Shown piece after piece: positions 1 to 64,000 of a stretch of DNA of 64,000 nucleotides. Source of the stretch: Streptomyces asoensis (GTDB lineage Bacteria > Actinomycetota > Actinomycetes > Streptomycetales > Streptomycetaceae); contig NZ_CP049838.1 in the NCBI RefSeq assembly GCF_013085465.1, forward strand, positions 4,030,001 to 4,094,000, read 5' to 3'. How positions within the stretch are numbered: position 1 is the first letter of the stretch; every line of letters starts with the position of its first letter. The position numbers and the translations under genes are program-made. The notes below the pieces were generated by a model. It searched no databases and was not told where the DNA came from. It saw only the letters and a list, made by a program, of their open reading frames with translations.

Positions 1-63
1 GGTGGGGCCCGACGGTCCGACCGGCGGGTATCCCGACGCGGCGGGGACACTGCCCTGGTAGCC

Positions 64-88
64 CCTGGTGGGACCTGGTGGGACCTGG
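64..88. repeat. 10-bp tandem repeat upstream of the sigma-factor gene
   Basis: Two and a half copies of CCTGGTGGGA lie in the 125 bases before the first gene. I see no complete gene in 1-125 and no clear promoter hexamers. Confidence 0.5.
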
Positions 89-125
89 CAGTCCCTGGAA
101 GCCTCGGTTCGGAGGAATGTGATCC

Positions 126-908
126 ATGCCACTGGAACTGCCTTCCCCTGCCCGGAGAGGTAGAAGTGTGAGTTCCAACGATGGCGACAGCGATGGCGAT
201 AGCGATGACCGTGACGACGACGGGCTTCTGCGGGCGCGAGTGCGGGGTGGGGAGCGGGCGGCGTTCGCCGAGCTCTACGAGTTGCACGCGGCGGCCGTGT
301 ACAACCATGCCCTCCGGCTGACCGGTGACTGGTCCGTCGCCGAGGAGGTCATGTCGGAGACGTTCCTCGCCGCCTGGCGGGGGCGCGGGGCCGTCGAGGT
401 CGAGGGCGGGTCGTTGCGGCCCTGGTTGTTCGGGATCGCCACCAACAAGGCGCGCAACGCCGACCGGAGTCTTCGACGGCGGCTCGCCTTTCTCGCCCGG
501 CGGGCCGAGGCCGGTGCCGGTGCCGGGGGTGATGACGCGGTCGGTGACTTCGCGGAGGACGTCGTCGGGCGGATCGACGATGCCCGTCGGCTCGCCGAAG
601 TGCGGCGGGTGCTCGGGCGGTTGCGGCGGCACGAGCGGGAGGTCATCGCCCTGTGCGTGTGGGGTGGGCTCGACTACGCGCAGGCCGCGGAGGCGCTCGG
701 CGTGCCCGTCGGGACCGTTCGGTCGCGGTTGTCCCGGGCTCGTGCGCGGCTTCGGGAGATCGTCGAGCGGGAGGCGCGGCAGTCCGGGCGTACGGAGCGA
801 CGTACGGAACGGCGTACGGAACGGCGTACGGAACCCCGCTCCCGTCGCGGAGAGGTAGAGAGTGAGACCGCGTTCGCGGTCCTGCCCATTCAGGAGGAAG
901 CCCGATGA
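126..908 (+). CDS. ECF-type RNA polymerase sigma factor
   Basis: Extracytoplasmic-function sigma-70 factor that would direct RNA polymerase to a small regulon. Region 2 is visible at about residues 45-90 (AELYELHAAAVYNHALRLTG, then AEEVMSETFLAAW) and region 4 at about 160-215 (EREVIALCVWGGLDYAQAAE, then GTVRSRLSRARARLRE). At 260 aa it is longer than a minimal ECF factor because of an acidic N-terminal extension and a low-complexity RTER-repeat tail before the stop. The ATG follows GGAGGA at good spacing. Its stop overlaps the next start by 4 nt (ATGA), so the two are translationally coupled; the partner is probably its regulator. The target promoters are unknown. Confidence 0.9.
   Translation: MPLELPSPARRGRSVSSNDGDSDGDSDDRDDDGLLRARVRGGERAAFAELYELHAAAVYNHALRLTGDWSVAEEVMSETFLAAWRGRGAVEVEGGSLRPWLFGIATNKARNADRSLRRRLAFLARRAEAGAGAGGDDAVGDFAEDVVGRIDDARRLAEVRRVLGRLRRHEREVIALCVWGGLDYAQAAEALGVPVGTVRSRLSRARARLREIVEREARQSGRTERRTERRTERRTEPRSRRGEVESETAFAVLPIQEEAR
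789..836 (+). repeat. Four 12-bp tandem repeats in the sigma-factor 3' end
   Basis: Four consecutive units of CGTACGGAACGG, the first and last slightly diverged, encode an (R-T-E-R) repeat near the C-terminus, outside the sigma-4 fold. Copy number could vary between strains by slippage. Confidence 0.8.
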
Positions 909-2071
909 ACGCCACTCCCGCCGGGTCCGAGCAGGAGGAGCGCGCGGAACTCGAGGAACTGGCACGGCTGTTGCCGGCCGGTCCCGTCGAGCAGGTGCTG
1001 TCTCCCGGGCGTCGCTCCCATCACAAGGACGTTCTGATGCAGCTCATCGACAGAGACAGCGGCAGCGGCAGCCTCAGCGGCAGCCGCAGCAGTGCCGGCG
1101 CCGGCGCCGGTACCAGGGCCGGCGGTCGCGTCGGCTACGGCGATCCGGCCCGGCCTCGACTTCCTCGCCTGTCGCGGCCCGTTCTCGTCGCCGGATCCGT
1201 CGCCGTCGCCGTCGCGTTGGCCGCCGGGCTCACCGTCGGGATCGGGGCGGGGCGGGGCGACGGGGGTGCGGCGGCCCGGCCCGGTGCGAGCAGTACGGCG
1301 GGCGGGAGCCGTGGTGCCGTCGTGACCCTCGACCGTATCGCCGCCGTCGCCCTGCGGACGGACGTCGAGCCCGTGGGCGACGGTCAGTTCGTGTACGTAC
1401 GCAGCAGGGGGGCCGGGAACGAGGGCGTCTTCGACGGACCCGTCGAGCTCGGGAAGATGCACGAGCGGCAGGTGTGGTTCTCGCAGCGGCAGGGGCCCGT
1501 GATCGACGTGGGGCTGATCCGCGAGTACGGGCAGGACTGGCCGATCGAGATCGGCGTGCCGGACGGTACGGATCCGAAGGACGCCGCGGTACCGGCCGGG
1601 TTCGACCGGCCCACCTACGCCTGGCTCGCCTCGCTGCCCACCGATCCCGACGCCCTGCTGAAGCTGCTCTACGCCGGCACCCGCGTCGAGCAGGGGGAGG
1701 ACAAGGATCAGGAGGTCTTCGGCCGGATCGGCGATCTCATCGGCGAGCAGATCATGCCGTCCGCGACCGCTGCCGCGTTCTACAAGGCCACCGCCCGGAT
1801 CCCCGGTGTGACCGAGGTGGCCGACGCGGTGGACGCCGTCGGCCGGCACGGCATCGCCATCGCCCGGGAGGACACCCGGCACGGCACCCGCACCGAGTGG
1901 ATCTTCGATCCCGGCACCCTCGACTACCTCGGCGTACGCACCGTCTTCAGCCGGGACACCGAGCGGGCGAAGGCGGGGACGGTCGACAACACCAGCGCGG
2001 TGCTGGAGCGGGGCGTCGTGGACAAGAGCGGGCAGGAGCCGGGCGAGCGGCGTCGGGCGGGTCGAGGCTAG
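905..2071 (+). CDS. CU044_5270-family single-TM protein, likely sigma-factor partner
   Basis: A 388-aa protein with a cytoplasmic N-terminus of about 90 residues that includes a Ser/Gly/Arg-rich linker, one membrane helix at about 92-115 (VLVAGSVAVAVALAAGLTVG) and an external domain of about 270 residues. This is the layout of the CU044_5270 family, which sits next to ECF sigma genes in actinomycetes. It overlaps the sigma gene by 4 nt. By context it may act as an anti-sigma or signal-sensing partner, although no zinc-binding HxxxCxxC motif of classical ZAS anti-sigma factors is visible. The function is inferred from position and topology only. Confidence 0.75.
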   Translation: MNATPAGSEQEERAELEELARLLPAGPVEQVLSPGRRSHHKDVLMQLIDRDSGSGSLSGSRSSAGAGAGTRAGGRVGYGDPARPRLPRLSRPVLVAGSVAVAVALAAGLTVGIGAGRGDGGAAARPGASSTAGGSRGAVVTLDRIAAVALRTDVEPVGDGQFVYVRSRGAGNEGVFDGPVELGKMHERQVWFSQRQGPVIDVGLIREYGQDWPIEIGVPDGTDPKDAAVPAGFDRPTYAWLASLPTDPDALLKLLYAGTRVEQGEDKDQEVFGRIGDLIGEQIMPSATAAAFYKATARIPGVTEVADAVDAVGRHGIAIAREDTRHGTRTEWIFDPGTLDYLGVRTVFSRDTERAKAGTVDNTSAVLERGVVDKSGQEPGERRRAGRG

Positions 2072-2112
2072 CCCTTGACTCCGGGCGCGGGCGCCGGACT
2101 GAACTTCCTCGT

Positions 2113-2145
2113 GGCCGCCGCAGGGAACCTCCTCGTGCGGCGGCC
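2113..2145. terminator. Hairpin between the convergent sigma operon and hsp20 gene
   Basis: A perfect 10-bp inverted repeat, GGCCGCCGCA and TGCGGCGGCC, with a 13-nt loop lies between two converging genes. It lacks a T-run, as is common in Streptomyces. Confidence 0.5.
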
Positions 2146-2219
2146 CGGTTGCGCGGGGGCTCGGGAGAGCGTCGGGCCGTGGCTGCCTCGGCGCTCCCCC
2201 AAGCCCCGTCAGGCACCCG

Positions 2220-2669
2220 TCATCCGCTGAGCTGCCTGCGGTCGCTCCTCGCGCCGCCCGTGATCTGGATACGGCGCGGCTTGGCCTGTTCGGCCACCGG
2301 GATGCGGAGGGTCAGGACGCCTGCCTCGTAGGACGCGTCGATGCGCTCCGTGTCGAGGGTCTCGCCCAGGAAGAGCTGGCGGGTGAAGGTGCCGGTAGGA
2401 CGCTCGGCCACGATCAGCTCCGCTTCCTCGGGGGCGGGCGAACGGCGCTCGGCGCGCACGTTGAGGACGTTGCGTTCGACGTCCAGTTCGATCGTCTCCG
2501 GGTCGATGCCGGGGAGGTCGAAGTGGACGAGGAACTCGTCGCCCGACCGGTAGGCGTCCATCGCCATCGCCGCGGGGTGGTGGTCGGTGCCTGTACCTGT
2601 GCCGGGGCCGAAGAACTGCTGGGCGAGTCGGTCGAATTCACGGAACGGGTCGGTCCGCATGAGCATCAC
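2220..2669 (-). CDS. Hsp20/alpha-crystallin small heat-shock protein
   Basis: A 149-aa holdase chaperone that binds unfolding proteins. The alpha-crystallin domain spans about residues 38-140 and carries the family GVLTLRIP motif. The C-terminal RRIQIT holds the I-x-I motif that docks between subunits in the oligomer. N-terminal DPFREFDRLAQQFFG is typical of the Streptomyces Hsp18 group. The start is GTG at 2669 or the adjacent ATG, both behind GGAAAGGAG. A near-consensus promoter lies 47 nt upstream (separate entry), with a palindrome in its spacer that could bind a heat-shock repressor. The gene stands alone. Confidence 0.93.
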   Translation of the reverse strand: MMLMRTDPFREFDRLAQQFFGPGTGTGTDHHPAAMAMDAYRSGDEFLVHFDLPGIDPETIELDVERNVLNVRAERRSPAPEEAELIVAERPTGTFTRQLFLGETLDTERIDASYEAGVLTLRIPVAEQAKPRRIQITGGARSDRRQLSG

Positions 2670-2715
2670 GGGTCACTCCTTTCCTAGGTGCTGGGTGCGA
2701 TGCCCTACGCCTTCT

Positions 2716-2744
2716 TATATAGCTCGCGAGAGGAAAGTTGACAA
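2716..2744 (-). promoter_or_regulatory. Promoter of the hsp20 gene with an internal palindrome
   Basis: On the minus strand, a -35 TTGTCA (2739-2744), a 17-nt spacer and a -10 TATATA (2716-2721) give a near-consensus housekeeping promoter. The spacer contains the 8-bp palindrome CTCGCGAG (2723-2730), placed where a repressor would block polymerase. I do not see the RheA-type TGTCATC inverted repeat known from S. albus hsp18. Confidence 0.7.
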
Positions 2745-2828
2745 GCCTAGGCTCATGTTCGTGGTGTCGACGGGTCCCGGCGTTAGCCTCGGGGCAGACG
2801 GGACGGACGAGAAGGCAGGCGGACAGAC

Positions 2829-3131
2829 ATGGCGAAGGTTCCCAGTGCGGTGATCGCCGCGGGTGGGCTGGTCGGTGGGTACGGCGTGGCCCGGTGGACG
2901 AGGAAGCGGCCGCTGGGCGGGGCCGTCCTCGCCGTCGCGGGGGCCGCGGCCGCGCAGCAGTGGCGGCAGCAGGCGGGCGGGAAGGCGGCGGGGGCGCTGA
3001 CCGTCGCGTACGTCGCCGCCTTCGCGGGGTCGCATCCGCTGGCGAAGAAGGTCGGCGCCTGGCCGTCGGTGTTCGGCGTGGCCGGCGCGGTCGCACTCGC
3101 GTCGTGGGCGGTCGCCGACCGGCGGGGCTGA
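2829..3131 (+). CDS. Small membrane protein of unknown function
   Basis: A 100-aa Ala/Gly-rich protein with hydrophobic stretches at about 6-22, 29-42, 55-68 and 80-96, probably three or four short membrane helices. Basic residues between them (RWTRKRP) suggest cytoplasmic loops. Coding bias is typical and the ATG has an upstream AGGCGG. It is divergent from the hsp20 gene across about 160 bp, so regulatory DNA may be shared. I do not recognise a family. Confidence 0.7.
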   Translation: MAKVPSAVIAAGGLVGGYGVARWTRKRPLGGAVLAVAGAAAAQQWRQQAGGKAAGALTVAYVAAFAGSHPLAKKVGAWPSVFGVAGAVALASWAVADRRG

Positions 3132-3144
3132 GCAAAGGCCTGGC

Positions 3145-4101
3145 TCAGGGGGACGAGGGCGGGTACGGAGGGTAGGACGTCGAGGGAGCCGAGGGCGCGG
3201 TGTACGGCGACGGGGCTCCGTAGCCGGGCTCCTGGCCCGCCACCGGCGGCGTCGGCTCCCACTCCGGATCCGGCGCCCGCTGCGGCTCTCGTCCCAGCGC
3301 CGACGTGAACGTCATCCCGTACCGCTGGTTCAGCCGTCGTATCTCCCACACCGACAGAGCCGTCACCGACAGGGGACCGCCCAGCAGGAACGGGTAGAGG
3401 ACGAGCGGCGGTGCGGCCACCTCGGGGCCGTCCAGGCAGCTCAGGACGAACAGGGACCACACCAGGACCGGGGAGACCAGCGCGGGCAGCAACTCGTGCA
3501 CATCGCCGACGCGGAAGCAGGAGTTGAAGGAGTACCAGACGCAACTCAGCACCGAGAAAGCCCCCATGACCACGAGGACGAGGCAGACGGGGAGGACGAG
3601 GACAAGAAACGGCACGAACGCCGCCACCGTGGCGAGTATGCCGTGGGAGTGGATCTCGCTCCACGGGATGATCTCCCCCCGCAGCAGCTTGGCCAGCAGC
3701 GTGCCGCCGCCACCGGCCATGATCGCGCCGATCAGCAGAGCGCGAAGCGTCTCTCCCGGTGCCTTGAGACGGCGGACGTAGACGCGACGCAGCGGGGGAC
3801 GCGTCGCGGTGATGAAGACCGCCACGGCGAGAAGACCGGCCACGCAGAGAATTCCGAAACCGGCCACCAGGTCCACCAGCTTGCCCAGGACGAACTCCGC
3901 GCGCCCTTCGGCCAGCGGGTAGGACACCAGCATCCATCCCGTCGCTGTGAACCCTGCCAGCGTACGGCCGGACTGGAGCCGTTTGATGACGGGATCCTGG
4001 ATCTGACCCGGGCGCGGGTCGGCGGCCCCGGCGCCGATCTCGAGGAACTCGCGAACCGTACGGAACATGCCGTTGAGATCCCTGCCGTCGCTGCTGACCA
4101 A
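3145..4101 (-). CDS. Polytopic membrane protein, possibly Yip1-like
   Basis: A 318-aa protein with about five membrane segments between residues 75 and 250 (for example ILCVAGLLAVAVFITA and VLVLPVCLVLVVMGAFSVL) and a cytoplasmic Pro/Tyr-rich tail of about 60 residues (YPPYPPSSP at the end). The topology fits a Yip1-domain protein, but I see no decisive motif. The TTG start at 4101 has only a weak AAGGTGA upstream; ATG at 4068 (MFRTVREF) is the alternative. It converges on the preceding small membrane gene with 13 nt between them. Confidence 0.7.
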   Translation of the reverse strand: MVSSDGRDLNGMFRTVREFLEIGAGAADPRPGQIQDPVIKRLQSGRTLAGFTATGWMLVSYPLAEGRAEFVLGKLVDLVAGFGILCVAGLLAVAVFITATRPPLRRVYVRRLKAPGETLRALLIGAIMAGGGGTLLAKLLRGEIIPWSEIHSHGILATVAAFVPFLVLVLPVCLVLVVMGAFSVLSCVWYSFNSCFRVGDVHELLPALVSPVLVWSLFVLSCLDGPEVAAPPLVLYPFLLGGPLSVTALSVWEIRRLNQRYGMTFTSALGREPQRAPDPEWEPTPPVAGQEPGYGAPSPYTAPSAPSTSYPPYPPSSP

Positions 4102-4130
4102 GACGTTCGGCGGATCACCTTATACGATCT

Positions 4131-5132
4131 TTACTCCCCCGGGCTCGGCTGCCGCCCCCTGTCCCTGTGTCCCCCGGGCCCCTCCCCCGACCGGAATGCC
4201 CGTCGATATCCCTGGGGGCTGGTGCCGACCACCTTGCGGAAGCGTTCGCGGAAGGCCGTCGGAGAGCCGAAACCCGCCTGGGTGGCGATGCGTTCCACCG
4301 GGTACGCCGTCGACTCCAGCAGGTACTGCGCGCGCCGCACCCGCGCCCGGTGCAGCCAGCGCAGCGGCGTCGTGCCGGTCTGTTCACGGAAGCGGCGGTT
4401 GAGGGTGCGGGTGCTCATACCGGCCCGCCCGGCGATCTGCTCCAGCGTCACCTCCCGGCCGCAGTTGTCCTCCAGCCAGGCCAGCACGGGTTCGAGGGTC
4501 GCCCCGGCGGGCGCGGGCGGCAGGTCGTGGACGATGAACTGGGCCTGGCCGCCCTCCCGTTCGAGCGGCATGACCGACATCCGGGCCGCCTGCGCGGCGA
4601 CCGCCGAGCCGTAGTCGCCGCGGATCATGTGCAGGCACATGTCGAGGGCCGCGGCGGCGCCCGCCGAGGTGAGGAACTGGCCGTTGTCGACATACAGGAC
4701 GTTCGGGTCGACCGTCACCTTCGGGTAGCGCTCGGCCAGCTCACGCGCCGCGATCCAGTGCGTCGTCGCGCGCAGTCCGTCCAGCAGGCCCGTCGCGGCG
4801 AACAGGAACGCGCCGACGCAGACCGAGGCGATCCGGGTGCCGCCCGCCGCAGCGTCCCGCAGGGCCTCCGCGACGCCGATCGGCAGCTCGTCCGGTGGGT
4901 TCGCGACCCCGGGCAGGATGATCGTGTCCGCCTCGGCCAGCGCCTCGAGCCCGTACGGCGCGCGCACGGTGAACGCCCCCGCGCTCACCTCCCCGGAGGG
5001 GGACGGCGAGCAGACCCTGACGCGGTACGCCGGGCGCCCGTCGGGCAGCCGCGGCCAGCCGAAGGCGTCGATCGGGGCGGACAGGTCGAACGGGACGACC
5101 CCGTCCAGGACCAGTACGGCGACGGTGTGCAT
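4131..5132 (-). CDS. GlxA-family transcriptional regulator (DJ-1/PfpI plus AraC)
   Basis: A 333-aa regulator with an N-terminal class-I-amidotransferase-like sensor domain (about 1-175) and an AraC-type double helix-turn-helix (about 225-320, MSTRTLNRRFREQTGTTP, then IATQAGFGSPTAFRERF). Cys105 in IASVCVGAFLFAA sits at the nucleophile-elbow position of the DJ-1 fold. GlxA-family members in Streptomyces influence development and secondary metabolism; the ligand and targets here are unknown. TACGCT at 5139-5144 stands exactly 6 nt before the ATG, so the mRNA is probably leaderless. Confidence 0.9.
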   Translation of the reverse strand: MHTVAVLVLDGVVPFDLSAPIDAFGWPRLPDGRPAYRVRVCSPSPSGEVSAGAFTVRAPYGLEALAEADTIILPGVANPPDELPIGVAEALRDAAAGGTRIASVCVGAFLFAATGLLDGLRATTHWIAARELAERYPKVTVDPNVLYVDNGQFLTSAGAAAALDMCLHMIRGDYGSAVAAQAARMSVMPLEREGGQAQFIVHDLPPAPAGATLEPVLAWLEDNCGREVTLEQIAGRAGMSTRTLNRRFREQTGTTPLRWLHRARVRRAQYLLESTAYPVERIATQAGFGSPTAFRERFRKVVGTSPQGYRRAFRSGEGPGGHRDRGRQPSPGE

Positions 5133-5578
5133 GGCAAGAGCGTAGGTGTACGACGGATTACGGCCACCCCGGCCCCCTGGTCACCGGCGACCGCCGCCCC
5201 CGCCGCCGCGCCCGCCCCCGCCGCCGCGCCCGCGCCCGCCGCCGCGCCCGCCCCTGCGCCCGCCCCACATTCGCCCCGAGCCCGATCCGCGCCCACCCCG
5301 AGCCCCCTGGCACCCGCCCCACCCGATCCACGCCCGCCCCGAGCCCGCCGGCACCCGATCCGTGCCCCGAACCACGCCCGTCCGGCACCCCCTCCTCACC
5401 CGCACCGCGCCCCACCCGCACCGCGCCCCACCCGCACCGCGCCCCACCCACCAGCGCCCCGCACCCGCAACCGCGCCGCACCCGCACACACACCCGCAAC
5501 CACCCCCTGGCGAGAATCCGTCGCCCTCTGGCATTTCCGCCGCTTCTGTGGGGCGAGCGCGCCGCCTAGCGTCGGTGT
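5133..5578. other. 446-bp gene-free, C-rich stretch between divergent genes
   Basis: No credible gene. The plus strand is strongly C-biased with Pro/Arg/His-like triplet runs in all frames, so the open frames here are composition artefacts. It contains three perfect 16-bp repeats (separate entry) and the leaderless promoters of both flanking genes at its edges. Confidence 0.7.
5401..5448. repeat. Three 16-bp tandem repeats
   Basis: Three perfect copies of CGCACCGCGCCCCACC lie in the C-rich intergenic stretch. No function is apparent. Confidence 0.8.
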
Positions 5579-6028
5579 GTGACCAAGTTCCTCCTCGCCG
5601 TGCACGTCCTCGCCGCGATCGTCGCGATCGGGCCCGTCACCGTCGCCGCCAGCATGTTCCCGCCCGCCGCGCGCCGCGCCCTGGCAGCGCCCGACGACGC
5701 CCGCGCGAGCGAGACCGTCCGGCTGCTGCACCGCATCTGCCAGGTGTACGCGGCCGTCGGTCTCGCCGTCCCCGTCTTCGGGTTCGCCACGGCCGGCGCC
5801 ATGGGCGTGATGGGTGACCCCTGGCTGATCACGTCGATCGTGCTGACCGTGCTGGCCGCGGGTGTGCTGCTGGTCCTGGTGCTGCCCCGGCAGGAGGTAC
5901 TCGTCGAGGGCACGGGGGCACGGGAGACGACGGTGCAACTCGCCATGTTCACCGGGGTGTTCAACCTGCTGTGGGCGACCGTGACGATCCTGATGATCGT
6001 CCGGCCGGGGTCGACGACGGGGGCGTAG
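5579..6028 (+). CDS. Small four-TM membrane protein (DUF2269-like, tentative)
   Basis: A 149-aa protein with four hydrophobic segments at about 4-26, 54-74, 78-100 and 120-141 and a short polar loop after the first. Size and topology resemble DUF2269 integral membrane proteins of unknown role. The start is GTG at 5579, with TAGCGT at 5567-5572 exactly 6 nt upstream and no ribosome-binding site, so translation is probably leaderless. The neighbours give no functional clue. Confidence 0.75.
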   Translation: MTKFLLAVHVLAAIVAIGPVTVAASMFPPAARRALAAPDDARASETVRLLHRICQVYAAVGLAVPVFGFATAGAMGVMGDPWLITSIVLTVLAAGVLLVLVLPRQEVLVEGTGARETTVQLAMFTGVFNLLWATVTILMIVRPGSTTGA

Positions 6029-6076
6029 CCGGCCAGGTTTTCGTTATCGGCCCGGCCTCTCGTCCGTCTCCCCGGC

Positions 6077-7654
6077 ATGCATCTGCAACCGCACCTGACC
6101 CGACCCGGACAGATCAGCCGCCACGAGATCAGCCGCCGCGGCCTGCTGAAGGCCGCGGGCACGGCGGCCGGAGCCGTCGGTGTGGCCGTGGCCCTCCCCG
6201 CGGCCCCCGCCGCCGCCGTCGGATACGCGCACCCGGGCCTCCTGCACACCGGCGCCGATCTGACCCGCATGGCCGCCAAGGTGAAGGCCGGCGCCGCGCC
6301 CTACACCGCCGGATACGCCAGGCTCACCGCCAACCGGCATGCGCAGAGCGGCTGGACGGCCAACCCGCAGGCGACCGTGTACCGGGGTTCGGGCTCGCCG
6401 CAGAACTACACGATCCTCTACAACGACCTCCACGCCGCCTACCAGAACGGCCTGCGGTTCCACGTCAGCGGTGAGAGCGCGTACGCCGACACCGCCGTCG
6501 CGATCCTCAACGCCTGGTCGGCGAAGCTCACTTCGCTCGAGGGCTCGGCCGACCGGTTCCTCGCGGCCGGGCTCTACGGCTACCAGGCCGCCAACGCCGC
6601 CGAACTCGTCCGCGACCACGCCGGCTTCGAGCTCGAACGCTTCCAAAAGATGCTGACCACCGTCTTCTCGCCGCTCAGCGAGAGCTTCCTCGTCAAGCAC
6701 AACGACGCCGTGGTCACCAACTACTGGCCCAACTGGGACCTCACCGCCATGGCCTGCGTCCTCGCCACCGGCATCTTCTGCGACGACGGCGCCAAGGTGG
6801 AACAGGCCGTCGAGTACTTCAAGAACGGCTCCGGGCTCGGCGCCGTCAAGAAGGCCATCCCCGTGGTGCACGACGACGGTCTCGCCGAGTGGCTGGAGGC
6901 GGGCCGGGACCAGGGGCACGCGCTGCTCGGCGTCGGCCTCATGGGCACCTTCTGCGAGATGGCCTGGAACCAGGGCATCGACCTCTACGGCCACGACGAC
7001 AGCCGTTTCCTCAAGGGCGCCCAGTACGTGGCCAAGTGGAGCCTCGGCGGGGATGTCACGTACACGGCCAACACCCGGGCGAAGGGCGCGATCAACGGCT
7101 GGTCGGGCCGCGAGACCGCCGCCGACGCGGCCGCCGTCGACCCGGCGATGACCCGGCCCATCTGGGCGATGATCGCCAACCACTACACCAAGCGCCGGGG
7201 GCTGTCCGCGCCCTACCTCACCCGCATCGCCGCCAAGGCGGCACCCGAGGGCGGCGGCGGGGACTACGGGCCCAACAGCGGCGGCTACGACCAACTCGGC
7301 TTCGGGACGCTGGCGTTCACCCGGGACAGGTCGACGACGAGTGCGGGCGGCTCCCCGACCGGCCCGTCCCCCTCGATGGACTCCCCCTCCCCCTCCCCGT
7401 CCGCGTCCGGCGCCGCGGGATCGGGCGCCGCCGCATCGGGCGGATCGGCCGCGCCCTCCGCCTCGGCGGCGCCGACCGGGGCGGAGGCCGCCGCCGCGAA
7501 GAGCGGCGGCCTCGCCTCCACCGGCTCCACCGACCTCGTCGCGTGGACCGCGACCACCGGCCTCACCGCCCTGGCCGGCGGCCTGCTGTTGCTGCGCCGA
7601 AGGGGCCGGACCAGGGACGGCGCCGAAGGCAGGGCCGCGGGCGGGGCCGAGTAG
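6077..7654 (+). CDS. Tat-exported alginate-lyase-like protein with LAxTG cell-wall anchor
   Basis: A 525-aa surface protein. The N-terminus is a twin-arginine signal (SRRGLLKAAG, about 19-28, then a hydrophobic run ending PAAAVG). The body (about 50-420) is helical and looks like an alginate-lyase-family fold, with NDAVVTNYWPNWD and GRDQGH resembling substrate-site motifs of heparinase/alginate-lyase (alpha/alpha)-toroid enzymes. A Ser/Pro/Ala linker follows, then LASTG at 479, a membrane helix and RRRGR: a class-E sortase signal of the LAxTG type used by Streptomyces. It would be exported folded and attached to peptidoglycan. The substrate is a polyuronate or similar glycan by family only. 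No ribosome-binding site is visible at this ATG. Confidence 0.85.
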   Translation: MHLQPHLTRPGQISRHEISRRGLLKAAGTAAGAVGVAVALPAAPAAAVGYAHPGLLHTGADLTRMAAKVKAGAAPYTAGYARLTANRHAQSGWTANPQATVYRGSGSPQNYTILYNDLHAAYQNGLRFHVSGESAYADTAVAILNAWSAKLTSLEGSADRFLAAGLYGYQAANAAELVRDHAGFELERFQKMLTTVFSPLSESFLVKHNDAVVTNYWPNWDLTAMACVLATGIFCDDGAKVEQAVEYFKNGSGLGAVKKAIPVVHDDGLAEWLEAGRDQGHALLGVGLMGTFCEMAWNQGIDLYGHDDSRFLKGAQYVAKWSLGGDVTYTANTRAKGAINGWSGRETAADAAAVDPAMTRPIWAMIANHYTKRRGLSAPYLTRIAAKAAPEGGGGDYGPNSGGYDQLGFGTLAFTRDRSTTSAGGSPTGPSPSMDSPSPSPSASGAAGSGAAASGGSAAPSASAAPTGAEAAAAKSGGLASTGSTDLVAWTATTGLTALAGGLLLLRRRGRTRDGAEGRAAGGAE

Positions 7655-7734
7655 GAAAAGCAGGAGGGGCAGGAGGGGCTAAGAGCACCCGCGTGGGGTG
7701 GCCGCGTGGGGCGGCCGCCGGAGCGACCGCACCC

Positions 7735-9297
7735 TCAGGCAGTGGCCTTCCGCGGCCCGCCCGGAGTCGGCCCACCCGTCGTCGGCCCGCCCGGAGTCGG
7801 CCCACCCGGAGTCGTCGCCTCGCGTGTCTTCGTCGCGGCCGCCGTCAGCGGCCGGGCGATGTCCTCCAGGGAGCGTCGCTCGGCCTTGACCGCGAGGAAC
7901 ACCGCCACCAGACCCGCCGCGCACATCAGCGTCGCGCCGATGCAGAAGGCGAGGACCGTGTCGCCGACCTTGCCCGTGTCGGTGAGTTCGGCGAACAGCA
8001 GGGGGCCACTGATACCGCCGGCGGCCGTACCGAGGGCGTAGAAGAAGGCGATGGACATCGCGCGGGTCTCCATCGGGAAGACCTCGGACACCGTCAGATA
8101 GGCACTCGACGCGCCCGCCGACGCGAAGAACAGCACCGCGCACCAGCAGGCCGTCATCGTCGTCGCGGTCAGCGAGCCCTGGTCGAACAGCCAGGCCGTG
8201 CCGAACAGCAGCACACCGGAGAGCAGATACGTCGAGGAGATCATCACCCGCCGGCCCACCGTGTCGAACAGCTTGCCCAGCAGCAGCGGACCACAGAAGT
8301 TGCCGATGGCGATGACGGCGAAGTAATAGCCGGTGTTGCCGCTCGGCACGTCGAAGAACTTGGTCAGGATCGCGCCGAAGCCGAAGGTGATCGCGTTGTA
8401 GAGGAAGGCCTGTCCGATGAAGAGGGAGAAGCCGAGGACCGCGCGGCGCCGGTAGGAGGAGAACACCGTGCGGGCGATCTCGACGAAGGAGACGCTGCGG
8501 CGCTGGTGGATGGTGAGCTCACCCTCGGCCCGGGGCAGCCGCTCCCCCTTCTCCTCCTCGATCTGCTGTTCGATCGAGGTGACGATCTGCTCGGCCTCCC
8601 GGTCCCGGCCGTGGATCAGCAGCCAGCGCGGGCTCTCCGGGACGTGCCGCCGTACGAGCAGGATCACCAGGGCGAGGACGGCGCCCAGCGCGAACGTCAG
8701 CCGCCAGCCCACGTCCGCCGCGAAGATGTCCGTGTTCAGCGCGACGATCGACAGCAGCGAACCGGCGACCGCGCCCAGCCAGAAGCTGCCGTTGATGATC
8801 AGGTCGACGCGCCCCCGGTACTGCGCGGGGATCAGCTCGTCGATCGCGGAGTTGATGGCCGCGTACTCCCCGCCGATGCCGAAGCCGGTGAGGAACCGGA
8901 AGAGCAGGAACCACCAGGTGTCGAAGGAGATCGCGGTCAGGGCGGTGGCCGCCAGATACACCGCGAGGGTGATCATGAACAGCTTCTTGCGGCCCCACTT
9001 GTCGGTCAGCCGCCCCCAGAAGAGGGCACCGATACAGGCGCCCGCCACATACAGCGCGGCCGCGATGCCGGTGACCTGCCCGGAGGTGATCGGCAGGCCG
9101 CTTCCCGGCTCCGACAGTCGGCTCGCGATGTTCCCGACGACCGTGACCTCCAGGCCGTCCAGGATCCACACGGTGCCGAGTCCGAAGACGATGGTCCAGT
9201 GCCAGCGCGACCAGGGCAGCCGGTCGAGGCGGGCGGGGATGTCGGTGGTGATCGTGCGGTCCTTCTCGGCCGGCACGGCGGCTTCTGCGCTGGTCAT
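7735..9297 (-). CDS. MFS transporter, sugar-porter type
   Basis: About 520 aa and twelve membrane helices. The MFS loop motif is present as GRLTDKWGRKK, repeated in the second half as GKLFDTVGRRV, and PESPRWLL after helix 6 is the signature of the sugar-porter/metabolite:proton symporter branch. The C-terminus has a Gly-Pro-Thr repeat (GGPTPGGPTTGGP) encoded by tandem DNA repeats. A longer frame opens at 9324, but GAGGAGG lies just before the ATG at 9297, which I take as the start. The 5' leader contains a short sequence like the 3' half of a TPP aptamer (see findings). The substrate is unknown. Confidence 0.88.
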   Translation of the reverse strand: MTSAEAAVPAEKDRTITTDIPARLDRLPWSRWHWTIVFGLGTVWILDGLEVTVVGNIASRLSEPGSGLPITSGQVTGIAAALYVAGACIGALFWGRLTDKWGRKKLFMITLAVYLAATALTAISFDTWWFLLFRFLTGFGIGGEYAAINSAIDELIPAQYRGRVDLIINGSFWLGAVAGSLLSIVALNTDIFAADVGWRLTFALGAVLALVILLVRRHVPESPRWLLIHGRDREAEQIVTSIEQQIEEEKGERLPRAEGELTIHQRRSVSFVEIARTVFSSYRRRAVLGFSLFIGQAFLYNAITFGFGAILTKFFDVPSGNTGYYFAVIAIGNFCGPLLLGKLFDTVGRRVMISSTYLLSGVLLFGTAWLFDQGSLTATTMTACWCAVLFFASAGASSAYLTVSEVFPMETRAMSIAFFYALGTAAGGISGPLLFAELTDTGKVGDTVLAFCIGATLMCAAGLVAVFLAVKAERRSLEDIARPLTAAATKTREATTPGGPTPGGPTTGGPTPGGPRKATA

Positions 9298-9362
9298 GGG
9301 CTCCCTCCTCGGCACGCTCCCCATCGGGCGGCATGCGGATCAGGTTCCCGCGACCGGCTGAT

Positions 9363-10688
9363 TCACGCCCCGAGCGCGCGCGCCACCGTGTAGATCAGCA
9401 GCCCGGCCAGCGAGCCCACCACCGTGCCGTTGATCCGGATGAACTGGAGGTCACGGCCGATGTTGGCCTCGATCTTGCGGGTCGTGTGTTCCGCGTCCCA
9501 GCCCGCGACCGTGTCGGTGATCAGCGAGGTGATCTCCTTCCGGTACGTCGTCACCACGTGCACCGCCGCGCCCTCGACCCAGCTGTCCACCTTCTCCTGG
9601 ACCTTGCGCTCGGTGGCCATCCGGGCCCCCAGGGACAGGAGCGAGGCCCGCACCCGCAGCCGCAGTTCACTGCGCTCGTCCTCCGCCGCCGCCACGATCA
9701 TGGAGCGCACGGCGGTCCAGGCGGACGCGATCAGATCCTGCACCTCGCCCCGGCCCAGCACCTCACCCTTGAGCCGCTCCACCCGCGCCCGCGTGTCCGT
9801 GTCGGACTGGAGGTCGGAGGCGAAGTCGGTGAGAAAACGGTCGAGGGCGCCCCGGGCCGGGTGGGACGGCATGTCCCGCATCTCCGCACAGAACCGCAGC
9901 AGCTCCTTGTAGACGCGCTCACCGATCCGCTTGTCGACGAACCGGGGGGTCCAGCCGGGCGCACCGCCCTCCACCGCGCCCATCACCGAGTCGCCGTGCA
10001 GCACCAGCCAGTCGTACGCCCGGGCCACCACCAGGTCCACGGCCCGCCGGTGACCGCCGTCCGCGACGACCTTCTCCAGCATCTTCCCGATGCCCGGCGC
10101 GATCTCCTGCGCGTCCGCGCGACGCGTGATCGCCTCCCCCACCACCGCCTGCACGTCCGAGTCGCGCAGCACCGTGAGCGCGCCCCGCAGTGCCGTCGCC
10201 AGCTCGGCCGTCACCCGGTCGGCGTGCTCCGGATCGGCCAGCCAGGCGCCCAGCCGGGTGCCGATGCCGACCGTGCGCAGCCGCTGCCGTACGACGTCCT
10301 CGGAGAGGAAGTTCTCCCCGACGAACTCACCCAGCGAGACACCCAGTTGGTCCTTCTTGTTCGGGATGATCGCGGTGTGCGGGATGGGCAGGCCGAGCGG
10401 GTGACGGAAGAGCGCCGTGACCGCGAACCAGTCGGCGAGCGCACCGACCATGCCCGCCTCCGCGGCGGCCGCCACATAGCCCGCCCAGGGGCCCGCGCCC
10501 CGATGCGAGGCCCACTCGGCGAGGACGTACACCACGGCCACGAACAGCAGCAGCCCGGCCGCGGTGAGCTTCATCCGGCGCACACCGCGCTGCTTCTCCT
10601 CGTCGGCGGCGCTGAAGACGCTCATCGTGCGCGCCGCCCTGGTGCCGGCCGGCCGCTCCGCTTCCGTACGATCCATCCGTTCCATCCG
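9363..10688 (-). CDS. DUF445 family membrane-associated protein
   Basis: About 441 aa. After a short cytoplasmic N-terminus there is one membrane helix (KLTAAGLLLFVAVVYVLAE), then the DUF445 hallmark GALADWFAVTALFRHPLG and HTAIIPNKKDQLG, a long helical and probably coiled-coil region, and a C-terminal hydrophobic segment (GTVVGSLAGLLIYTVARAL). The molecular role of DUF445 proteins is not established. ATG at 10688 (MERMDRTEAE) or 10679 is more plausible than the open frame reaching 10847, whose extra residues are low-complexity Arg/Ser. It ends about 65 nt upstream of the MFS gene and may be cotranscribed with it. Confidence 0.85.
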   Translation of the reverse strand, partial: RMERMDRTEAERPAGTRAARTMSVFSAADEEKQRGVRRMKLTAAGLLLFVAVVYVLAEWASHRGAGPWAGYVAAAAEAGMVGALADWFAVTALFRHPLGLPIPHTAIIPNKKDQLGVSLGEFVGENFLSEDVVRQRLRTVGIGTRLGAWLADPEHADRVTAELATALRGALTVLRDSDVQAVVGEAITRRADAQEIAPGIGKMLEKVVADGGHRRAVDLVVARAYDWLVLHGDSVMGAVEGGAPGWTPRFVDKRIGERVYKELLRFCAEMRDMPSHPARGALDRFLTDFASDLQSDTDTRARVERLKGEVLGRGEVQDLIASAWTAVRSMIVAAAEDERSELRLRVRASLLSLGARMATERKVQEKVDSWVEGAAVHVVTTYRKEITSLITDTVAGWDAEHTTRKIEANIGRDLQFIRINGTVVGSLAGLLIYTVARALGA

Positions 10689-10907
10689 TTCCGGTCGACG
10701 CCCCGTGCCACCCGTGTCCCGCACGCAGATATTGTCCCTACTTGACCGACTCCTGGAACGGAACAAGAGTTCCCGGCGTCTCTCAGGTGGGGAGCTCAAC
10801 GGCGAACTCCTGCGTGAACGCATCACCGTATGAACGCATTCACGCATGACTGCATGACTGCATGACCCGGAGCCGCGCCGCTCCCTTCACCGAGGAGAAC
10901 CCCCAGC

Positions 10908-12269
10908 ATGACCAGGCCACACGTTGGGGGTGTGGGGGTGTCCCCCACAAGACACGGCGCCCTCCTGTCGGCGATCATCGCCCTTGTCGTGGGCCTGTCC
11001 ACCGCCATATACGTCTCCGTCGCCTCCGACCACGGTCCCGGGCTCGACCCCCGGGCGGCCACCCGCGCCGCCGCCCCCGGCCCCGGCAGCGCCGCCCCCA
11101 TCTCGACGGGCGTCTGGGTCGGCACCTGGGCCGCCTCCCCGGTCAGTGGTGAACCGGGCACCGCGACCGACGGCATGGCGGGCCGCACGGTCCGCAACGT
11201 CGTGCACACCAGCGTCGGCGGGACGAGTGCCCGCATCACGCTGTCCAACCTCTACGGCACCGGCCCGCTCACCGTGACGCACGCCACCCTCGCCGTCGCG
11301 GCCGACGGCGGGAGCGCGGCAGCGGTCCCCGACACGCTGCGCCGGCTCACCTTCGGCGGCGCCACCACCGTCGTCGTCCCGGCCGGCGGGCAGACGGTCA
11401 GCGACGCCGTGACCGTCATCGTTCCGCACGACTCCGATGTCCTGGTCAGCACCTACTCCCCCACCTCCGCCGGGCCGGTCACCTACCACCCGCACGCCCG
11501 GCAGACCAACTACGTCGCCGAGGGCGAGTCCACCGAGGACGTCACCGGCGCCGCGTTCACCGGGGCCGGCGAGTACTGGCGCTACCTGACCGCCCTCGAC
11601 GTGCTCAGCAACGAGGCCGACGGCACGATCGTCGCCCTCGGCGACTCCATCACCGACGGCGTCACCTCCACCGCGGGCGCGAACCGCCGCTGGCCCGACG
11701 TCCTCGCCGACCGGCTGCGGGCGAGCGTCGCCGCCGACGGGGACGCGCCCCGCTACGGCGTCGTCAACGAGGGCATCAGCGGCAACCAGGTCCTCGCCGA
11801 CGACTCCCGCCGCGGCGCCGCCGGCCTCAACCGCTTCGAACGGGACGTCCTCGGCCGTACGAACGTCAAGGTCGTCGTCATCGACCTCGGCATCAACGAC
11901 ATCCTGCGCAACCCCGGGCTCGTCGACCCGCAGGCGGTCCTCGACGGCCTGCGCACCCTCGTCGACCGGGCCCACGCCCACGGCATCAGGGTCGTCGGCA
12001 CCACCCTCATGCCGTTCCGCGGCCACCGCGGCTGGAGCGACGGCCGCGAGGACGTACGGCAGCGGATCAACCAGGCGATCCGGGCGGACGGGGTGTTCGA
12101 CACGGTCGTCGACCTCGACCGGGCGCTGCGCGACCCGTACGACCCGCGCAGCCTGCGCCCGGAGTACGACTCGGGCGACCATCTGCACCCCAGCGACCGG
12201 GGCTACCGCAAGATGGCACAGACCGTCGACCTGACGAAGCTGGAAGGCTCGGCACCCGCCCGCCTGTGA
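10908..12269 (+). CDS. Secreted SGNH/GDSL hydrolase
   Basis: A 453-aa lipase/esterase-like enzyme. An N-terminal signal peptide or anchor (ALLSAIIALVVGLSTAIYV) is followed by a beta-rich domain of about 180 residues and then the SGNH core: block I ALGDSITDGV with the catalytic Ser, a block III-like EGISGNQVL, LGINDIL, and block V SGDHLHPSDRGY with the Asp and His. This two-domain layout is common in Streptomyces secreted esterases. The ATG at 10908 follows GAGGAG. A terminator-like hairpin follows the stop. The substrate cannot be read from sequence. Confidence 0.9.
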   Translation: MTRPHVGGVGVSPTRHGALLSAIIALVVGLSTAIYVSVASDHGPGLDPRAATRAAAPGPGSAAPISTGVWVGTWAASPVSGEPGTATDGMAGRTVRNVVHTSVGGTSARITLSNLYGTGPLTVTHATLAVAADGGSAAAVPDTLRRLTFGGATTVVVPAGGQTVSDAVTVIVPHDSDVLVSTYSPTSAGPVTYHPHARQTNYVAEGESTEDVTGAAFTGAGEYWRYLTALDVLSNEADGTIVALGDSITDGVTSTAGANRRWPDVLADRLRASVAADGDAPRYGVVNEGISGNQVLADDSRRGAAGLNRFERDVLGRTNVKVVVIDLGINDILRNPGLVDPQAVLDGLRTLVDRAHAHGIRVVGTTLMPFRGHRGWSDGREDVRQRINQAIRADGVFDTVVDLDRALRDPYDPRSLRPEYDSGDHLHPSDRGYRKMAQTVDLTKLEGSAPARL

Positions 12270-12277
12270 CAACCGCC

Positions 12278-12295
12278 GAGCCCCCCGCAGGGCTC
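12278..12295. terminator. Hairpin between convergent genes
   Basis: GAGCCC and GGGCTC with a 6-nt loop lie nine bases after the SGNH hydrolase stop and also downstream of the oppositely oriented DUF1707 gene. Confidence 0.45.
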
Positions 12296-12320
12296 AGCCG
12301 GAGCAGATCCCGGGGCGGGC

Positions 12321-13148
12321 TCAGTCCTCGTAGCGGCGCTCCCGCCGGTCCTCCCGGGGCCCGGGCCCTGCGCCGTGGCCCTGGCCGAGGCCGTGCCCGT
12401 GCTGGAGGTCCTTGTGGCCCTCCAGGATCCGGCGGTGGGCCTCCCCCTCGTCGCCCCGGGACGACGAACGCAGCTCGCGCTTCGCCGCCTTGCGGTCCAG
12501 CTTCTCCTGCCGCCGGGCGGCCCGCGTCTTCTTGCGCTCGATGCCGACCCCACCCCAGAAGGCGAACCCGCCGACGACCACCCGCGGCGCACCCGGGTCA
12601 CCGGGAACACCGGTCTCCCGCTGGTCGAAGCCGCCCATCACGCCGATCCCACGGACCACGACCTCGACCCCCGGCGGCACCGTGATCTGCACCCCGCCCA
12701 TGATCGCGACGCAGTTGATCTCGATCTCACCGGCGGCGAAGTTCGCCTCACGCAGGTCGATCTCCCCGCCACCCCAGAAGGCGAAGCAGTTGAACCGCCG
12801 GGGCGCCGTCCAGCGGCCCCTGCGCTGGAAGCCGGACATCACGGCCACCGCCCAGGTCGACGAACCCTCGCCGCCCACGATCCGCCCGGCCCAACTCCCC
12901 TCCGCAGGCGGCTCCTTGTGCAGCGACACGAGGGGCGCAGGCGTGACCCCGGCGACCGGCAGATCACGGGTGATCGGCGCCAACTCCCCGTACGTGCGCG
13001 CGTTGTACGTCTCCTCCAGCCGCTCCTCGAACTCCGTCATGTCGAGCCGGCCCTCCGCGAGGGCGTCCCGCAGGACCTCGGCGACCCGCTCACGATCGGC
13101 GTCGGAGGCACGGAGATCCGGCAGGCCCGGGGCTGCGTCGTCGGTCAT
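12321..13148 (-). CDS. DUF1707 and LiaF-like C-terminal domain protein
   Basis: 275 aa. Residues about 10-60 form the actinobacterial DUF1707 domain (LRASDADRERVAEVLRDAL, then FEERLEETYNARTYGEL). Residues about 125-225 form a repetitive beta-solenoid with FWGGGEIDLR and VAIMGGVQITVP, like the C-terminus of LiaF/cell-wall stress proteins. The tail is highly charged. Related proteins respond to envelope stress; this one lacks LiaF's membrane helices, so it is probably cytoplasmic. TAGGCT lies 6 nt before the ATG, predicting a leaderless mRNA. Confidence 0.85.
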   Translation of the reverse strand: MTDDAAPGLPDLRASDADRERVAEVLRDALAEGRLDMTEFEERLEETYNARTYGELAPITRDLPVAGVTPAPLVSLHKEPPAEGSWAGRIVGGEGSSTWAVAVMSGFQRRGRWTAPRRFNCFAFWGGGEIDLREANFAAGEIEINCVAIMGGVQITVPPGVEVVVRGIGVMGGFDQRETGVPGDPGAPRVVVGGFAFWGGVGIERKKTRAARRQEKLDRKAAKRELRSSSRGDEGEAHRRILEGHKDLQHGHGLGQGHGAGPGPREDRRERRYED

Positions 13149-13157
13149 ATCAGCAGC

Positions 13158-14210
13158 CTACGAGTTCCCGGGCCCCGGCACTACGGTCTCCCTCACGGGC
13201 TCCCGGTCCGGCGGGAGCTTGGGCGTGTCCCCCATCGAATACAGCATCTTCGCGATCACGGCCTCGATGTCCGGCTCCCGCACCGACAGGTCCACCAGCG
13301 GGTACTCCGCCGCGATCCGGGCGACGAGCGGAGCCGCCGACTCCGACGCCGGGAACGCCAGCCACTGCCTCGGCCCGTCCACCTTCACCACCCGCGCCGC
13401 CTCCCCCACCTCGACCGGCGGCAGCTCCCGCTCCAGGTCCACCACCAGCGTCCGCTCGCTCTCCCCCGCCTCGTGCAGCCCGGCGAGCGCACCGTCGTAG
13501 ACCAGACGACCGTGGTCGATGACCATCACCCGGGAGCAGAGCTGCTCGATGTCCTGGAGGTCGTGCGTGGTGAGCAGGACCGTCGTGCCGCGCTCGGTGT
13601 TCAACTCGCGCAGGAACTCCCGCACCCGCGCCTTGGAGACCACGTCCAGACCGATCGTCGGCTCGTCCAGGTAGAGCACCTCGGGATCGTGCAGCAGGGC
13701 CGCCGCGATGTCCCCGCGCATCCGCTGACCGAGCGACAGCTGACGCACCGGCACATCCAACAGGGCCGACAGGTCGAGGAGTTCGACCAGCCGGTCGAGG
13801 TTCTCCCGGTAACGGCCGTCCGGGATCCGGTACATGCGGTGCATCAGCCGGTAGGAGTCGATCAGCGGAAGGTCCCACCACAGCGTCGTGCGCTGCCCGA
13901 ACACCACCCCTATGCGATGCGCCAGCCGCGTCCGCTCACGGGACGGATCGATCCCGGCGACCCGCAGCCGGCCCCCGCTCGGCGTCAGGATCCCCGTCAG
14001 CATCTTGATCGTCGTCGACTTCCCCGCGCCGTTCGGCCCGATGTAGCCGACCATCTCACCGCGCGCCACGGTGAAGGAGATCGCGTCCACCGCCCGCACC
14101 CGCCGCAGCTCCCGCTTCAGGAAACCGGTCCTCCTCCGCACGTCGAAGACCTTCTCGACCCGGTCCACCTCGATGAACGCACTCTCCGACACCGTCGCAC
14201 CCTCCGACAC
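13158..14210 (-). CDS. ABC transporter ATP-binding protein (ABC-2/DUF990 exporter)
   Basis: About 350 aa. Walker A GPNGAGKST, signature LSLGQRMRGD, Walker B VLYLDEPTIGLD and H-loop LLTTHDLQD are all intact, so it is a functional ATPase of the NatA/DrrA-like class, with a C-terminal extension of about 90 residues. It forms an operon with two permeases; the upstream permease stop lies 9 nt before this GTG. GTG at 14192, behind GGAGGG, is an equally good start. The same frame stays open to 14981 in antisense to the permease, but that extension is an artefact. The exported substrate is unknown. Confidence 0.92.
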   Translation of the reverse strand: MSEGATVSESAFIEVDRVEKVFDVRRRTGFLKRELRRVRAVDAISFTVARGEMVGYIGPNGAGKSTTIKMLTGILTPSGGRLRVAGIDPSRERTRLAHRIGVVFGQRTTLWWDLPLIDSYRLMHRMYRIPDGRYRENLDRLVELLDLSALLDVPVRQLSLGQRMRGDIAAALLHDPEVLYLDEPTIGLDVVSKARVREFLRELNTERGTTVLLTTHDLQDIEQLCSRVMVIDHGRLVYDGALAGLHEAGESERTLVVDLERELPPVEVGEAARVVKVDGPRQWLAFPASESAAPLVARIAAEYPLVDLSVREPDIEAVIAKMLYSMGDTPKLPPDREPVRETVVPGPGNS

Positions 14211-14218
14211 GATCGCCC

Positions 14219-15040
14219 TCAACTCCCCGTACTCCGATACGTCCGCAGCCCCGCCCGCCACGCCAGCCCCGCCGCCGCACAGCACGCCGCCGCCACCAGC
14301 GGCGGAGCGAACGCCGCCCACTCCGGCAGCCCCAACGGATACGGCCGCCCCAACACATGAGCCGCCGGAACCCAGTTGACGAACGCCAGCGGCAGCACGA
14401 ACGTCACCCCGCGCACCAGCTCCTTGCCGAACACGGTCGGCGGATACTGAAGCAGCGTCTGACCGCCGTACGTGAACGCGGCCTGCACCTCGGACGCGTC
14501 CTGCGCCACGAACTGGAACGCCGCGCCCGCCACGAACACCGCCGAGAAGATCACCCCGCCGCACACCAGCATCACCGGCACCAGCGCCACCTTCACCGGC
14601 GTCCAGGCGACATCCAGCGCGACACACGCGTAGCCCAGCACCAGCGTGCCCTGGATCAGCCGGGCGACCCGGCGCAGCGCGAACCGGTCCGCGGCGACCT
14701 GGGCCAGCACCGGCGCGGGCCGCACCAGCAGCGTGTCGAGCGTGCCGTCCCGCACCCGCGAGCCCAGCCGGCCCGCCGAGCCGATCGACAGGTCCGCGAG
14801 CCCGAACGACGTCGCCGACAACCCGTACAGAAAGGCGACCTCTGGCAGCGTGTAGCCGCCGAGCACGTCCACCTGCGAGAACATCAGCAAGATCGCGACA
14901 AAGTCCAGCCCGGTCACCAGCAGACCACCGACCACGGTCAGCACGAACGACACCCGGTAGGCCAGCGTCGAGCGGATCCACATCCCGGCGATCAGCCGAT
15001 AGGCCCGCAACCCCTCCGCCAGCCGGCCGCCCTCACCCAC
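14219..15040 (-). CDS. ABC-2 type permease (second subunit)
   Basis: 273 aa, six hydrophobic segments (for example FVLTVVGGLLVTGLDFVAILLMF and LVPVMLVCGGVIFSAVFVAGAAF), with the family motif LGSRVRDGTLDTLLVRP between the second and third helices. Such permeases occur in pairs with a dedicated ATPase. The GTG start overlaps the upstream permease by 8 nt, so the three genes are translationally coupled. Confidence 0.9.
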   Translation of the reverse strand: MGEGGRLAEGLRAYRLIAGMWIRSTLAYRVSFVLTVVGGLLVTGLDFVAILLMFSQVDVLGGYTLPEVAFLYGLSATSFGLADLSIGSAGRLGSRVRDGTLDTLLVRPAPVLAQVAADRFALRRVARLIQGTLVLGYACVALDVAWTPVKVALVPVMLVCGGVIFSAVFVAGAAFQFVAQDASEVQAAFTYGGQTLLQYPPTVFGKELVRGVTFVLPLAFVNWVPAAHVLGRPYPLGLPEWAAFAPPLVAAACCAAAGLAWRAGLRTYRSTGS

Positions 15041-15833
15041 CCTGCACCACCACCCGCCGCGTCGCCGCCCCCTGCACCAGCCGGCCCACCGCCAGCAGCA
15101 CCACCGCCCAACCCGCCTGGAAGGCGAACGCGAACAACGGATCCGTCCGCCCCATCAGCACGTCCGCGGGCATCTGCAACAACGCCGACCACGGCAGCAA
15201 CGTCACGATGTCACCGAGCGGCTGGGGAAACGCGTTGAGCGGCAGCGCCATCCCCGAGAAGAACATCCCGGTGACCATCAGCACCTGCACCGCACCCGTG
15301 CCGTCCATCAGCCAGAACCCGCTCAGCGCCACCAGGAACCGGATCCCGTAGCTGACCACCATCGCCAGCGCGATCGTCACCGCGAAGGCCAGCCAGATCA
15401 CCGGATCGTGGGGCAGCGCCGTCGGAAAGAACAACGCCCCGAAGACGAACGGCAGCACCCCACGACCCAGCAACTGGAACAACGCCCGCCCCAGGTCACT
15501 CGCCAGCCACCACGCCTGGAGATCGGCCGGCCGGTACAGATCGACGGCGACCTCACCCGTACGGATCCGCTCCATCAACTCGGTCTCGAAACCGCCGCCC
15601 TGGATCGCGAGCGTCGCGAACAGCGCCTGCCCCAGCCACACATAGGTGACCGCCTGCGCCTGGTCATAGCCCCCCAGGTGCGGCCGCTCGTCCCACAACG
15701 CCAGATATGCGTAGACGAGGATCAGGCCGAAAACGGTATTGGTGAACACCCCCGCGGCCGTCGCCACCCGATAGGTCGCGTACCTTCTGAAACCCCCCGC
15801 CGTGACGGCCGCGTACAACCGCGCCGATCCCAA
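15033..15833 (-). CDS. ABC-2 type permease (first subunit, DUF990-like)
   Basis: 266 aa with six membrane segments. The loop ELMERIRTGEVAVDLYRPAD parallels the corresponding loop in the sister permease, showing that the two are paralogues. TTG at 15833 is preceded by GAGGAGGA at 8 nt, which fixes the start. It is the first gene of the permease-permease-ATPase operon. It is divergent from the PBP gene across about 230 bp. Confidence 0.9.
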   Translation of the reverse strand: MGSARLYAAVTAGGFRRYATYRVATAAGVFTNTVFGLILVYAYLALWDERPHLGGYDQAQAVTYVWLGQALFATLAIQGGGFETELMERIRTGEVAVDLYRPADLQAWWLASDLGRALFQLLGRGVLPFVFGALFFPTALPHDPVIWLAFAVTIALAMVVSYGIRFLVALSGFWLMDGTGAVQVLMVTGMFFSGMALPLNAFPQPLGDIVTLLPWSALLQMPADVLMGRTDPLFAFAFQAGWAVVLLAVGRLVQGAATRRVVVQGG

Positions 15834-15970
15834 GGCAACCGTCCTCCTCGCCCGCTAGTCACCCTTCGTGCCCTCTTCGACACCGAAGCGCAGGAGCCTA
15901 GTGCGCCGCTCCGGCCGCGTGCCACGCGTTTTCCGGGCACGAGGTGTGACCGAACGCGCGCCGATTGTCG

Positions 15971-15998
15971 GGAACGGAACGCTTGGTGCGAGAGTCTT
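15971..15998 (+). promoter_or_regulatory. Candidate SigE-type (envelope-stress) promoter of the PBP gene
   Basis: GGAACG, a 16-nt spacer, then AGTCTT matches the general shape of Streptomyces SigE promoters (GGAAC, N16-17, a TCT-containing -10). It lies 70 nt upstream of a cell-wall synthesis gene, the expected kind of target. Confidence 0.35.
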
Positions 15999-16067
15999 CA
16001 ACAGGGGACGCAGAAGGCGTACGAGGCGTACGGGAACGTACGACGCGAAACAGGAGTCCAGCAACAC

Positions 16068-18491
16068 ATGAGTGACGAGCCACAGCCGCAGCAGCCCACC
16101 GAGGGCTCGGCACCCGGAGCACCCGAGGCGGGTGACGGAGGAAGTGGCGAGGAGGGCAAGAAGATGAAGCGACCCAAGCGCACCGGCTGGCGACGGATCC
16201 TGCCCACCTGGCGGATGGTGCTCGGCACGTTCGTCCTCGGCGTCGTGGTGCTCGCCGGACTCTTCTTCCTCGGCTACTCCATGGTCAAGATCCCGCCGGC
16301 CAACGCGCTCGCCACCAAGCAGTCCAACGTCTACCTCTACGCCGACGGCACCGAGATCGCCCGCGACGGCACCGTCAACCGCGAGAACGTCGACCTCGCC
16401 CAGATCTCCAAGGACGCCCAGCACGCCGTCCTCGCCGCCGAGGACCGCGACTTCTACACCGAGTCCGCCATCGACCCCAAGGCGATGCTCCGGGCCGGCT
16501 GGAACACCGCCACCGGCAAGGGCAAGCAGTCCGGCTCCACGATCACCCAGCAGTACGTGAAGAACTACTACCTCGCGCAGGAACAGACCGTCACCCGCAA
16601 GGTGAAGGAGTTCTTCATCTCCATCAAGCTGGACCGCGAGACCTCCAAGGACGACATCCTCGAGGGCTACCTCAACACCAGCTACTTCGGCCGCAACGCC
16701 TACGGCATGCAGGCCGCCGCCAAGGCCTACTTCGGCGTCGAGGCCGTCAAGCTCACCCCCGCCCAGGGCGCCTACCTCGCCGCCCTGGTCAACGCGCCCA
16801 GCGAGTACGACATCATCGCCCACCCCGAGAACAAGGCCGCCGCCGAGTCCCGCTGGAACTACGTCCTCGACGGCATGGTCACCAAGGGCTGGCTCAGCGA
16901 GTCCCAGCGCACCGGCATGAAGTTCCCCGCGGTCAAGGAGACCTCCGGCGCCGACACCGGCATGTCCGGGCAGCGCGGCTACCTCGTCAACGCGATCAAG
17001 GACTACCTGCGCGACAACAAGATCGTCACCCAGGACGAACTCGACGCCGGCGGCTACCGCATCACCACCACCATCGACAAGAAGAAGCAGGACGCCTTCG
17101 TCGACGCCGTCAACGACAAGCTGATGAAGAAGCTCGACAAGAAGAACCGCAAGGTCGACACCTACGTCCGCGCGGGCGGCGCCGCCGTCGAACCCAAGAC
17201 CGGCAAGGTCCTCGCCCTGTACGGCGGCATCGACTACGTCAAGCAGTACACGAACAACGCCACCCGCCAGGACTTCCAGGTCGGCTCCACCTTCAAGCCG
17301 TTCGTCTTCACCTCGGCCGTCGAGAACGACTCCACCACCCAGGACGGCCGCCAGATCACCCCCAACACGATCTACGACGGCACCAACAAGCGCCCCATCC
17401 AGGGCTGGACCGGCGGCACCTACGCCCCCGAGAACGAGGACTACGTCAACTACGGCAACATCGACGTGCGCACCGCCACCGACAAGTCGGTGAACTCGGT
17501 GTACGCGCAGATGGCCGTCGACGTCGGCCCCGCGAAGGTCAAGCAGACCGCGATCGAGCTCGGCCTGCCCACCGACACCCCCGACCTCCAGCCCTATCCC
17601 TCCATCGCCCTCGGCACGGCCAACGCCAGCGTCCTGGACATGGCGGAGGCCTACGCCACCCTCGCCAACCACGGCAAGCACGGCACGTACACCCTGATCG
17701 AGAAGGTCACCAAGGACGGCTCCGACGTGGTGGACCTGCCCGAGCAGAAGTCCTCCCAGGTCGTCAGCCGCGAGGCCGCCGACACCACCACCTCGGTCCT
17801 GCGCAGCGTCGTCCAGAACGGCACCGCCACCGCCGCCCTCGCCGCCGACCGGCCCGCCGCAGGCAAGACCGGCACCGCCGAGGAGGACACCGCGGCCTGG
17901 TTCGCCGGCTACACCCCCGACCTCGCCACCGTGGTCGCGGTCATGGGCCAGGACCCGGAGACCGCCGCCCACAAGTCCCTCAAGGGCGCGATGGGTCTGC
18001 CCCGCATCAACGGCGGCGGCGCGCCCACCGAGATCTGGGCCCAGTTCACCAAGAACGCCCTGAAGGGCGAACCGGCCACGGACTTCAACCTCCAGATCCA
18101 GGAGGGCGGCGAGCAGTCCGCCTACCCCTCGGCCCCGCCCTCCGAGGACGAGCCCTCCGCCGACGAGACCGACGGCAGCTCGCCGGACACCGACGCCACC
18201 AAGGGCCAGACGCAGGGCCAGACCCAGGGGCAGACGAACGGCGGCACGACCACCGGCGGCACCACCGGAAGCACCACCTCCGGCACCACCGACGGCGGCA
18301 CGACCACCGGCAACACGTCGACCGGCACCACCGACGGCGGCACGGCGACCAGCGGAACGACCTCGGGCACCAGCTCCGGCACCACCGACGGCAGCACCTC
18401 CACCGGCACCACCGAAGGCGCGACCGGAGACACCGGCAACACGGTGGGCACGACGACCGGCCCCCAGCTGACGGCCACCGGCTGGGACTGA
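16068..18491 (+). CDS. Class A penicillin-binding protein (transglycosylase/transpeptidase)
   Basis: 807 aa, bifunctional peptidoglycan synthase. Cytoplasmic N-terminus (basic KKMKRPKRTGWRR), one membrane helix (about 50-72), glycosyltransferase-51 domain with catalytic Glu125 in AAEDRDFY and the GSTITQQYVKN motif, then a transpeptidase domain with S407-TFK, S474-VN and K600-TGT. A Thr/Gly/Ser-rich tail of about 130 residues follows, probably spanning the cell wall. The ATG at 16068 is preceded by AGGAG at 11 nt; the frame is open further upstream but with no start support. A SigE-like promoter lies 70 nt upstream. Confidence 0.96.
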   Translation: MSDEPQPQQPTEGSAPGAPEAGDGGSGEEGKKMKRPKRTGWRRILPTWRMVLGTFVLGVVVLAGLFFLGYSMVKIPPANALATKQSNVYLYADGTEIARDGTVNRENVDLAQISKDAQHAVLAAEDRDFYTESAIDPKAMLRAGWNTATGKGKQSGSTITQQYVKNYYLAQEQTVTRKVKEFFISIKLDRETSKDDILEGYLNTSYFGRNAYGMQAAAKAYFGVEAVKLTPAQGAYLAALVNAPSEYDIIAHPENKAAAESRWNYVLDGMVTKGWLSESQRTGMKFPAVKETSGADTGMSGQRGYLVNAIKDYLRDNKIVTQDELDAGGYRITTTIDKKKQDAFVDAVNDKLMKKLDKKNRKVDTYVRAGGAAVEPKTGKVLALYGGIDYVKQYTNNATRQDFQVGSTFKPFVFTSAVENDSTTQDGRQITPNTIYDGTNKRPIQGWTGGTYAPENEDYVNYGNIDVRTATDKSVNSVYAQMAVDVGPAKVKQTAIELGLPTDTPDLQPYPSIALGTANASVLDMAEAYATLANHGKHGTYTLIEKVTKDGSDVVDLPEQKSSQVVSREAADTTTSVLRSVVQNGTATAALAADRPAAGKTGTAEEDTAAWFAGYTPDLATVVAVMGQDPETAAHKSLKGAMGLPRINGGGAPTEIWAQFTKNALKGEPATDFNLQIQEGGEQSAYPSAPPSEDEPSADETDGSSPDTDATKGQTQGQTQGQTNGGTTTGGTTGSTTSGTTDGGTTTGNTSTGTTDGGTATSGTTSGTSSGTTDGSTSTGTTEGATGDTGNTVGTTTGPQLTATGWD

Positions 18492-18506
18492 CGTGCCCCG
18501 AGTCCC

Positions 18507-18827
18507 TCAGTGACCGCTGGTCGCCTTGAGCCCCACCACGGCGACCAGCAGCAGGCACACGAAGAAGATCCGGGCTGCGGTCGCCGGCTCACCCAGCACC
18601 GCCATGCCGACCACCGCGGCCCCCGCCGCCCCGATCCCGACCCACACGCCATAGGCGGTACCGATGGGGAGGGAACGGGCGGCGTACGACAGCAGCAGCA
18701 TGCTGGCGACGATGCCGGCGCCGGTGAACAGACTCGGGACGAGCCGCGTGAACCCGTCCGTGTACTTCATCCCGATCGACCAGCCGACTTCCAGCAGACC
18801 GGCGACGACGAGCAGAACCCAGGCCAT
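18507..18827 (-). CDS. SMR-family guanidinium exporter (SugE/Gdx type)
   Basis: A 106-aa small multidrug-resistance protein with four membrane helices that would work as an antiparallel dimer exchanging guanidinium for protons. N-terminal VVAGLLEVGWSIGMKYTDGF aligns with E. coli Gdx (SugE), including the central membrane Glu, and SLPIGTAYGVWVGIGAAG is the SMR signature. ATG at 18827 follows GGAGGT at 7 nt; the frame reading back to 18968 is not coding. A guanidine-III riboswitch lies in its leader, which independently supports guanidinium as substrate. Confidence 0.93.
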   Translation of the reverse strand: MAWVLLVVAGLLEVGWSIGMKYTDGFTRLVPSLFTGAGIVASMLLLSYAARSLPIGTAYGVWVGIGAAGAAVVGMAVLGEPATAARIFFVCLLLVAVVGLKATSGH

Positions 18828-18873
18828 GAGGGCCACCTCCGAGACGCGAACGCGAACGCACTGACACAGCGAT

Positions 18874-18916
18874 GCGTCGTCTTTTCCTGCGTCCCGGTAC
18901 GGCGCGTCTCGTCGGG
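18874..18916 (-). promoter_or_regulatory. Guanidine-III riboswitch (ykkC-III / mini-type) upstream of the SMR exporter
   Basis: On the minus strand the leader reads CCCGACGAGACGCGCCGTAC, then CGGGACGCAGGAAAAGACGA, then CGC. It keeps the conserved ACGAG, GCGCCGTAC and AAGACG-CGC blocks of the guanidine-III aptamer as I recall it from Thermobifida fusca. P1 CCCG/CGGG pairs perfectly and the pseudoknot GCGCCGT/ACGACGC pairs at six of seven positions. It lies 47 nt before the exporter ATG and could gate the ribosome-binding site. Confidence 0.85.
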
Positions 18917-18945
18917 CTCCTTCCAAACGTAGCAAAGGAACGACA

Positions 18946-18977
18946 AAAGGGCTGGTGACGATGGTCACCAGCCCTTT
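18946..18977. terminator. Strong hairpin terminator downstream of the GroES-like gene
   Basis: A perfect 14-bp stem, AAAGGGCTGGTGAC with GTCACCAGCCCTTT, and a GATG loop. It separates the GroES-like gene from the riboswitch-controlled exporter on the same strand. Confidence 0.85.
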
Positions 18978-18988
18978 ATGCCGACTAA

Positions 18989-19039
18989 ATCAGAGGTACA
19001 GCCCGATCAGAGATACAGGCCGATCAGAGATACAGACCG
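18989..19039. repeat. Three 17-bp direct repeats spanning the stop codon of the GroES-like gene
   Basis: Units begin ATCAGAG at 18989, 19006 and 19023. On the coding strand each ends with the last codons and the stop (CTGTATCTCTGA, one copy CTGTACCTCTGA), so the gene end has been tandemly duplicated twice downstream of the real stop at 19024-19026. Confidence 0.85.
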
Positions 19040-19380
19040 GTCGAGTCCTCCGAGCCCTCGAACCGGTCGGCCGCCACGGCGTGCAGATCGCGCTCCCGCA
19101 TCAGCACATACGCGACACCCCGCACCTCGACCTCCGCACGGTCCTCGGGGTCGTACAGCACCCGGTCCCCCGGCTCCACGGTCCGCACGTTCTGCCCCAC
19201 CGCGACGACCGTGGCCCACGCCAGCCGGCGACCGACGGCCGCGGTGGCGGGAATCAGAATGCCGCCACCCGAACGCCGCTCACCCTCGCCGGTCTCCTGC
19301 TTCACGAGCACACGGTCGTGCAGCATCCGGATGGGCAGCTTGTCGTGCGTGGTACTCAGGTCGTCTCTCTTGGCGCTCAC
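19024..19380 (-). CDS. GroES-like (Cpn10) chaperonin family protein
   Basis: 118 aa. The Cpn10 fold is visible: HDRVLVKQETGEGERRSGGG with a mobile-loop-like segment, VVAVGQNVRTVEPGDRVLYD, and VRGVAYVLMRERDLHAV. It has an N-terminal extension and a short C-terminal tail compared with the roughly 100-aa GroES, and no groEL is adjacent, so it is probably a paralogue of the groESL-encoded protein with an unproven role. TAGGTT lies 7 nt before the GTG, suggesting a leaderless mRNA. Confidence 0.88.
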   Translation of the reverse strand: MSAKRDDLSTTHDKLPIRMLHDRVLVKQETGEGERRSGGGILIPATAAVGRRLAWATVVAVGQNVRTVEPGDRVLYDPEDRAEVEVRGVAYVLMRERDLHAVAADRFEGSEDSTGLYL

Positions 19381-19424
19381 ACCACTGAACCTACCCCGGG
19401 GAGCACGCGAGGAGTGCCAGGGGA

Positions 19425-19754
19425 TCAGCCCTTGCGGCGCCGTCCACTGAACGCGAGCAGCCCCACGACGCCGACCACCACGAGCGCCACCGGCACGACC
19501 CGCTCCAGCCGGGGCGCGCCCTCCTCGTCCACGAACTGCGCCCGGACCTCGCTCACGGCACGGTTGACCTGGACGTAGGCCTTCCCGAGCGTGTGATCGA
19601 CGTTGGCGACGACCTTGGCTTTGGCGTCGCCGACGATGGTCTTCGGATGCACCCGCACCCCAATCTCGTCCAGCGTCTCCGCCAGCACCTCGCGGCGGGC
19701 CCTGATGTCCGCCTCGATCTGCGCCGGGGTTCTGGTGTCCGACGTCTCCGCCAC
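19425..19754 (-). CDS. DUF3618 family membrane-tethered protein
   Basis: 109 aa. The N-terminal motif TPAQIEADIRARREVLAETL is the DUF3618 signature. A charged helical middle is followed by one C-terminal membrane helix (VVPVALVVVGVVGLLAF) and a basic end, so it is probably a tail-anchored cytoplasmic protein. The GTG at 19754 follows GGAGG at 7 nt. It is divergent from the peroxiredoxin gene with 94 bp between. DUF3618 proteins have no established function. Confidence 0.85.
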   Translation of the reverse strand: MAETSDTRTPAQIEADIRARREVLAETLDEIGVRVHPKTIVGDAKAKVVANVDHTLGKAYVQVNRAVSEVRAQFVDEEGAPRLERVVPVALVVVGVVGLLAFSGRRRKG

Positions 19755-19848
19755 GGTAAGGCCTCCGAAGTCAGCTGTGTCTTGTTCTGGACAGTCTGTC
19801 AGCTCTGCCCGCCGCCGCACTGTCAGGACCCCCGGTTACGCTGGCCCG

Positions 19849-20316
19849 ATGAGCGAGCGACTCCAGCCCGGGGACGTGGCCCCCGCCTTCACCCTCCCCG
19901 ACGCCGACGGCAACCAGGTGTCCCTGTCGGACCACAAGGGCCGCAAGGTCATCGTCTACTTCTACCCGGCCGCGCTTACCCCCGGCTGCACGAAGCAGGC
20001 CTGCGACTTCACGGACAACCTGGAACTCCTGACCGGCGCCGGGTACGACGTCATCGGCATCTCCCCCGACAGCCCCGAGAAGCTGGGCAGGTTCCGCGAC
20101 AAGGAGTCCCTGAAGGTCACCCTCCTGGCCGACCCCGAGAAAACCGTCACCGAGGCCTATGCCGCGTACGGCGAGAAGAAGAACTACGGCAAGACGTACA
20201 TGGGCGTCATCCGCTCCACGATCGTGGTCGACGAGGCCGGCAAGGTCGAACGAGCCCTGTACAACGTCCGAGCCACCGGCCACGTAGCCAAAATCATCAA
20301 GGACCTGGGCATCTGA
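19849..20316 (+). CDS. bcp: Thiol peroxidase, Bcp/PrxQ-type peroxiredoxin
   Basis: 155 aa, reduces peroxides using thioredoxin. The thioredoxin fold carries the peroxidatic Cys47 and resolving Cys52 in TPGCTKQACDF, the Bcp/PrxQ spacing. The full length matches the family. TACGCT lies 6 nt before the ATG at 19849 and there is no ribosome-binding site, so the transcript is probably leaderless. A hairpin terminator follows the stop. Confidence 0.95.
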   Translation: MSERLQPGDVAPAFTLPDADGNQVSLSDHKGRKVIVYFYPAALTPGCTKQACDFTDNLELLTGAGYDVIGISPDSPEKLGRFRDKESLKVTLLADPEKTVTEAYAAYGEKKNYGKTYMGVIRSTIVVDEAGKVERALYNVRATGHVAKIIKDLGI

Positions 20317-20333
20317 GTCCCCTTTCCGCCGGC

Positions 20334-20371
20334 AAGCGGCCCGCGTCGAAACACTCCGACACGGGCCGCTT
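20334..20371 (+). terminator. Terminator of the peroxiredoxin gene
   Basis: AAGCGGCCCG pairs with CGGGCCGCTT, extended inward by GTCG/CGAC with one mismatch. It begins 18 nt after the stop. Confidence 0.75.
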
Positions 20372-20599
20372 CACGTTTCAGACGTGACTGTCCGAATGGA
20401 CGTCAACGACACCGATCACCGGCGCGTACGGCGCGCCGCCTCCCGTCTGAACCTCACCTTGCACCTGCGCTGTCTGTGCCCCAATTGCCATGCGCCGACG
20501 GAGACGTGGTGGCGCCGGAAGGGCAGAGTCCCACTCGCCGGGTGAGCCGGGAGGCCCGTACACTGAGTGCCGCCGGTCGAGCACGATGACCGTTTTTGA

Positions 20600-20684
20600 G
20601 CGGCCGTGATGGAATTTGGCAGTCATGCTGGGTTTAGGTCCCAGTGGGTTCACACCCGTGTGGGTTCGAGTCCCACCGGCCGCA
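20600..20684 (+). tRNA. tRNA-Leu, anticodon UAG
   Basis: An 85-nt cloverleaf: acceptor GCGGCCG/CGGCCGC with discriminator A, anticodon stem CTGGG/CCCAG around loop TTTAGGT (anticodon TAG), a long class II variable arm, and T-arm GTGGG-TTCGAGT-CCCAC. CCA is not encoded. A strong bidirectional terminator follows. Confidence 0.95.
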
Positions 20685-20690
20685 CGCCAA

Positions 20691-20724
20691 TGAGAAGGGC
20701 CGCCCGGCCGGGCGGCCCTTCTCA
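20691..20724. terminator. Bidirectional terminator between tRNA-Leu and rdgB
   Basis: A perfect 17-bp palindrome, TGAGAAGGGCCGCCCGG and its reverse complement, lies between the tRNA end and the convergent rdgB stop. Confidence 0.85.
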
Positions 20725-20730
20725 CGTGTC

Positions 20731-21333
20731 TCAGCTCAGCAGCTCCCGGACCACAGGAACCAATTCCCGGAACGCCTTGCCGCGGTGGCTGATCGCGTTC
20801 TTTTCCGCCGGGGTCAGTTCCGCGCACGTGCGGGTCTCGCCGTCCGGCTGGAGGATCGGGTCGTAGCCGAAGCCGTTGGTGCCGGTCGGGGTGTGGCGGA
20901 GGGTGCCGGTGAGGCGGCCCTCGACGACGCGTTCCGTGCCGTCCGGGAGGGCCAGGGCCGCGGCGCAGGCGAAGTGGGCGCCTCGGTGTTCGTCGGCGAT
21001 GTCCGAGAGCTGGGCCAGGAGCAGGTCCAGGTTGGCCTGGTCGTCGCCGTGTTTGCCCGACCAGCGGGCCGAGAAGATGCCCGGGGCGCCGTTCAACACA
21101 TCGACGCAGAGACCCGAGTCGTCGGCGACGGCCGGGAAGCCCGTCGCCTGCGCGAGGGCGTGGGCCTTCAGGAGCGCGTTCTCGGCGAAGGTGACGCCGG
21201 TTTCCCTGACGTCGGGGATGTCGGGGTAGGCGTCCGCGCCGACGAGGTCGTGGGGCAGGCCTGCGTCGGCGAGGATCGACCTCAGTTCGGTGATCTTTCC
21301 GGCGTTGCGGGTGGCGAGGATCAGGCGGGTCAT
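20731..21333 (-). CDS. rdgB: Non-canonical purine NTP pyrophosphatase (RdgB/HAM1)
   Basis: A 200-aa house-cleaning enzyme that hydrolyses dITP/XTP to monophosphates. The substrate-site blocks are intact: ILATRNAGKITELR, FAENALLKAHA, VADDSGLCVDVLNGAPG, NGFGYDPIL and EKNAISHRGKA. GATACT stands 6 nt before the ATG, suggesting a leaderless mRNA. It lies close to rph on the same strand, a common actinobacterial pairing, here with a lipoprotein gene between them. Confidence 0.96.
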   Translation of the reverse strand: MTRLILATRNAGKITELRSILADAGLPHDLVGADAYPDIPDVRETGVTFAENALLKAHALAQATGFPAVADDSGLCVDVLNGAPGIFSARWSGKHGDDQANLDLLLAQLSDIADEHRGAHFACAAALALPDGTERVVEGRLTGTLRHTPTGTNGFGYDPILQPDGETRTCAELTPAEKNAISHRGKAFRELVPVVRELLS

Positions 21334-21366
21334 GCGCCCAGTATCCCCAGTTCCGCCCGGCGTCTC

Positions 21367-21783
21367 CTACGGGGTGCAGACCTTCGTCAGTTCGCCCGCC
21401 GCGTCCGTGACGGGGCTGAGGTCCGGGGTGTTGTCGCCGTTCTCGACGGCTGTGCGGACGTTGGCGACGGCTGCCTGGAGGTCGTCGACCGCCTTGTTGA
21501 CGTCGGTGTTGTCCGTCTTGTCGCCTATCTTGTCGAGGTTGTTCTCGATGGAGGTCAGCGACTCCTCCGTCTGCGTGGGGTCGTTCGCGGCGTTCTCCAC
21601 GGCCTGCTGGAGGTCGGTGACGCTGTCGGCGATGGAGTCGGCGGTCTGGACGCAGTCCAGGGCCTTGTTGACTGCGTCGCAGCCGGTCGCCGTCAGTCCC
21701 ACGGTGAGGGCGACGGCCGCCGTGGCGGTGGCTATGACGGTACGGCGACGCCTCTTCGGGCGTCGGCTCGCGGCCGTGGACAT
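21367..21783 (-). CDS. Helical lipoprotein of unknown function
   Basis: 138 aa. An Arg-rich N-region (SRRPKRRRR), a hydrophobic segment and a lipobox-like LTATGC at about residues 29-34 predict a lipoprotein. The mature part is acidic and probably a helical coil (SVTDLQQAVENAA, VDDLQAAVANVRTAVENG), ending in VCTP. ATG at 21783 follows GGAGG at 9 nt; the frame open to 21870 lacks such support. It is inserted between rdgB and rph. I do not recognise a family. Confidence 0.8.
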   Translation of the reverse strand: MSTAASRRPKRRRRTVIATATAAVALTVGLTATGCDAVNKALDCVQTADSIADSVTDLQQAVENAANDPTQTEESLTSIENNLDKIGDKTDNTDVNKAVDDLQAAVANVRTAVENGDNTPDLSPVTDAAGELTKVCTP

Positions 21784-21894
21784 AAGTGTGTTCCTCCCCT
21801 TGTCAGGCCCAGGAGGCCCCCGTTGGTGTACTGGCCAAGACGTCTCGGCGGGCGGGCCGGTTGCTCGCACCCGCCGTCCCTCTTGGTGTTCCCT

Positions 21895-22632
21895 TTACTT
21901 TTCGAGGACCGTATCAAGTGCCGTGCGCTGGAGGACAGTCAGTTCCGTGCAGCCCAGAACGGCCAGGTCCAGCAGGGAGTTGAGTTCCTCGCGGGCGAAC
22001 GGCTCGGCCTCGGCGGTGCCCTGGACCTCGACGAAGCGGCCGTCGCCGGTGCAGACGACGTTCATGTCGGTCTCGGCGCGGACGTCCTCCTCGTAGCGGA
22101 GGTCGAGGAGCGGGACTCCTCCGACGATGCCGACGGAGACCGCGGACACCGTTCCCGTGAGCGGCCGGCGGCCGGCCTTGATGAGCTTCTTGCCCTGGGC
22201 CCATGTGATGGCGTCCGCCAACGCGACGTACGCGCCGGTGATGGCCGCCGTACGAGTGCCGCCGTCGGCCTGGAGGACGTCACAGTCGAGGACGATGGTG
22301 TTCTCGCCCAGCGCCTTGTAGTCGATCACCGCGCGCAGTGAGCGGCCGATGAGGCGGGAGATCTCGTGGGTGCGGCCGCCGATCTTGCCGCGGACGGACT
22401 CGCGGTCGCCACGGGTGTTGGTGGCGCGGGGGAGCATGGAGTACTCCGCGGTGACCCAGCCCTCGCCGCTGCCCTTGCGCCAGCGGGGGACGCCTTCGGT
22501 GACGGAGGCGGTGCAGAAGACCTTCGTGTCGCCGAAGGAGACGAGGACGGAGCCCTCGGCGTGCTTGCTCCAGCCGCGTTCGATGGTGACGGGGCGGAGC
22601 TGTTCGGGGGTGCGGCCGTCGATTCGAGACAT
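21895..22632 (-). CDS. rph: Ribonuclease PH
   Basis: A 245-aa phosphorolytic 3'-5' exoribonuclease that trims tRNA 3' ends. The length is exactly that of the family, with [19 protein letters not shown], the phosphate-site [20 protein letters not shown] and the catalytic [26 protein letters not shown] lies 7 nt before ATG 22632, which supports this start over the open frame to 22674 and predicts a leaderless mRNA. Confidence 0.97.
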
Positions 22633-22660
22633 GGCGCTGAGCCTAGCCGTACCTGCGGAA

Positions 22661-22692
22661 GGGGCTCCTCCCACGGTGGCGGGAGGAGCCCC
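22661..22692. terminator. Terminator downstream of nagF
   Basis: A perfect 12-bp stem, GGGGCTCCTCCC/GGGAGGAGCCCC, with an 8-nt loop lies between the nagF stop and the rph start, both on the minus strand. It keeps the two transcription units apart. Confidence 0.85.
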
Positions 22693-22726
22693 TCGAGAGT
22701 GAGTACTCAGAGGTGAGCGCGAAGGC

Positions 22727-22960
22727 TCACATCATGTCTTCGATCTCCGCGGCGATGGGGTCGGCGTCGGTGCCGATGACGACCTGGATCGCGGTGCCCA
22801 TCTTGACGACGCCGTGGGCGCCGGCGGCCTTCAGGGCGGCCTCGTCGACGAGCGAGGCGTCGTTGACCTCGGTGCGCAGCCGGGTGATGCAGCCTTCGAT
22901 CTCTTCGATGTTGTCGAGGCCGCCGAGTCCGGCGACGATCTTCTCAGCCTTGGTGGCCAT
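22727..22960 (-). CDS. nagF: PTS EIIB component for N-acetylglucosamine
   Basis: A 77-aa soluble phosphocarrier that passes phosphate from EIIA to the sugar via Cys24 in the EIIB motif [14 protein letters not shown]. Streptomyces encode EIIB separately from EIIC for GlcNAc uptake, and the divergent neighbours are two EIIC genes, as in the nagF-nagE1-nagE2 locus. ATG at 22960 follows GGGAG. The 185-bp divergent region with nagE1 contains a dre-like operator. Confidence 0.92.
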
Positions 22961-23109
22961 GTTCCGTCTCCCTGAATTCCCTGATGCGAACCGCGATCTG
23001 AACCGCTTTTTCGCAGTAACCCACAGTTGGCCCAACTTCGCGAGCGATTGTGCCGGGTGTGCCGAAGGATGACGTCAGTGATGACGTCGCAGCAACCCAA
23101 TCGTCCGTA

Positions 23110-23125
23110 GCTGGTCTACACCACC
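23110..23125. promoter_or_regulatory. dre-like DasR operator between nagF and nagE1
   Basis: GCTGGTCTACACCACC resembles the dre consensus (A C/G TGGTCTAGACCA G/C T). DasR, the GntR-family repressor relieved by glucosamine-6-phosphate, is the known regulator of these genes. It is positioned to control nagE1 and possibly nagF. Confidence 0.8.
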
Positions 23126-23145
23126 TGACAGGCGGTCGCCAAACG

Positions 23146-24444
23146 ATGAGTGCCGAGAGCGCCGGGACCGAGATCAGCCCGGCACGCCAGCGCTGGCACA
23201 CCGCGTTCCAGGGTCTCCAGAAGATGGGGCGCAGTCTTCAGCTGCCGATCGCGGTGCTGCCGGCCGCGGGCATCCTCAACCGGCTCGGCCAGCCTGATGT
23301 GTTCGGGGACGACGGGCTGGGCTGGACGAACGTGGCGAAGGTGATGGCGGGTGCGGGGGCGGCGCTGCTCGACGGCTCGCTCGGGCTGCCTCTGCTGTTC
23401 TGCATCGGTGTGGCCATCGGCATGGCGAAGAAGTCGGACGGTTCGACGGCGCTGGCGGCGGTGGCGGGTTTCCTCGTCTACTACAACGTGTTGCGGCAGT
23501 TCCCGGAGGACTGCGAGCCCGGTTCGAAGGTGATCCCGAACATCGGGTGCCAGGCGACCGACAACACGGTGGGGGCCTTCGCGTACCAGAATCCGGGGGT
23601 CTTCGGCGGGATCGTCATCGGGTTGCTGACGGCGTACTTCTGGCAGCGGTACCACCGCACGAAGCTGGTGGACTGGCTGGGCTTCTTCAACGGGCGGCGG
23701 CTGGTGCCGATCATCATGGCGTTCGTGGCGATCGCGTTCGCCGCGTTGTGTCTGTGGGTCTGGCCGCCGATCGGTGACGCCCTGGAGAGTTTCAGCGACT
23801 GGCTGGACGGGCTGGACGCGTGGGGTGCGGGCATCTTCGGTGTCGCGAACCGGGCGTTGCTGGTGATCGGTCTGCATCAGTTCCTGAACGTGCCCATCTG
23901 GTTCCAGTTCGGCAGTTTCACGAAGCCGGACGGCACGGTGGTGCACGGCGACATCAACATGTTCCTTCAGGGCGACCCGGATGCGGGTCAGTTCACCTCC
24001 GGGTTCTTCCCGATCATGATGTTCGCGCTGCCCGCGGCGGCGCTGGCGATCACGCACTGTGCGAGGCCGTCGCGCCGCAAGGAGGTCGGCGGGCTGATGC
24101 TGTCGGTGGCGCTGACGTCGTTCGTCACCGGCATCACCGAGCCGATCGAGTACTCGTTCCTGTTCGTCGCGCCGCTGCTGTACGCGGTACACGCCCTGCT
24201 GACGGGGGCGTCGATGGCGGTGACGTGGGGGCTGGGGGTGCACGACGGTTTCAGTTTCTCCGCCGGGCTCATCGACTACGTCATCAACTGGAACCTGGCG
24301 ACGCGGCCGTGGGCGATCATCCCGATCGGCCTGAGCTTCGCCGTCGTCTACTACGCGATCTTCCGTTTCGCGATCACGAAGTTCGATCTGAAGACCCCCG
24401 GGCGAGAGCCGGAGGAAGAGCGGGAGGACGTCACGAAGGCGTAG
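23146..24444 (+). CDS. nagE1: PTS EIIC component, N-acetylglucosamine permease
   Basis: A 432-aa membrane permease of the glucose/GlcNAc EIIC superfamily with about ten membrane segments. LQKMGRSLQLPIAVLPAAG at the first helix, GFFNGRRLVPI, TGITEPIEYSFLFVAP and GVHDGFSFSAG are EIIC signatures. There is no fused EIIA or EIIB, so it depends on NagF. ATG at 23146 is 21 nt downstream of the dre-like site, so a bound repressor would block initiation. It is roughly 70 percent identical by eye to the next gene; the two are tandem paralogues. Confidence 0.93.
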   Translation: MSAESAGTEISPARQRWHTAFQGLQKMGRSLQLPIAVLPAAGILNRLGQPDVFGDDGLGWTNVAKVMAGAGAALLDGSLGLPLLFCIGVAIGMAKKSDGSTALAAVAGFLVYYNVLRQFPEDCEPGSKVIPNIGCQATDNTVGAFAYQNPGVFGGIVIGLLTAYFWQRYHRTKLVDWLGFFNGRRLVPIIMAFVAIAFAALCLWVWPPIGDALESFSDWLDGLDAWGAGIFGVANRALLVIGLHQFLNVPIWFQFGSFTKPDGTVVHGDINMFLQGDPDAGQFTSGFFPIMMFALPAAALAITHCARPSRRKEVGGLMLSVALTSFVTGITEPIEYSFLFVAPLLYAVHALLTGASMAVTWGLGVHDGFSFSAGLIDYVINWNLATRPWAIIPIGLSFAVVYYAIFRFAITKFDLKTPGREPEEEREDVTKA

Positions 24445-24488
24445 CCGGGCGGTCGCCGGGCGGTTCTCGGGCGTAGCTGAGCGTAATA

Positions 24489-24509
24489 CCACGATTACGG
24501 GAATCGTGG
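24489..24509. terminator. Weak hairpin between nagE1 and nagE2
   Basis: CCACGATT-ACGGG-AATCGTGG, 45 nt after the nagE1 stop. It could be a weak terminator or an operator; there is no T-run. Confidence 0.4.
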
Positions 24510-24539
24510 GTTCCTTATGCCACCTTCATCGTGCTACAA

Positions 24540-24572
24540 CATGGTCTACACCACTGAGTGGTGTAGACCACC
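24540..24572. promoter_or_regulatory. Double dre operator before nagE2
   Basis: Two dre-like sites, CATGGTCTACACCACT (24540-24555) and AGTGGTGTAGACCACC (24557-24572), are mirror images. TGGTCTACACCACT and AGTGGTGTAGACCA form a perfect 14-bp inverted repeat around one G. It ends 18 nt before the nagE2 ATG. Confidence 0.85.
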
Positions 24573-24590
24573 ACCCGATGGAGGAAGTCT

Positions 24591-25844
24591 ATGAGCACCG
24601 CCACCGCGCCCACGGCGGCCCCCTCGAAGAAATGGGGCTCCGGCCTTTTGCAGGGGCTTCAGAAGGTCGGCCGCAGCCTTCAGCTCCCGATCGCCGTGCT
24701 GCCGGCGGCGGGCATCCTGCTGCGACTCGGCCAGGACGACGTCTTCGGCAAGGACGGCCTCGGCTGGGACAAGGTCGCCAAGGTGTTCGCGACTGCCGGT
24801 GACGCCGTCTTCGCGAACCTGCCGCTGCTGTTCTGCGTCGGCATAGCCATCGGCTTCGCCAAGAAGGCCGACGGCTCGACCGCCCTCGCCGCGCTGGTGG
24901 GCTTCCTCGTCTACAAGAACGTGCTGACCGCGTTCCCGATCACCGACGCGCAGATCACCAAGGGCGCGGACGTCGCCGCCACCTACAACGACCCCAAGGT
25001 CTTCGGCGGCATCATCATGGGCCTGATAGCCGCGGTCACCTGGCAGCGCTTCCACCGCACCAAGCTGCCCGACTGGCTGGGCTTCTTCAACGGCCGCCGA
25101 CTGGTCCCGATCCTGATGGCCTTCATCGGCACCGCTGTCGGTGTCCTCTTCGGCCTGGTGTGGGAACCCATCGGCGACGTCATCACCAACTTCGGCGAGT
25201 GGATGACCGGACTCGGCGCTGTGGGTGCGGGCATCTTCGGTGCCGTCAACCGTGCGCTGCTCCCCGTGGGCATGCACCAGTTCGTCAACACGGTGGCCTG
25301 GCAGGAGATCGGCTCGTTCAAGGACTCCTCCGGTGCCGTCTGGCACGGTGACCTGCCGCGCTTCTTCCACGGCGACCCGACCGCCGGCCAGTTCATGACG
25401 GGCTTCTTCCCCATCATGATGTTCGCGCTTCCGGCCGCCGCCCTGGCCATCACCCACACGGCCCGCCCCGAGCGCCGCAAGGCTGTCGGCGGCATGATGC
25501 TGTCGCTCGCGCTGACCTCCTTCGTCACCGGTATCACCGAGCCGATCGAGTTCGCGTTCATGTTCATCGCGCCGGTGCTGTACGTCATCCACGCGGTCCT
25601 GACAGCCCTGTCCATGGCCGTCACCTGGGCTCTGGGTGTCCACCACGGCTTCAGCTTCTCGGCGGGCGCGATCGACTACTTCCTCAACTGGAACCTGGCC
25701 ACCAAGCCCTGGATGATCATCCCGATCGGCCTGGTGTTCGCGGCGATCTACTACGGCGTCTTCCGCTTCGCCATCATCAGGTGGAACCTCCCCACCCCGG
25801 GCCGGGAGCCCGAGGAGGAGGTCGAGGACCTCACCAAGGCGTAG
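24591..25844 (+). CDS. nagE2: PTS EIIC component, N-acetylglucosamine permease
   Basis: A 417-aa EIIC permease, tandem paralogue of nagE1, with the same signatures (LPIAVLPAAGILLRLGQDD, GFFNGRRLVPILMAF, TGITEPIEFAFMFIAP, GVHHGFSFSAG). The ATG follows GATGGAGGAAGTCT with a good ribosome-binding site. Codon usage is even more C-ending than in nagE1. In S. coelicolor the corresponding NagE2 is, from memory, the main GlcNAc transporter. The double dre element upstream suggests tighter repression than at nagE1. A strong terminator follows. Confidence 0.94.
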   Translation: MSTATAPTAAPSKKWGSGLLQGLQKVGRSLQLPIAVLPAAGILLRLGQDDVFGKDGLGWDKVAKVFATAGDAVFANLPLLFCVGIAIGFAKKADGSTALAALVGFLVYKNVLTAFPITDAQITKGADVAATYNDPKVFGGIIMGLIAAVTWQRFHRTKLPDWLGFFNGRRLVPILMAFIGTAVGVLFGLVWEPIGDVITNFGEWMTGLGAVGAGIFGAVNRALLPVGMHQFVNTVAWQEIGSFKDSSGAVWHGDLPRFFHGDPTAGQFMTGFFPIMMFALPAAALAITHTARPERRKAVGGMMLSLALTSFVTGITEPIEFAFMFIAPVLYVIHAVLTALSMAVTWALGVHHGFSFSAGAIDYFLNWNLATKPWMIIPIGLVFAAIYYGVFRFAIIRWNLPTPGREPEEEVEDLTKA

Positions 25845-25872
25845 GCGCGCGCCACGCCCGCGCAGGACATGC

Positions 25873-25910
25873 GAAGGCCCCCGGAGCCCTGAACCGCTCC
25901 GGGGGCCTTC
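25873..25910. terminator. Terminator downstream of nagE2
   Basis: A perfect 15-bp stem, GAAGGCCCCCGGAGC/GCTCCGGGGGCCTTC, with an 8-nt loop, between the convergent nagE2 and MBL genes. Confidence 0.88.
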
Positions 25911-25935
25911 TGCGTGGTGTGTGCATGGGGTGGAT

Positions 25936-26688
25936 CTAGATCTCGTACGTCGCCCGTGGCGCGGCCAGTTCCACCGGGCCGTCGAACACCGCGCGGGCGT
26001 CCGCCAGGTTGACCCGGGGGTCCGTCCACGGCGGGATGTGGGTCAGTACGAGCTTCCTCGCGCCCGCCCTGCTCGCCGTCTCGCCGGCTTCGCGGCCGTT
26101 GAGGTGCAGGTCGGGGATGTTCTCCTTGCCGTGCGTGAAGGCGGCCTCGCACAGGAAGAGGTCGGTGTCGCGGGCGAGGTCCTCCAGCGCGGGGCTGATC
26201 CCGGTGTCGCCGGAGTAGGTCAGCGACCTGCCGCCGTGTTCGACGCGGATGCCGTACGCCTCCACCGGGTGCGCCACGCGTTCGGTGTGCACGGTGAACG
26301 GGCCGATGTCGAAGGTGGACGGCTTGACCGTGTGGAAGTCGAAGACCTCGCTCATGGAGGAGGCCGACGGGGTGTCGGCGTAGGCCGTGGTCAGGCGGTG
26401 CTCCGTGCCCTCAGGGCCGTAGACCGGGATGGGGTCGCAGCGGCCGCCGTCGTGCCGGTAGTAGCGCGCGACGAAGTAGGCGCACATGTCGATGCAGTGG
26501 TCGGCGTGCAGATGACTCAGGAAGATCGCGTCGAGGTCGTAGAGACCGCAGTGGCGCTGCAACTCGCCCAGGGCGCCGTTGCCCATGTCGAGAAGCAGCC
26601 GGAAGCCGTCGGCCTCGAGGAGGTAGCTCGAGCAGGCCGATTCCGCGGACGGGAACGACCCCGAGCAGCCGACGACGGTGAGCTTCAT
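25936..26688 (-). CDS. MBL-fold metallo-hydrolase (RNase Z-like class)
   Basis: A 250-aa zinc hydrolase. Metal ligands are in HLHADHCID (His59, His61, Asp63, His64), with further motif residues in YSGDTGIS and LTHIPPW. N-terminal LTVVGCSGSFPSAES and the length match the short RNase Z/arylsulfatase-like MBL proteins found in actinomycetes next to rdgB and rph; these are often annotated as cyclic-phosphodiesterase-like, and the substrate is unproven. ATG follows GGAGG at 10 nt. Two tandem palindromic sites lie 60-100 nt upstream. Confidence 0.9.
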   Translation of the reverse strand: MKLTVVGCSGSFPSAESACSSYLLEADGFRLLLDMGNGALGELQRHCGLYDLDAIFLSHLHADHCIDMCAYFVARYYRHDGGRCDPIPVYGPEGTEHRLTTAYADTPSASSMSEVFDFHTVKPSTFDIGPFTVHTERVAHPVEAYGIRVEHGGRSLTYSGDTGISPALEDLARDTDLFLCEAAFTHGKENIPDLHLNGREAGETASRAGARKLVLTHIPPWTDPRVNLADARAVFDGPVELAAPRATYEI

Positions 26689-26750
26689 GAAGGCGAAACC
26701 TCCGCTGGCGGGAAACCGAGAAGTACCGGGTGAGGTCCGGGGGACGGATC

Positions 26751-26790
26751 GTGGAACGAATGATCGTCAAGTGGAACGAATGATCGTTAA
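26751..26790. promoter_or_regulatory. Tandem 20-bp repeats, probable operator of the MBL gene
   Basis: Two copies of GTGGAACGAATGATCGTCAA (second copy with T for C) abut at 26751-26770 and 26771-26790. Each contains an inverted repeat AACGA-ATGA-TCGT(T). The 280-bp interval between the divergent MBL and MazF-like genes holds nothing else obvious. Confidence 0.6.
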
Positions 26791-26968
26791 ATGGGGCGAC
26801 GGAGCTCGTGCGGTGCGTCGAGCGTAAGGCGCAAAACCCCGGGTCGCTCCTCCACCAGGGGCCGTTGTGGGCGAACTCACCTGTGGTGTCACCGGTTCGG
26901 CTGGACCGGGGGCATGTGAAGTGATGATGGGGCGCGCGGTGGCACTCGCGCGCCGGTAACGTCGTCGT

Positions 26969-27451
26969 ATGGACACGTCCTGGTGGCTCGCGCTCGCGGC
27001 GGTGATACTGCTCGCGCTCGTCGCGACGCTCGTGGACGGCTGGGGGCGGGGCCGACGACCGCAGCGGCGCAGGACCCGGCCGCCGGGCCGGACGACGGGT
27101 CGGCCCTCGGGCCGGTCGACCCGGGGCCACGGCTTCGCCGGCCGTCCCCAGCCCGCGGAGATCTGGTGGGCGGACGTGCCGTTCGAGGACGGCCCGGGGG
27201 TGAAGGACCGGCCGTGTCTGGTGCTCATGGTGCGCGGTGACCGCGCCACCGTCGCGAAGATCACCAGCAAGTACCACGACGAGCGGGCCGGAGTGATCCC
27301 GCTGCCGCCGGGTGCCGTGGGGGACGCGCAGGGGCGGCCGAGTTTCCTGGAGACGGACGAGCTGCGCCAGATCCGGATGAGTGACTTCCGGCGCAGGGTG
27401 GGTGTGGTGGACCCGGTCCTGTGGGACCAGGTCCGTCACCTGGCTACCTGA
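26969..27451 (+). CDS. Membrane-anchored PemK/MazF-like protein
   Basis: 160 aa. Residues about 5-24 form a membrane helix (WLALAAVILLALVATLVDGW), 26-58 a strongly basic linker, and 59-160 a PemK/MazF-type fold (PAEIWWADVPFEDGPGVKDR, PCLVLMV, VIPLPPG, LETDELRQIRMSDF). Free MazF toxins are soluble mRNA interferases of about 110 aa; the membrane anchor and absence of an antitoxin gene beside it are unusual. TAACGT lies 6 nt before the ATG, suggesting a leaderless mRNA. It converges on cysM with 4 nt between. Whether it cleaves RNA is not known. Confidence 0.82.
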   Translation: MDTSWWLALAAVILLALVATLVDGWGRGRRPQRRRTRPPGRTTGRPSGRSTRGHGFAGRPQPAEIWWADVPFEDGPGVKDRPCLVLMVRGDRATVAKITSKYHDERAGVIPLPPGAVGDAQGRPSFLETDELRQIRMSDFRRRVGVVDPVLWDQVRHLAT

Positions 27452-27455
27452 AACC

Positions 27456-28701
<1,246 letters not shown>

Positions 28702-28826
28702 GGCTCAGGGCTCCTGTCGGAAGGTGTGGGCGGCGCGGGTTCGTGCGTGTGTGGCTCCCCACGCTCGGCTGCGCTCGCGCGGGCGGTGCCCCCATCGGCT
28801 CACGGCCGTACGGCGGGGGGTGTGCG

Positions 28827-28922
28827 TCAACAGATGGCGCTGGCGAGCCTGCACAGGTCGACGTGCAGCCGCGCCACGAGCAGTGCGCCCGGCGTCTTCT
28901 CGCTCACGTCGTTCAGAACCAT
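28827..28922 (-). CDS. Cysteine-responsive leader peptide of cysO-cysM
   Basis: A 31-codon ORF whose product ends RLHVDLCRLASAIC, with Cys as the last residue and another eight positions earlier. Streptomyces genomes carry this type as a putative leader peptide before sulfur genes. TACGAT (28929-28934) lies 6 nt before the ATG, so the mRNA starts with the AUG. Stalling at the Cys codons when charged tRNA-Cys is low would alter folding of the 125-nt leader before cysO. A palindrome, ATGTG-ATCC-CACAT, lies at 28959-28972 near the -35 region and may bind a sulfur regulator. Confidence 0.85.
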   Translation of the reverse strand: MVLNDVSEKTPGALLVARLHVDLCRLASAIC

Positions 28923-28958
28923 GGGCTCATCGTATCGATTCCCGGTCCGGCTCCTGGA

Positions 28959-28972
28959 ATGTGATCCCACAT
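28959..28972. promoter_or_regulatory. Palindrome near the cys leader promoter
   Basis: ATGTGATCCCACAT, a perfect 5-bp inverted repeat with 4-nt spacer, lies about 25 nt upstream of the -10 hexamer of the leader peptide. Possible regulator site. Confidence 0.4.
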
Positions 28973-29014
28973 CGCGGACGGTATGGGGCCGGGGAGTGAG
29001 ATGTCACCCCGCCG

Positions 29015-30055
29015 CTAGGCCGACGCGCGGCGCACCAGGCGGGTGGGGACGATCACGGAGGGCCCGTCCGGCGCGTCTTCCCGGGCGAGCAGCAGCCGGG
29101 CCATCAGCCGTCCCATCTCCTCGATGTCCTGGTGGACGGTGGTGAGCGGCGGGTCGGTCGTCTCGGCGATGGAGGTGAGGTCGTCGAAGCCGACGACGGC
29201 CACGTCCTCGGGGACCCTGCGCCCGCGCTCCCGCAGGGTCTGGAGGGCGCCGGAGGCCATGAGGTCGGAGGCGACGAACACGGCGTCGAGGTCGGGGTGG
29301 CGGTCCAGCAGCGCGGCCATGGCGTCGGCGCCGCCCTGCCGGGTGTAGTCCGCCCGCTCGACGAGGGGCGGCGAGACGGCGTCGCGCAGCACGTCCCGGT
29401 ACCCGGCCAGCCGGTCCACGGCGGAGTTCTCCTGGTCGTAGGGTCCGGCGACGGTGGCGATCCGGCGCCGCCCGAGGGCGACCAGGTGCTGGACGGCCAG
29501 CCGGGCGCCGCCCCGGTTGTCGCCGTCGACATGGGCCTGGCCGGGCCGCTCGGGGTCGCCGTCGCGCAGCAGCGGGCGGCCGCCGAACACGGCCGGGAGG
29601 CCGAGTCGGTCGATGATCTCGGCCAGCCGGTCGCCGGGGCGCAGGGGGAACAGGATCGCGCCGTCGACATGGCCGCCGCCGAGGTAGTCGGCCACGCGCG
29701 CGTAGTCGTCGGGTTCCTCCAGGAACAGCAGGACGGCCTGTGCGCCGTGGAGCGCGAGTTCGCGGCGGATGCCGCGCAGGAGGAGGTCGAAGAAGGGGTC
29801 GATGAAGAGCCGGTTCTCGGGCTGGGCGGCGACCACGGCGACGGCGTTCGTGCGGTGGGTGACGAGTTGCCGGGCCGCCTGGTTGGGGACGTATCCCAGC
29901 TCGGAGATCACCCGGCGGACCCGGTCGACGACCTCCGTCCGTACCCGGGCCTCCCCGTTGATCACCCGGGACACGGTCGACTTCGAGACTCCCGACTGCC
30001 GGGCGACGTCTTCGAGCGTGGGCCGCCGTACGTACGAGCGTTGCGTCAACACCAT
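29015..30055 (-). CDS. LacI-family transcriptional regulator
   Basis: About 346 aa. The N-terminal HTH is PTLEDVARQSGVSKSTVSRV with the hinge helix at YVPNQAARQLVTHRT, followed by a periplasmic-binding-protein-like effector domain (VDGAILFPLRPGDRL, GRRRIATVAGP, AVVGFDDL). Effector is probably a sugar, by family. ATG 30055, TTG 30049 and GTG 30082 are possible starts; ACGGAG directly precedes the ATG and sits 6 nt before the TTG. It stands between the cys operon and pncA with no sugar genes adjacent, so its targets are elsewhere or itself. Confidence 0.92.
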   Translation of the reverse strand: MVLTQRSYVRRPTLEDVARQSGVSKSTVSRVINGEARVRTEVVDRVRRVISELGYVPNQAARQLVTHRTNAVAVVAAQPENRLFIDPFFDLLLRGIRRELALHGAQAVLLFLEEPDDYARVADYLGGGHVDGAILFPLRPGDRLAEIIDRLGLPAVFGGRPLLRDGDPERPGQAHVDGDNRGGARLAVQHLVALGRRRIATVAGPYDQENSAVDRLAGYRDVLRDAVSPPLVERADYTRQGGADAMAALLDRHPDLDAVFVASDLMASGALQTLRERGRRVPEDVAVVGFDDLTSIAETTDPPLTTVHQDIEEMGRLMARLLLAREDAPDGPSVIVPTRLVRRASA

Positions 30056-30124
30056 CTCCGTTGGGGCGAGTTGTGCGTGCACCTTGCGGAAACGGTAACC
30101 GGCGGGCGGGGGGTGGCGCCGGGA

Positions 30125-30709
30125 CTAGACGACCGGCTTGCCCATCAGTTGCACGCCGGCCGCGCGCAGTTCCTCCAGGGCACGGTCGGTGCTCTCCTCG
30201 GCCACGCCGGCGGTGAGGTCCAGCAGGACCTGGGTGCGGAAGCCCTCGCGGGCCGCGTCCAGGGCGGTGGCGCGTACGCAGTGGTCGGTCGCGATGCCGA
30301 CGACGTCCACCTCGTCGATCTGGCGGTCCCGCAGCCAGTCCCCCAGCGTGGCGCCGTTCTCGTCGGCGCCCTCGAAGCCGCTGTACGCGGCCGCGTAGGC
30401 GCCCTTGTCGAAGACGGCGTCGATGGCCCCGGAGGCGACGGCGGGCGCGAAGTTGGGGTGGAAGCCGACGCCCTCCGTGCCCGCCACGCAGTGCGCGGGC
30501 CAGGAGTGCACGTAGTCGGGGTTGTCGGCGAAGTGGCCGCCGGGCGCGATGTGGTGGTCGCGGGTGGCCACCACGTGCCGGTATCCGGCGGGCGCCTGCC
30601 CGATCAGCTCGGTGATGGCGGCGGCCACGTCGGCGCCGCCGGCCACCGCGAGGCTGCCTCCCTCGCAGAAGTCGTTCTGCACGTCTACGACGATCAAGGC
30701 GCGGCGCAT
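30125..30709 (-). CDS. pncA: Nicotinamidase
   Basis: A 194-aa isochorismatase-fold hydrolase that converts nicotinamide to nicotinate. Catalytic triad Asp9 (VVDVQNDF), Lys102 (VFDKGAYAAAYSGFEG) and Cys144 (GIATDHCVRATALDA) is complete; metal ligands include Asp51, His53 and His59 in TRDHHIAPGGHF. ATG at 30709 follows AAGGA. It lies 97 nt downstream of pncB, which uses its product, so the two form an NAD salvage pair. Confidence 0.96.
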   Translation of the reverse strand: MRRALIVVDVQNDFCEGGSLAVAGGADVAAAITELIGQAPAGYRHVVATRDHHIAPGGHFADNPDYVHSWPAHCVAGTEGVGFHPNFAPAVASGAIDAVFDKGAYAAAYSGFEGADENGATLGDWLRDRQIDEVDVVGIATDHCVRATALDAAREGFRTQVLLDLTAGVAEESTDRALEELRAAGVQLMGKPVV

Positions 30710-30806
30710 GGTCGGTGTCCTTCGACTGAGGGTGAAGTAATTGAGCCTAGAGACTTTGTCGGCCCCGCGGGAGGGGGCGTCGCCCGGTGTGCGCCGGGCA
30801 CACGCC

Positions 30807-32153
30807 CTAGTTACCCGACAGGCCCTGTACATACTCCGTGGGAATGACGGGTTCCCCGCGCGACAGCTGGTTCGCGGAGAGGGGCAGACCGGCGCGGGCC
30901 GCCGCGTGGCGGTCGCGGACGGCGTCCAGGGGCTCGCGGCCGACGACCTCGCCGCCCTTGACCAGCTCGACGAGCAGCTGGTGGTCGGCCAGTCCGGCGG
31001 GGACGGGGCCGGTGCCGACGACCTCGGCCTCGGCCACCCCGTGCGCGTCGGGCCGGCGCGCCGCCCACTTGCGGCCGCCGATGGAGGTCTTGCCGCCGGT
31101 GGACTTCTTCGCCACCGACACCAGCGGCGCCGCCGGGTCGGCGGATCCGGCGCGGGCGACCAGCTTGTAGACCATCGAGCAGGTCGGGTGCCCGGAACCG
31201 GTCACCAGCTGGGTTCCGACGCCGTACGCGTCGACGGGCGCGGCGGCCAGCGAGGCGATGGCGTACTCGTCGAGGTCGGAGGTGACGACGATCCGGGTGT
31301 CCGTCGCGCCGAGCTCGTCGAGCTGCTCGCGCACCCGGTGGGCGACGAGGAGCAGGTCGCCGGAGTCGATGCGGACCGCGCCGAGCTCGGGCCCGGCGAC
31401 CTCGACGGCCGTCCGGACGGCCTCGGCGACGTCGTACGTGTCCACGAGCAGGGTGGTGCCGCGGCCGAGCGAGTCGACCTGGGCCTGGAAGGCGTCCCGC
31501 TCGGTGTCGTGGAGGAGGGTGAAGGCGTGGGCGCTGGTGCCCACGGTGGGGATGCCGTAGCGGAAGCCGGCGGCCAGGTCGGAGGTGGTGGCGAAGCCGC
31601 CGATGTAGGCGGCGCGGGCGGCGGCGACCGCGGCCAGCTCGTGGGTGCGGCGGGCGCCCATCTCGATCAGGGGGCGCTCGCCCGCGGCGGAGGACATCCG
31701 GGAGGCGGCGGCCGCGATCGCGGAGTCGTGGTTGAGGATGGAGAGGATGACGGTCTCGAGGAGCACGCACTCGGCGAAGGAGCCCTCGACCCGCATGATC
31801 GGCGAGCCCGGGAAGTAGACCTCGCCCTCGGGGTAGCCCCAGATGTCACCCGTGAAGCGGTATCCGGCGAGCCGGTCCAGGGTCTCCTCGTCGACGATGT
31901 TCCGCTCGCGCAGGAAGCCGAGGACGTCCGCGTCGAAGCGGAGGTTCTCGACGGCGTCCAGGACCCGCCCGGTGCCCGCGACGACGCCGTAGCGCCTGCC
32001 GTCCGGCAGTCGCCGGGTGAAGACCTCGAACACGCTGTGCCGTTCGGCCGTGCCCGCTTTCAGGGCCGCCTGGAGCATCGTCAGTTCGTACTGGTCCGTG
32101 AAGAGCGCCGTCGACGGAACATCCACCGGCAGCCCAAGGTCCGCTGTGTTCAT
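30807..32153 (-). CDS. pncB: Nicotinate phosphoribosyltransferase
   Basis: 448 aa, first step of the Preiss-Handler pathway: nicotinate plus PRPP to nicotinate mononucleotide. Recognisable blocks are [71 protein letters not shown] and RIDSGDL. ATG at 32153 (MNTADLGL) is the conserved start; the frame runs back to 32228 without support. Divergent from clpS with only 65 bp between, so the promoters are close. Confidence 0.95.
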
Positions 32154-32218
32154 GGCAATGGATGGTACTCCCTTTTCGTCGGTGTGACGATTTCCCGGAT
32201 GCGTGGCAGCATGGGCTT

Positions 32219-32527
32219 GTGACGTCACCCGCTCCCCTTGAGATCGAACGCACCGAGTCGGCGGAGGAGGTCTTCGCCGTACCCGAGCCGGACGTCCCCT
32301 GGGTCACGATCGTGCACAACGACCCGGTCAACCTCATGAGCTACGTGACGTACGTCTTCCAGTCGTACTTCGGGTACAGCAAGGACAAGGCCACCAAGCT
32401 CATGATGGACGTCCACCACAAGGGCCGCGCGGTCGTCTCCAGCGGCAGCCGCGAGGAGATGGAACGCGACGTGCAGGCCATGCACGGTTACGGCCTGTGG
32501 GCCACGCTCCAGCAGGACCGGAAGTAG
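32219..32527 (+). CDS. clpS: ATP-dependent Clp protease adaptor ClpS
   Basis: A 102-aa N-degron adaptor that delivers substrates to ClpA/ClpC-Clp[20 protein letters not shown] is the ClpS core with the N-degron pocket, and [20 protein letters not shown] is the Clp-binding part. The GTG start at 32219 has CAGCAT exactly 6 nt upstream, a weak leaderless promoter candidate. It is followed 11 nt later by the DUF2017 gene, a conserved actinobacterial pairing. Confidence 0.95.
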
Positions 32528-32538
32528 CCTCCCCTCCT

Positions 32539-33147
32539 ATGCCTGGACACTTCGAACCGCTCCCCGGCGGCGGCGCGGCCGTCGCACTCGACGACGTCGA
32601 GATCTCCATCATCCGGTCGCTGGCCGTGCAGCTCCTGGAGCTCATCGGCCCCGGCCCCGCCGAGGACGCCCCCGACGACCCGCTCGCCGAGCTCTTCGCC
32701 GACGGGCCGAGCGAGCCCCCGGCCGACCCGGTGCTGCGCCGCCTCTTCCCGGACGCCTACACCGACCCGGAGGGCACCCCGGGACCCCAGCGGGCGGACG
32801 AGCAGAAGGCGCACTCCGCCGAGTTCCGCCGCTACACCGAGAACGACCTGCGGGCCGGCAAGCGCGAGAACGCCCTCACGGTGGTCCGCTCGCTGGACGA
32901 GCTGGCCTCCGAGGCGGCCGGCGCGGGCGGGGCGGTGCTGAAGCTGACGCCGCAGGAGTCCCAGCAGTGGCTCCGCGCGCTGAACGACCTGCGCCTCGCG
33001 ATCGGCTCCCGCCTGGAGATCACCGACGAGGACGACACCGACCTCCTCTACCGGCTGCCGGACGAGGACCCGCGCAAGCCGATGGTGATGGCGTACCTGT
33101 GGCTGGGCGGGCTCCAGGAGACGCTCGTGACGACTCTTCTGCCCTGA
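32539..33147 (+). CDS. DUF2017 family protein, clpS partner
   Basis: 202 aa, soluble and acidic. The start MPGHFEPLPGGGAAVALDDV, LLELIGP, the helical middle (RRYTENDLRAGKRENALTVV) and C-terminal MAYLWLGGLQETLV match DUF2017, which follows clpS across actinobacteria. The conserved linkage suggests a role in Clp-dependent proteolysis or its regulation, but none is shown. A structured, T-flanked hairpin follows. Confidence 0.88.
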   Translation: MPGHFEPLPGGGAAVALDDVEISIIRSLAVQLLELIGPGPAEDAPDDPLAELFADGPSEPPADPVLRRLFPDAYTDPEGTPGPQRADEQKAHSAEFRRYTENDLRAGKRENALTVVRSLDELASEAAGAGGAVLKLTPQESQQWLRALNDLRLAIGSRLEITDEDDTDLLYRLPDEDPRKPMVMAYLWLGGLQETLVTTLLP

Positions 33148-33170
33148 TTTCTTCGCTTTTTTGTTCGCTC

Positions 33171-33228
33171 AGAGGACGCTCAAATCCGGATAACGATCGC
33201 GTCAACGCGACGGCCGGGAGTGTCCTCT
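33171..33228 (+). terminator. Branched hairpin downstream of clpS-DUF2017
   Basis: An outer 11-bp stem, AGAGGACGCTC with GAGTGTCCTCT (one G-U), encloses CCGG/CCGG and an inner TCGCGT-CA-ACGCGA hairpin, followed by TTTGTGTCT. It is most likely the operon terminator. The rest of 33148-33467 is the permease upstream region; I see no gene there. Confidence 0.55.
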
Positions 33229-33467
33229 TTGTGTCTCGTTCATCCGCTTCTTCTTGTGTCGTGCGCCACAGCCCGCCCGGGTGATCAATATTGCGGGCGT
33301 GATAAATCTTCACGACCGCCCGGCGAACACCACCCGTATGTTCGGCCGGGTGCGCCACCGAGCCGGTTGATCGCCGGCCAGGCATCGCTCCATCAATCCG
33401 GGGGGATCGAAACCCGATCCGAGGCCGACGAGAGGCCCGGTTCGGCATGGAGAAAGGCGCACCACAC

Positions 33468-34901
33468 ATGACCTCTGAGAAGGTCACTGACACCGCTGTC
33501 ACTGACACTCCCGAAGAGGGGTACGAGCGCGGACTCGGCAGCCGCCAGGTCCAGATGATCGCGATCGGCGGCGCCATCGGCGTCGGGCTCTTCCTGGGTG
33601 CCGGGGCGAACATCGCCAAGGCCGGCCCCAGCCTCATCCTGATGTACGCCCTCGCGGGCGGGATCATCTTCTTCATCATGCGGGCGCTGGGCGAGCTGCT
33701 GCTCTACCGCCCGGTCTCGGGTTCCTTCGCGGAGTACTCCCGCGAGTTCCTCGGCCCGTTCTTCGGCTACTTCACCGGCTGGACGTACTGGCTGATGTGG
33801 GTCGTCACCGGTATGGCCGAGCTGACGGCCGCCGCGATCTACGTCAACTACTGGTTCCCGGCCGTCCCCCAGTGGGTGACCGCACTGGTCTTCCTGGTGA
33901 TCCTCTTCGGGGTCAACCTGATCTCCGTGAAGCTCTTCGGTGAGCTGGAGTTCTGGTTCTCGATGGTGAAGGTCACCGCGCTCATCGGCATGATCGTCAT
34001 CGGCCTCGGTGTCCTCACCTTCGGCTTCAGCAGCGCCGGCGACACGGCCGCGGTCTCCAACCTGTGGGCCTTCGACGGCTTCTTCCCCAAGGGCGTCGGC
34101 TCGTCCCTGATGACCCTCCAGGGCGTCATGTTCGCCTACCTCGCGGTCGAGCTGGTCGGTGTCACGGCGGGCGAGTCGCAGGACCCGGAGAAGACCCTCC
34201 CGAAGGCGATCAACACCCTGCCGTGGCGTATCGCGCTGTTCTACGTCGGCGCGCTCACGGTCATCCTCTGCGTCGTGAAGTGGACGGAGTTCGCGCCGGG
34301 CGTGAGCCCGTTCGTCGAGGCGTTCGCGAAGATCGGCATCCCGGCGGGCGCCGGCATCGTGAACTTCGTCGTGCTGACGGCGGCCCTGTCCTCCTGCAAC
34401 TCGGGCATGTACTCCACGGGCCGGATGCTGCGGAACCTGGCCGACAGCGGCGAGGCCCCCGCGGTCTTCCGCAAGCTGTCGTCGACGAAGACCCCCGCCT
34501 TCGGCATCACGGTCTCGGTGCTGTTCATGGGCATCGGCGTGGTCCTGAACTACGTCGTCCCCGAGAAGGCCTTCGGCTACGTCACCTCGGTGGCCACCGC
34601 GGCCGGCATCTGGACCTGGCTGATGATCCTGATCAGCCACGTCCTCTACCGCCGCGCAGTCGTCGCGGGCCGGCTGCCCGCCTCGTCCTTCCCGGCCCCG
34701 GGCGGCTCGGCGTTCAGCTGGGTGGCCATCGTCTTCCTGCTCTTCGTCACCGGCCTGATCGCGTACGACGCCGACTCCCGGGTCTGCCTCTACGTGATGG
34801 CGGGCTGGGCGGTCGCGCTCGGCATCGGCTGGGCGGTCCTGAAGGGCCGCAACCCGGAGATCACCGCACGGCGCGAGCCGGAGTTCGAGAAGGTCGGCTG
34901 A
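33468..34901 (+). CDS. Amino-acid permease (APC superfamily, AAT family)
   Basis: About 477 aa and twelve membrane segments. The AAT hallmarks are IAIGGAIGVGLFLGAGANIA in helix 1, GELLLYRPVSGSFAEYSREF between helices 2 and 3, and AYLAVELVGVTAGESQDPEK in helix 6. It is a proton-coupled importer in the GABA/proline/asparagine-permease branch, but the substrate cannot be assigned. ATG at 33468 (MTSEKVTD) follows AAAGG at 10 nt; ATG 33447 is possible. A terminator follows. Confidence 0.92.
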   Translation: MTSEKVTDTAVTDTPEEGYERGLGSRQVQMIAIGGAIGVGLFLGAGANIAKAGPSLILMYALAGGIIFFIMRALGELLLYRPVSGSFAEYSREFLGPFFGYFTGWTYWLMWVVTGMAELTAAAIYVNYWFPAVPQWVTALVFLVILFGVNLISVKLFGELEFWFSMVKVTALIGMIVIGLGVLTFGFSSAGDTAAVSNLWAFDGFFPKGVGSSLMTLQGVMFAYLAVELVGVTAGESQDPEKTLPKAINTLPWRIALFYVGALTVILCVVKWTEFAPGVSPFVEAFAKIGIPAGAGIVNFVVLTAALSSCNSGMYSTGRMLRNLADSGEAPAVFRKLSSTKTPAFGITVSVLFMGIGVVLNYVVPEKAFGYVTSVATAAGIWTWLMILISHVLYRRAVVAGRLPASSFPAPGGSAFSWVAIVFLLFVTGLIAYDADSRVCLYVMAGWAVALGIGWAVLKGRNPEITARREPEFEKVG

Positions 34902-34988
34902 CCGACCCGTCGACCATCCCCGGGACGTCCGGCCGCAGGGAGCACTCGTGGCGCCCCCTGCGGCAGCCGCTCAGGACGTCCGCGATGT

Positions 34989-35025
34989 GGGCCGTTCCGT
35001 ACCACTCCTCGGTACGGGGCGGCCC
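34989..35025 (+). terminator. Terminator of the amino-acid permease gene
   Basis: GGGCCG/CGGCCC outer and CCGTACC/GGTACGG inner stems, followed by CCTTTGCTT. It lies just before the -10 of mec. Confidence 0.75.
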
Positions 35026-35045
35026 CTTTGCTTATCCTGGCGACC

Positions 35046-35468
35046 ATGCTGACCATCACCCAGGCCCTGCACGACCAGATCGTCGCCCACGCGCGCAAGG
35101 ACCACCCCGACGAGGCGTGCGGCGTGGTCGCGGGTCCGGCGGGCACGGACCGCCCGGAACGTTTCATCCCGATGCTGAACGCGGCCATGTCACCCACGTT
35201 CTACGAGTTCGACTCGGGCGACCTGTTCAAGCTCTACCGCGAGCTGGACGACCGCGACGAGGACCCGGTGATCATCTACCACTCCCACACGGCCACCGAG
35301 GCGTACCCGTCCCGCACGGACATCTCGTACGCGAACGAGCCGGGCGCGCACTACGTGCTGGTGTCGACGGCGGACACGGACGGCGGGGGCGAGTTCCAGT
35401 TCCGCTCGTTCCGCATCGTGGACGCCGTGGTCACGGAGGAGGACGTACGGGTGGTCGAGGCGTACTGA
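35046..35468 (+). CDS. mec: Mec, JAMM-type [CysO]-cysteine peptidase
   Basis: A 140-aa M67/JAMM zinc peptidase. Ligands and catalytic residues are in place: Glu23 (DEACGV), His79 and His81 (YHSHTATEAYPSRTD), Ser89 and Asp92. In M. tuberculosis Mec releases cysteine from CysO-Cys, and related JAMM enzymes trim residues after Gly-Gly of such carriers. Here the CysO ends GGMA, so Mec may do both. In mycobacteria mec-cysO-cysM is one operon; here mec is about 6.4 kb from cysO. TATCCT lies 7 nt before the ATG, predicting a leaderless mRNA. Confidence 0.9.
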   Translation: MLTITQALHDQIVAHARKDHPDEACGVVAGPAGTDRPERFIPMLNAAMSPTFYEFDSGDLFKLYRELDDRDEDPVIIYHSHTATEAYPSRTDISYANEPGAHYVLVSTADTDGGGEFQFRSFRIVDAVVTEEDVRVVEAY

Positions 35469-35520
35469 GACGCCCACGGCGGCGTTCTGGTGGCCCCGCC
35501 GTGGTGCGGCGGCCGCGCGC

Positions 35521-35874
35521 CTACGCCGCCGCGCCCCGCAGCAGCGACCGGATGGGGCGCCACAGCTCCGGTACGACCACGACGCCGACCGGGACACCGT
35601 TGTCAGGGGCCGTACGCCAGATCAGGCCGTCCGGGTGGTGGAGCACCGCCGTGACCTCGTCCGGGGTGGGTGGCGCCGCGTTGCCGCGCAGGTAGACGGC
35701 CCGCAGACCCAGGTTGCGGAGCCTGGTCAGGGCTCGGGCCCGGTTCTGGGCATGGACCAGCACGCGGACGTCCGTGGAGGGGCCCGGGAGGCCCTCCCGG
35801 GCGGTGGGGCTGGGCAGGTTCAGCGCCACCACCACCATGCCGTCGGGCAGCTTGCAGAAGCCTCCTGCGGCCAT
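35521..35874 (-). CDS. Conserved-type hypothetical protein, 117 aa
   Basis: A soluble alpha/beta-looking protein with VRVLVHAQNRARALTRLRNL, GLRAVYLRGNA and VGVVVVPELW. Codon bias is typical of a real gene. I do not recognise a family. It converges on mec with about 50 nt between. Confidence 0.6.
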   Translation of the reverse strand: MAAGGFCKLPDGMVVVALNLPSPTAREGLPGPSTDVRVLVHAQNRARALTRLRNLGLRAVYLRGNAAPPTPDEVTAVLHHPDGLIWRTAPDNGVPVGVVVVPELWRPIRSLLRGAAA

Positions 35875-36007
35875 GCGGTCACACCCCCGTGCGCGTCGGT
35901 ATCGAGGTCGTCGCCGGGGTCGGCGCCGAGGTCGCTGTCGCTGTCGATGTCGGTGTCGCTGTCGATGCAGGTGTCAATAAGAAGGGCACAGGAGGCACCT
36001 AAACACG

Positions 36008-36040
36008 ATCGGCGGCAACCCGCCAGGGGTTGCCGCCGAT
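36008..36040 (-). terminator. Terminator of the M6 protease gene
   Basis: ATCGGCGGCAACCC/GGGTTGCCGCCGAT, a perfect 14-bp stem with a 5-nt loop, 26 nt after the protease stop. Confidence 0.85.
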
Positions 36041-36066
36041 ACGCGTCTGACCTGCGAAAACGTCGA

Positions 36067-38415
36067 CTACTTGGTCGACGGACCGACCTTCACCTTGATC
36101 GTCGAGCCACTGGCGGGCTCGTTGACGATCTTGATCGAGGTGTTGGTGTCAGTGACCTTGACGCCCGCGAGCGGGGTCGTCGCGTCGTAGTACGTGGACT
36201 TGCCGTCGTCGAAGACCGGGACACCCGGACGCGACTTGATCTTGACCGCGACGTCCGCCTTGTGCAGCGTGATCGCGTCCGTCCGGTACTGGCTGAAGGG
36301 CGAGTCGAAGCTCTGGAGACGGGCGTTCATCACGGAGCCGTCGGTCCACTTCAGCGCGGTCGGGTGCGAGTCGATCGGGAGGATCAGGCCCTCACCCGGG
36401 TGCTGGCTGGTGTTGTCGTCCGCCTGCGAGGTGTCCCACTTCCAGATCAGCAGACCGTTCTGGTACGGGTAGTGCTCCACCCAGTCGGGACGGGTCGTCG
36501 AGAAGCCGAAGTTGTACGGGCCGACCTTGAGGGTCTTGTCGTACGACACGTACTGGCGGTTCTCGGCGATGTAGTACTGGGCGTAGTCGTCCGTGATGGA
36601 CGCGCCGATGCGGGAGAAGCCGTTCGCCGTCCAAGCCGCGTCCGCGGTCTCCGCGTTGTCGGAGAAGAGCGCGGCGCCGTCCGCCGTCACCGTGATCTCG
36701 TCGGCCGCGAAGCCCTTCTGGGCCACGCCGCCGTCGGTGGCGTACCGGAACCGGACGCTGATCTTCTGGCCCGCGTAGGCGTTCAGCGGGAAGGTCAGCT
36801 TCTGGTAGGCGTCGACCGTGCCGGTGAGCGCGGGCTTGCCGCTGCCGTCCCGCGGGATGGCGCTGCCGTCGGCCAGGGTGCCGTCGATCGGCGTCCAGTT
36901 GGCGCCGTCGGTGGAGACCTCGGTGTACAGGTAGTCGTAGTCCTGCTCGATGTCCCACCAGCCGTCCAGGGACAGCGAGGCCGACGTCTTGCCGGTCAGG
37001 TCGACCGCGCGGGTCAGGGTGTTGCGCAGGTCGTCACCGCTGCCGCTCCACCACTGCGTGGCGCCCTCGGCCGGGGCGACCACCTCGGTGGTGACCTCCT
37101 TCTCCGGCAACTGGACCACGAGGGCCTGGGCGTTCTTGGTGTTGTACTCCGCGACGCCGAGCGTGTGGCTGGACTTCACGCCCGCCTTGGCGACGTCGTA
37201 GTCGAGCCAGCCGAGCTGGAGCTTGTCCCAGGCGTTCATGTCGCCGGGAAGGTTGCCGATGGCCTCCTTGCCGGTGCCGAGCCAGGAACCGGAGGACATC
37301 AACGTCCAGAAGCCGGTGGAGTTCTCGCCGCCGCCGGAGGTGTCGTACTCGTCCGGCAGGCCGAGGTCGTGGCCGTACTCGTGCGCGTAGACGCCGAGTC
37401 CGCCGTTCTCCGGCTGGATGGTGTAGTCGCCGACCCAGATGCCGGTGTCGCCGACCTGGGCGCCGCCGAGCTTGTTGGTGTCCGGGCCGGTGGAGCCGGC
37501 GTCGGTGCCGAAGGCGTACCAGCGGTGCGCCCAGATGGCGTCCTCGCCCTGGGCGCCGCCGCCCGCGGACTCGTCCTCGCCGGCGTGCACGATCTGGAAG
37601 TGGTCGATGTAGCCGTCGGACTCGTTGAAGTCGCCGTCGCCGTCGTAGTCGTAGCGGTCCCACTGGTCGAACTCGGCCAGCTCCGCCTTGATCTCGGCGG
37701 CCGTGGCACCCGCCGCCTCACGCTCGGCGACCCAGGCGTTGACGCCGTCCTGGACCGCATACCAGGCGCCGGTGGACGCGTCGTTGGAGCCGTAACGGGC
37801 CTCGTTGTAGGGGACCTTGACCCAGTCGGTCACCTCACCCTCGACCGAGTAGCGGCCCGAGGACTGCTTCTCGTAGTACTTCTTCAGCGACTCGGTGTTC
37901 TTGCCGGTGCCGAAGTACAGGTCCTGGAAGTGCGCCTGGTTGTAGTCCGCCTGCCAGGCCGTGGAGTTGTCCTTCTTGCGGTCGGGCGCGGCTATCTGGT
38001 TGTGCAGCGGGCCGACCGTGCCGCCGTAGCGGCTGTCGACCTGGTCGCCGAACTCGACGAGGATCGTGAAGATCTTGTCGGTCTTCTCGCGGCCGAGCTC
38101 GACGTACTTGCTGTCGCCCTTCCGGCTCTTGAGCTGGACGACCTTCGAGCCGTCCCGGTCCTTGACCGACGCCTCGCCGGATATGACCTGCTCGATGGCC
38201 TCCTCGCGCTGCGCTTCCTGGGTCTTGCTGAGCGGGCCGTCGAAGTCGTGCTCCTTGGCCTTGGCCGGCTGCGGGTCCTGCCGGTCCACCGCCGGGGCCT
38301 TCGCCGAGGTGTTGTCGGCGGCCTGTGCCACGGCGAACGTCGAGAACGTCGCCGAGGCCGCCGCAAGGGCGACGACCGTGGCGGCCGTCCTGAACGTCCA
38401 GGATCTACTGGTCAC
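36067..38415 (-). CDS. Secreted M6-family metalloprotease (immune inhibitor A-like)
   Basis: 782 aa. Signal peptide (TAATVVALAAASATFSTFAVAQA, here shown only as TVVALAAASATFSTF), a propeptide-like region to about residue 115, then the zinc protease domain with HEYGHDLGLPDEYD (His345, Glu346, His349; Met-turn region downstream). DYDGDGDFNESDG at 256-268 is an EF-hand-like calcium loop. The C-terminal half has MAM/jelly-roll-like beta domains typical of InhA proteases. GTG at 38415 follows GGGAGGA; the longer frame to 38430 starts inside that site. Upstream inverted repeats suggest specific regulation. Confidence 0.93.
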   Translation of the reverse strand: MTSRSWTFRTAATVVALAAASATFSTFAVAQAADNTSAKAPAVDRQDPQPAKAKEHDFDGPLSKTQEAQREEAIEQVISGEASVKDRDGSKVVQLKSRKGDSKYVELGREKTDKIFTILVEFGDQVDSRYGGTVGPLHNQIAAPDRKKDNSTAWQADYNQAHFQDLYFGTGKNTESLKKYYEKQSSGRYSVEGEVTDWVKVPYNEARYGSNDASTGAWYAVQDGVNAWVAEREAAGATAAEIKAELAEFDQWDRYDYDGDGDFNESDGYIDHFQIVHAGEDESAGGGAQGEDAIWAHRWYAFGTDAGSTGPDTNKLGGAQVGDTGIWVGDYTIQPENGGLGVYAHEYGHDLGLPDEYDTSGGGENSTGFWTLMSSGSWLGTGKEAIGNLPGDMNAWDKLQLGWLDYDVAKAGVKSSHTLGVAEYNTKNAQALVVQLPEKEVTTEVVAPAEGATQWWSGSGDDLRNTLTRAVDLTGKTSASLSLDGWWDIEQDYDYLYTEVSTDGANWTPIDGTLADGSAIPRDGSGKPALTGTVDAYQKLTFPLNAYAGQKISVRFRYATDGGVAQKGFAADEITVTADGAALFSDNAETADAAWTANGFSRIGASITDDYAQYYIAENRQYVSYDKTLKVGPYNFGFSTTRPDWVEHYPYQNGLLIWKWDTSQADDNTSQHPGEGLILPIDSHPTALKWTDGSVMNARLQSFDSPFSQYRTDAITLHKADVAVKIKSRPGVPVFDDGKSTYYDATTPLAGVKVTDTNTSIKIVNEPASGSTIKVKVGPSTK

Positions 38416-38783
38416 TTGATGTCCTCCCACGCACGCGTCCGGACGCGCGGAAAGGGGGGATCCCTGTCAAGGAAGGTCCGCGCGCTGTTATACGCGTGTA
38501 GTCAAGTGACGCCATTTGACTACTGGTTTACGAGAAAAGACAGACCTTGACTTGGACAAGTCAACTGCATTATTGGGAGCGCGTGTTCGCATTGCGGACA
38601 TGTGACTGTAACGTGGCGGAGGCCGTGACAGGCGCGCGGGACAGTCCACTTGGTGGACGCCATGACTCCGTGCGCCCCCTGTGCACCGGCACCGTGGGTT
38701 AGGTCACGCTTACCGCTCGTCCCGCTCGGGCATGCAGGCGATTAGAGTCGAGACCGCCCCCGCTTCCGAGGACACCGATTGCC
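38416..38783. other. 368-bp regulatory region between the M6 protease and a membrane-protein gene
   Basis: Lower in GC than its neighbours and without a gene. It holds TAGTCAA...TTGACTA (38499-38522), the palindrome TTGACTTG-GA-CAAGTCAA (38547-38564), a -10-like TATAAC on the minus strand at 38487-38492, and TAGAGT (about 38740) as a possible -10 for the plus-strand gene. Confidence 0.6.
38547..38564. promoter_or_regulatory. TTGACTTG palindrome, candidate protease operator
   Basis: TTGACTTG-GA-CAAGTCAA is a perfect 8-bp inverted repeat about 130 nt upstream of the protease start. The same half-site recurs as TAGTCAA/TTGACTA at 38499-38522, giving four half-sites for one regulator. Confidence 0.55.
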
Positions 38784-39143
38784 ATGCCTCGTCCGACTGT
38801 CGCACAGCTCACGTACGGTTCCTGCACCGTCATCTTCTCGACGCTCGCCATGCTGCTGCTGTCACAGACGAGTTCGGGCCCCGGGATCGCGGTCGTCGTC
38901 GTCGCCGCGGTCGCGCTCGGGGTGCTCGTCGCCATGACGGTGCCGGTGCCGAAGCCGTCCCGGGCTCCCGTGGCCCACTCCACGACCCGTTCCGTGATCC
39001 GACCCGCGGCCCGCTCCACGGCGAGCGTGCCCGCGAGCCGGCCCGAGCCCGTCACCGTTCCCGCGCGCGCCCCCGTGCACGCGTCGGTCCGGGCTTCGGT
39101 CGCCTCGGCACCCGAGCCCGTCCGGGAGCCCACGGCCCCCTGA
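38784..39143 (+). CDS. Small membrane protein with Ala/Pro/Arg-rich tail
   Basis: 119 aa. Two adjacent hydrophobic helices at about 12-27 and 33-53 form a hairpin, followed by a low-complexity tail of about 65 residues rich in Pro, Ala, Arg and Val. ATG follows GAGG at 12 nt. I do not recognise a family and the tail has no catalytic motif. Confidence 0.7.
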   Translation: MPRPTVAQLTYGSCTVIFSTLAMLLLSQTSSGPGIAVVVVAAVALGVLVAMTVPVPKPSRAPVAHSTTRSVIRPAARSTASVPASRPEPVTVPARAPVHASVRASVASAPEPVREPTAP

Positions 39144-39158
39144 CACACGCGCACATGA

Positions 39159-39194
39159 CGGAGGGCCCGCGCCACGAGGTGCGGGCCCTCCGTC
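39159..39194. terminator. Bidirectional terminator
   Basis: ACGGAGGGCCCGC/GCGGGCCCTCCGT, a perfect 13-bp stem with a 10-nt loop, between convergent genes. Confidence 0.85.
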
Positions 39195-39209
39195 GTGCGC
39201 GCGGTCGGC

Positions 39210-39929
39210 TCACCGCGAGCTGACCACCACCGTCTTGGCCGCCTTGTCGTGCAGACCCTGCTTGTAGGGCTTGTCGAAGAAGCTCCAGCCGCCGCAGATC
39301 GCCGTCCACACACAGGCGCAGCAGAACGCGAACGGCACCCACAGCACCAGGGCGCGGATCAGCGAGGTCTGCGCGGAGGGCGTGGAGCCGTTTTCGAGGT
39401 TGGCCACACGCATGCCGAGCCACTTCTTGCCCAGCGTCTGACCGGACTTGGCGGTCAGGATCGTGTCGTACGCGACGTACAGGATCGCGGCGAGGAGCTC
39501 CCGCCCGAAGGTCTTGCCGAACTCGATGTCGTCCGCGTCCACCGTGTACTGCGCGACCCCGAAGGCCCAGGCCAGCAGGGTCACCACGATGAAGACGAGG
39601 ATCATGTCGATGATCCGGGCCAGCGTGCGCTTGCCGCTGTCGGCGAGCGGGGGCATCCCGGAGAGCGGGTCGGCCGGGTAGCCGCCGTAGGGGTCGCCGC
39701 CCTGTGGACCACCGCCGTACGGGCCGCCACCAGAGGGCGGGGGCTGGCCCGCCCCGCCGCCGAACGGATCGTGCGGTGCGTCGTACGGCGAGCCCTGCCC
39801 CGCACCGGACGGGGGCTGACCCTGACCGTACGGGGGCTGCGGGGGCTCCTGCTGCGGGGGCCGCTTCCTGAACGGGTCGTCCTCCGGCGGCTCACCGCCG
39901 CCGGAGCCGGGGGGCGGTTCGGTGGTCAT
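39210..39929 (-). CDS. RDD family membrane protein
   Basis: 239 aa. A Pro/Gly/Tyr/Gln-rich cytoplasmic N-terminus of about 105 residues precedes an RDD domain with three to four membrane segments: LARIIDMILVFIVVTLLAWA, TILTAKSGQTLGKKWLGMRV with the RDD-type second-helix motif, and LIRALVLWVPFAFCCACVW. RDD proteins are poorly characterised; some act as ion antiporters. ATG at 39929. A 15-bp repeat array lies upstream and a paralogue precedes it on the same strand. Confidence 0.88.
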   Translation of the reverse strand: MTTEPPPGSGGGEPPEDDPFRKRPPQQEPPQPPYGQGQPPSGAGQGSPYDAPHDPFGGGAGQPPPSGGGPYGGGPQGGDPYGGYPADPLSGMPPLADSGKRTLARIIDMILVFIVVTLLAWAFGVAQYTVDADDIEFGKTFGRELLAAILYVAYDTILTAKSGQTLGKKWLGMRVANLENGSTPSAQTSLIRALVLWVPFAFCCACVWTAICGGWSFFDKPYKQGLHDKAAKTVVVSSR

Positions 39930-39990
39930 GCCCCCGAGTCGACCGCGAACCCGCGGCCTCCGCATCCGGCGAGCGGCCGTCCGGGGGACG

Positions 39991-40050
39991 GGGTGCCGGG
40001 GTACGGGGTGCCGGGGTACGGGGTGCCGGGGTACGGGGTGCCGGGTTGGG
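39991..40050. repeat. 15-bp tandem repeat between the two RDD genes
   Basis: Three perfect copies of GGGTGCCGGGGTACG and a diverged fourth. It lies between the upstream RDD gene stop and the downstream RDD gene start. Confidence 0.85.
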
Positions 40051-40082
40051 TGGTTCCTCCGGGAGGGGGACGGAAGTACGGG

Positions 40083-41858
40083 TCAGCCGGCGACGAACGT
40101 GTGGGCCGCCTTGTCGTGCCAGCACTGCCGCCACGGCTTGTCGAACAGGCCCCATACGACGCCCACCACACCGACGACGAGCAGACCGGGCACGCTGTAG
40201 ACGAGCCAGCGGCGCAGGGCCGCCCGGAAGGACGGCGGCTCGCCGCCCTCGATGTCCCGCACCTCGAGACCGAACAGCTTCTTGCCCAGCGTGCGACCCC
40301 ACTTCGCGGTCGGCACGGCTTCGTACACGATCCCGAAGACCAGCAGCACGGCGAGGACGATCCCGAGGTACACCGACGTCGTGCCGTCGAGCAGCCAGAC
40401 GGTGACGGTCTCTCCGGTGAGCTTGGCGGCGTCGACCTTCGCGGTCACATGGTCGAGGGCCTTCACGCCCAGCGGCACGGCGGCGGCGGCGGTGACGGCC
40501 GCGAGGACGAGCGTGTCCACGAGCCGGGCGGCCAGCCGCTTGCCGAGGCCCGCGGGACGGGCCTCGGACGCCCGCCGGGCGGCCGCCTGGAAGATGTCGT
40601 CGACCGGCGGTTTCCACGGCGCGACGGGTCCGTCCTCGGCACCCGCGAGCTGGTGCACCTGTTGTGCCCACGAGGACTGTCCACCGCCGGGACCGGCGGC
40701 CATCGGGACGGCGGCCTGCGGGGCGGACCCGGCGGCCTGCGGCTGAGGGCCGCCGGCCTGCTGGGGCACGCTCGGAGCGCCCTGCTGGGGGCCGGAGAGG
40801 GGTGCGGCGGACGCGGGCGCCTGGGCGACGGGCTGAGCACCGGGCTGCGCGGCCGGGAACCCCGCGGGGCCCTGCGGGGCGGGGGCGGGCGCCGGAACGG
40901 GGGCGGGGACAGGCGCCGGTGCGGCGGCCGCGACGTGGGCTGGGCCCTGCGGGGCCGGGACGCCCGGGGTCTGGGCCGCCGCCGCACGCTCGGCGGCCGC
41001 CTTGCCGGCCCCGAAACCGGGCTTGGCGGGGGCGGCACCGGGTCCGGCCGGCGCCCCGACCGGACCCTGGGCGCTGAAGGCGGCGGAAGCGGCTGAGGGG
41101 GCTGCGGCGGAGTCGCCGAACCCGGGTGTCCCGGGCGCCCCGGGTGTCCCGGGGGCCGCCGTGGGGCCGGGCCCCTGGGCTGCGGCGGGGAACGCGGCCG
41201 CGTTGCCCGCCGGACCCGACGTGCCCGCCGGCTGCGCGCCGGACGCGCCGTCCTGGTGGCCCGTGCGCGGGGCCGGCGCGCGGAAGGTGACCGTGCCCTC
41301 GTCGGGGACGAGCCCCGGCGGGCCGGAGGCACCGGGCGCGGGGGCGGCGGCGCCGCCCGCCGTCGGCCGGCGGAAGACGAACGTGCCCCCGGAGACCACG
41401 TCCCCGGCACCGGCACCGTCCTCCGGTTCCGCGGGCGGGATCGTGGACGTGCCGTCCGTGCTCGTGGACAGGCCCTCGGGCTGCGCCGGGGCGGGCGAGG
41501 GCACCCTGGGGTCGGCGCCCTGCGGGGCGCCCCAGGAGACCCGGCGGTCCTGGTCGCCGCCGAAGCCGGACTGGTGGGCGCGGTCGGCGCCCCACGCGGA
41601 GGCGGGCTCGGGACGGCCGCCGTACGGGTCCGCCGGTGCCGGGTCCTCGTCGAAGAAGTGCGGGCCGGTCTCCTCCACGGAGGCCGGGGGCGAGCCGGGC
41701 GGGGGCGTGAGCGGTCGGCCGTCGGATGGCGCCGGCCGGCTGGTGCCCGGTACCCAGGAGGCACCGTTCCAGTACCGGACGTATCCAGGGATGGACGGGT
41801 CCGGGTAGTACCCCTCGCGGGGCCTGTCGTCGCCGGGTGCCGGGGTTGGGGCGCTCAT
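40083..41858 (-). CDS. RDD family protein with N-terminal DUF2510 domain
   Basis: 591 aa. DUF2510 at about 14-45 (REGYYPDPSIPGYVRYWNGA), then a Pro/Ala/Gly-rich disordered region of about 370 residues, then a C-terminal RDD domain (LGKRLAARLVDTLVLAAVTA, VPTAKWGRTLGKKLFGLEVR, WLVYSVPGLLVVGVVGVVW). The last 130 residues resemble the neighbouring RDD protein, ending likewise in KPW-QC-HDKAA. DUF2510 is a small actinobacterial membrane-associated module. ATG at 41858. About 150 nt separate the two genes, which may be cotranscribed. Confidence 0.88.
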   Translation of the reverse strand: MSAPTPAPGDDRPREGYYPDPSIPGYVRYWNGASWVPGTSRPAPSDGRPLTPPPGSPPASVEETGPHFFDEDPAPADPYGGRPEPASAWGADRAHQSGFGGDQDRRVSWGAPQGADPRVPSPAPAQPEGLSTSTDGTSTIPPAEPEDGAGAGDVVSGGTFVFRRPTAGGAAAPAPGASGPPGLVPDEGTVTFRAPAPRTGHQDGASGAQPAGTSGPAGNAAAFPAAAQGPGPTAAPGTPGAPGTPGFGDSAAAPSAASAAFSAQGPVGAPAGPGAAPAKPGFGAGKAAAERAAAAQTPGVPAPQGPAHVAAAAPAPVPAPVPAPAPAPQGPAGFPAAQPGAQPVAQAPASAAPLSGPQQGAPSVPQQAGGPQPQAAGSAPQAAVPMAAGPGGGQSSWAQQVHQLAGAEDGPVAPWKPPVDDIFQAAARRASEARPAGLGKRLAARLVDTLVLAAVTAAAAVPLGVKALDHVTAKVDAAKLTGETVTVWLLDGTTSVYLGIVLAVLLVFGIVYEAVPTAKWGRTLGKKLFGLEVRDIEGGEPPSFRAALRRWLVYSVPGLLVVGVVGVVWGLFDKPWRQCWHDKAAHTFVAG

Positions 41859-42130
41859 GTCCGTCGTCCCGTATCTGCTCGGGGGTGGGATGGGGGGCTC
41901 CACATCTATCAGACCGACGCAAGCCCCACTGCCAGTCCGGTCGGACCCGCCCCTTTCCGGGCAACCCCGTGCACGCTCTTCACACGTTCGGAACCGCCCG
42001 TCGGAGCCGGGTCAGAAACGCGCCGAAAAAAGTTCTCCGAACCCGCGTAATGGTTCCGGGTGCAGCCCCTCTCCACTCGTACGGGCCCACCGCGGGTCCG
42101 CGCGAGGTCCGTCTCGAGAGGAGAACCGAC

Positions 42131-42607
42131 ATGCATCTCACCGTGGTGGAACGCGAACTGGAGCTCAAGCTGATCCTGTCGCCGGAGCGCAGCATCCCGG
42201 TCCCGGCCCGGCTGGGCTACCGCAGCGACGACCCGTTCGCCGTCCACGTCGCCTTCCACATCAACTCCGAGCACCCGGTCGACTGGACGTTCGCCCGTGA
42301 GCTGCTGGTGGAGGGCGTGTTCCGGCCGTGCGGGCACGGGGACGTGCGGGTGTGGCCCACGAAGGTGGAGGGGCGCAGCGTCGTGCTGATGGCACTGAGC
42401 TCGCCCGACGGGGACGCCCTTCTCGAGGCGCCCACGGCCCAGGTCTCGGCCTGGCTGGAGCGGACGATGCGAGTGGTGCCCCCGGGGACCGAGGGTGAGC
42501 AGCTCGGCATCGACGACGGTCTGGCCGAGCTGCTCGCCCCGACTCCCGCGGACGACCTGTGGCTGTGCGACCCGTGGCCGTCGGACGAGTCCAAGGAAGG
42601 GGAGTGA
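42131..42607 (+). CDS. ssgG: SsgA-like sporulation/cell-division protein (SsgG-like)
   Basis: A 158-aa SALP, a family found in sporulating actinomycetes that positions septation and peptidoglycan remodelling. The fold markers PVPARLGYRSDDPFAVHVAF, VDWTFARELLVEGVFRPCGH and GDVRVWPT are clear. Of the SALPs I recall, SsgG is encoded in this neighbourhood of S. coelicolor near hppD, and the longer acidic C-terminus agrees, so the symbol rests partly on position. ATG at 42131 has a GAGAGGAGAACC leader. The 270 bp upstream contain no gene. Confidence 0.85.
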   Translation: MHLTVVERELELKLILSPERSIPVPARLGYRSDDPFAVHVAFHINSEHPVDWTFARELLVEGVFRPCGHGDVRVWPTKVEGRSVVLMALSSPDGDALLEAPTAQVSAWLERTMRVVPPGTEGEQLGIDDGLAELLAPTPADDLWLCDPWPSDESKEGE

Positions 42608-42656
42608 GGCGTCGGTCCCGGCCCCGTTCGCGGTCCCGGTCGCAGCCCTGGCGGCG

Positions 42657-44027
42657 TCAGAACAGTTTGCCCGGGTTGAGGATGCCCAGCGGGTCGAAGG
42701 CCACCTTGACCGCCCGCTGCATCTCCACGCCCACCGGGCCGATCTCGCGCGCCAGCCACTCCTTCTTCAGCACGCCCACGCCGTGCTCGCCGGTGATGGT
42801 GCCGCCGAGTTCCAGGCCGAGGCCCATGATCTCGTCGAAGGATTCGCGGGCGCGCCGGCACTCGTCGGGGTCCGCCGCGTCGAAGCAGACCGTGGGGTGG
42901 GTGTTGCCGTCGCCCGCGTGGGCGACGACCCCGATGGTCAGCCGGTGCTTCTCCGCGATGCGCTCGACGCCCTCGATCATCTCGCCGAGCCTGGACCGGG
43001 GCACGCACACGTCGTCGATCATCGTCGTGCCCTTGACGGCCTCCAGGGCGACGAGCGCCGACCGCCGCGCCTGGAGCAGGAGTTCGGACTCGGCGAAGTC
43101 GTCGGCGGGGACCACCTGGGTGGCGCCGGCCGCCTCGCACAGCGCGCCGACGGCGGCGAGGTCGGCGGCCGGGTCGGGGGTGTCGAAGGCGGCCAGCAGC
43201 AGGGCTTCGGTGCTCTCCGGGAGGCCCATGTGGGCCAGGTCGTTGACGGCTCTGACCGTCGTACGGTCCATGAGTTCGAGGAGGGACGGGACGTGTCCGC
43301 CGGCCATGATCCGGCACACCGCGTCGCAGGCGGCGGCCCCGGACGCGAACTCGGCCGCCAGCACCAGCTGCTGCGGCGGCTGCGGCCTCAGGGCGAGGAC
43401 CGCCCGGACGACGATCCCCAGCGAGCCCTCCGAGCCCACGAACAGGCGGGTGAGGTCGTATCCGGCGACGCCCTTCGCCGTGCGGCGGCCGGTGGTCATC
43501 AGGCGGCCGTCGGCGAGCACGACGTCCAGGCCGAGGACGTACTCGGCCGTCACCCCGTACTTGACGCAGCACAGGCCGCCCGACGCGGTGCCGATGTTGC
43601 CGCCGATCGTGCACATCTCCCAGCTGGAGGGGTCGGGCGGGTAGCAGAGGCCGTGTTCGTTCACCGCTCGGGAGAGGGCCGCGTTGACGACGCCCGGTTC
43701 GACGACGGCGATCCGGTCGACCGGGTTGATCTCGATGATCCGGTCCATCTTCGTCAGGGAGAGGACGACGCAGCCCTCGGAGGCGTTGGCGCCCCCGGAC
43801 AGTCCGGTGCGGGCGCCCTGCGGGACGACCGGGACACGCAGCTCGGTCGCCGTGCGCATGACGTGCTGGACCTCTTCCACGGTGCGCGGCAGCACCACCG
43901 CGGCGGGGGTGCCGGCCGGGCAGAAACTGGCCATGTCGTTGGCGTAGGAGCCCGTGATGTCCGGGTCGGTGAGGACGGCCTCGGGGGGTAGGCCGACGAG
44001 CAGACGGTCGACGAGGTGACGGCTCAT
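42657..44027 (-). CDS. FAD-binding oxidase, GlcD/lactate dehydrogenase type
   Basis: About 456 aa. An N-terminal VAO/PCMH FAD domain (VVPQGARTGLSGGANASEGC, GEICTIGGNIGTASGGLCCV-like segment, KGVAGYDLTRLFVGSEGSLG) and a C-terminal FAD-linked oxidase domain with AHAGDGNTHPTVCFD and ITGEHGVGVLKKEWL. It oxidises a 2-hydroxy acid such as glycolate or lactate; the exact substrate is not readable. It lacks the separate iron-sulfur subunit gene nearby. ATG 44027 (MSRHLVD) or GTG 44033. Divergent from the TPR gene with about 90 bp between. Confidence 0.92.
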   Translation of the reverse strand: MSRHLVDRLLVGLPPEAVLTDPDITGSYANDMASFCPAGTPAAVVLPRTVEEVQHVMRTATELRVPVVPQGARTGLSGGANASEGCVVLSLTKMDRIIEINPVDRIAVVEPGVVNAALSRAVNEHGLCYPPDPSSWEMCTIGGNIGTASGGLCCVKYGVTAEYVLGLDVVLADGRLMTTGRRTAKGVAGYDLTRLFVGSEGSLGIVVRAVLALRPQPPQQLVLAAEFASGAAACDAVCRIMAGGHVPSLLELMDRTTVRAVNDLAHMGLPESTEALLLAAFDTPDPAADLAAVGALCEAAGATQVVPADDFAESELLLQARRSALVALEAVKGTTMIDDVCVPRSRLGEMIEGVERIAEKHRLTIGVVAHAGDGNTHPTVCFDAADPDECRRARESFDEIMGLGLELGGTITGEHGVGVLKKEWLAREIGPVGVEMQRAVKVAFDPLGILNPGKLF

Positions 44028-44116
44028 GATCACAGGTTCGCACCCGGGGCCATCGGTGTGAACCCCGTCCGCCCGACCCTTCGGCTGACGTCATACGGTC
44101 GTCGTACTGACGCACA

Positions 44117-45598
44117 GTGAGCGCCATGGAGAACGCAGAGCGCGCCGCCGAAGAGCGCACCGCCCCCGAAGAGGCCGCCGCGGACGACGCGGCTCCCGCG
44201 GCCACCGGCAAGGTTTCCCGGCTGCGTCGGCGGCTGCTCGTCGGCTCGCTCGTGGGGTGTCTCGCGCTGGGCGGCGGGGTGCTGCTGTGCCTGCCCGGTG
44301 GGGACCCCGCGGTGCGGCGGGCGGCCGCGCCGGCTCCGGGGGCGCAGGCGGGCACGGCGGTCCGTACGGGGGTGCCTGCCGCGCTGCCGGATCTGGCGGT
44401 GCTGATCGACGAGCGCGAGAGCAGGGTACGGGCGCATCCACGGGACGCGCGGTCCTGGGCGGTGCTGGGCACGGCCTACGTCGAGCAGGGCCGGCGCACC
44501 GCGGACGCCGCCGCCCTGTACCCGAAGGCCGAGCAGGCGCTGCGGACCTCGCTGAAGGTGCGTCCGAAGGGCAACGCCGAGGCCCTCGACGGTCTGGCCG
44601 CGCTGGCGAACGCGCGCCGTGACTTCCGGGCGGCCCTGTCCTTCGGCGAGGCCGCGCGCAAACTGGCGCCGAAGCGCTGGACGACGTATCCGCAGCTGAT
44701 CGACGCGTACACCGGGCTCGGCGACTACAAGAAGGCCCGCAAGGCGCTCGACTCGCTGACGGCGCTGCACTCCGGGCCGACCGTGCGGGCCCGGGCGGCG
44801 GGCGTCTACTGGGACCGGGGCTGGCGCGAGGACGCGCAGGCCGCGCTGGCCGACGCGGCGGCCGGTGCCTCCTCCCCCGCCGAGCAGGCGGCCTGGCTGG
44901 AGCGGGCGGGGCAGCTGGCCTGGGAGCGCGGCGAGCGGGCGGACGCCCTGCGGCACTTCCAGGAGGCGGTCAGGATCGACCCCGACCAGCGGGCCGCGCA
45001 GGCCGGGCAGGGGCGGGCGCTGGCGGCTCTGGGGCGGACCTCGGAAGCGTTGAACGCGTACCAGGTGGCGCTCGCCAAGCAGCCGTCGCCGAGTTACGCG
45101 CTGGAGCTGGGCGAGCTGTACGAGTCGCTGGGGCTCACGCAGGCGGCGCGCGTGCAGTACGACCTGCTGCGGGAACGGGTCCGGCAGGACGCGGCGGGCG
45201 GGGTGGACGGGGAGCTGGTGCTCGGCCGGTTCGAGGCGGACCACGGGGACCCGGCCTCGGCGGTACGGCGGCTGCGGGCCGAGTGGCGGCAACAGCCGGG
45301 GATCGCGGTCGCGGACGCGCTGGGCTGGGCGCTGCACCGGGCCGGGGACGACAAGGAGGCGCTGAGGTTCGCCATGATCGCCACCGACCGGGTGCACGGG
45401 GGCGCCATGCACAGCGCGCCGTACATGTACCACCGGGGCATGATCGAGCGGACGCTGGAGAGGGAGGGGCCGGCCCGGCGTCACCTCCAGGAGGCGCTGC
45501 GGATCAACCCGTACTTCTCGCCGCTGCTCGGCCCGGTGGCCCGGGAGGCGGTGGCCCGGCTGGGCGGCGAGCCGGCCCCGGCCGAGCTGCCCGAGTAG
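44117..45598 (+). CDS. Tetratricopeptide-repeat membrane protein
   Basis: 493 aa from GTG 44117, or 490 from ATG 44126. A charged N-terminus, one membrane helix (LVGSLVGCLALGGGVLLCLP, about 40-60) and then about ten TPR-like helical hairpins to the end (SWAVLGTAYVEQGRRTADA, ALDGLAALANARRDFRAAL, ALRHFQEAVRIDPDQRAAQA). It is probably an extracytoplasmic protein-interaction scaffold. No enzymatic domain. Partners are unknown. Confidence 0.85.
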   Translation: MSAMENAERAAEERTAPEEAAADDAAPAATGKVSRLRRRLLVGSLVGCLALGGGVLLCLPGGDPAVRRAAAPAPGAQAGTAVRTGVPAALPDLAVLIDERESRVRAHPRDARSWAVLGTAYVEQGRRTADAAALYPKAEQALRTSLKVRPKGNAEALDGLAALANARRDFRAALSFGEAARKLAPKRWTTYPQLIDAYTGLGDYKKARKALDSLTALHSGPTVRARAAGVYWDRGWREDAQAALADAAAGASSPAEQAAWLERAGQLAWERGERADALRHFQEAVRIDPDQRAAQAGQGRALAALGRTSEALNAYQVALAKQPSPSYALELGELYESLGLTQAARVQYDLLRERVRQDAAGGVDGELVLGRFEADHGDPASAVRRLRAEWRQQPGIAVADALGWALHRAGDDKEALRFAMIATDRVHGGAMHSAPYMYHRGMIERTLEREGPARRHLQEALRINPYFSPLLGPVAREAVARLGGEPAPAELPE

Positions 45599-45664
45599 GG
45601 GCCGCACCGCCGCCCTCCCGCACCGCCGCCCTCCCGATCAACGCGTCACGGGTGATCAGCGCCG

Positions 45665-46878
<1,214 letters not shown>

Positions 46879-46936
46879 GGTACGGCGGTTTCGACCGGCT
46901 TTCTGTACAGGGTGACCATCGCGGAGGCGGGCGGGT

Positions 46937-47419
46937 ATGGCGATCGACCGACTGGACGGCCGGATCATCGTGCTGCTGGCCCGGGAACCGCGCCTGGGGG
47001 TGCTGGAGATGTCCCGGCGGCTGGGGGTGGCCCGGGGGACGGTTCAGGCGCGGCTCGACCGGCTTCAGTCGAATGGCGTCATCCGGGGGTTCGGCCCCGA
47101 GGTCGATCCGGCGGCGCTCGGCTACCCGGTCACGGCGTTCGCCACGCTCCAGATCCGGCAGGGGCAAGGAGCCGACGTGCGGGCCCACTTGGGTTCCGTG
47201 CCGGAGGTGCTGGAGCTGCACACCACCACCGGCAGCGGGGACATGCTGTGCCGGCTGGTGGCCCGTTCCAACGCCGACCTCCAGCGGGTGATCGACCTGG
47301 TTGTCGGTTTTGATGGCATTGTCCGGGCCTCCACCGCGATCGTGATGGAGAACCCCGTTCCGCTGCGGATCATCCCGCTGGTGGAGCAGGCGGCCGAGGA
47401 CGACCGGGACAGGCCCTGA
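46937..47419 (+). CDS. Lrp/AsnC-family transcriptional regulator
   Basis: 160 aa. HTH LGVLEMSRRLGVARGTVQAR at about 21-40, then the RAM ligand domain (VTAFATLQIRQGQGADVRAH, TTTGSGDMLCRLVARSNADL). AsnC-type regulators bind amino acids; the divergent hppD suggests tyrosine or a related aromatic ligand. ATG at 46937 follows GGAGG. A hairpin follows the stop. Confidence 0.93.
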   Translation: MAIDRLDGRIIVLLAREPRLGVLEMSRRLGVARGTVQARLDRLQSNGVIRGFGPEVDPAALGYPVTAFATLQIRQGQGADVRAHLGSVPEVLELHTTTGSGDMLCRLVARSNADLQRVIDLVVGFDGIVRASTAIVMENPVPLRIIPLVEQAAEDDRDRP

Positions 47420-47431
47420 CCCAGCGGACCT

Positions 47432-47452
47432 GACCCGGAGCTGGTCCGGGTC
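47432..47452 (+). terminator. Hairpin after the Lrp gene
   Basis: GACCCGGA-GCTGG-TCCGGGTC, an 8-bp stem 13 nt after the stop and before the ABC operon. Confidence 0.55.
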
Positions 47453-47478
47453 CGGTCGACATGGGGCGGTGAGGGCGT

Positions 47479-48126
47479 GTGAGCTTCTGGGAGTACCTGG
47501 GCAACCGTCACCAGCAACTGCTCACCGACGCCTATCAGCAGGCCAGCCTCGTCTTCCAGTGCATGCTCATGGCGACCGTGATCGGCGTCGTGATCGGCGT
47601 CGTCACCTACCGCAGCGGCTGGGCGGGCAACCTCGCCACCCTCGGCACCTCCGCGATCCTCACCGTCCCGTCGCTCGCGATGATCGGTCTGCTGATCCCG
47701 CTCGTGGGGCTCGGCGTGCCGCCGACGGTGATCGCGCTGACCCTGTACGGACTGCTGCCGGTGGTGCGCAACGCGATCGTGGGGCTGCGCGGCGTCGATC
47801 CCACGCTCGTGGACGCGGCCAAGGGCATCGGGATGTCCTCGGCGATGCGGCTGCTGCGGGTCGAGCTGCCGCTGGCCTGGCCGCCGATCCTGACCGGGAT
47901 CCGGGTCTCGACACAGATGCTGATGGGCATCGCCGCCATCGCCGCGTACGCCTCCGGGCCCGGCCTCGGCAACGAGATCTTCCGCGGCATCGCCTCGCTC
48001 GGCAGCAAGAACGCCCTCAACCAGGTCCTGGCGGGCACGCTCGGGATCATCGTCCTGGCCCTGCTGTTCGACGCCGCGTACGTCCTGATCGGACGGCTGA
48101 CGATTCCCAGGGGGATCCGTGTCTGA
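47479..48126 (+). CDS. Betaine/choline-type ABC importer permease (OpuCB-like)
   Basis: A 215-aa permease with five to six membrane helices. The EAA loop GLRGVDPTLVDAAKGIGMSSA and the ending PLAWPPILTGIRVSTQMLMG are typical of the osmoprotectant OpuB/OpuC and ProW class. GTG 47479 is preceded by GGTGAGGG. It is the first gene of a four-gene operon and overlaps the next gene by 8 nt. The ligand is a quaternary amine by family. Confidence 0.9.
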   Translation: MSFWEYLGNRHQQLLTDAYQQASLVFQCMLMATVIGVVIGVVTYRSGWAGNLATLGTSAILTVPSLAMIGLLIPLVGLGVPPTVIALTLYGLLPVVRNAIVGLRGVDPTLVDAAKGIGMSSAMRLLRVELPLAWPPILTGIRVSTQMLMGIAAIAAYASGPGLGNEIFRGIASLGSKNALNQVLAGTLGIIVLALLFDAAYVLIGRLTIPRGIRV

Positions 48127-49369
48127 GACCGAGCCGGAGGACGGCGCCCACGGGGCGACGATCGAGCTGGTGAACCTCACCAAACGCTATCCGGGCAACC
48201 CCAACCCCGCCGTCGACAACGTCACCATGGAGATCAAGGCGGGCGAGACCGTCATCTTCGTCGGCCCGTCGGGCTGCGGGAAGTCGACCACCCTGAAGAT
48301 GATCAACCGGCTGATCGAGCCGAGCGGCGGCCGGATCCGGATCAACGGCGAGGACGTCACCGACATCGACCCGGTGAAGCTGCGCCGCAAGGTCGGGTAC
48401 GCGATCCAGTCGTCCGGGCTCTTCCCGCACATGACGGTCGCGCAGAACATCGCGCTCGTGCCGAAGATGATCGGCTGGCCCAAGGGGCGGATCCGGGACC
48501 GGGTGGAGGAGATGCTCGACCTGGTCGGGCTCGACCCCGGCGAGTTCCACGGCCGCTATCCGCGCCAGCTGTCCGGCGGGCAGCAGCAACGGGTCGGTGT
48601 GGCACGGGCGTTGGCGGCGGATCCGCCCGTACTGCTGATGGACGAGCCGTTCGGCGCGGTCGACCCGATCACCCGCGACCACCTCCAGGACGAGCTGATC
48701 CGGCTCCAGCACGAGCTGCACAAGACCATCGTGTTCGTCACCCACGACTTCGACGAGGCGATCAAGCTGGGCGACCGGATCGCGGTGCTGCGCGAACGCT
48801 CGCACATCGCCCAGTTCGACACCCCGGAGGCGATCCTCACCAACCCGGCGGACGACTTCGTGTCCGGGTTCGTGGGGGCGGGGGCGGCGCTGAAGCGGCT
48901 CAACCTGAGCCGGGTTCGGGACGTGGAGATCACCGACTACCCGACGGTGACCGTCGACGACCCGCTCCAGACCATCTTCAACAAGCTCCGCTCCAGCGGC
49001 ACGAACGAGATCCTGCTCCTCGACCAGCGCAGACGCCCCTACAAGTGGCTGCGCCGCGGGGACCTGATGCGGGCCAGGGGCTCGCTGGCGCGGGCCGGAA
49101 CCCTGGTCAGCGACACGGTGACCCGGGACGCCACTCTGCGGGACGCGCTGGAGGCGGTGCTCACGGACAACACCGGGCGGGTCGCGGTCACCGGGCGGCG
49201 CGGCGAGTACACCGGGGTCGTCGACATGGAGACGCTGCTGAACTCCGTGCACGAGCTGCTGGAGGCCGACCGGTTGGAGGCGCTGGAGGCGCAACACGAA
49301 CTGGAGGAGGCCCGGGCCGCGCAGACGCACGCGGAACAGGAGGGCCCTGGCGGGGAGGCGAAAGCGTGA
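48119..49369 (+). CDS. Betaine/choline-type ABC importer ATPase with CBS domains
   Basis: 416 aa. Walker A GPSGCGKSTTLKM, signature LSGGQQQRVGVARAL, Walker B VLLMDEPFGAVD and the H-loop FVTHDFDEA are intact. The C-terminal third has tandem CBS domains (TVTVDDPLQTIFNKLRSSGT, VAVTGRRGEYTGVVDMETLL), which in OpuA sense ionic strength or nucleotides. Coupled by overlaps to permeases on both sides (8 nt and 4 nt). Confidence 0.94.
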   Translation: MSETEPEDGAHGATIELVNLTKRYPGNPNPAVDNVTMEIKAGETVIFVGPSGCGKSTTLKMINRLIEPSGGRIRINGEDVTDIDPVKLRRKVGYAIQSSGLFPHMTVAQNIALVPKMIGWPKGRIRDRVEEMLDLVGLDPGEFHGRYPRQLSGGQQQRVGVARALAADPPVLLMDEPFGAVDPITRDHLQDELIRLQHELHKTIVFVTHDFDEAIKLGDRIAVLRERSHIAQFDTPEAILTNPADDFVSGFVGAGAALKRLNLSRVRDVEITDYPTVTVDDPLQTIFNKLRSSGTNEILLLDQRRRPYKWLRRGDLMRARGSLARAGTLVSDTVTRDATLRDALEAVLTDNTGRVAVTGRRGEYTGVVDMETLLNSVHELLEADRLEALEAQHELEEARAAQTHAEQEGPGGEAKA

Positions 49370-50217
49370 GCACCCCCGACCTGGACGAGAACGCCGGCCC
49401 GGACGGAATTCCCGGGCCGCAGGACGAGACCGAGGACGAGCGACAGGAGACCAGGACCCCGCCGTCGGCGCCGCCCCGCCGTCGCCTCACCTGGCAGAAG
49501 CTGACCTTCCTGCCCGCCTTCCTCGTCGCCCTGCTGCTCGCCACCTGGCTGTGGTTCCAGCAGGCGGACCTGGACCCGATCTCCGAGAACGCGCTGTCGA
49601 ACGGGCAGGTGTCGAAGGCGCTGTGGCAGCAGGTGCAGCTCACGGTGATCTCCACCTTCTTCGTGCTGATCATCGCCATCCCGCTCGGCATCCTGCTCAC
49701 CCGGGGTTCGCTGCGCAGAGCCACGCCGTTCGCGATGGCCATCGCCAACATGGGGCAGGCGACACCCGCCATCGGTCTGCTCGCCCTGCTGGTGATCTGG
49801 CTGGGCACGGGCACGAAGGCCGCCCTGATCGGCATCATCGCCTACGCGATCCTGCCGGTGCTCGCCAACACCATCGCGGGTCTGAAGTCGAACGATCCGA
49901 CGCTGCTGGAGGCGGCCCGCGGCATCGGGATGTCCTCGCTGGGCGTGCTCCGCAAGGTCGAGCTGCCGCTGGCCGTCCCGCTCATCCTGGCCGGTGTACG
50001 GACGGCCCTCGTCCTCAACGTCGGTACGGCGACCCTGGCGACCTTCGGCGGGGGCGGCGGCCTGGGCGTACTGATCACCACCGGCATCACCAACCAGCGC
50101 ATGCCGGTGCTGGTGCTGGGCTCGATCCTCACCGTCTCGCTGGCACTGCTCGTCGACTGGCTGGCCTCACTGGCGGAAGTGCTGCTGCGGCCGCGGGGGT
50201 TGGAGGTGGACTCGTGA
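49366..50217 (+). CDS. Betaine/choline-type ABC importer permease, second subunit
   Basis: 283 aa. An N-terminal cytoplasmic extension of about 45 residues (acidic, then PPRRRLTWQK) precedes six membrane helices. The EAA loop GLKSNDPTLLEAARGIGMSS parallels that of the first permease. GTG 49366 overlaps the ATPase stop by 4 nt, and its own stop overlaps the next start by 4 nt. Two different permeases plus one ATPase is the OpuB/OpuC arrangement. Confidence 0.92.
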   Translation: MSTPDLDENAGPDGIPGPQDETEDERQETRTPPSAPPRRRLTWQKLTFLPAFLVALLLATWLWFQQADLDPISENALSNGQVSKALWQQVQLTVISTFFVLIIAIPLGILLTRGSLRRATPFAMAIANMGQATPAIGLLALLVIWLGTGTKAALIGIIAYAILPVLANTIAGLKSNDPTLLEAARGIGMSSLGVLRKVELPLAVPLILAGVRTALVLNVGTATLATFGGGGGLGVLITTGITNQRMPVLVLGSILTVSLALLVDWLASLAEVLLRPRGLEVDS

Positions 50218-51185
50218 AGCGCTTCCGCCCGGTGATCGCCGGGGTGCTGGCGGCACTGGCCGGCTGCGGGCTCGCCGGGTGCGGGCTCACCAGCGGCTCC
50301 CCCATGGTCGACGACGTCTCACCCGGGTCGATCGGACAGGGTGAGCCGCTCAAGGGCGCGCATCTCACGGTGACGTCCAAGTCGTTCACCGAGAACCTCA
50401 TCCTCGGCGCGATGATGGGCATCGCCTTCGAGGCGGCCGGCGCGGACGTCCTGGACCGCACCGGCATCCAGGGCTCCATCGGCTCGCGCGAGGCGGTCAG
50501 GAACGGCGACGCCGACGCCATGTACGAGTACACGGGCACCGCCTGGATCACCTACCAGGGCAACAGCGCGCCCATCCCGGATCCGCAGCGGCAGTGGCAG
50601 GCGGTGCACGACGCCGACCTGAAGAACGGCGTGACCTGGCTGCCTCCGTCGCGGCTGAACAACACCTACGCGCTGGCCATGAACCAGGCCAACTTCAAGA
50701 AGTACGGCACCAGGACGCTGTCGCAGGTGGCCGCGCTGTCCAAGTCCGACCCGAAGGCCGTGACGCTCTGCGTGGAGAGCGAGTTCGCCAACCGCGCGGA
50801 CGGACTGCCCGGCATGGAGAAGGCGTACGGGATGTCCGTGTCGGCGTCCCGGATCACGCAGATGGACACCGGGATCATCTACACCCAGGTCCAGAAGGGG
50901 AGTTGCACCTACGGGGAGGTGTTCACCACCGACGGGCGCATCAAGTCCATGAACCTGGTGGTGATGGCCGACGACAAGAACTTCTTCCCCAACTACAACG
51001 CGGCCCCCGTGATCAACTCCAAGACGCTGAAGAAGTGGCCGGCGATCGCGAAGGTCATCGACCCGGTGACGAAGAAGCTGGACAACACGGTGGCCCAGGA
51101 CCTGAACGCCAAGGTGGACGTCGCCGGGGAGGATCCCCACCAGGTGGCCCTGGACTGGATGAAGAAGGAGGGGTTCGTCAAGTAG
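50214..51185 (+). CDS. Glycine-betaine/choline-binding lipoprotein
   Basis: A 323-aa substrate-binding protein. Signal peptide with lipobox at about 15-24 (ALAGCGLAGC), then an OpuAC-type fold: LTVTSKSFTENLILGAMMG, AVRNGDADAMYEYTGTAW, LAMNQANFKKYGTRTLSQVA and NYNAAPVINSKTLKKWPAI. Family ligands are glycine betaine, choline or carnitine, bound by aromatic residues not resolved here. Last gene of the operon. Confidence 0.93.
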   Translation: MKRFRPVIAGVLAALAGCGLAGCGLTSGSPMVDDVSPGSIGQGEPLKGAHLTVTSKSFTENLILGAMMGIAFEAAGADVLDRTGIQGSIGSREAVRNGDADAMYEYTGTAWITYQGNSAPIPDPQRQWQAVHDADLKNGVTWLPPSRLNNTYALAMNQANFKKYGTRTLSQVAALSKSDPKAVTLCVESEFANRADGLPGMEKAYGMSVSASRITQMDTGIIYTQVQKGSCTYGEVFTTDGRIKSMNLVVMADDKNFFPNYNAAPVINSKTLKKWPAIAKVIDPVTKKLDNTVAQDLNAKVDVAGEDPHQVALDWMKKEGFVK

Positions 51186-51231
51186 CCGACCCGCCACGCC
51201 CAAACGGTCGCCCGCCGTCGCCCGCGGTCGC

Positions 51232-52023
51232 CTAACAGCTCGGTACCGAGCCCTTCCCCTTCTCCAGGGCGGTCAGCGCGGTCACCGTGCCCTTCAGGGT
51301 GGTGACCGGGATCAGCCGGAGCCCCTTCGGCAGCTCGGCCTTGGCGTCGGCGCACTCGGCCTTCGGCACCAGGAACACCGTCGCCCCGTCCCGCCGGGCG
51401 GCCTGCGTCTTCAGGGCCACGCCGCCGACCGCGCCGACCGTACCGTCGGCCTCGATCGTCCCGGTGCCGGCGATCGTGCGACCGCCGGTGAGGTCGCCGC
51501 CGCTGCCGTCGCCGTCGAGCTTGTCGACGATGCCGAGCGAGAACAGCAGCCCGGCGCTGGGCCCGCCCACGTCGGACAGCTTCAGCGTGACCTTGACGCC
51601 GTCGTCGGTACGGTCGAGGTACTTCAGCGCGGCCTCGGTCGCGGCGTCCTGGGACTGCCGCATCTGCTCGGTGTTGTGCTGCTCGATCTCCTTGGTGCTC
51701 TCCCCGCTGGGGTAGACGGAGTCGCGCGGCATGATCGCCTGGTCGGCGCGGAACCAGCCGTCGACGACGTCGGAGAGCCTGACGTCCGTGTCGGGGTTGG
51801 TCGCCTCGATCGTCGTCATCCGCAGCTGCCCGCTCGTGTCCCGTACGGGCGCGCCGGTGATCGTGATGACCGGGGTGCCCTTGTTCTCGCCGAGGACGTT
51901 CGCCGTCATGCCCGGCTGCGCCACCGAGAAGGGCAGCGGCGCGAACGCGGCCGTCGCGAGCAGCGCCACGAACGGCAGAGCGCAGACGGTGAGGGCCTTG
52001 GGGCGTGAGAGGCGTGAGAGCAC
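51232..52023 (-). CDS. Lon-like S16 protease (YlbL-type), secreted
   Basis: 263 aa. An N-terminal signal or anchor (VCALPFVALLATAAFAPLPF), then a region corresponding to the PDZ part of YlbL proteins but shortened, and an S16 proteolytic domain with the Ser-Lys dyad: VGGPSAGLLFSLGIVDKL (Ser) and VGGVALKTQAARRDGA (Lys). No AAA+ domain. The role is probably turnover of envelope proteins. TAGATT lies 6 nt before GTG 52023, predicting a leaderless mRNA. Converges on the ABC operon. Confidence 0.88.
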   Translation of the reverse strand: MLSRLSRPKALTVCALPFVALLATAAFAPLPFSVAQPGMTANVLGENKGTPVITITGAPVRDTSGQLRMTTIEATNPDTDVRLSDVVDGWFRADQAIMPRDSVYPSGESTKEIEQHNTEQMRQSQDAATEAALKYLDRTDDGVKVTLKLSDVGGPSAGLLFSLGIVDKLDGDGSGGDLTGGRTIAGTGTIEADGTVGAVGGVALKTQAARRDGATVFLVPKAECADAKAELPKGLRLIPVTTLKGTVTALTALEKGKGSVPSC

Positions 52024-52155
52024 GAGGTCAATCTAACGTGACGACGAGTTCCGGCTCGCGGCTGGATGTCGTCCGGCCGACCGCGAGCCCCGGCTCCGCC
52101 TCCTCCCCCGCCGCCCCTCGCCCGCCCCGGGGCCCCGCGGCGTCGACGAAGCGCG

Positions 52156-52806
52156 TCAGCGCAGTGCCTCCGCCACCTCCCGCGCCGCGTCCACGACCCG
52201 TGGCCCCACCCGCTCCGGCACCGCGTCGGCCAGCATCACCACGCCCACGCTGCCCTCGACGCCGGTCACGCCCAGCAGCGGAGCCGCGGCCCCGCTCGCG
52301 CCGGCCTCCAGCTCCCCGTGCGTCAGCGTGTAGCCGGGTTCGTCCGCCGGCCGCGCCGGGTTCTGCCGCGCGAAGAGGATCGCCCGGCCGGCGGCACCCC
52401 GGTCCAGCGGATGCCGGAACCCGGCCCGGTACGCCACGTGGTAGTCCGTCCAGGTCGGCTCGACGACGGCGACGGCGAGCGCCTCCGTCCCGTCCACCAG
52501 GGTCAGATGCGCGGTCGCCCCTATGTCCTCGGCCAGCGACCGCAGCGCGGGCAGCGCGGCCTCCCGTACCAGCGGATGCACCTGGCGGCCGAGCCTCAGC
52601 ACCCCGAGGCCGACCCTGGCTCGCCCTCCCAGGTCACGCCGTACGAGTGCGTGCTGCTCCAGAGTGGCGAGCAACCGGTACACCACGGTCCGGTTGACGC
52701 CCAGTTTGTTGGAAAGTTCGGTGACGGTCAGCCCGTGGTCGGTATCGGCCAGCAACTTGAGGACTTTCAGCCCTCGATCGAGCGTCTGGGAGGTCTCCGC
52801 GGTCAC
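52156..52806 (-). CDS. IclR-family transcriptional regulator
   Basis: 216 aa. Winged-HTH at about 20-70 (LKLLADTDHGLTVTELSNKL, GVNRTVVYRLLATLEQ) and an effector-binding domain (VREAALPALRSLAEDIGATA, HLTLVDGTEALAV, GRAILFA). Shorter than the typical 250 aa but complete in both domains. GTG 52806 is preceded by AAGGAG at 8 nt. Target and ligand unknown. Confidence 0.9.
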   Translation of the reverse strand: MTAETSQTLDRGLKVLKLLADTDHGLTVTELSNKLGVNRTVVYRLLATLEQHALVRRDLGGRARVGLGVLRLGRQVHPLVREAALPALRSLAEDIGATAHLTLVDGTEALAVAVVEPTWTDYHVAYRAGFRHPLDRGAAGRAILFARQNPARPADEPGYTLTHGELEAGASGAAAPLLGVTGVEGSVGVVMLADAVPERVGPRVVDAAREVAEALR

Positions 52807-53133
52807 GACGCCCACTCCTTAAGTGGTGAGGTCGGCAACCTCCGTCGCGGCAGATGCGTCACCGAGTCCCGTCAGTGACGCGCTTCAGAGGCCGCCGATC
52901 GACAGATGGGCCCGGCGTGTCCGGGCCCAGTCGCTTCACGGCTGCGCTCCGCGGCGGCGCTGCCACGGGGCGTGTGCGTAGCGGGACAGTAGCGAAGCAG
53001 GTTCGCTGAGCGGAAGGCTCCGTCCAGAATCCGGTCAGTGGCCGGTATGGACTACTTGCATTTATCCCGATACGTACGGAGCGTGACGCCATGGCTCGCG
53101 CCCCCGGTCAGCGACCAGGGCGCGGGTGAGGCC
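52807..53133. other. 327-bp intergenic region upstream of the IclR gene
   Basis: No credible gene. Contains the hairpin GGGCCCGG-CGTGT-CCGGGCCC (52908-52928) and presumably the IclR gene promoter and the helicase terminator. Confidence 0.55.
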
Positions 53134-54936
53134 TCACTTCATCCGGGTCGCCCACTCCTGCACCTTGGCGATGCGCTGCCGCAGCTGCCCCGCCGTGGCC
53201 TCCGCGCTCGGCGGACCACCGCACACCCGCCGCAGCTCGGTGTGGATCACTCCGTGCGGCTTGCCGCTCTGGTGGACGTACGCCCCGACCATCGTGTTGA
53301 GCTGCTTGCGCAGCTCCATCAGCTCCTTGTGCGAGACGACCGGCCGCCGCTCGGCCGGCAGCTCCAGCAGATCGGCCTCGGAGTCCGGCCGCTTCTTGCT
53401 GTGCGCGATCTGCTTGGCCTGCCGCTTCTGGAGCAGCATCTGCACCTGGTCGGGCTCCAGCAGACCCGGAATGCCGAGGTAGTCCTGCTCCTCCTCGCTT
53501 CCCGGGTGAGCCTGCATGCCGAACTCGGCGCCGTTGTACATCACCCGGTCGAAGACGGCCTCGGACTCCAGCGCCTCGAAGGCGAACTGCTCCTGCTCGC
53601 CGGTGTCCTCGTCCTGCTCCTTGTTCGCCTCGTCCATCTCCTGCTCGGACTCGGCGTACGGATCCTCCTCGCCCTCCTTCTTGGGCTTGTCGAGGGCGTG
53701 GTCCCGCTCGACCTCCATCTCGTTGGCGAAGGTGAGCAGATCGGGCACGGTCGGGAGGAAGACGGAGGCGGTCTCGCCGCGCCGCCGGGACCGCACGAAG
53801 CGCCCGACGGCCTGGGCGAAGAAGAGGGGCGTGGAGATGGTCGTCGCGTACACCCCGACGGCGAGCCGCGGCACGTCGACGCCTTCCGACACCATTCGCA
53901 CCGCGACCATCCAGCGGTCGTTGCTGCCGCTGAAGTCGTCGATGCGGCTGGACGCGCCGGTGTCGTCGGACAGGACGAGCGTCGCCTTCGTCCCCGTGAT
54001 CTCCCGGATGAGCTTGGCGTAGGCGCGGGCCGACTCCTGGTCGGAGGCGATGACGAGCGCGCCGGCGTCCGGGATGGCCTTCCTGACCTCGGTCAGCCGC
54101 TGGTCGGCGGCGCGCAGCACGCTCGGCATCCACTCGCCGCGCGGGTCCAGCGCCGTACGCCAGGCCTGACTGATCGCGTCCTTGGTCATCGGCTCGCCGA
54201 GCCGCGCCGCGATCTCGTCCCCCGCCTTGGTCCGCCAGCGCATGTTGCCGCTGTAGGAGAGGAAGATGACGGGCCGGACGACCTGGTCGGCGAGCGCGGA
54301 CCCGTAGCCGTAGGTGTAGTCGGCGGCCGAGCGCCGGATCCCGTCGTTGCCCTCCTCGTACGTCACGAAGGGGATGGGGTTGGTGTCGGAGCGGAACGGC
54401 GTACCGGTGAGCGCGAGGCGACGGGTCGCGGGTTCGAAGGCCTCGAGACAGGCCTCGCCCCAGGACTTGGAGTCACCGGCGTGGTGGATCTCGTCGAGGA
54501 TGACGAGGGTCTTGCGCTGTTCGCTCCGGTTGCGGTGCAGCATCGGACGGACGCCGACACCCGCGTACGTCACGGCGACGCCGTGGTAGTCCTTGCTGAG
54601 CGGGCCCGCGCTGTACTCGGGGTCCAGCCGGATCCCTATCCGCGCGGCCGCCTCCGCCCACTGCTTCTTCAGATGCTCGGTCGGCGCGACCACGGTGACC
54701 TGCTGCACGACATGGTGGTGCAGCAGCCAGGAGGCGAGGGTCAGCGCGAAGGTCGTCTTGCCGGCGCCGGGTGTGGCGACGGCGAGGAAGTCGCGCGGCT
54801 GCTCCTGGAGGTACTTCTCCATCGCCCCCTGCTGCCAGGCCCGCAGCTTGCTCGCGGTGCCCCAGGGGGCTCGGCCCGGGAAGGCCGGTGACAGGTGGTG
54901 GGAGTGGGAGGTGGAGGAAGCGGCGGTGGTAGTCAC
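53134..54936 (-). CDS. DExH-box helicase (SF2)
   Basis: A 600-aa SF2 helicase. Walker A ATPGAGKTTFA (55-61 core), motif II VILDEIHH, motif III LALTGTPFRSD, motif V DVPRLAVGVYATT and motif VI AQAVGRFVRSRRRGE. The C-terminal 200 residues carry a highly acidic segment and no further recognised domain. It resembles the ComFA/type-III-restriction-like DEAD helicases common in Streptomyces. GTG 54936 follows GGAGACC. No nuclease or methylase gene adjoins it, so its job is unknown. Confidence 0.9.
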   Translation of the reverse strand: MTTTAASSTSHSHHLSPAFPGRAPWGTASKLRAWQQGAMEKYLQEQPRDFLAVATPGAGKTTFALTLASWLLHHHVVQQVTVVAPTEHLKKQWAEAAARIGIRLDPEYSAGPLSKDYHGVAVTYAGVGVRPMLHRNRSEQRKTLVILDEIHHAGDSKSWGEACLEAFEPATRRLALTGTPFRSDTNPIPFVTYEEGNDGIRRSAADYTYGYGSALADQVVRPVIFLSYSGNMRWRTKAGDEIAARLGEPMTKDAISQAWRTALDPRGEWMPSVLRAADQRLTEVRKAIPDAGALVIASDQESARAYAKLIREITGTKATLVLSDDTGASSRIDDFSGSNDRWMVAVRMVSEGVDVPRLAVGVYATTISTPLFFAQAVGRFVRSRRRGETASVFLPTVPDLLTFANEMEVERDHALDKPKKEGEEDPYAESEQEMDEANKEQDEDTGEQEQFAFEALESEAVFDRVMYNGAEFGMQAHPGSEEEQDYLGIPGLLEPDQVQMLLQKRQAKQIAHSKKRPDSEADLLELPAERRPVVSHKELMELRKQLNTMVGAYVHQSGKPHGVIHTELRRVCGGPPSAEATAGQLRQRIAKVQEWATRMK

Positions 54937-55071
54937 GGTCTCCGGGTTCGGGGCTCTCGGCTGTGTATGACAACCGGGCCACCCTACCGGCGGCCCGACG
55001 CCGTCAACGAGCGAACAAGGCCGGGTCGCGTGCGGGTGGGACTCAGGTCACAGAGGACGGGCGGCGCCGGC

Positions 55072-55440
55072 TCAGCGCGCGAAGCGCGGCAACCGGGCCG
55101 CGATCCCGGGTACGTCGAGGACGCCCTGACACACGTCCAGCACGAACCGCTCGGCCTCGTCCACATCGAAGTCCACGTCCAGTGGATGACCGTCCAGGTG
55201 CAGAAAGACCCAGGTCGCGTACCAGGCGATGCGCTTGTTGCCGTCGACGAGTCCGTGGTTGCGGGCCAGCGACTCCATCAGCGCCGCGGCCTTGCGCCAC
55301 ACGTCCGGGTACGCGTCCTGCCCGAACACACTCGACCGGGGGCGGGCCAGGGCGGAGTCCAGCAGTCCGTAGTCGCGCACCTCGTCCGCCCCGAGCCGCC
55401 GAGTGAGGTTCAGCAGCTCGTCCAGGGTGAGGTGGTGCAT
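55072..55440 (-). CDS. Doc-like Fic-domain toxin
   Basis: A 122-aa toxin. NHGLVDGNKRIAW carries the Fic/Doc core H-x-F-x-D/E-G-N-K-R (His62, Asp66, Lys69, Arg70; Val/Leu at the Phe position), and PDVWRKAAALMESLA is the preceding helix. Doc phosphorylates EF-Tu in the P1 system. The start ATG overlaps the stop of the upstream small gene by one base (TGATG), giving antitoxin-first order. Confidence 0.9.
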   Translation of the reverse strand: MHHLTLDELLNLTRRLGADEVRDYGLLDSALARPRSSVFGQDAYPDVWRKAAALMESLARNHGLVDGNKRIAWYATWVFLHLDGHPLDVDFDVDEAERFVLDVCQGVLDVPGIAARLPRFAR

Positions 55441-55637
55441 CAGGCGAGCCTCCGGTTCAACTCGGCGCTGGCGTTCAGCACGTGCTCGGCGGCCTCCTCG
55501 AAGAGCCGCGCGTGCTCGTTCACGGCCTTGATCACCGCGTCGTGCGCGAAGGCCTGCATGCTGCGTCCCTCCGCCTGGGCGCGCTCACGCAGGGCGTCGA
55601 GTTCCTCGTCCGTGAAGCGCAGGTTCAGTCCGGCCAT
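55440..55637 (-). CDS. Ribbon-helix-helix antitoxin of the Doc pair
   Basis: 65 aa. LNLRFTDEELDALRERAQAE looks like a ribbon-helix-helix DNA-binding domain, followed by a charged helix (ARLFEEAAEHVLNASAELNR) that would wrap the toxin. It is not Phd-like. TACCGT lies 6 nt before ATG 55637, suggesting a leaderless autoregulated promoter. A 601-residue reading frame that extends to 57245 is antisense to the MFS gene and not real. Confidence 0.88.
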   Translation of the reverse strand: MAGLNLRFTDEELDALRERAQAEGRSMQAFAHDAVIKAVNEHARLFEEAAEHVLNASAELNRRLA

Positions 55638-55669
55638 GCTGGGACGGTACCGGCCGGTACCGCATGGTG

Positions 55670-57142
55670 TCATCGCGATTCCGCCCGCAGCCGCGTCGTC
55701 ACCCAGGCTCCGAACAGCGCGACGGCCGCCATCGGCAGGAAGACGGCGGCGAAGGCGGCCGGATGGGAACCGGCGGACGTCGTGGCGGATGTCGTCGCGT
55801 GCGCCACGCTCCCGCCGCCGAGCGCCACGAAGGCGGCACCTCCCACGGCCAGCAGCAGCACGTTGGACAGCCCGTCCGAGATCTGGAGGGCCGCGGAGTT
55901 GGCCCCGGCCTCCTCGGGGGCGGACAGCTTCAGCATCAGCACGCTCGAGGCGGCGATCACCAGCCCCATCCCGAGGCACCCGAAGCCCCAGGCGACGGCC
56001 ACGGTCCAGACGGGCACGGAATGGATCAGGACACTGGGCGCGGCGGCGATGGCGGCAGCCGCCAGCACCATCCCGAGCGCCATCAGCCGCTCCCGGTACG
56101 GCTCCGCCCACGGCCGTGACTGCACCCACGACCCCAGCGCCCAGGTCGCCCCGCCGGCCGCGAGCGAGAACCCGGCAAGGGTCGGGCTCAGCCCCCGCTC
56201 CGTCACGAGCATCAGCGGCACGAAGGACTCGGCGGCGATGAAGGACCCCGCGGCCACCCCGCGCAGCAGCACGACGGACGGCAGCCCGCGGGCCGCCCGC
56301 CAGGTGCCGCGCGGGAGCAGCCCGAGCACGGCGGGCACGAGCAGCGCGATGCCCGCGGCGCCGGGGACGAGCGAGACCGGCCGCAGATCCTGGGCGGCGT
56401 ACTGAAGCAGTCCCGCGCCGAGGGAGATGCCGAGGGCCAGCCGGATCCGCCGCCGGTCGAAGGCGCCCGCGGCCATGCCCTCCACGGGGCCACTCGCCCG
56501 CCGCCGTATCTGGGGCAACGCGAGCGCGAGCGGAAGCACCACGAGGGCGGGTATCCCGAGGAAGACCCACCGCCACCCCAGCTGCTCGGTCACCGCACCG
56601 GCGGCCAGCGGCCCGACCACGGACGGCACGACCCAGCAGGCGGCGAACGCGGCCATGATCGCGGGCCGCAGCCGCTCCGGGTAGGCCCGCCCGACGACGA
56701 CGTACAGCGCGACGATCACCAGCCCCCCGCCGAGCCCCTGCACGGCCCGCCCGAGGATGAACACCCACATGCCCCCGGCGCTCCCGGAGAGCAGCAGCCC
56801 GGCGGCGAAGGCCGCGATGCCACCGCCCAGCGCCCCGAGCGGCCCCCGCCGGTCCGACCACTGCCCGGCGAACACCATCCCGAACAGGCTGGTGGTGAAG
56901 TACCCGGAGAACGCGAACGCGTACAGCGCCACCCCGTCGAGCTCCCGCGCCGCCACCGGCATGGCGGTGCCCACGGCGGTCGCCTCGAAGGCGATGAGCA
57001 GCACGACGGAGACGATCCCGATGGTGAGGGCCCGGTAGGAACTCCCGAGAACGGTCTCGCCGGGCTCGCCGGCCCGCTCCACGGCGGCGGAGGAAAGGAG
57101 GTCGTCGGCGACACCGGTGTCGCGGGGTTCGAGGGCAGCCAT
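55670..57142 (-). CDS. MFS transporter (drug efflux type)
   Basis: About 490 aa with 12 to 14 membrane segments. AGQWSDRRGPLGALGGG is the loop 2-3 motif, LGRAVQGLGGGLVIVALYVV is the drug:H+ antiporter motif-C-like region, and AFAACWVVPSVVGPLAAGAV follows. The substrate is unknown. TACGCT lies 7 nt before ATG 57142, which I prefer to the frame opening at 57172; this gives a leaderless mRNA. It lies 33 nt upstream of the antitoxin start. Confidence 0.88.
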   Translation of the reverse strand: MAALEPRDTGVADDLLSSAAVERAGEPGETVLGSSYRALTIGIVSVVLLIAFEATAVGTAMPVAARELDGVALYAFAFSGYFTTSLFGMVFAGQWSDRRGPLGALGGGIAAFAAGLLLSGSAGGMWVFILGRAVQGLGGGLVIVALYVVVGRAYPERLRPAIMAAFAACWVVPSVVGPLAAGAVTEQLGWRWVFLGIPALVVLPLALALPQIRRRASGPVEGMAAGAFDRRRIRLALGISLGAGLLQYAAQDLRPVSLVPGAAGIALLVPAVLGLLPRGTWRAARGLPSVVLLRGVAAGSFIAAESFVPLMLVTERGLSPTLAGFSLAAGGATWALGSWVQSRPWAEPYRERLMALGMVLAAAAIAAAPSVLIHSVPVWTVAVAWGFGCLGMGLVIAASSVLMLKLSAPEEAGANSAALQISDGLSNVLLLAVGGAAFVALGGGSVAHATTSATTSAGSHPAAFAAVFLPMAAVALFGAWVTTRLRAESR

Positions 57143-57361
57143 GAGGGCCAGCGTAAGGTCCACAACCGACATTGACCCCTGTCGGAAGACGGGTCCACGA
57201 CCGGGACGATGGTCCTACGACCACCACGCCGCACCCCCGTTTCATGAACGGCGTGTGGCAGTCCCATTGCAGCCCCCGCGTCCCCCTTGAGCCCCTTCCT
57301 CACCCCGCCGTACGGTCGACCTACCAAGTTCGGAACGGGGCCGACACCCCACCCCCGACCT

Positions 57362-57433
57362 GGCCGTGTGCCCGAGTGGCTTAGGGACTCGCCTGCAAAG
57401 CGAGGTACGTGGGTTCAATTCCCGCCACGGCCT
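57362..57433 (+). tRNA. tRNA-Cys, anticodon GCA
   Basis: A 72-nt cloverleaf: acceptor GGCCGTG/CACGGCC, anticodon stem CTCGC/GCGAG around CTGCAAA (anticodon GCA), T-arm GTGGG-TTCAATT-CCCGC, and discriminator U, which is the identity base for tRNA-Cys. CCA is not encoded. The DNA downstream changes to lower GC. Confidence 0.94.
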
Positions 57434-57462
57434 CTGACCGGCCTGACCAGGCAGAACGAGAG

Positions 57463-57488
57463 GGCGGCACTCCTTCGGGGGTGCCGCC
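57463..57488 (+). terminator. Terminator of tRNA-Cys
   Basis: An 11-bp stem beginning GGCGGCAC, closed by a TTCG tetraloop and followed by TTTT: a classical intrinsic terminator, 30 nt after the tRNA. Confidence 0.9.
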
Positions 57489-57646
57489 TTTTCGACCGTC
57501 CGTCTCAGAGCGGACACCGAGACGATGTCGCCGCGGCGATCATGTTTTCTACCGTGGCGCCTCGGCGTGACTTTTGGAAAATGCCACACCTCGGGCGCTC
57601 GGATCCGTCTCGGTTTCCTCTGTCGATGGAAGCAATTCCTGTGGAG

Positions 57647-58150
57647 TCACATTCGGTCGTACGGGTCCCTGTCTTTTGTTGGACCGGAACCCGCGGGCGA
57701 TGCCAGCAGTACTCGAATCGCCCGACTGATAAGCCCTCCGCCGGAACTGGCCGTCATGTCCAGCCTCGCCAGCCGGATGCGCAGCTCGGCTTTCTGTAGT
57801 TTGCTCAGACTGAGGGACGCGTCGACCTCGTGAAGGAGGTCCAGAACGCGCACCATCGCTCGCCCCTCGCGGCGGAAAACTCGCTGATTCATGCTTCTTC
57901 GCTGAAGCCATTGAAACAGAGAGCCGGTGAGCGCAAGCGTCCAGGCGACGTAATAGGCCGGATCTATCAGCGCAAGGGTTTTCGGATGAGAGGTCAGGAA
58001 CGCGGCGCCGCCGAGGGAAGCGGCGGCCAGAAGCGTGAAAAGGCTTTCGCCGGCCGTGGAGAGTCGACTGCTCCGATCGATCTTCTCCTGCATCTCTTCG
58101 GCAAGTTCGAGCATTTTCTGCACATCATGCCATTCCTCATCCGAGTTCAT
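57647..58150 (-). CDS. Two-TM protein of unknown function, partner of the GTPase
   Basis: 167 aa. An N-terminal helix (MNSDEEWHDVQKMLELAEEM), two membrane helices at about 33-53 and 60-82, a basic loop (QRRSMNQRVFRREGRAMVRV) and a cytoplasmic helical domain (SLSLSKLQKAELRIRLARLD). The layout, two membrane helices followed by a coiled domain, resembles SLATT-type effectors of bacterial conflict systems, but no sequence motif proves it. It overlaps the GTPase gene by 4 nt (ATGA). Third positions are richer in A/T than the surroundings. Confidence 0.8.
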   Translation of the reverse strand: MNSDEEWHDVQKMLELAEEMQEKIDRSSRLSTAGESLFTLLAAASLGGAAFLTSHPKTLALIDPAYYVAWTLALTGSLFQWLQRRSMNQRVFRREGRAMVRVLDLLHEVDASLSLSKLQKAELRIRLARLDMTASSGGGLISRAIRVLLASPAGSGPTKDRDPYDRM

Positions 58151-58977
58151 GACGCGGAGATTCGGTCGTCAATGGCCTTCAAGAGGCCCAGGAGGAGCTT
58201 GTTGCGCTGGTCAGGGAGAAGCATTGACTGGACGCCTTCCTCCTCCCAGATGAAATCACTCAGTGAGGCGCATACCGGCAGGGCGTCCCACTCGAAGTCG
58301 GTCCGCCCCAGGGATGCGCCAAGTTGATCCAAGCATGCGAAGAACTGGCCACCGGGGGCGGCATAGTGCCTGTAGGCACCCTTGAGACTGGTGTCCTCGT
58401 AATACAGGTCGACTTTGTTCACGGCCAGCAACAACCAGGAAGGCCCTTTCCCCTTCCGGTGCGATGACTTGACGTAACTGATCAGTTCCTTGAACTCTTC
58501 CACCTCTTTGTTCCTCTGGAACTCCCGAAACCTTTCCAGGTCATTGTGCTCCTGCGCGAGCTCTCTCGCATCCTGCTCTCGCAGGGTGATAAATCCGTTG
58601 CTGACGACGTGAATGACTCCGTCTACCCGGCGCCGCCCATCGAACAGTTCGTCGAGACTCTTGTCTTTCTGCGGGGAGACTTGTCCCGGAACGATGGTGA
58701 GTGCCGTCAGCCTCTTGCTGGAATAGAGCTCCTTGCGCTCCTGATTGACCGACCTTCCCGGTGTTGAGTAGTGGATCGACAACCCTTCTCCCGAAAGATA
58801 GTCGGAGAGTACGGTTTTCCCCACGCCTCCCACACCGGTTATGGCTATCGAGGACTGCCTGTGCATGATCTTCGTGATGATTCTGTGCCAGGTGGAAGCA
58901 ATTTGCTGCCGCTCGCTATAAGCTGTCATACCAGCGCGCACTGCCAGCGTCGCTACGGACCATGGTTCGACCGGCAT
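58147..58977 (-). CDS. P-loop GTPase of unknown family
   Basis: 276 aa. G1 is GVGGVGKT (48-55), a G3-like VPGQ at about 96-99 stands where DxxG normally lies, G4 is NKVD (187-190), and VCASLSDF fits G5. So it is a Ras-like GTPase, with a Gln next to the G3 Gly. The segment 130-175 is a charged helical insert between G3 and G4. It is first in a two-gene operon with a two-TM protein, beside tRNA-Cys, in lower-GC DNA, which suggests acquisition by transfer. The signal transmitted and the target are unknown. Confidence 0.82.
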   Translation of the reverse strand: MPVEPWSVATLAVRAGMTAYSERQQIASTWHRIITKIMHRQSSIAITGVGGVGKTVLSDYLSGEGLSIHYSTPGRSVNQERKELYSSKRLTALTIVPGQVSPQKDKSLDELFDGRRRVDGVIHVVSNGFITLREQDARELAQEHNDLERFREFQRNKEVEEFKELISYVKSSHRKGKGPSWLLLAVNKVDLYYEDTSLKGAYRHYAAPGGQFFACLDQLGASLGRTDFEWDALPVCASLSDFIWEEEGVQSMLLPDQRNKLLLGLLKAIDDRISAS

Positions 58978-59158
58978 GCGGGACCCCTTCGATATGACCT
59001 GCCTCCTGGAGGAGATCTATCTCCGAAGGGGAGTAATCATGCGCGCCATTTGCCAACTGCTCATTTTTGGTACAAGAGAGTCGGCCAGCCTTCATAAGTC
59101 GACTGATCCTGGTTTCGTAAGATGCAAATATTGATCAGCTGTGACGGTCGCGCGGTCG
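58978..59158. other. AT-richer intergenic region between the GTPase and a small secreted gene
   Basis: About 180 bp with base composition unlike the core genome (for example TTTTTGGTACAAGAGAG). Probably holds the GTPase operon promoter. No gene seen. Confidence 0.5.
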
Positions 59159-59566
59159 TCAGCCTGCCGAGCAGAGGCCGCCGTCCGGGCAGAACATCAC
59201 CCACGTGAAGTTGTAGCCGGTTCGGATGGTGACGGGGTTCGGCGTGGGGCCGTCGTTGATGTAGGAACCCGAGTCGGGGGTGGCGGTGAAGGTGACCGTC
59301 GCGCCGACCTCGAAGCTCGCGGTGCAGGTGCCCGTCGGGTACGGCTGCGGTTCGTTGTTCGCGTACGGATCCCAAGCCGACTGGTGGCAGTTGATGCCGG
59401 CGGGCTGGCTGGTGATGGTGCCGCCGCCCCAGCCGTCGCTGACCCACGCGGACAGTTGAGCGGTGGACTGGGCCTGAACCGGTGCGACGGAGGCGATCGC
59501 GGCGGCCGTGGCGAGTGCGGTGACGATTCCCGTCGCGCGCCAGGCGCCCTTTCTGTTCTTCCTCAT
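59159..59566 (-). CDS. Small secreted protein of unknown function
   Basis: 135 aa. A signal peptide (KNRKGAWRATG, then a hydrophobic run ending PVQAQS) is followed by a mature domain of about 95 residues with three Cys (INCHQS, GTCTAS, FCPDGGLC has two more; total four in the mature part) that looks beta-sandwich-like (ATVTFTATPDSGSYIND). Family unknown. ATG 59566 follows GAGGAG at 6 nt; the longer frame has no support. Confidence 0.75.
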   Translation of the reverse strand: MRKNRKGAWRATGIVTALATAAAIASVAPVQAQSTAQLSAWVSDGWGGGTITSQPAGINCHQSAWDPYANNEPQPYPTGTCTASFEVGATVTFTATPDSGSYINDGPTPNPVTIRTGYNFTWVMFCPDGGLCSAG

Positions 59567-59735
59567 GGAAGGCTCCTCGGATCGAACCATGCCGACCCCC
59601 TACGACCAGCCTATTCGCCCCCTTGGCCGGCTGCTGCGGGAGCGGGTGGCCGGCCGCGCCGTACCCTTCCAGACCGCGACGGCCGTCAGACGAGTCACAC
59701 CGACAGCCGCGACCCGGCTCTCTCGGTCGTCCGTC

Positions 59736-60527
59736 TCAGCTCTCGTCGGAAACAGCCTCCTCCGGCGCCTCTGTCAGTGGCAGTTGGGCCTGCACCCGCC
59801 TGATCACTGCGTGAACGTGCGGCATGTCGAGCGGAGTTCGCCCAAGCGCGGTCCGGAGCTCTCGCAAGTCATGCCGCAGGGCGAACAGAGCCTCGGGGCT
59901 CAGTTCCAGCTGATCAAGTCGGTCCAGCAGACCACTGAGCGCATGCAGGAGCTGTACCCGACAACGCTCTTCGGCGCTCATCAGGGGCTCATGTCGCAGG
60001 ACTACCATGTCCGACAACGCGGACTCCCACGCCGGTTCGAACGCCAGGGAACGCTTCCCGTGCGGGGAGTCGCTCTCCGGCTCCGGCGGTGTCCGATCCG
60101 TACTCGCCCGACGCGGCTCGGACAGCTCCCTCGTCATGGTCTGGGTCACCGCGCCATTGTTGATCGCCACCTGGCTGTTGGTGATCTGTCCGAGGAACAC
60201 CACCATCAAGGGGTCCGGCGTGTCGGCGGCCCGCGACCGGGCCGCTCCGAGCGAACTGCCCGGGTCGGGACGAGACTCCGCATCAGGTCCCGAATGCTGG
60301 GTCGGCTGCCGCTTCTCGACGGACTCCCGCGCACCGGACGACGAGGTCGGCGTCCGCTGCCCCTGCGCCCCGGACGTCGGCGTCCGCTGCCCCTGCACCC
60401 CGGAAGTCGGCGTCCGCTGCCCCTGCACCCCGGAAGTCGGCGTCCGCCCCGCCTCGGGCTCCGCATGTGGCTGCGACACACCACGCTGTTTGGTCGACTG
60501 CACTCCTTTGGGCTGCGCACTGGCCAT
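59736..60527 (-). CDS. Repeat-containing protein with a Gln/Asn-Gly motif, unknown function
   Basis: 263 aa. Residues 29-60 are three to four copies of TPTSGVQGQR (10 aa), followed by a disordered segment, an isolated motif QITNSQVAINNGAVTQT (114-130) of alternating hydrophobic and polar residues around Asn-Asn-Gly, a linker, and a helical C-terminal domain of about 90 residues (LHALSGLLDRLDQLELS, RHDLRELRTALG). The motif resembles short amyloid/beta-arch motifs used for effector recruitment, but this is only pattern likeness. ATG 60527 follows GGGGGAT. No family recognised. Confidence 0.72.
   Translation of the reverse strand: MASAQPKGVQSTKQRGVSQPHAEPEAGRTPTSGVQGQRTPTSGVQGQRTPTSGAQGQRTPTSSSGARESVEKRQPTQHSGPDAESRPDPGSSLGAARSRAADTPDPLMVVFLGQITNSQVAINNGAVTQTMTRELSEPRRASTDRTPPEPESDSPHGKRSLAFEPAWESALSDMVVLRHEPLMSAEERCRVQLLHALSGLLDRLDQLELSPEALFALRHDLRELRTALGRTPLDMPHVHAVIRRVQAQLPLTEAPEEAVSDES
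60351..60440. repeat. Three 30-bp tandem repeats inside the repeat-protein gene
   Basis: Units at 60351, 60381 and 60411 start CGTCCGCTGCCCCTGC and end GTCGG with two variable positions, plus a partial fourth. They encode the decapeptide TPTSG(V/A)QGQR. Confidence 0.9.
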
Positions 60528-61139
60528 GTAAATCCCCCATAGTGCGAGTGCCTTACCCAAAGCGTAGCGAACCCGGCTGACCGACCGGTGACGCAGGGGA
60601 GGCCTGAGGTGTCGCTCCCCTCCCTGTCTCACAGTTGTCGGTGTTGTCGGCCGATCCACCGAGTCAGGCCGGTGAGGTATCCGGGTGCCAGGCGGGCGCC
60701 GGGGACCGGGTGGATGCGGTGGTCGAAGAGGGCCGGGGAGCCGTCGATGTCGAGTCCCGCCGCGCCTGTCGCCGCTCACGCAGGGCGTGGGACAGCGCGT
60801 GACGTTCCTGGGCGGCCGGAGTCACCCCCGGGCAACTGCGCAGCCACATCCGCCATGGCCGCGCCCGGGCACCCCGCGTCGCGGTCCGGCGTCGTCGGCG
60901 AATCGGCCGGGCTCACCGGCCAGCTCCGGAAAGTGAGATCGCGTAGGGCCGGATCCCTCGCCATCAGGCCGGCCTCCTCGTTTCGGCGGCGCACACTCCC
61001 CCGCCGGAGCAACACACCTTTCCGTTCCCCCGATTTAACCTACGCCCCCTTAACAACCCCCTCTCTACGCGCGTAACTTGAGCCGACTCCCCCACACCGC
61101 CATCGGCCGTACACGACGACGTACGAGGAGACCTCCAGC
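60528..61139. other. 612-bp region without an intact gene
   Basis: Contains a probable decayed gene on the minus strand (separate entry) and, at its right end, the leader of the secreted nuclease. A lower-GC patch at about 61020-61060 (CGATTTAACC..TTAACAACCCC) may hold the nuclease promoter. Confidence 0.55.
60629..61015 (-). pseudogene. Possible decayed gene
   Basis: Short protein-like segments occur in different minus-strand frames: one ends FDHRIHPVPGARLAPGYLTG..RWIGRQHRQL at 60629, interrupted upstream by TGA at 60776-60778; others read LMARDPALRDLTFRSWPVS and WLRSCPGVTPAAQERHALSH. The pattern looks like a gene broken by frameshifts, with no family recognised. It could also be chance in GC-rich DNA. 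Confidence 0.3.
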
Positions 61140-63584
61140 GTGTCCAGACCCGTAGGAAACAGAACCCGCCGTGCCGCCTACGCGCTCATATCCGTGGGTG
61201 TGGCGAGCGCGTTCGCCATCACCTCGCTGCCCGCCGCCTACGCGACGCCGTCCGCCACCGCGGTGATCTCCGAGGTGTACGGCGGTGGCGGGAACTCCGG
61301 GGCGACCCTGACCCGGGACTTCGTCGAGCTGGGCAACGCGGGGTCGGCTGCCTACGACCTGGCCGGGTACAGCGTGCAGTACCTGCCGGGTGCGCCGTCG
61401 GCGTCCTCGCTGTGGCAGGTGACGGCGCTGAGCGGGGCCGTCGCGCCCGGCGGGCGTTTCCTCGTCGCCGAGGCCGCCGGGACCGGAGGGAGCACCGCGC
61501 TGCCCACCGCCGACGCCACCGGTTCCGTCGCCATGAGCGCCACCAGCGGCACCATCGCCCTCGTCTCCGGTACCACCGCCCTGACGTGCAAGACCGCCGC
61601 CGACTGCGCCGCCGACGGTCGGATCGTCGACCTGGTCGGCTACGGCAGCGCCCTCGTACGGGAGGGCAGCGGGCCTGCCACCGGGGCCTCCAACACCGCC
61701 GCCGTCGCGCGGGGCGCCGCCCTGGGCGACACCGACGACAACGCCGCCGACCTCACGGCCGGTACCCCATCGCCCGTCAACTCCGCCGGAGGGACTCCTG
61801 GTTCGGGCGACGGCGGCGGGGACGGTGGAGACGGCGGTGGCGATCCGACCACGCCCGGTACCGTCCGCGTCCACAACATCCAGGGCACCACCCGGCTCTC
61901 CCCGCTCGCCGGGCAGACCGTCAGCCGAGTGCCGGGCATCGTCACCGGGGTGCGGACCTCCGGGTCCAAGGGGTACTGGATCCAGGATCCGACGGCGGAC
62001 GCCGACTCCCGCACCAGCGAGGGCGTGTTCGTGTACACCGGGTCCGCCACGCCCACCGTCGCCGTCGGCGACTCCGTGCTGGTCAGCGGCAAGGTCAGCG
62101 AGTACTACCCGAGCAGCACCAGCCAGTCGGTCACCGAGCTCACCGCCCCCACCGCGACCGTGCTGTCCAGCGGCAACGCGCTGCCCGCCGCCGTCGCCCT
62201 GAGCGCCGCGAACGTGCCCGCCGCGTACATCCCCACCGCCGGTGGCGGCAGCATCGAGTCGCTCGCCCTCGAACCGGCCGTGTACGCCCAGGACTTCTAC
62301 GAGTCGACGGAGGGGATGCGGGTCGCGTTCTCCGACGCCCGTGTCGTCGGCGCGAGCGACGCGTACGGCGAGCTGTGGGTGACCGTCAAGCCGGACGAGA
62401 ACGCCACGGCCCGCGGCGGGACGCTCTACCCCTCCTACGACCAGCCGGGCACCGGTCGTCTTGAGGTCATGTCGCTCGACACCACCACCGCCTTCCCCTC
62501 CGCCGACGTCGGCGACGAACTGTCCGGCACCACCACCGGGCCGCTCGACTACTCCACCTACGGCGGCTACAACGTCCAGGCCACGCAGCTCGGCACCCTG
62601 GTCGACAACGGGCTGAAGCAGGAAGTGACCCGTCGGCAGAAGGGCGACGAGCTCGCGGTCGCCACGTACAACGTGGAGAACCTGGACGCGCTGGACGCCC
62701 AGGAGAAGATCGACCGGCTCGCGCACGGGGTCGCCGTCAACCTCAACTCCCCCGATGTCGTCGCCCTGGAGGAGATCCAGGACGACAACGGCGCCACCAA
62801 CGACGGCACCGTCACCTCCGAGGCCACCCTGAAGCGGTTCACCGACGCCATCCGCGCCGCCGGCGGCCCCCGCTACCAGTGGCGCTACATCGCCCCCACC
62901 GACAACCAGGACGGCGGGGAGCCCGGCGGCAACATCCGTCAGGTCTTCCTCTTCAACCCCAAGCGGGTCTCCTTCACCGACCGGGCCGGCGGTGACGCCG
63001 TCACGGCAACCAGCGTGGTGAAGACCAGGAAGGGCGCGAAGCTCACCGCCTCCCCGGGGCGCATCGACCCGGCCTCCGACGCCTGGGACAACAGCCGCAA
63101 GCCGCTGGTCGGCGAGTTCGTCTTCCACGGGGAGACGGTCTTCGTGATCGCCAACCACTTCACCTCCAAGGGCGGCGACCAGCCCCTGCACGGCCGCTAC
63201 CAGCCGCCGTCACGCAGCTCCGAGACCCAGCGCCAGGCACAGGCGGCCGAGGTGAACTCCTTCGTCAAGTCCCTGCTCGCGGCGGACAAGAACGCCAAGA
63301 CCGTGGTGCTCGGCGACCTCAACGACTACGAGTTCTCCCAGACCGTGGCCACCCTCACCGCCGGCCGTGTCCTCACCCCGCTGATCACCACCCTGCCGGC
63401 CGCCGAGCGGTACACCTACGTCTACGACGGCAACTCGCAGACCCTGGACCACATCCTCACCAGCCCGGCCGTCACGCACTACGACTACGACGTGGTGCAC
63501 ATCAACGCCGAGTTCGCCGACCAGGCCAGCGATCACGACCCGCAGGTCGTACGGATCGACGTCAGCCGGTGCCGCAGGGGCTGA
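61140..63584 (+). CDS. Secreted endonuclease/exonuclease/phosphatase-family nuclease (ExeM/NucH-like)
   Basis: 814 aa. Signal peptide (ALISVGVASAFAITSLPAAY), a lamin-tail domain at about 38-205 (AVISEVYGGGGNSGATLTRD, FVELGN), a Gly/Asp linker, an OB-fold-like domain (GIVTGVRTSGSKGYWIQDP) and a C-terminal EEP nuclease with YNVENLD, ALEEIQDDNGATNDG, GDLNDYEF and ASDHDPQVVRID. It degrades extracellular DNA, probably for nutrition; this layout is shared by ExeM-type nucleases. GTG 61140 follows GAGGAG at 9 nt. Confidence 0.93.
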   Translation: MSRPVGNRTRRAAYALISVGVASAFAITSLPAAYATPSATAVISEVYGGGGNSGATLTRDFVELGNAGSAAYDLAGYSVQYLPGAPSASSLWQVTALSGAVAPGGRFLVAEAAGTGGSTALPTADATGSVAMSATSGTIALVSGTTALTCKTAADCAADGRIVDLVGYGSALVREGSGPATGASNTAAVARGAALGDTDDNAADLTAGTPSPVNSAGGTPGSGDGGGDGGDGGGDPTTPGTVRVHNIQGTTRLSPLAGQTVSRVPGIVTGVRTSGSKGYWIQDPTADADSRTSEGVFVYTGSATPTVAVGDSVLVSGKVSEYYPSSTSQSVTELTAPTATVLSSGNALPAAVALSAANVPAAYIPTAGGGSIESLALEPAVYAQDFYESTEGMRVAFSDARVVGASDAYGELWVTVKPDENATARGGTLYPSYDQPGTGRLEVMSLDTTTAFPSADVGDELSGTTTGPLDYSTYGGYNVQATQLGTLVDNGLKQEVTRRQKGDELAVATYNVENLDALDAQEKIDRLAHGVAVNLNSPDVVALEEIQDDNGATNDGTVTSEATLKRFTDAIRAAGGPRYQWRYIAPTDNQDGGEPGGNIRQVFLFNPKRVSFTDRAGGDAVTATSVVKTRKGAKLTASPGRIDPASDAWDNSRKPLVGEFVFHGETVFVIANHFTSKGGDQPLHGRYQPPSRSSETQRQAQAAEVNSFVKSLLAADKNAKTVVLGDLNDYEFSQTVATLTAGRVLTPLITTLPAAERYTYVYDGNSQTLDHILTSPAVTHYDYDVVHINAEFADQASDHDPQVVRIDVSRCRRG

Positions 63585-63616
63585 CCGCAGAGCAGGAGAG
63601 CCGGTGCGGGCGCGGG

Positions 63617-64000
63617 CTACGCGTACAGGCCCCCGCCCGCCTCGTCCTCGAAGACGCCCGGCCAGTACCGCCGGCCGTCGTCCGTGGGGACGGCCGGGAC
63701 CGGGGTCGGGTCGCAGGCGACCGGGTCGACCGCGGCCAGGGTGCGGGACATCGTCTCGGCGAGCTGGTCGTAGGCCTCGGTCAGCCGGTGCACCGCGTCC
63801 AGGGCCCGCTCACGGCGGATCAGCCAGAGGGTGAACGCCAGCGTCGAGATGTCGGCGTTGAGCGGGCGCAGGCCGAGATCCGGCTCGCTCCAGCTCAGCA
63901 CCGCGCCCGTGGCGCCGTCGACGACCAGGCTGGTCTCCTCGAGGAGATGGCCCAGGCGGATCAGCCGGTCGGCGTTCGCGGGCAGCCGCTCCTCGGTGAG
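63617..64000 (-). CDS. SUKH-4-like immunity protein, partial at window edge
   Basis: C-terminal 127 residues only; the gene continues beyond the right end. The pattern LVVDGATGAVLSWSEPDLGL, RPLNADISTLAFTLWLIRRE and LTEAYDQLAETMSRTLAAVD matches the C-terminal half of SUKH-4 proteins. SUKH families protect against polymorphic toxins, but Streptomyces carry many copies without a paired toxin. Whether a toxin gene lies outside the window is not visible. Terminal GVFEDEAGGGLYA before the stop. Confidence 0.7.
   Translation of the reverse strand, partial: LTEERLPANADRLIRLGHLLEETSLVVDGATGAVLSWSEPDLGLRPLNADISTLAFTLWLIRRERALDAVHRLTEAYDQLAETMSRTLAAVDPVACDPTPVPAVPTDDGRRYWPGVFEDEAGGGLYA

Follow-up and report, generated by a model that had tools for sequence, protein, structure and literature searches.

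A pair of small overlapping genes convergent to a tRNA-Cys gene forms one unit, composed of a Ras-like GTPase and a partner with two predicted membrane helices. We consider that this two-gene module, which recurs in or beside mobile DNA, has about an even chance of being a switch directed against phages (or against rival phages), with the GTPase as putative sensor of infection and activator of the predicted membrane partner. The pair is encoded in a stretch of 64,000 nucleotides of Streptomyces asoensis DNA, hereafter called the window, for which a preliminary description had proposed a mobile conflict or signalling module. This proposal is supported by the tRNA-Cys hotspot in which the pair resides, by its sparse distribution, by the constant pairing of the two genes, and by the phage, plasmid and restriction contexts of homologous pairs.

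Both genes are located on the minus strand. The GTPase gene (58147–58977, 276 aa) is followed by the partner gene encoding the predicted two-helix membrane protein (57647–58150, 167 aa), and the stop codon of the former overlaps the start codon of the latter within an ATGA (58147–58150, minus strand), so that the 4-nt overlap previously reported is borne out by the ORF coordinates and the junction sequence. The pair had also been placed directly after a tRNA gene and its terminator. A tRNA-Cys(gca) gene is indeed predicted by ARAGORN at 57362–57434 on the plus strand, and a G+C hairpin with a T run can be read from the sequence directly after it; the pair, however, is not downstream of but convergent to this tRNA gene, the two 3' ends being separated by 212 nt. 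Similarly, the codons of the pair had been described as richer in A/T than those of all neighbours. Among the ORFs obtained with a GC3-guided caller (48 kept in all), the pair does have the lowest G+C content (57.3% and 59.9%, compared to a mean of 70.9% and a minimum of 65.8% for the other ORFs), whereas its GC3 values, although low (0.72 and 0.68), are not the lowest in the window (0.61).

To define the GTPase motifs, we aligned the window protein with 31 of its 34 relatives, the short P0030, P0031 and P0034 being left out. This alignment places G1 at ITGVGGVGKT, G3 at TIVPGQ and G4 at NKVD, and thereby confirms the motifs from which a Ras-like GTPase with an odd VPGQ at G3 had initially been proposed. 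The aligned members follow G-x4-GK[TS] at G1 and [NTD]KxD at G4, as expected of Ras-like proteins, whereas the DxxG expected at G3 is replaced by xxPG[Q], without the aspartate. Residue 95, at the position of the DxxG aspartate, is occupied by I, V or A (T in P0006) and is never acidic in the 32 aligned sequences, and P97, G98 and Q99 are invariant in a separate GTPase alignment. By-eye reading of G5 gave an Arf-like CAS, and ahead of the P-loop the protein has an N-terminal extension in which W6, Y20 and W30 are conserved. The fold is Ras-like and nearest to Rag/Gtr and Arl/Arf proteins, SRP-receptor chains also being among the matches. At the profile level, MMR_HSR1 of Pfam was matched slightly above its cut-off (8.2e-5, 23.1 bits, cut-off 21.9), and at E values up to 10 five Pfam families were obtained for the window GTPase, none of them named DO-GTPase; a PDB search by sequence yielded two matches with E values of 0.34 and 0.94. 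On the basis of its G1 and G4 motifs and of its fold, the 276-aa protein is thus predicted to be a Ras-like small GTPase in which the G3 aspartate is absent. No PADLOC model convincingly matches the proteins of the window: the best match of the window GTPase has an E value of 0.0027, and PDC-S73, a 752-position model matching 26 of the 32 GTPase members (best 3.9e-8), aligns in the window protein with residues 29–62 only, around the P-loop.

The partner begins with an N-terminal helix carrying an LAE motif, followed by two predicted membrane helices (about residues 36–54 and 61–83) and by C-terminal helices with the conserved E95, R126 and R129. The two-helix membrane protein proposed in the preliminary description is therefore recovered as two predicted segments, which are only moderate in the window copy (best 19-residue Kyte–Doolittle means of 1.53 and 1.10), the second helix being weak. 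A hydropathy above 1.6 is reached by two segments in, for example, the L004, L005, L020, L025 and L028 partners, and by one only in those of L002 and L022. Overall, the partner is conserved more in shape than in sequence. A17, E18, E95, R126 and R129 are nevertheless identical in eight out of eight distant copies, a count made without L027, upon inclusion of which A17 is no longer invariant; E18 is found in every row of a 13-row alignment, and A17, E95, R126 and R129 each in at least 90% of its rows. All five residues lie outside the membrane helices, as would be expected of a docking surface.

As far as profile searches can tell, the partner belongs to no Pfam or NCBIfam family, since nothing better than E 0.04 was obtained for the window copy in Pfam, NCBIfam, PADLOC or PHROGs. 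Weak matches were seen in one of 13 partner members each for DUF7134 (Pfam, 1.9e-4), a type VI effector model (NCBIfam, 0.0014) and a PADLOC 2TM effector (0.0069), PADLOC giving no match for the window partner. Homologue searches with the partner returned only four and nine proteins, its own cluster included, and most partners were therefore read from the DNA beside the GTPase gene. The structural comparison suggested at the outset was informative for the GTPase, with its Rag/Arl-like fold, and not for the partner, whose model is too poor to be searched (pLDDT 57.3).

Homologous loci were collected from genome_contigs (23), from viral_contigs (two contigs only, L025 and L090, over five scans), from plasmids (three records, of which two were new loci) and from whole genomes, and were split according to G3 type, P-G-Q or P-G-[DE], after they had been inspected. 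The P-G-Q set comprises 22 loci, namely the window, L002–L005, L020, L022, L025, L090, L075, L027–L030 and L123–L130, and is distributed over Actinomycetota, Pseudomonadota and Bacteroidota. A two-helix partner is present in all 22, as the next gene in 21 and fused to the GTPase in one frame in L003, the partner start being approximate in some loci, e.g. L130, and four partners having been read by eye. In contrast, none of the 19 P-G-[DE] loci (17 of the 23 from genome_contigs, L006–L019, L021, L023 and L024, together with L074 and L089) has a two-helix partner within 150 nt, and L012 has a four-helix ORF instead. The solo P-G-[DE] GTPase recurs in Nocardioides, Intrasporangium, Terrabacter, Dermacoccus and similar records.

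The two genes also overlap in L002, L025 and L090, as they do in the window, and the 4-nt overlap is identical in L002 and L025. Divergence of the GTPase is correlated with that of the partner (r 0.835, nine pairs, reached in none of 5000 shuffles), in a comparison covering nine of 19 candidate pairs, ten having been dropped by the start-finder; the distant subset gave a similar value (r 0.759, eight pairs, none of 20000 shuffles), and the correlation is partly due to shared descent. Furthermore, median dN/dS values of 0.21 and 0.31, obtained for the two genes from seven diverged Streptomyces copies outside the lineage of the window, indicate purifying selection on both. Taken together, the recurrence of the pairing across phyla and the purifying selection on both genes point to more than chance association. 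In Pseudomonas fragi (L020:9956–10808), the GTPase gene is frameshifted and the partner frame is intact, an observation from one genome that might reflect a sequencing error. In the Streptomycetaceae sub-lineage (L022, L027–L030, L123 and L128–L130), the pair is followed, at the loci inspected, by another small membrane gene of about 110–130 aa, which was seen nowhere else.

We next consider the genomic location of the window pair. With a 3.8-kb query spanning the site, matches were obtained in 56 of 61 related genomes, in some of these only as short chance-level pieces; the strongest ones extend over the MFS gene and the tRNA-Cys gene. From 30 matching loci, 12 were hand-chosen and fetched for comparison. 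The left side of the window aligns in all 12 relatives, the tRNA-Cys gene was found in 11, and synteny restarts about 6 kb further on, at window positions 63,616–63,723, in ten of them (not in L084 and L085). Within these ten, the site is near-empty, with about 185 to 577 bp, in L077, L079, L080 and L087, and the other six carry different cargo of 1.4 to 7.8 kb. A second tRNA-Cys copy, reaching from the anticodon loop to the 3' end, is located 3.4 to 4.7 kb away in L081–L083; this portion of a tRNA gene is the usual attachment core of tyrosine integrases, and Phage_integrase genes occur at the same tRNA-Cys site in L076 and L082. The near-empty sites, differing cargo, tRNA repeats and integrases together place the window pair within a variable interval of about 6 kb (57509–63620) at an integration hotspot. 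Neither a second tRNA-Cys copy nor a flanking attachment repeat was found around the window cargo, and no integrase was identified there, including among the three other cargo ORFs given to Pfam, so that this cargo is at best a remnant.

Besides the pair, the variable interval contains ORFs of 143 aa, with a signal-like N-terminus, and of 347 aa, as well as a nuclease-like gene (61140–63584) in which Pfam identifies lamin-tail and endonuclease/exonuclease/phosphatase domains. Three tandem copies with a 30-nt spacing are present at 60343–60454, inside the ORF at 59736–60779, where they encode TPTSGVQGQR-type repeated units, and the right flank of the hotspot (63620–63990) is occupied by what we take to be a SUKH-4-like immunity gene. 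A tRNA-Cys gene is also found 3.4 kb from the pair in Pacificibacter (L002); it was considered as an integration site and, no flanking repeat being found, was taken as coincidence.

The distribution of the GTPase is sparse. A search among 5.8 billion proteins listed 34 relatives, with identities of 97% in S. cacaoi and 87% in S. asoensis and of 27–46% in the others, mostly from metagenome-type sources. Strong matches were obtained in five of 392 Streptomyces genomes (its own and four diverged ones), 13 weak matches of this sample being excluded (E 4.8e-6 to 8.4e-4, over 32–63 model positions in frames of 477–1373 aa). With a broader model, at E 1e-8, 11 of 393 Streptomycetaceae genomes were matched (its own and ten diverged ones), in a sample overlapping the former, two of the ten already being part of the Streptomyces count. 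Two of 396 genomes matched in an Actinomycetota sample, its own and one of P-G-D type. A search of 50,697 phage records gave no match. The pair is accordingly accessory, not core, in Streptomyces. In the preliminary description, two observations had been named that would speak against a mobile module, namely homologues that are core and syntenic across most of the genus, and the assignment of both proteins to a known family; both were looked for, and neither was found.

The neighbourhoods of homologous pairs, a survey of which had likewise been proposed, were analyzed by Pfam for 25 neighbours at eight non-Streptomycetaceae loci, six of these neighbours being without family. Phage, mobile or restriction genes lie near the pair in six of the eight loci, the neighbours having been hand-picked as phage- or defence-looking and without a background rate. 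The L090 copy is embedded in a structural operon of a Mu-like phage, where it is flanked by a Phage_tail_S (virion morphogenesis) gene and by a Mu-like protease gene (Mu-like_Pro, 5.9e-96); Portal_Mu (4.9e-99) and Phage_Mu_F are found upstream, and an ORF of 249 aa with six helices lies in between. On the provirus contig L025, the pair is 36 nt from a Phage_integrase gene, beyond which lies a Toprim-type gene. In Rufibacter (L004), a PhageMin_Tail (minor tail) gene is found 5.6 kb downstream; in P. fragi (L020), the pair lies between a resolvase gene, 1.7 kb upstream of it, and a fragment with an integrase arm domain, 0.5 kb downstream. The pair of the Hymenobacter plasmid (L075) has transposase, GmrSD, PLD, HATPase and helicase genes within about 12 kb. 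In L003, a MAG labelled Akkermansia, a DNA_methylase gene adjoins the fused gene, and an HsdM_N fragment, DUF5131 and AbiEii (below cut-off) are also present. Here, a 477-bp direct repeat of 90% identity, read as thiC (L003:745–1221 and 4974–5450), brackets the fused GTPase-2TM gene, the cytosine methylase gene and a 348-aa ORF, an arrangement suggestive of the integration of a cassette into thiC. The two remaining loci are Pacificibacter (L002), with a UvrD helicase gene and the above-mentioned tRNA-Cys gene and nothing clearly mobile, and Flavobacterium (L005), where the one neighbour scanned is an HTH_3 gene and no mobile or defence gene was identified. In a diverged Streptomycetaceae clade (L028–L030), the flanking genes are common to all three loci, and the pair there looks resident; about 1.5 kb of flank was covered for these and for L027 and L123–L130.

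These observations are compatible with a model in which the GTPase, which has a Rag/Arl-like fold and a conserved N-terminal extension, would bind the partner at its conserved cytosolic helices, the putative docking surface being formed by the LAE helix before the first membrane helix and by E95, R126 and R129 after the second. An infection cue would alter the nucleotide state of the GTPase, whereupon the two-helix partner would oligomerise and permeabilise or block the inner membrane; the infected cell would cease to support the phage, and infection would be aborted. In this scheme, both the control of the GTPase over the partner and the anti-phage output are inferred. Several findings weigh against it: no PADLOC model matches convincingly, the phage records gave no match and viral contigs only two, L002 and L005 show no identified mobile or defence gene, the L028–L030 copies look resident, the window cargo has neither an identified integrase nor a second tRNA copy, and the partner has a poor structural model and, in the window, a weak second helix. 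More tentatively, the pair may constitute a minimal, phylum-crossing bacterial immune system carried on prophages, plasmids and tRNA islands. The two-helix protein would then form a membrane pore gated directly by the Arf/Rag-like GTPase, whose G3 is rewired to PGQ and lacks the Mg-binding Asp, and the pair would be the prokaryotic equivalent of membrane effectors controlled by small GTPases.

A rather unlikely reading, which we nonetheless keep open, is that of a membrane-recruitment or signalling GTPase in the style of Arf, SR-beta or MglA, with the partner as its receptor or anchor and a non-lethal output such as envelope stress, polarity or secretion. What keeps it open is the fold, which is shared with membrane-recruited GTPases, together with the resident look of some copies, those of L028–L030 with their common flanks; the conserved extension carrying W6, Y20 and W30 also fits, Arf proteins having an N-terminal extension before the P-loop. 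The sparse, patchy distribution and the repeated occurrence of the pair at phage, plasmid and restriction loci are less easily reconciled with such a role. These same contexts bear on prophage superinfection exclusion, in which the partner would block DNA entry of a rival phage, the GTPase would tune its placement and the cell would survive. Small membrane proteins are the usual exclusion factors, and two copies of the pair fit this role, that of L090 being part of a Mu-like structural operon and that of L025 adjoining an integrase gene on a provirus contig. The pair is, however, also found on a plasmid and in a restriction neighbourhood, and simple exclusion proteins are not known to need a GTPase, so that we regard exclusion as unlikely.

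Two small overlapping genes, often on mobile DNA and with the GTPase gene first, could in principle also encode an addiction pair, with the two-helix protein acting as toxin and the GTPase neutralising it. A toxin should not persist without its antitoxin, and the intact partner beside a frameshifted GTPase gene in P. fragi, albeit in this one genome, makes a toxin–antitoxin pair very improbable. A trigger role of the GTPase is more likely than that of an antitoxin, because a broken GTPase next to an intact partner is easier to accommodate if the GTPase activates, with the same reservation of a single genome and a possible sequencing error. The least probable reading, to which we attach hardly any weight, is that of ordinary core genes beside a tRNA gene with no special conflict role: nothing speaks for it beyond the database annotation 'GTPase domain-containing protein', and it is contradicted by the distribution (five of 392 and 11 of 393 genomes) and by the variable hotspot.

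Returning to the anti-phage switch, should the pair confer protection against phages, it would rank with the smallest immune systems driven by a GTPase, consisting of a switch and a membrane effector only, and would provide a clean model for how a small GTPase senses infection. The presence of the partner beside P-G-Q GTPases and its absence beside those of P-G-[DE] type offer a ready evolutionary control for the role of the glutamine.

The preliminary description knew of no system with exactly these two parts, and in agreement with this, no description of the two-gene pair was found in the open-licence PMC literature, outside of which most subscription papers fall. Compared to the Arf/Arl and Rag/Gtr small GTPases, the GTPase of the pair is bacterial, is paired with a 2TM partner, and has a non-acidic residue in place of the G3 aspartate. 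RexAB of phage lambda resembles the pair as a prophage-borne sensor with a membrane effector, and differs from it in that RexA is not known to be a GTPase. SLATT 2TM effectors share with the partner two membrane helices followed by cytosolic helices, the second helix being weak in the window copy, and one partner homologue (P0047, S. spiroverticillatus) is named SLATT in UniRef. Membership of the SLATT group, which had been among the comparisons suggested, found no support in profile searches and hhalign: no SLATT profile is among the 22 Pfam families listed for 13 partner members, the NCBIfam cut-off was not reached (best E 0.047 for SLATT_1, in three of 13 members, and 0.12 for SLATT_4), and hhalign against SLATT_1, represented by 28 Streptomyces stretches from 28 of 30 SLATT loci, gave probabilities of 5.6–7.7% (E 0.002–0.0045 as a single comparison, on shallow alignments).

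GTPase-centric conflict systems with SLATT 2TM effectors have been described by Kaur et al. 2020 (PMC7159879), and these DO-GTPase/GAP1 systems are defined by DO-GTPases with a Walker-B glutamate together with GAP1. The pair differs in having two genes only and a 2TM protein that is not detectably SLATT. The Walker-B glutamate is absent from its GTPase, in which residue 95 is never acidic, and a GAP1 gene (and GASH or FNIII) was looked for beside the pair: judged from the neighbours, which are an integrase gene in L025, a phage protease gene in L090, and the 143-aa ORF and the tRNA gene in the window, no GAP1-sized gene is present at these three loci. Within the open-licence literature, DO-GTPase/GAP1 systems, whose defining parts are missing here, nevertheless appear to be the nearest described systems, sharing with the pair a mobile neighbourhood, a TRAFAC-type GTPase, in some of them a two-helix membrane protein, and a predicted role in conflict.
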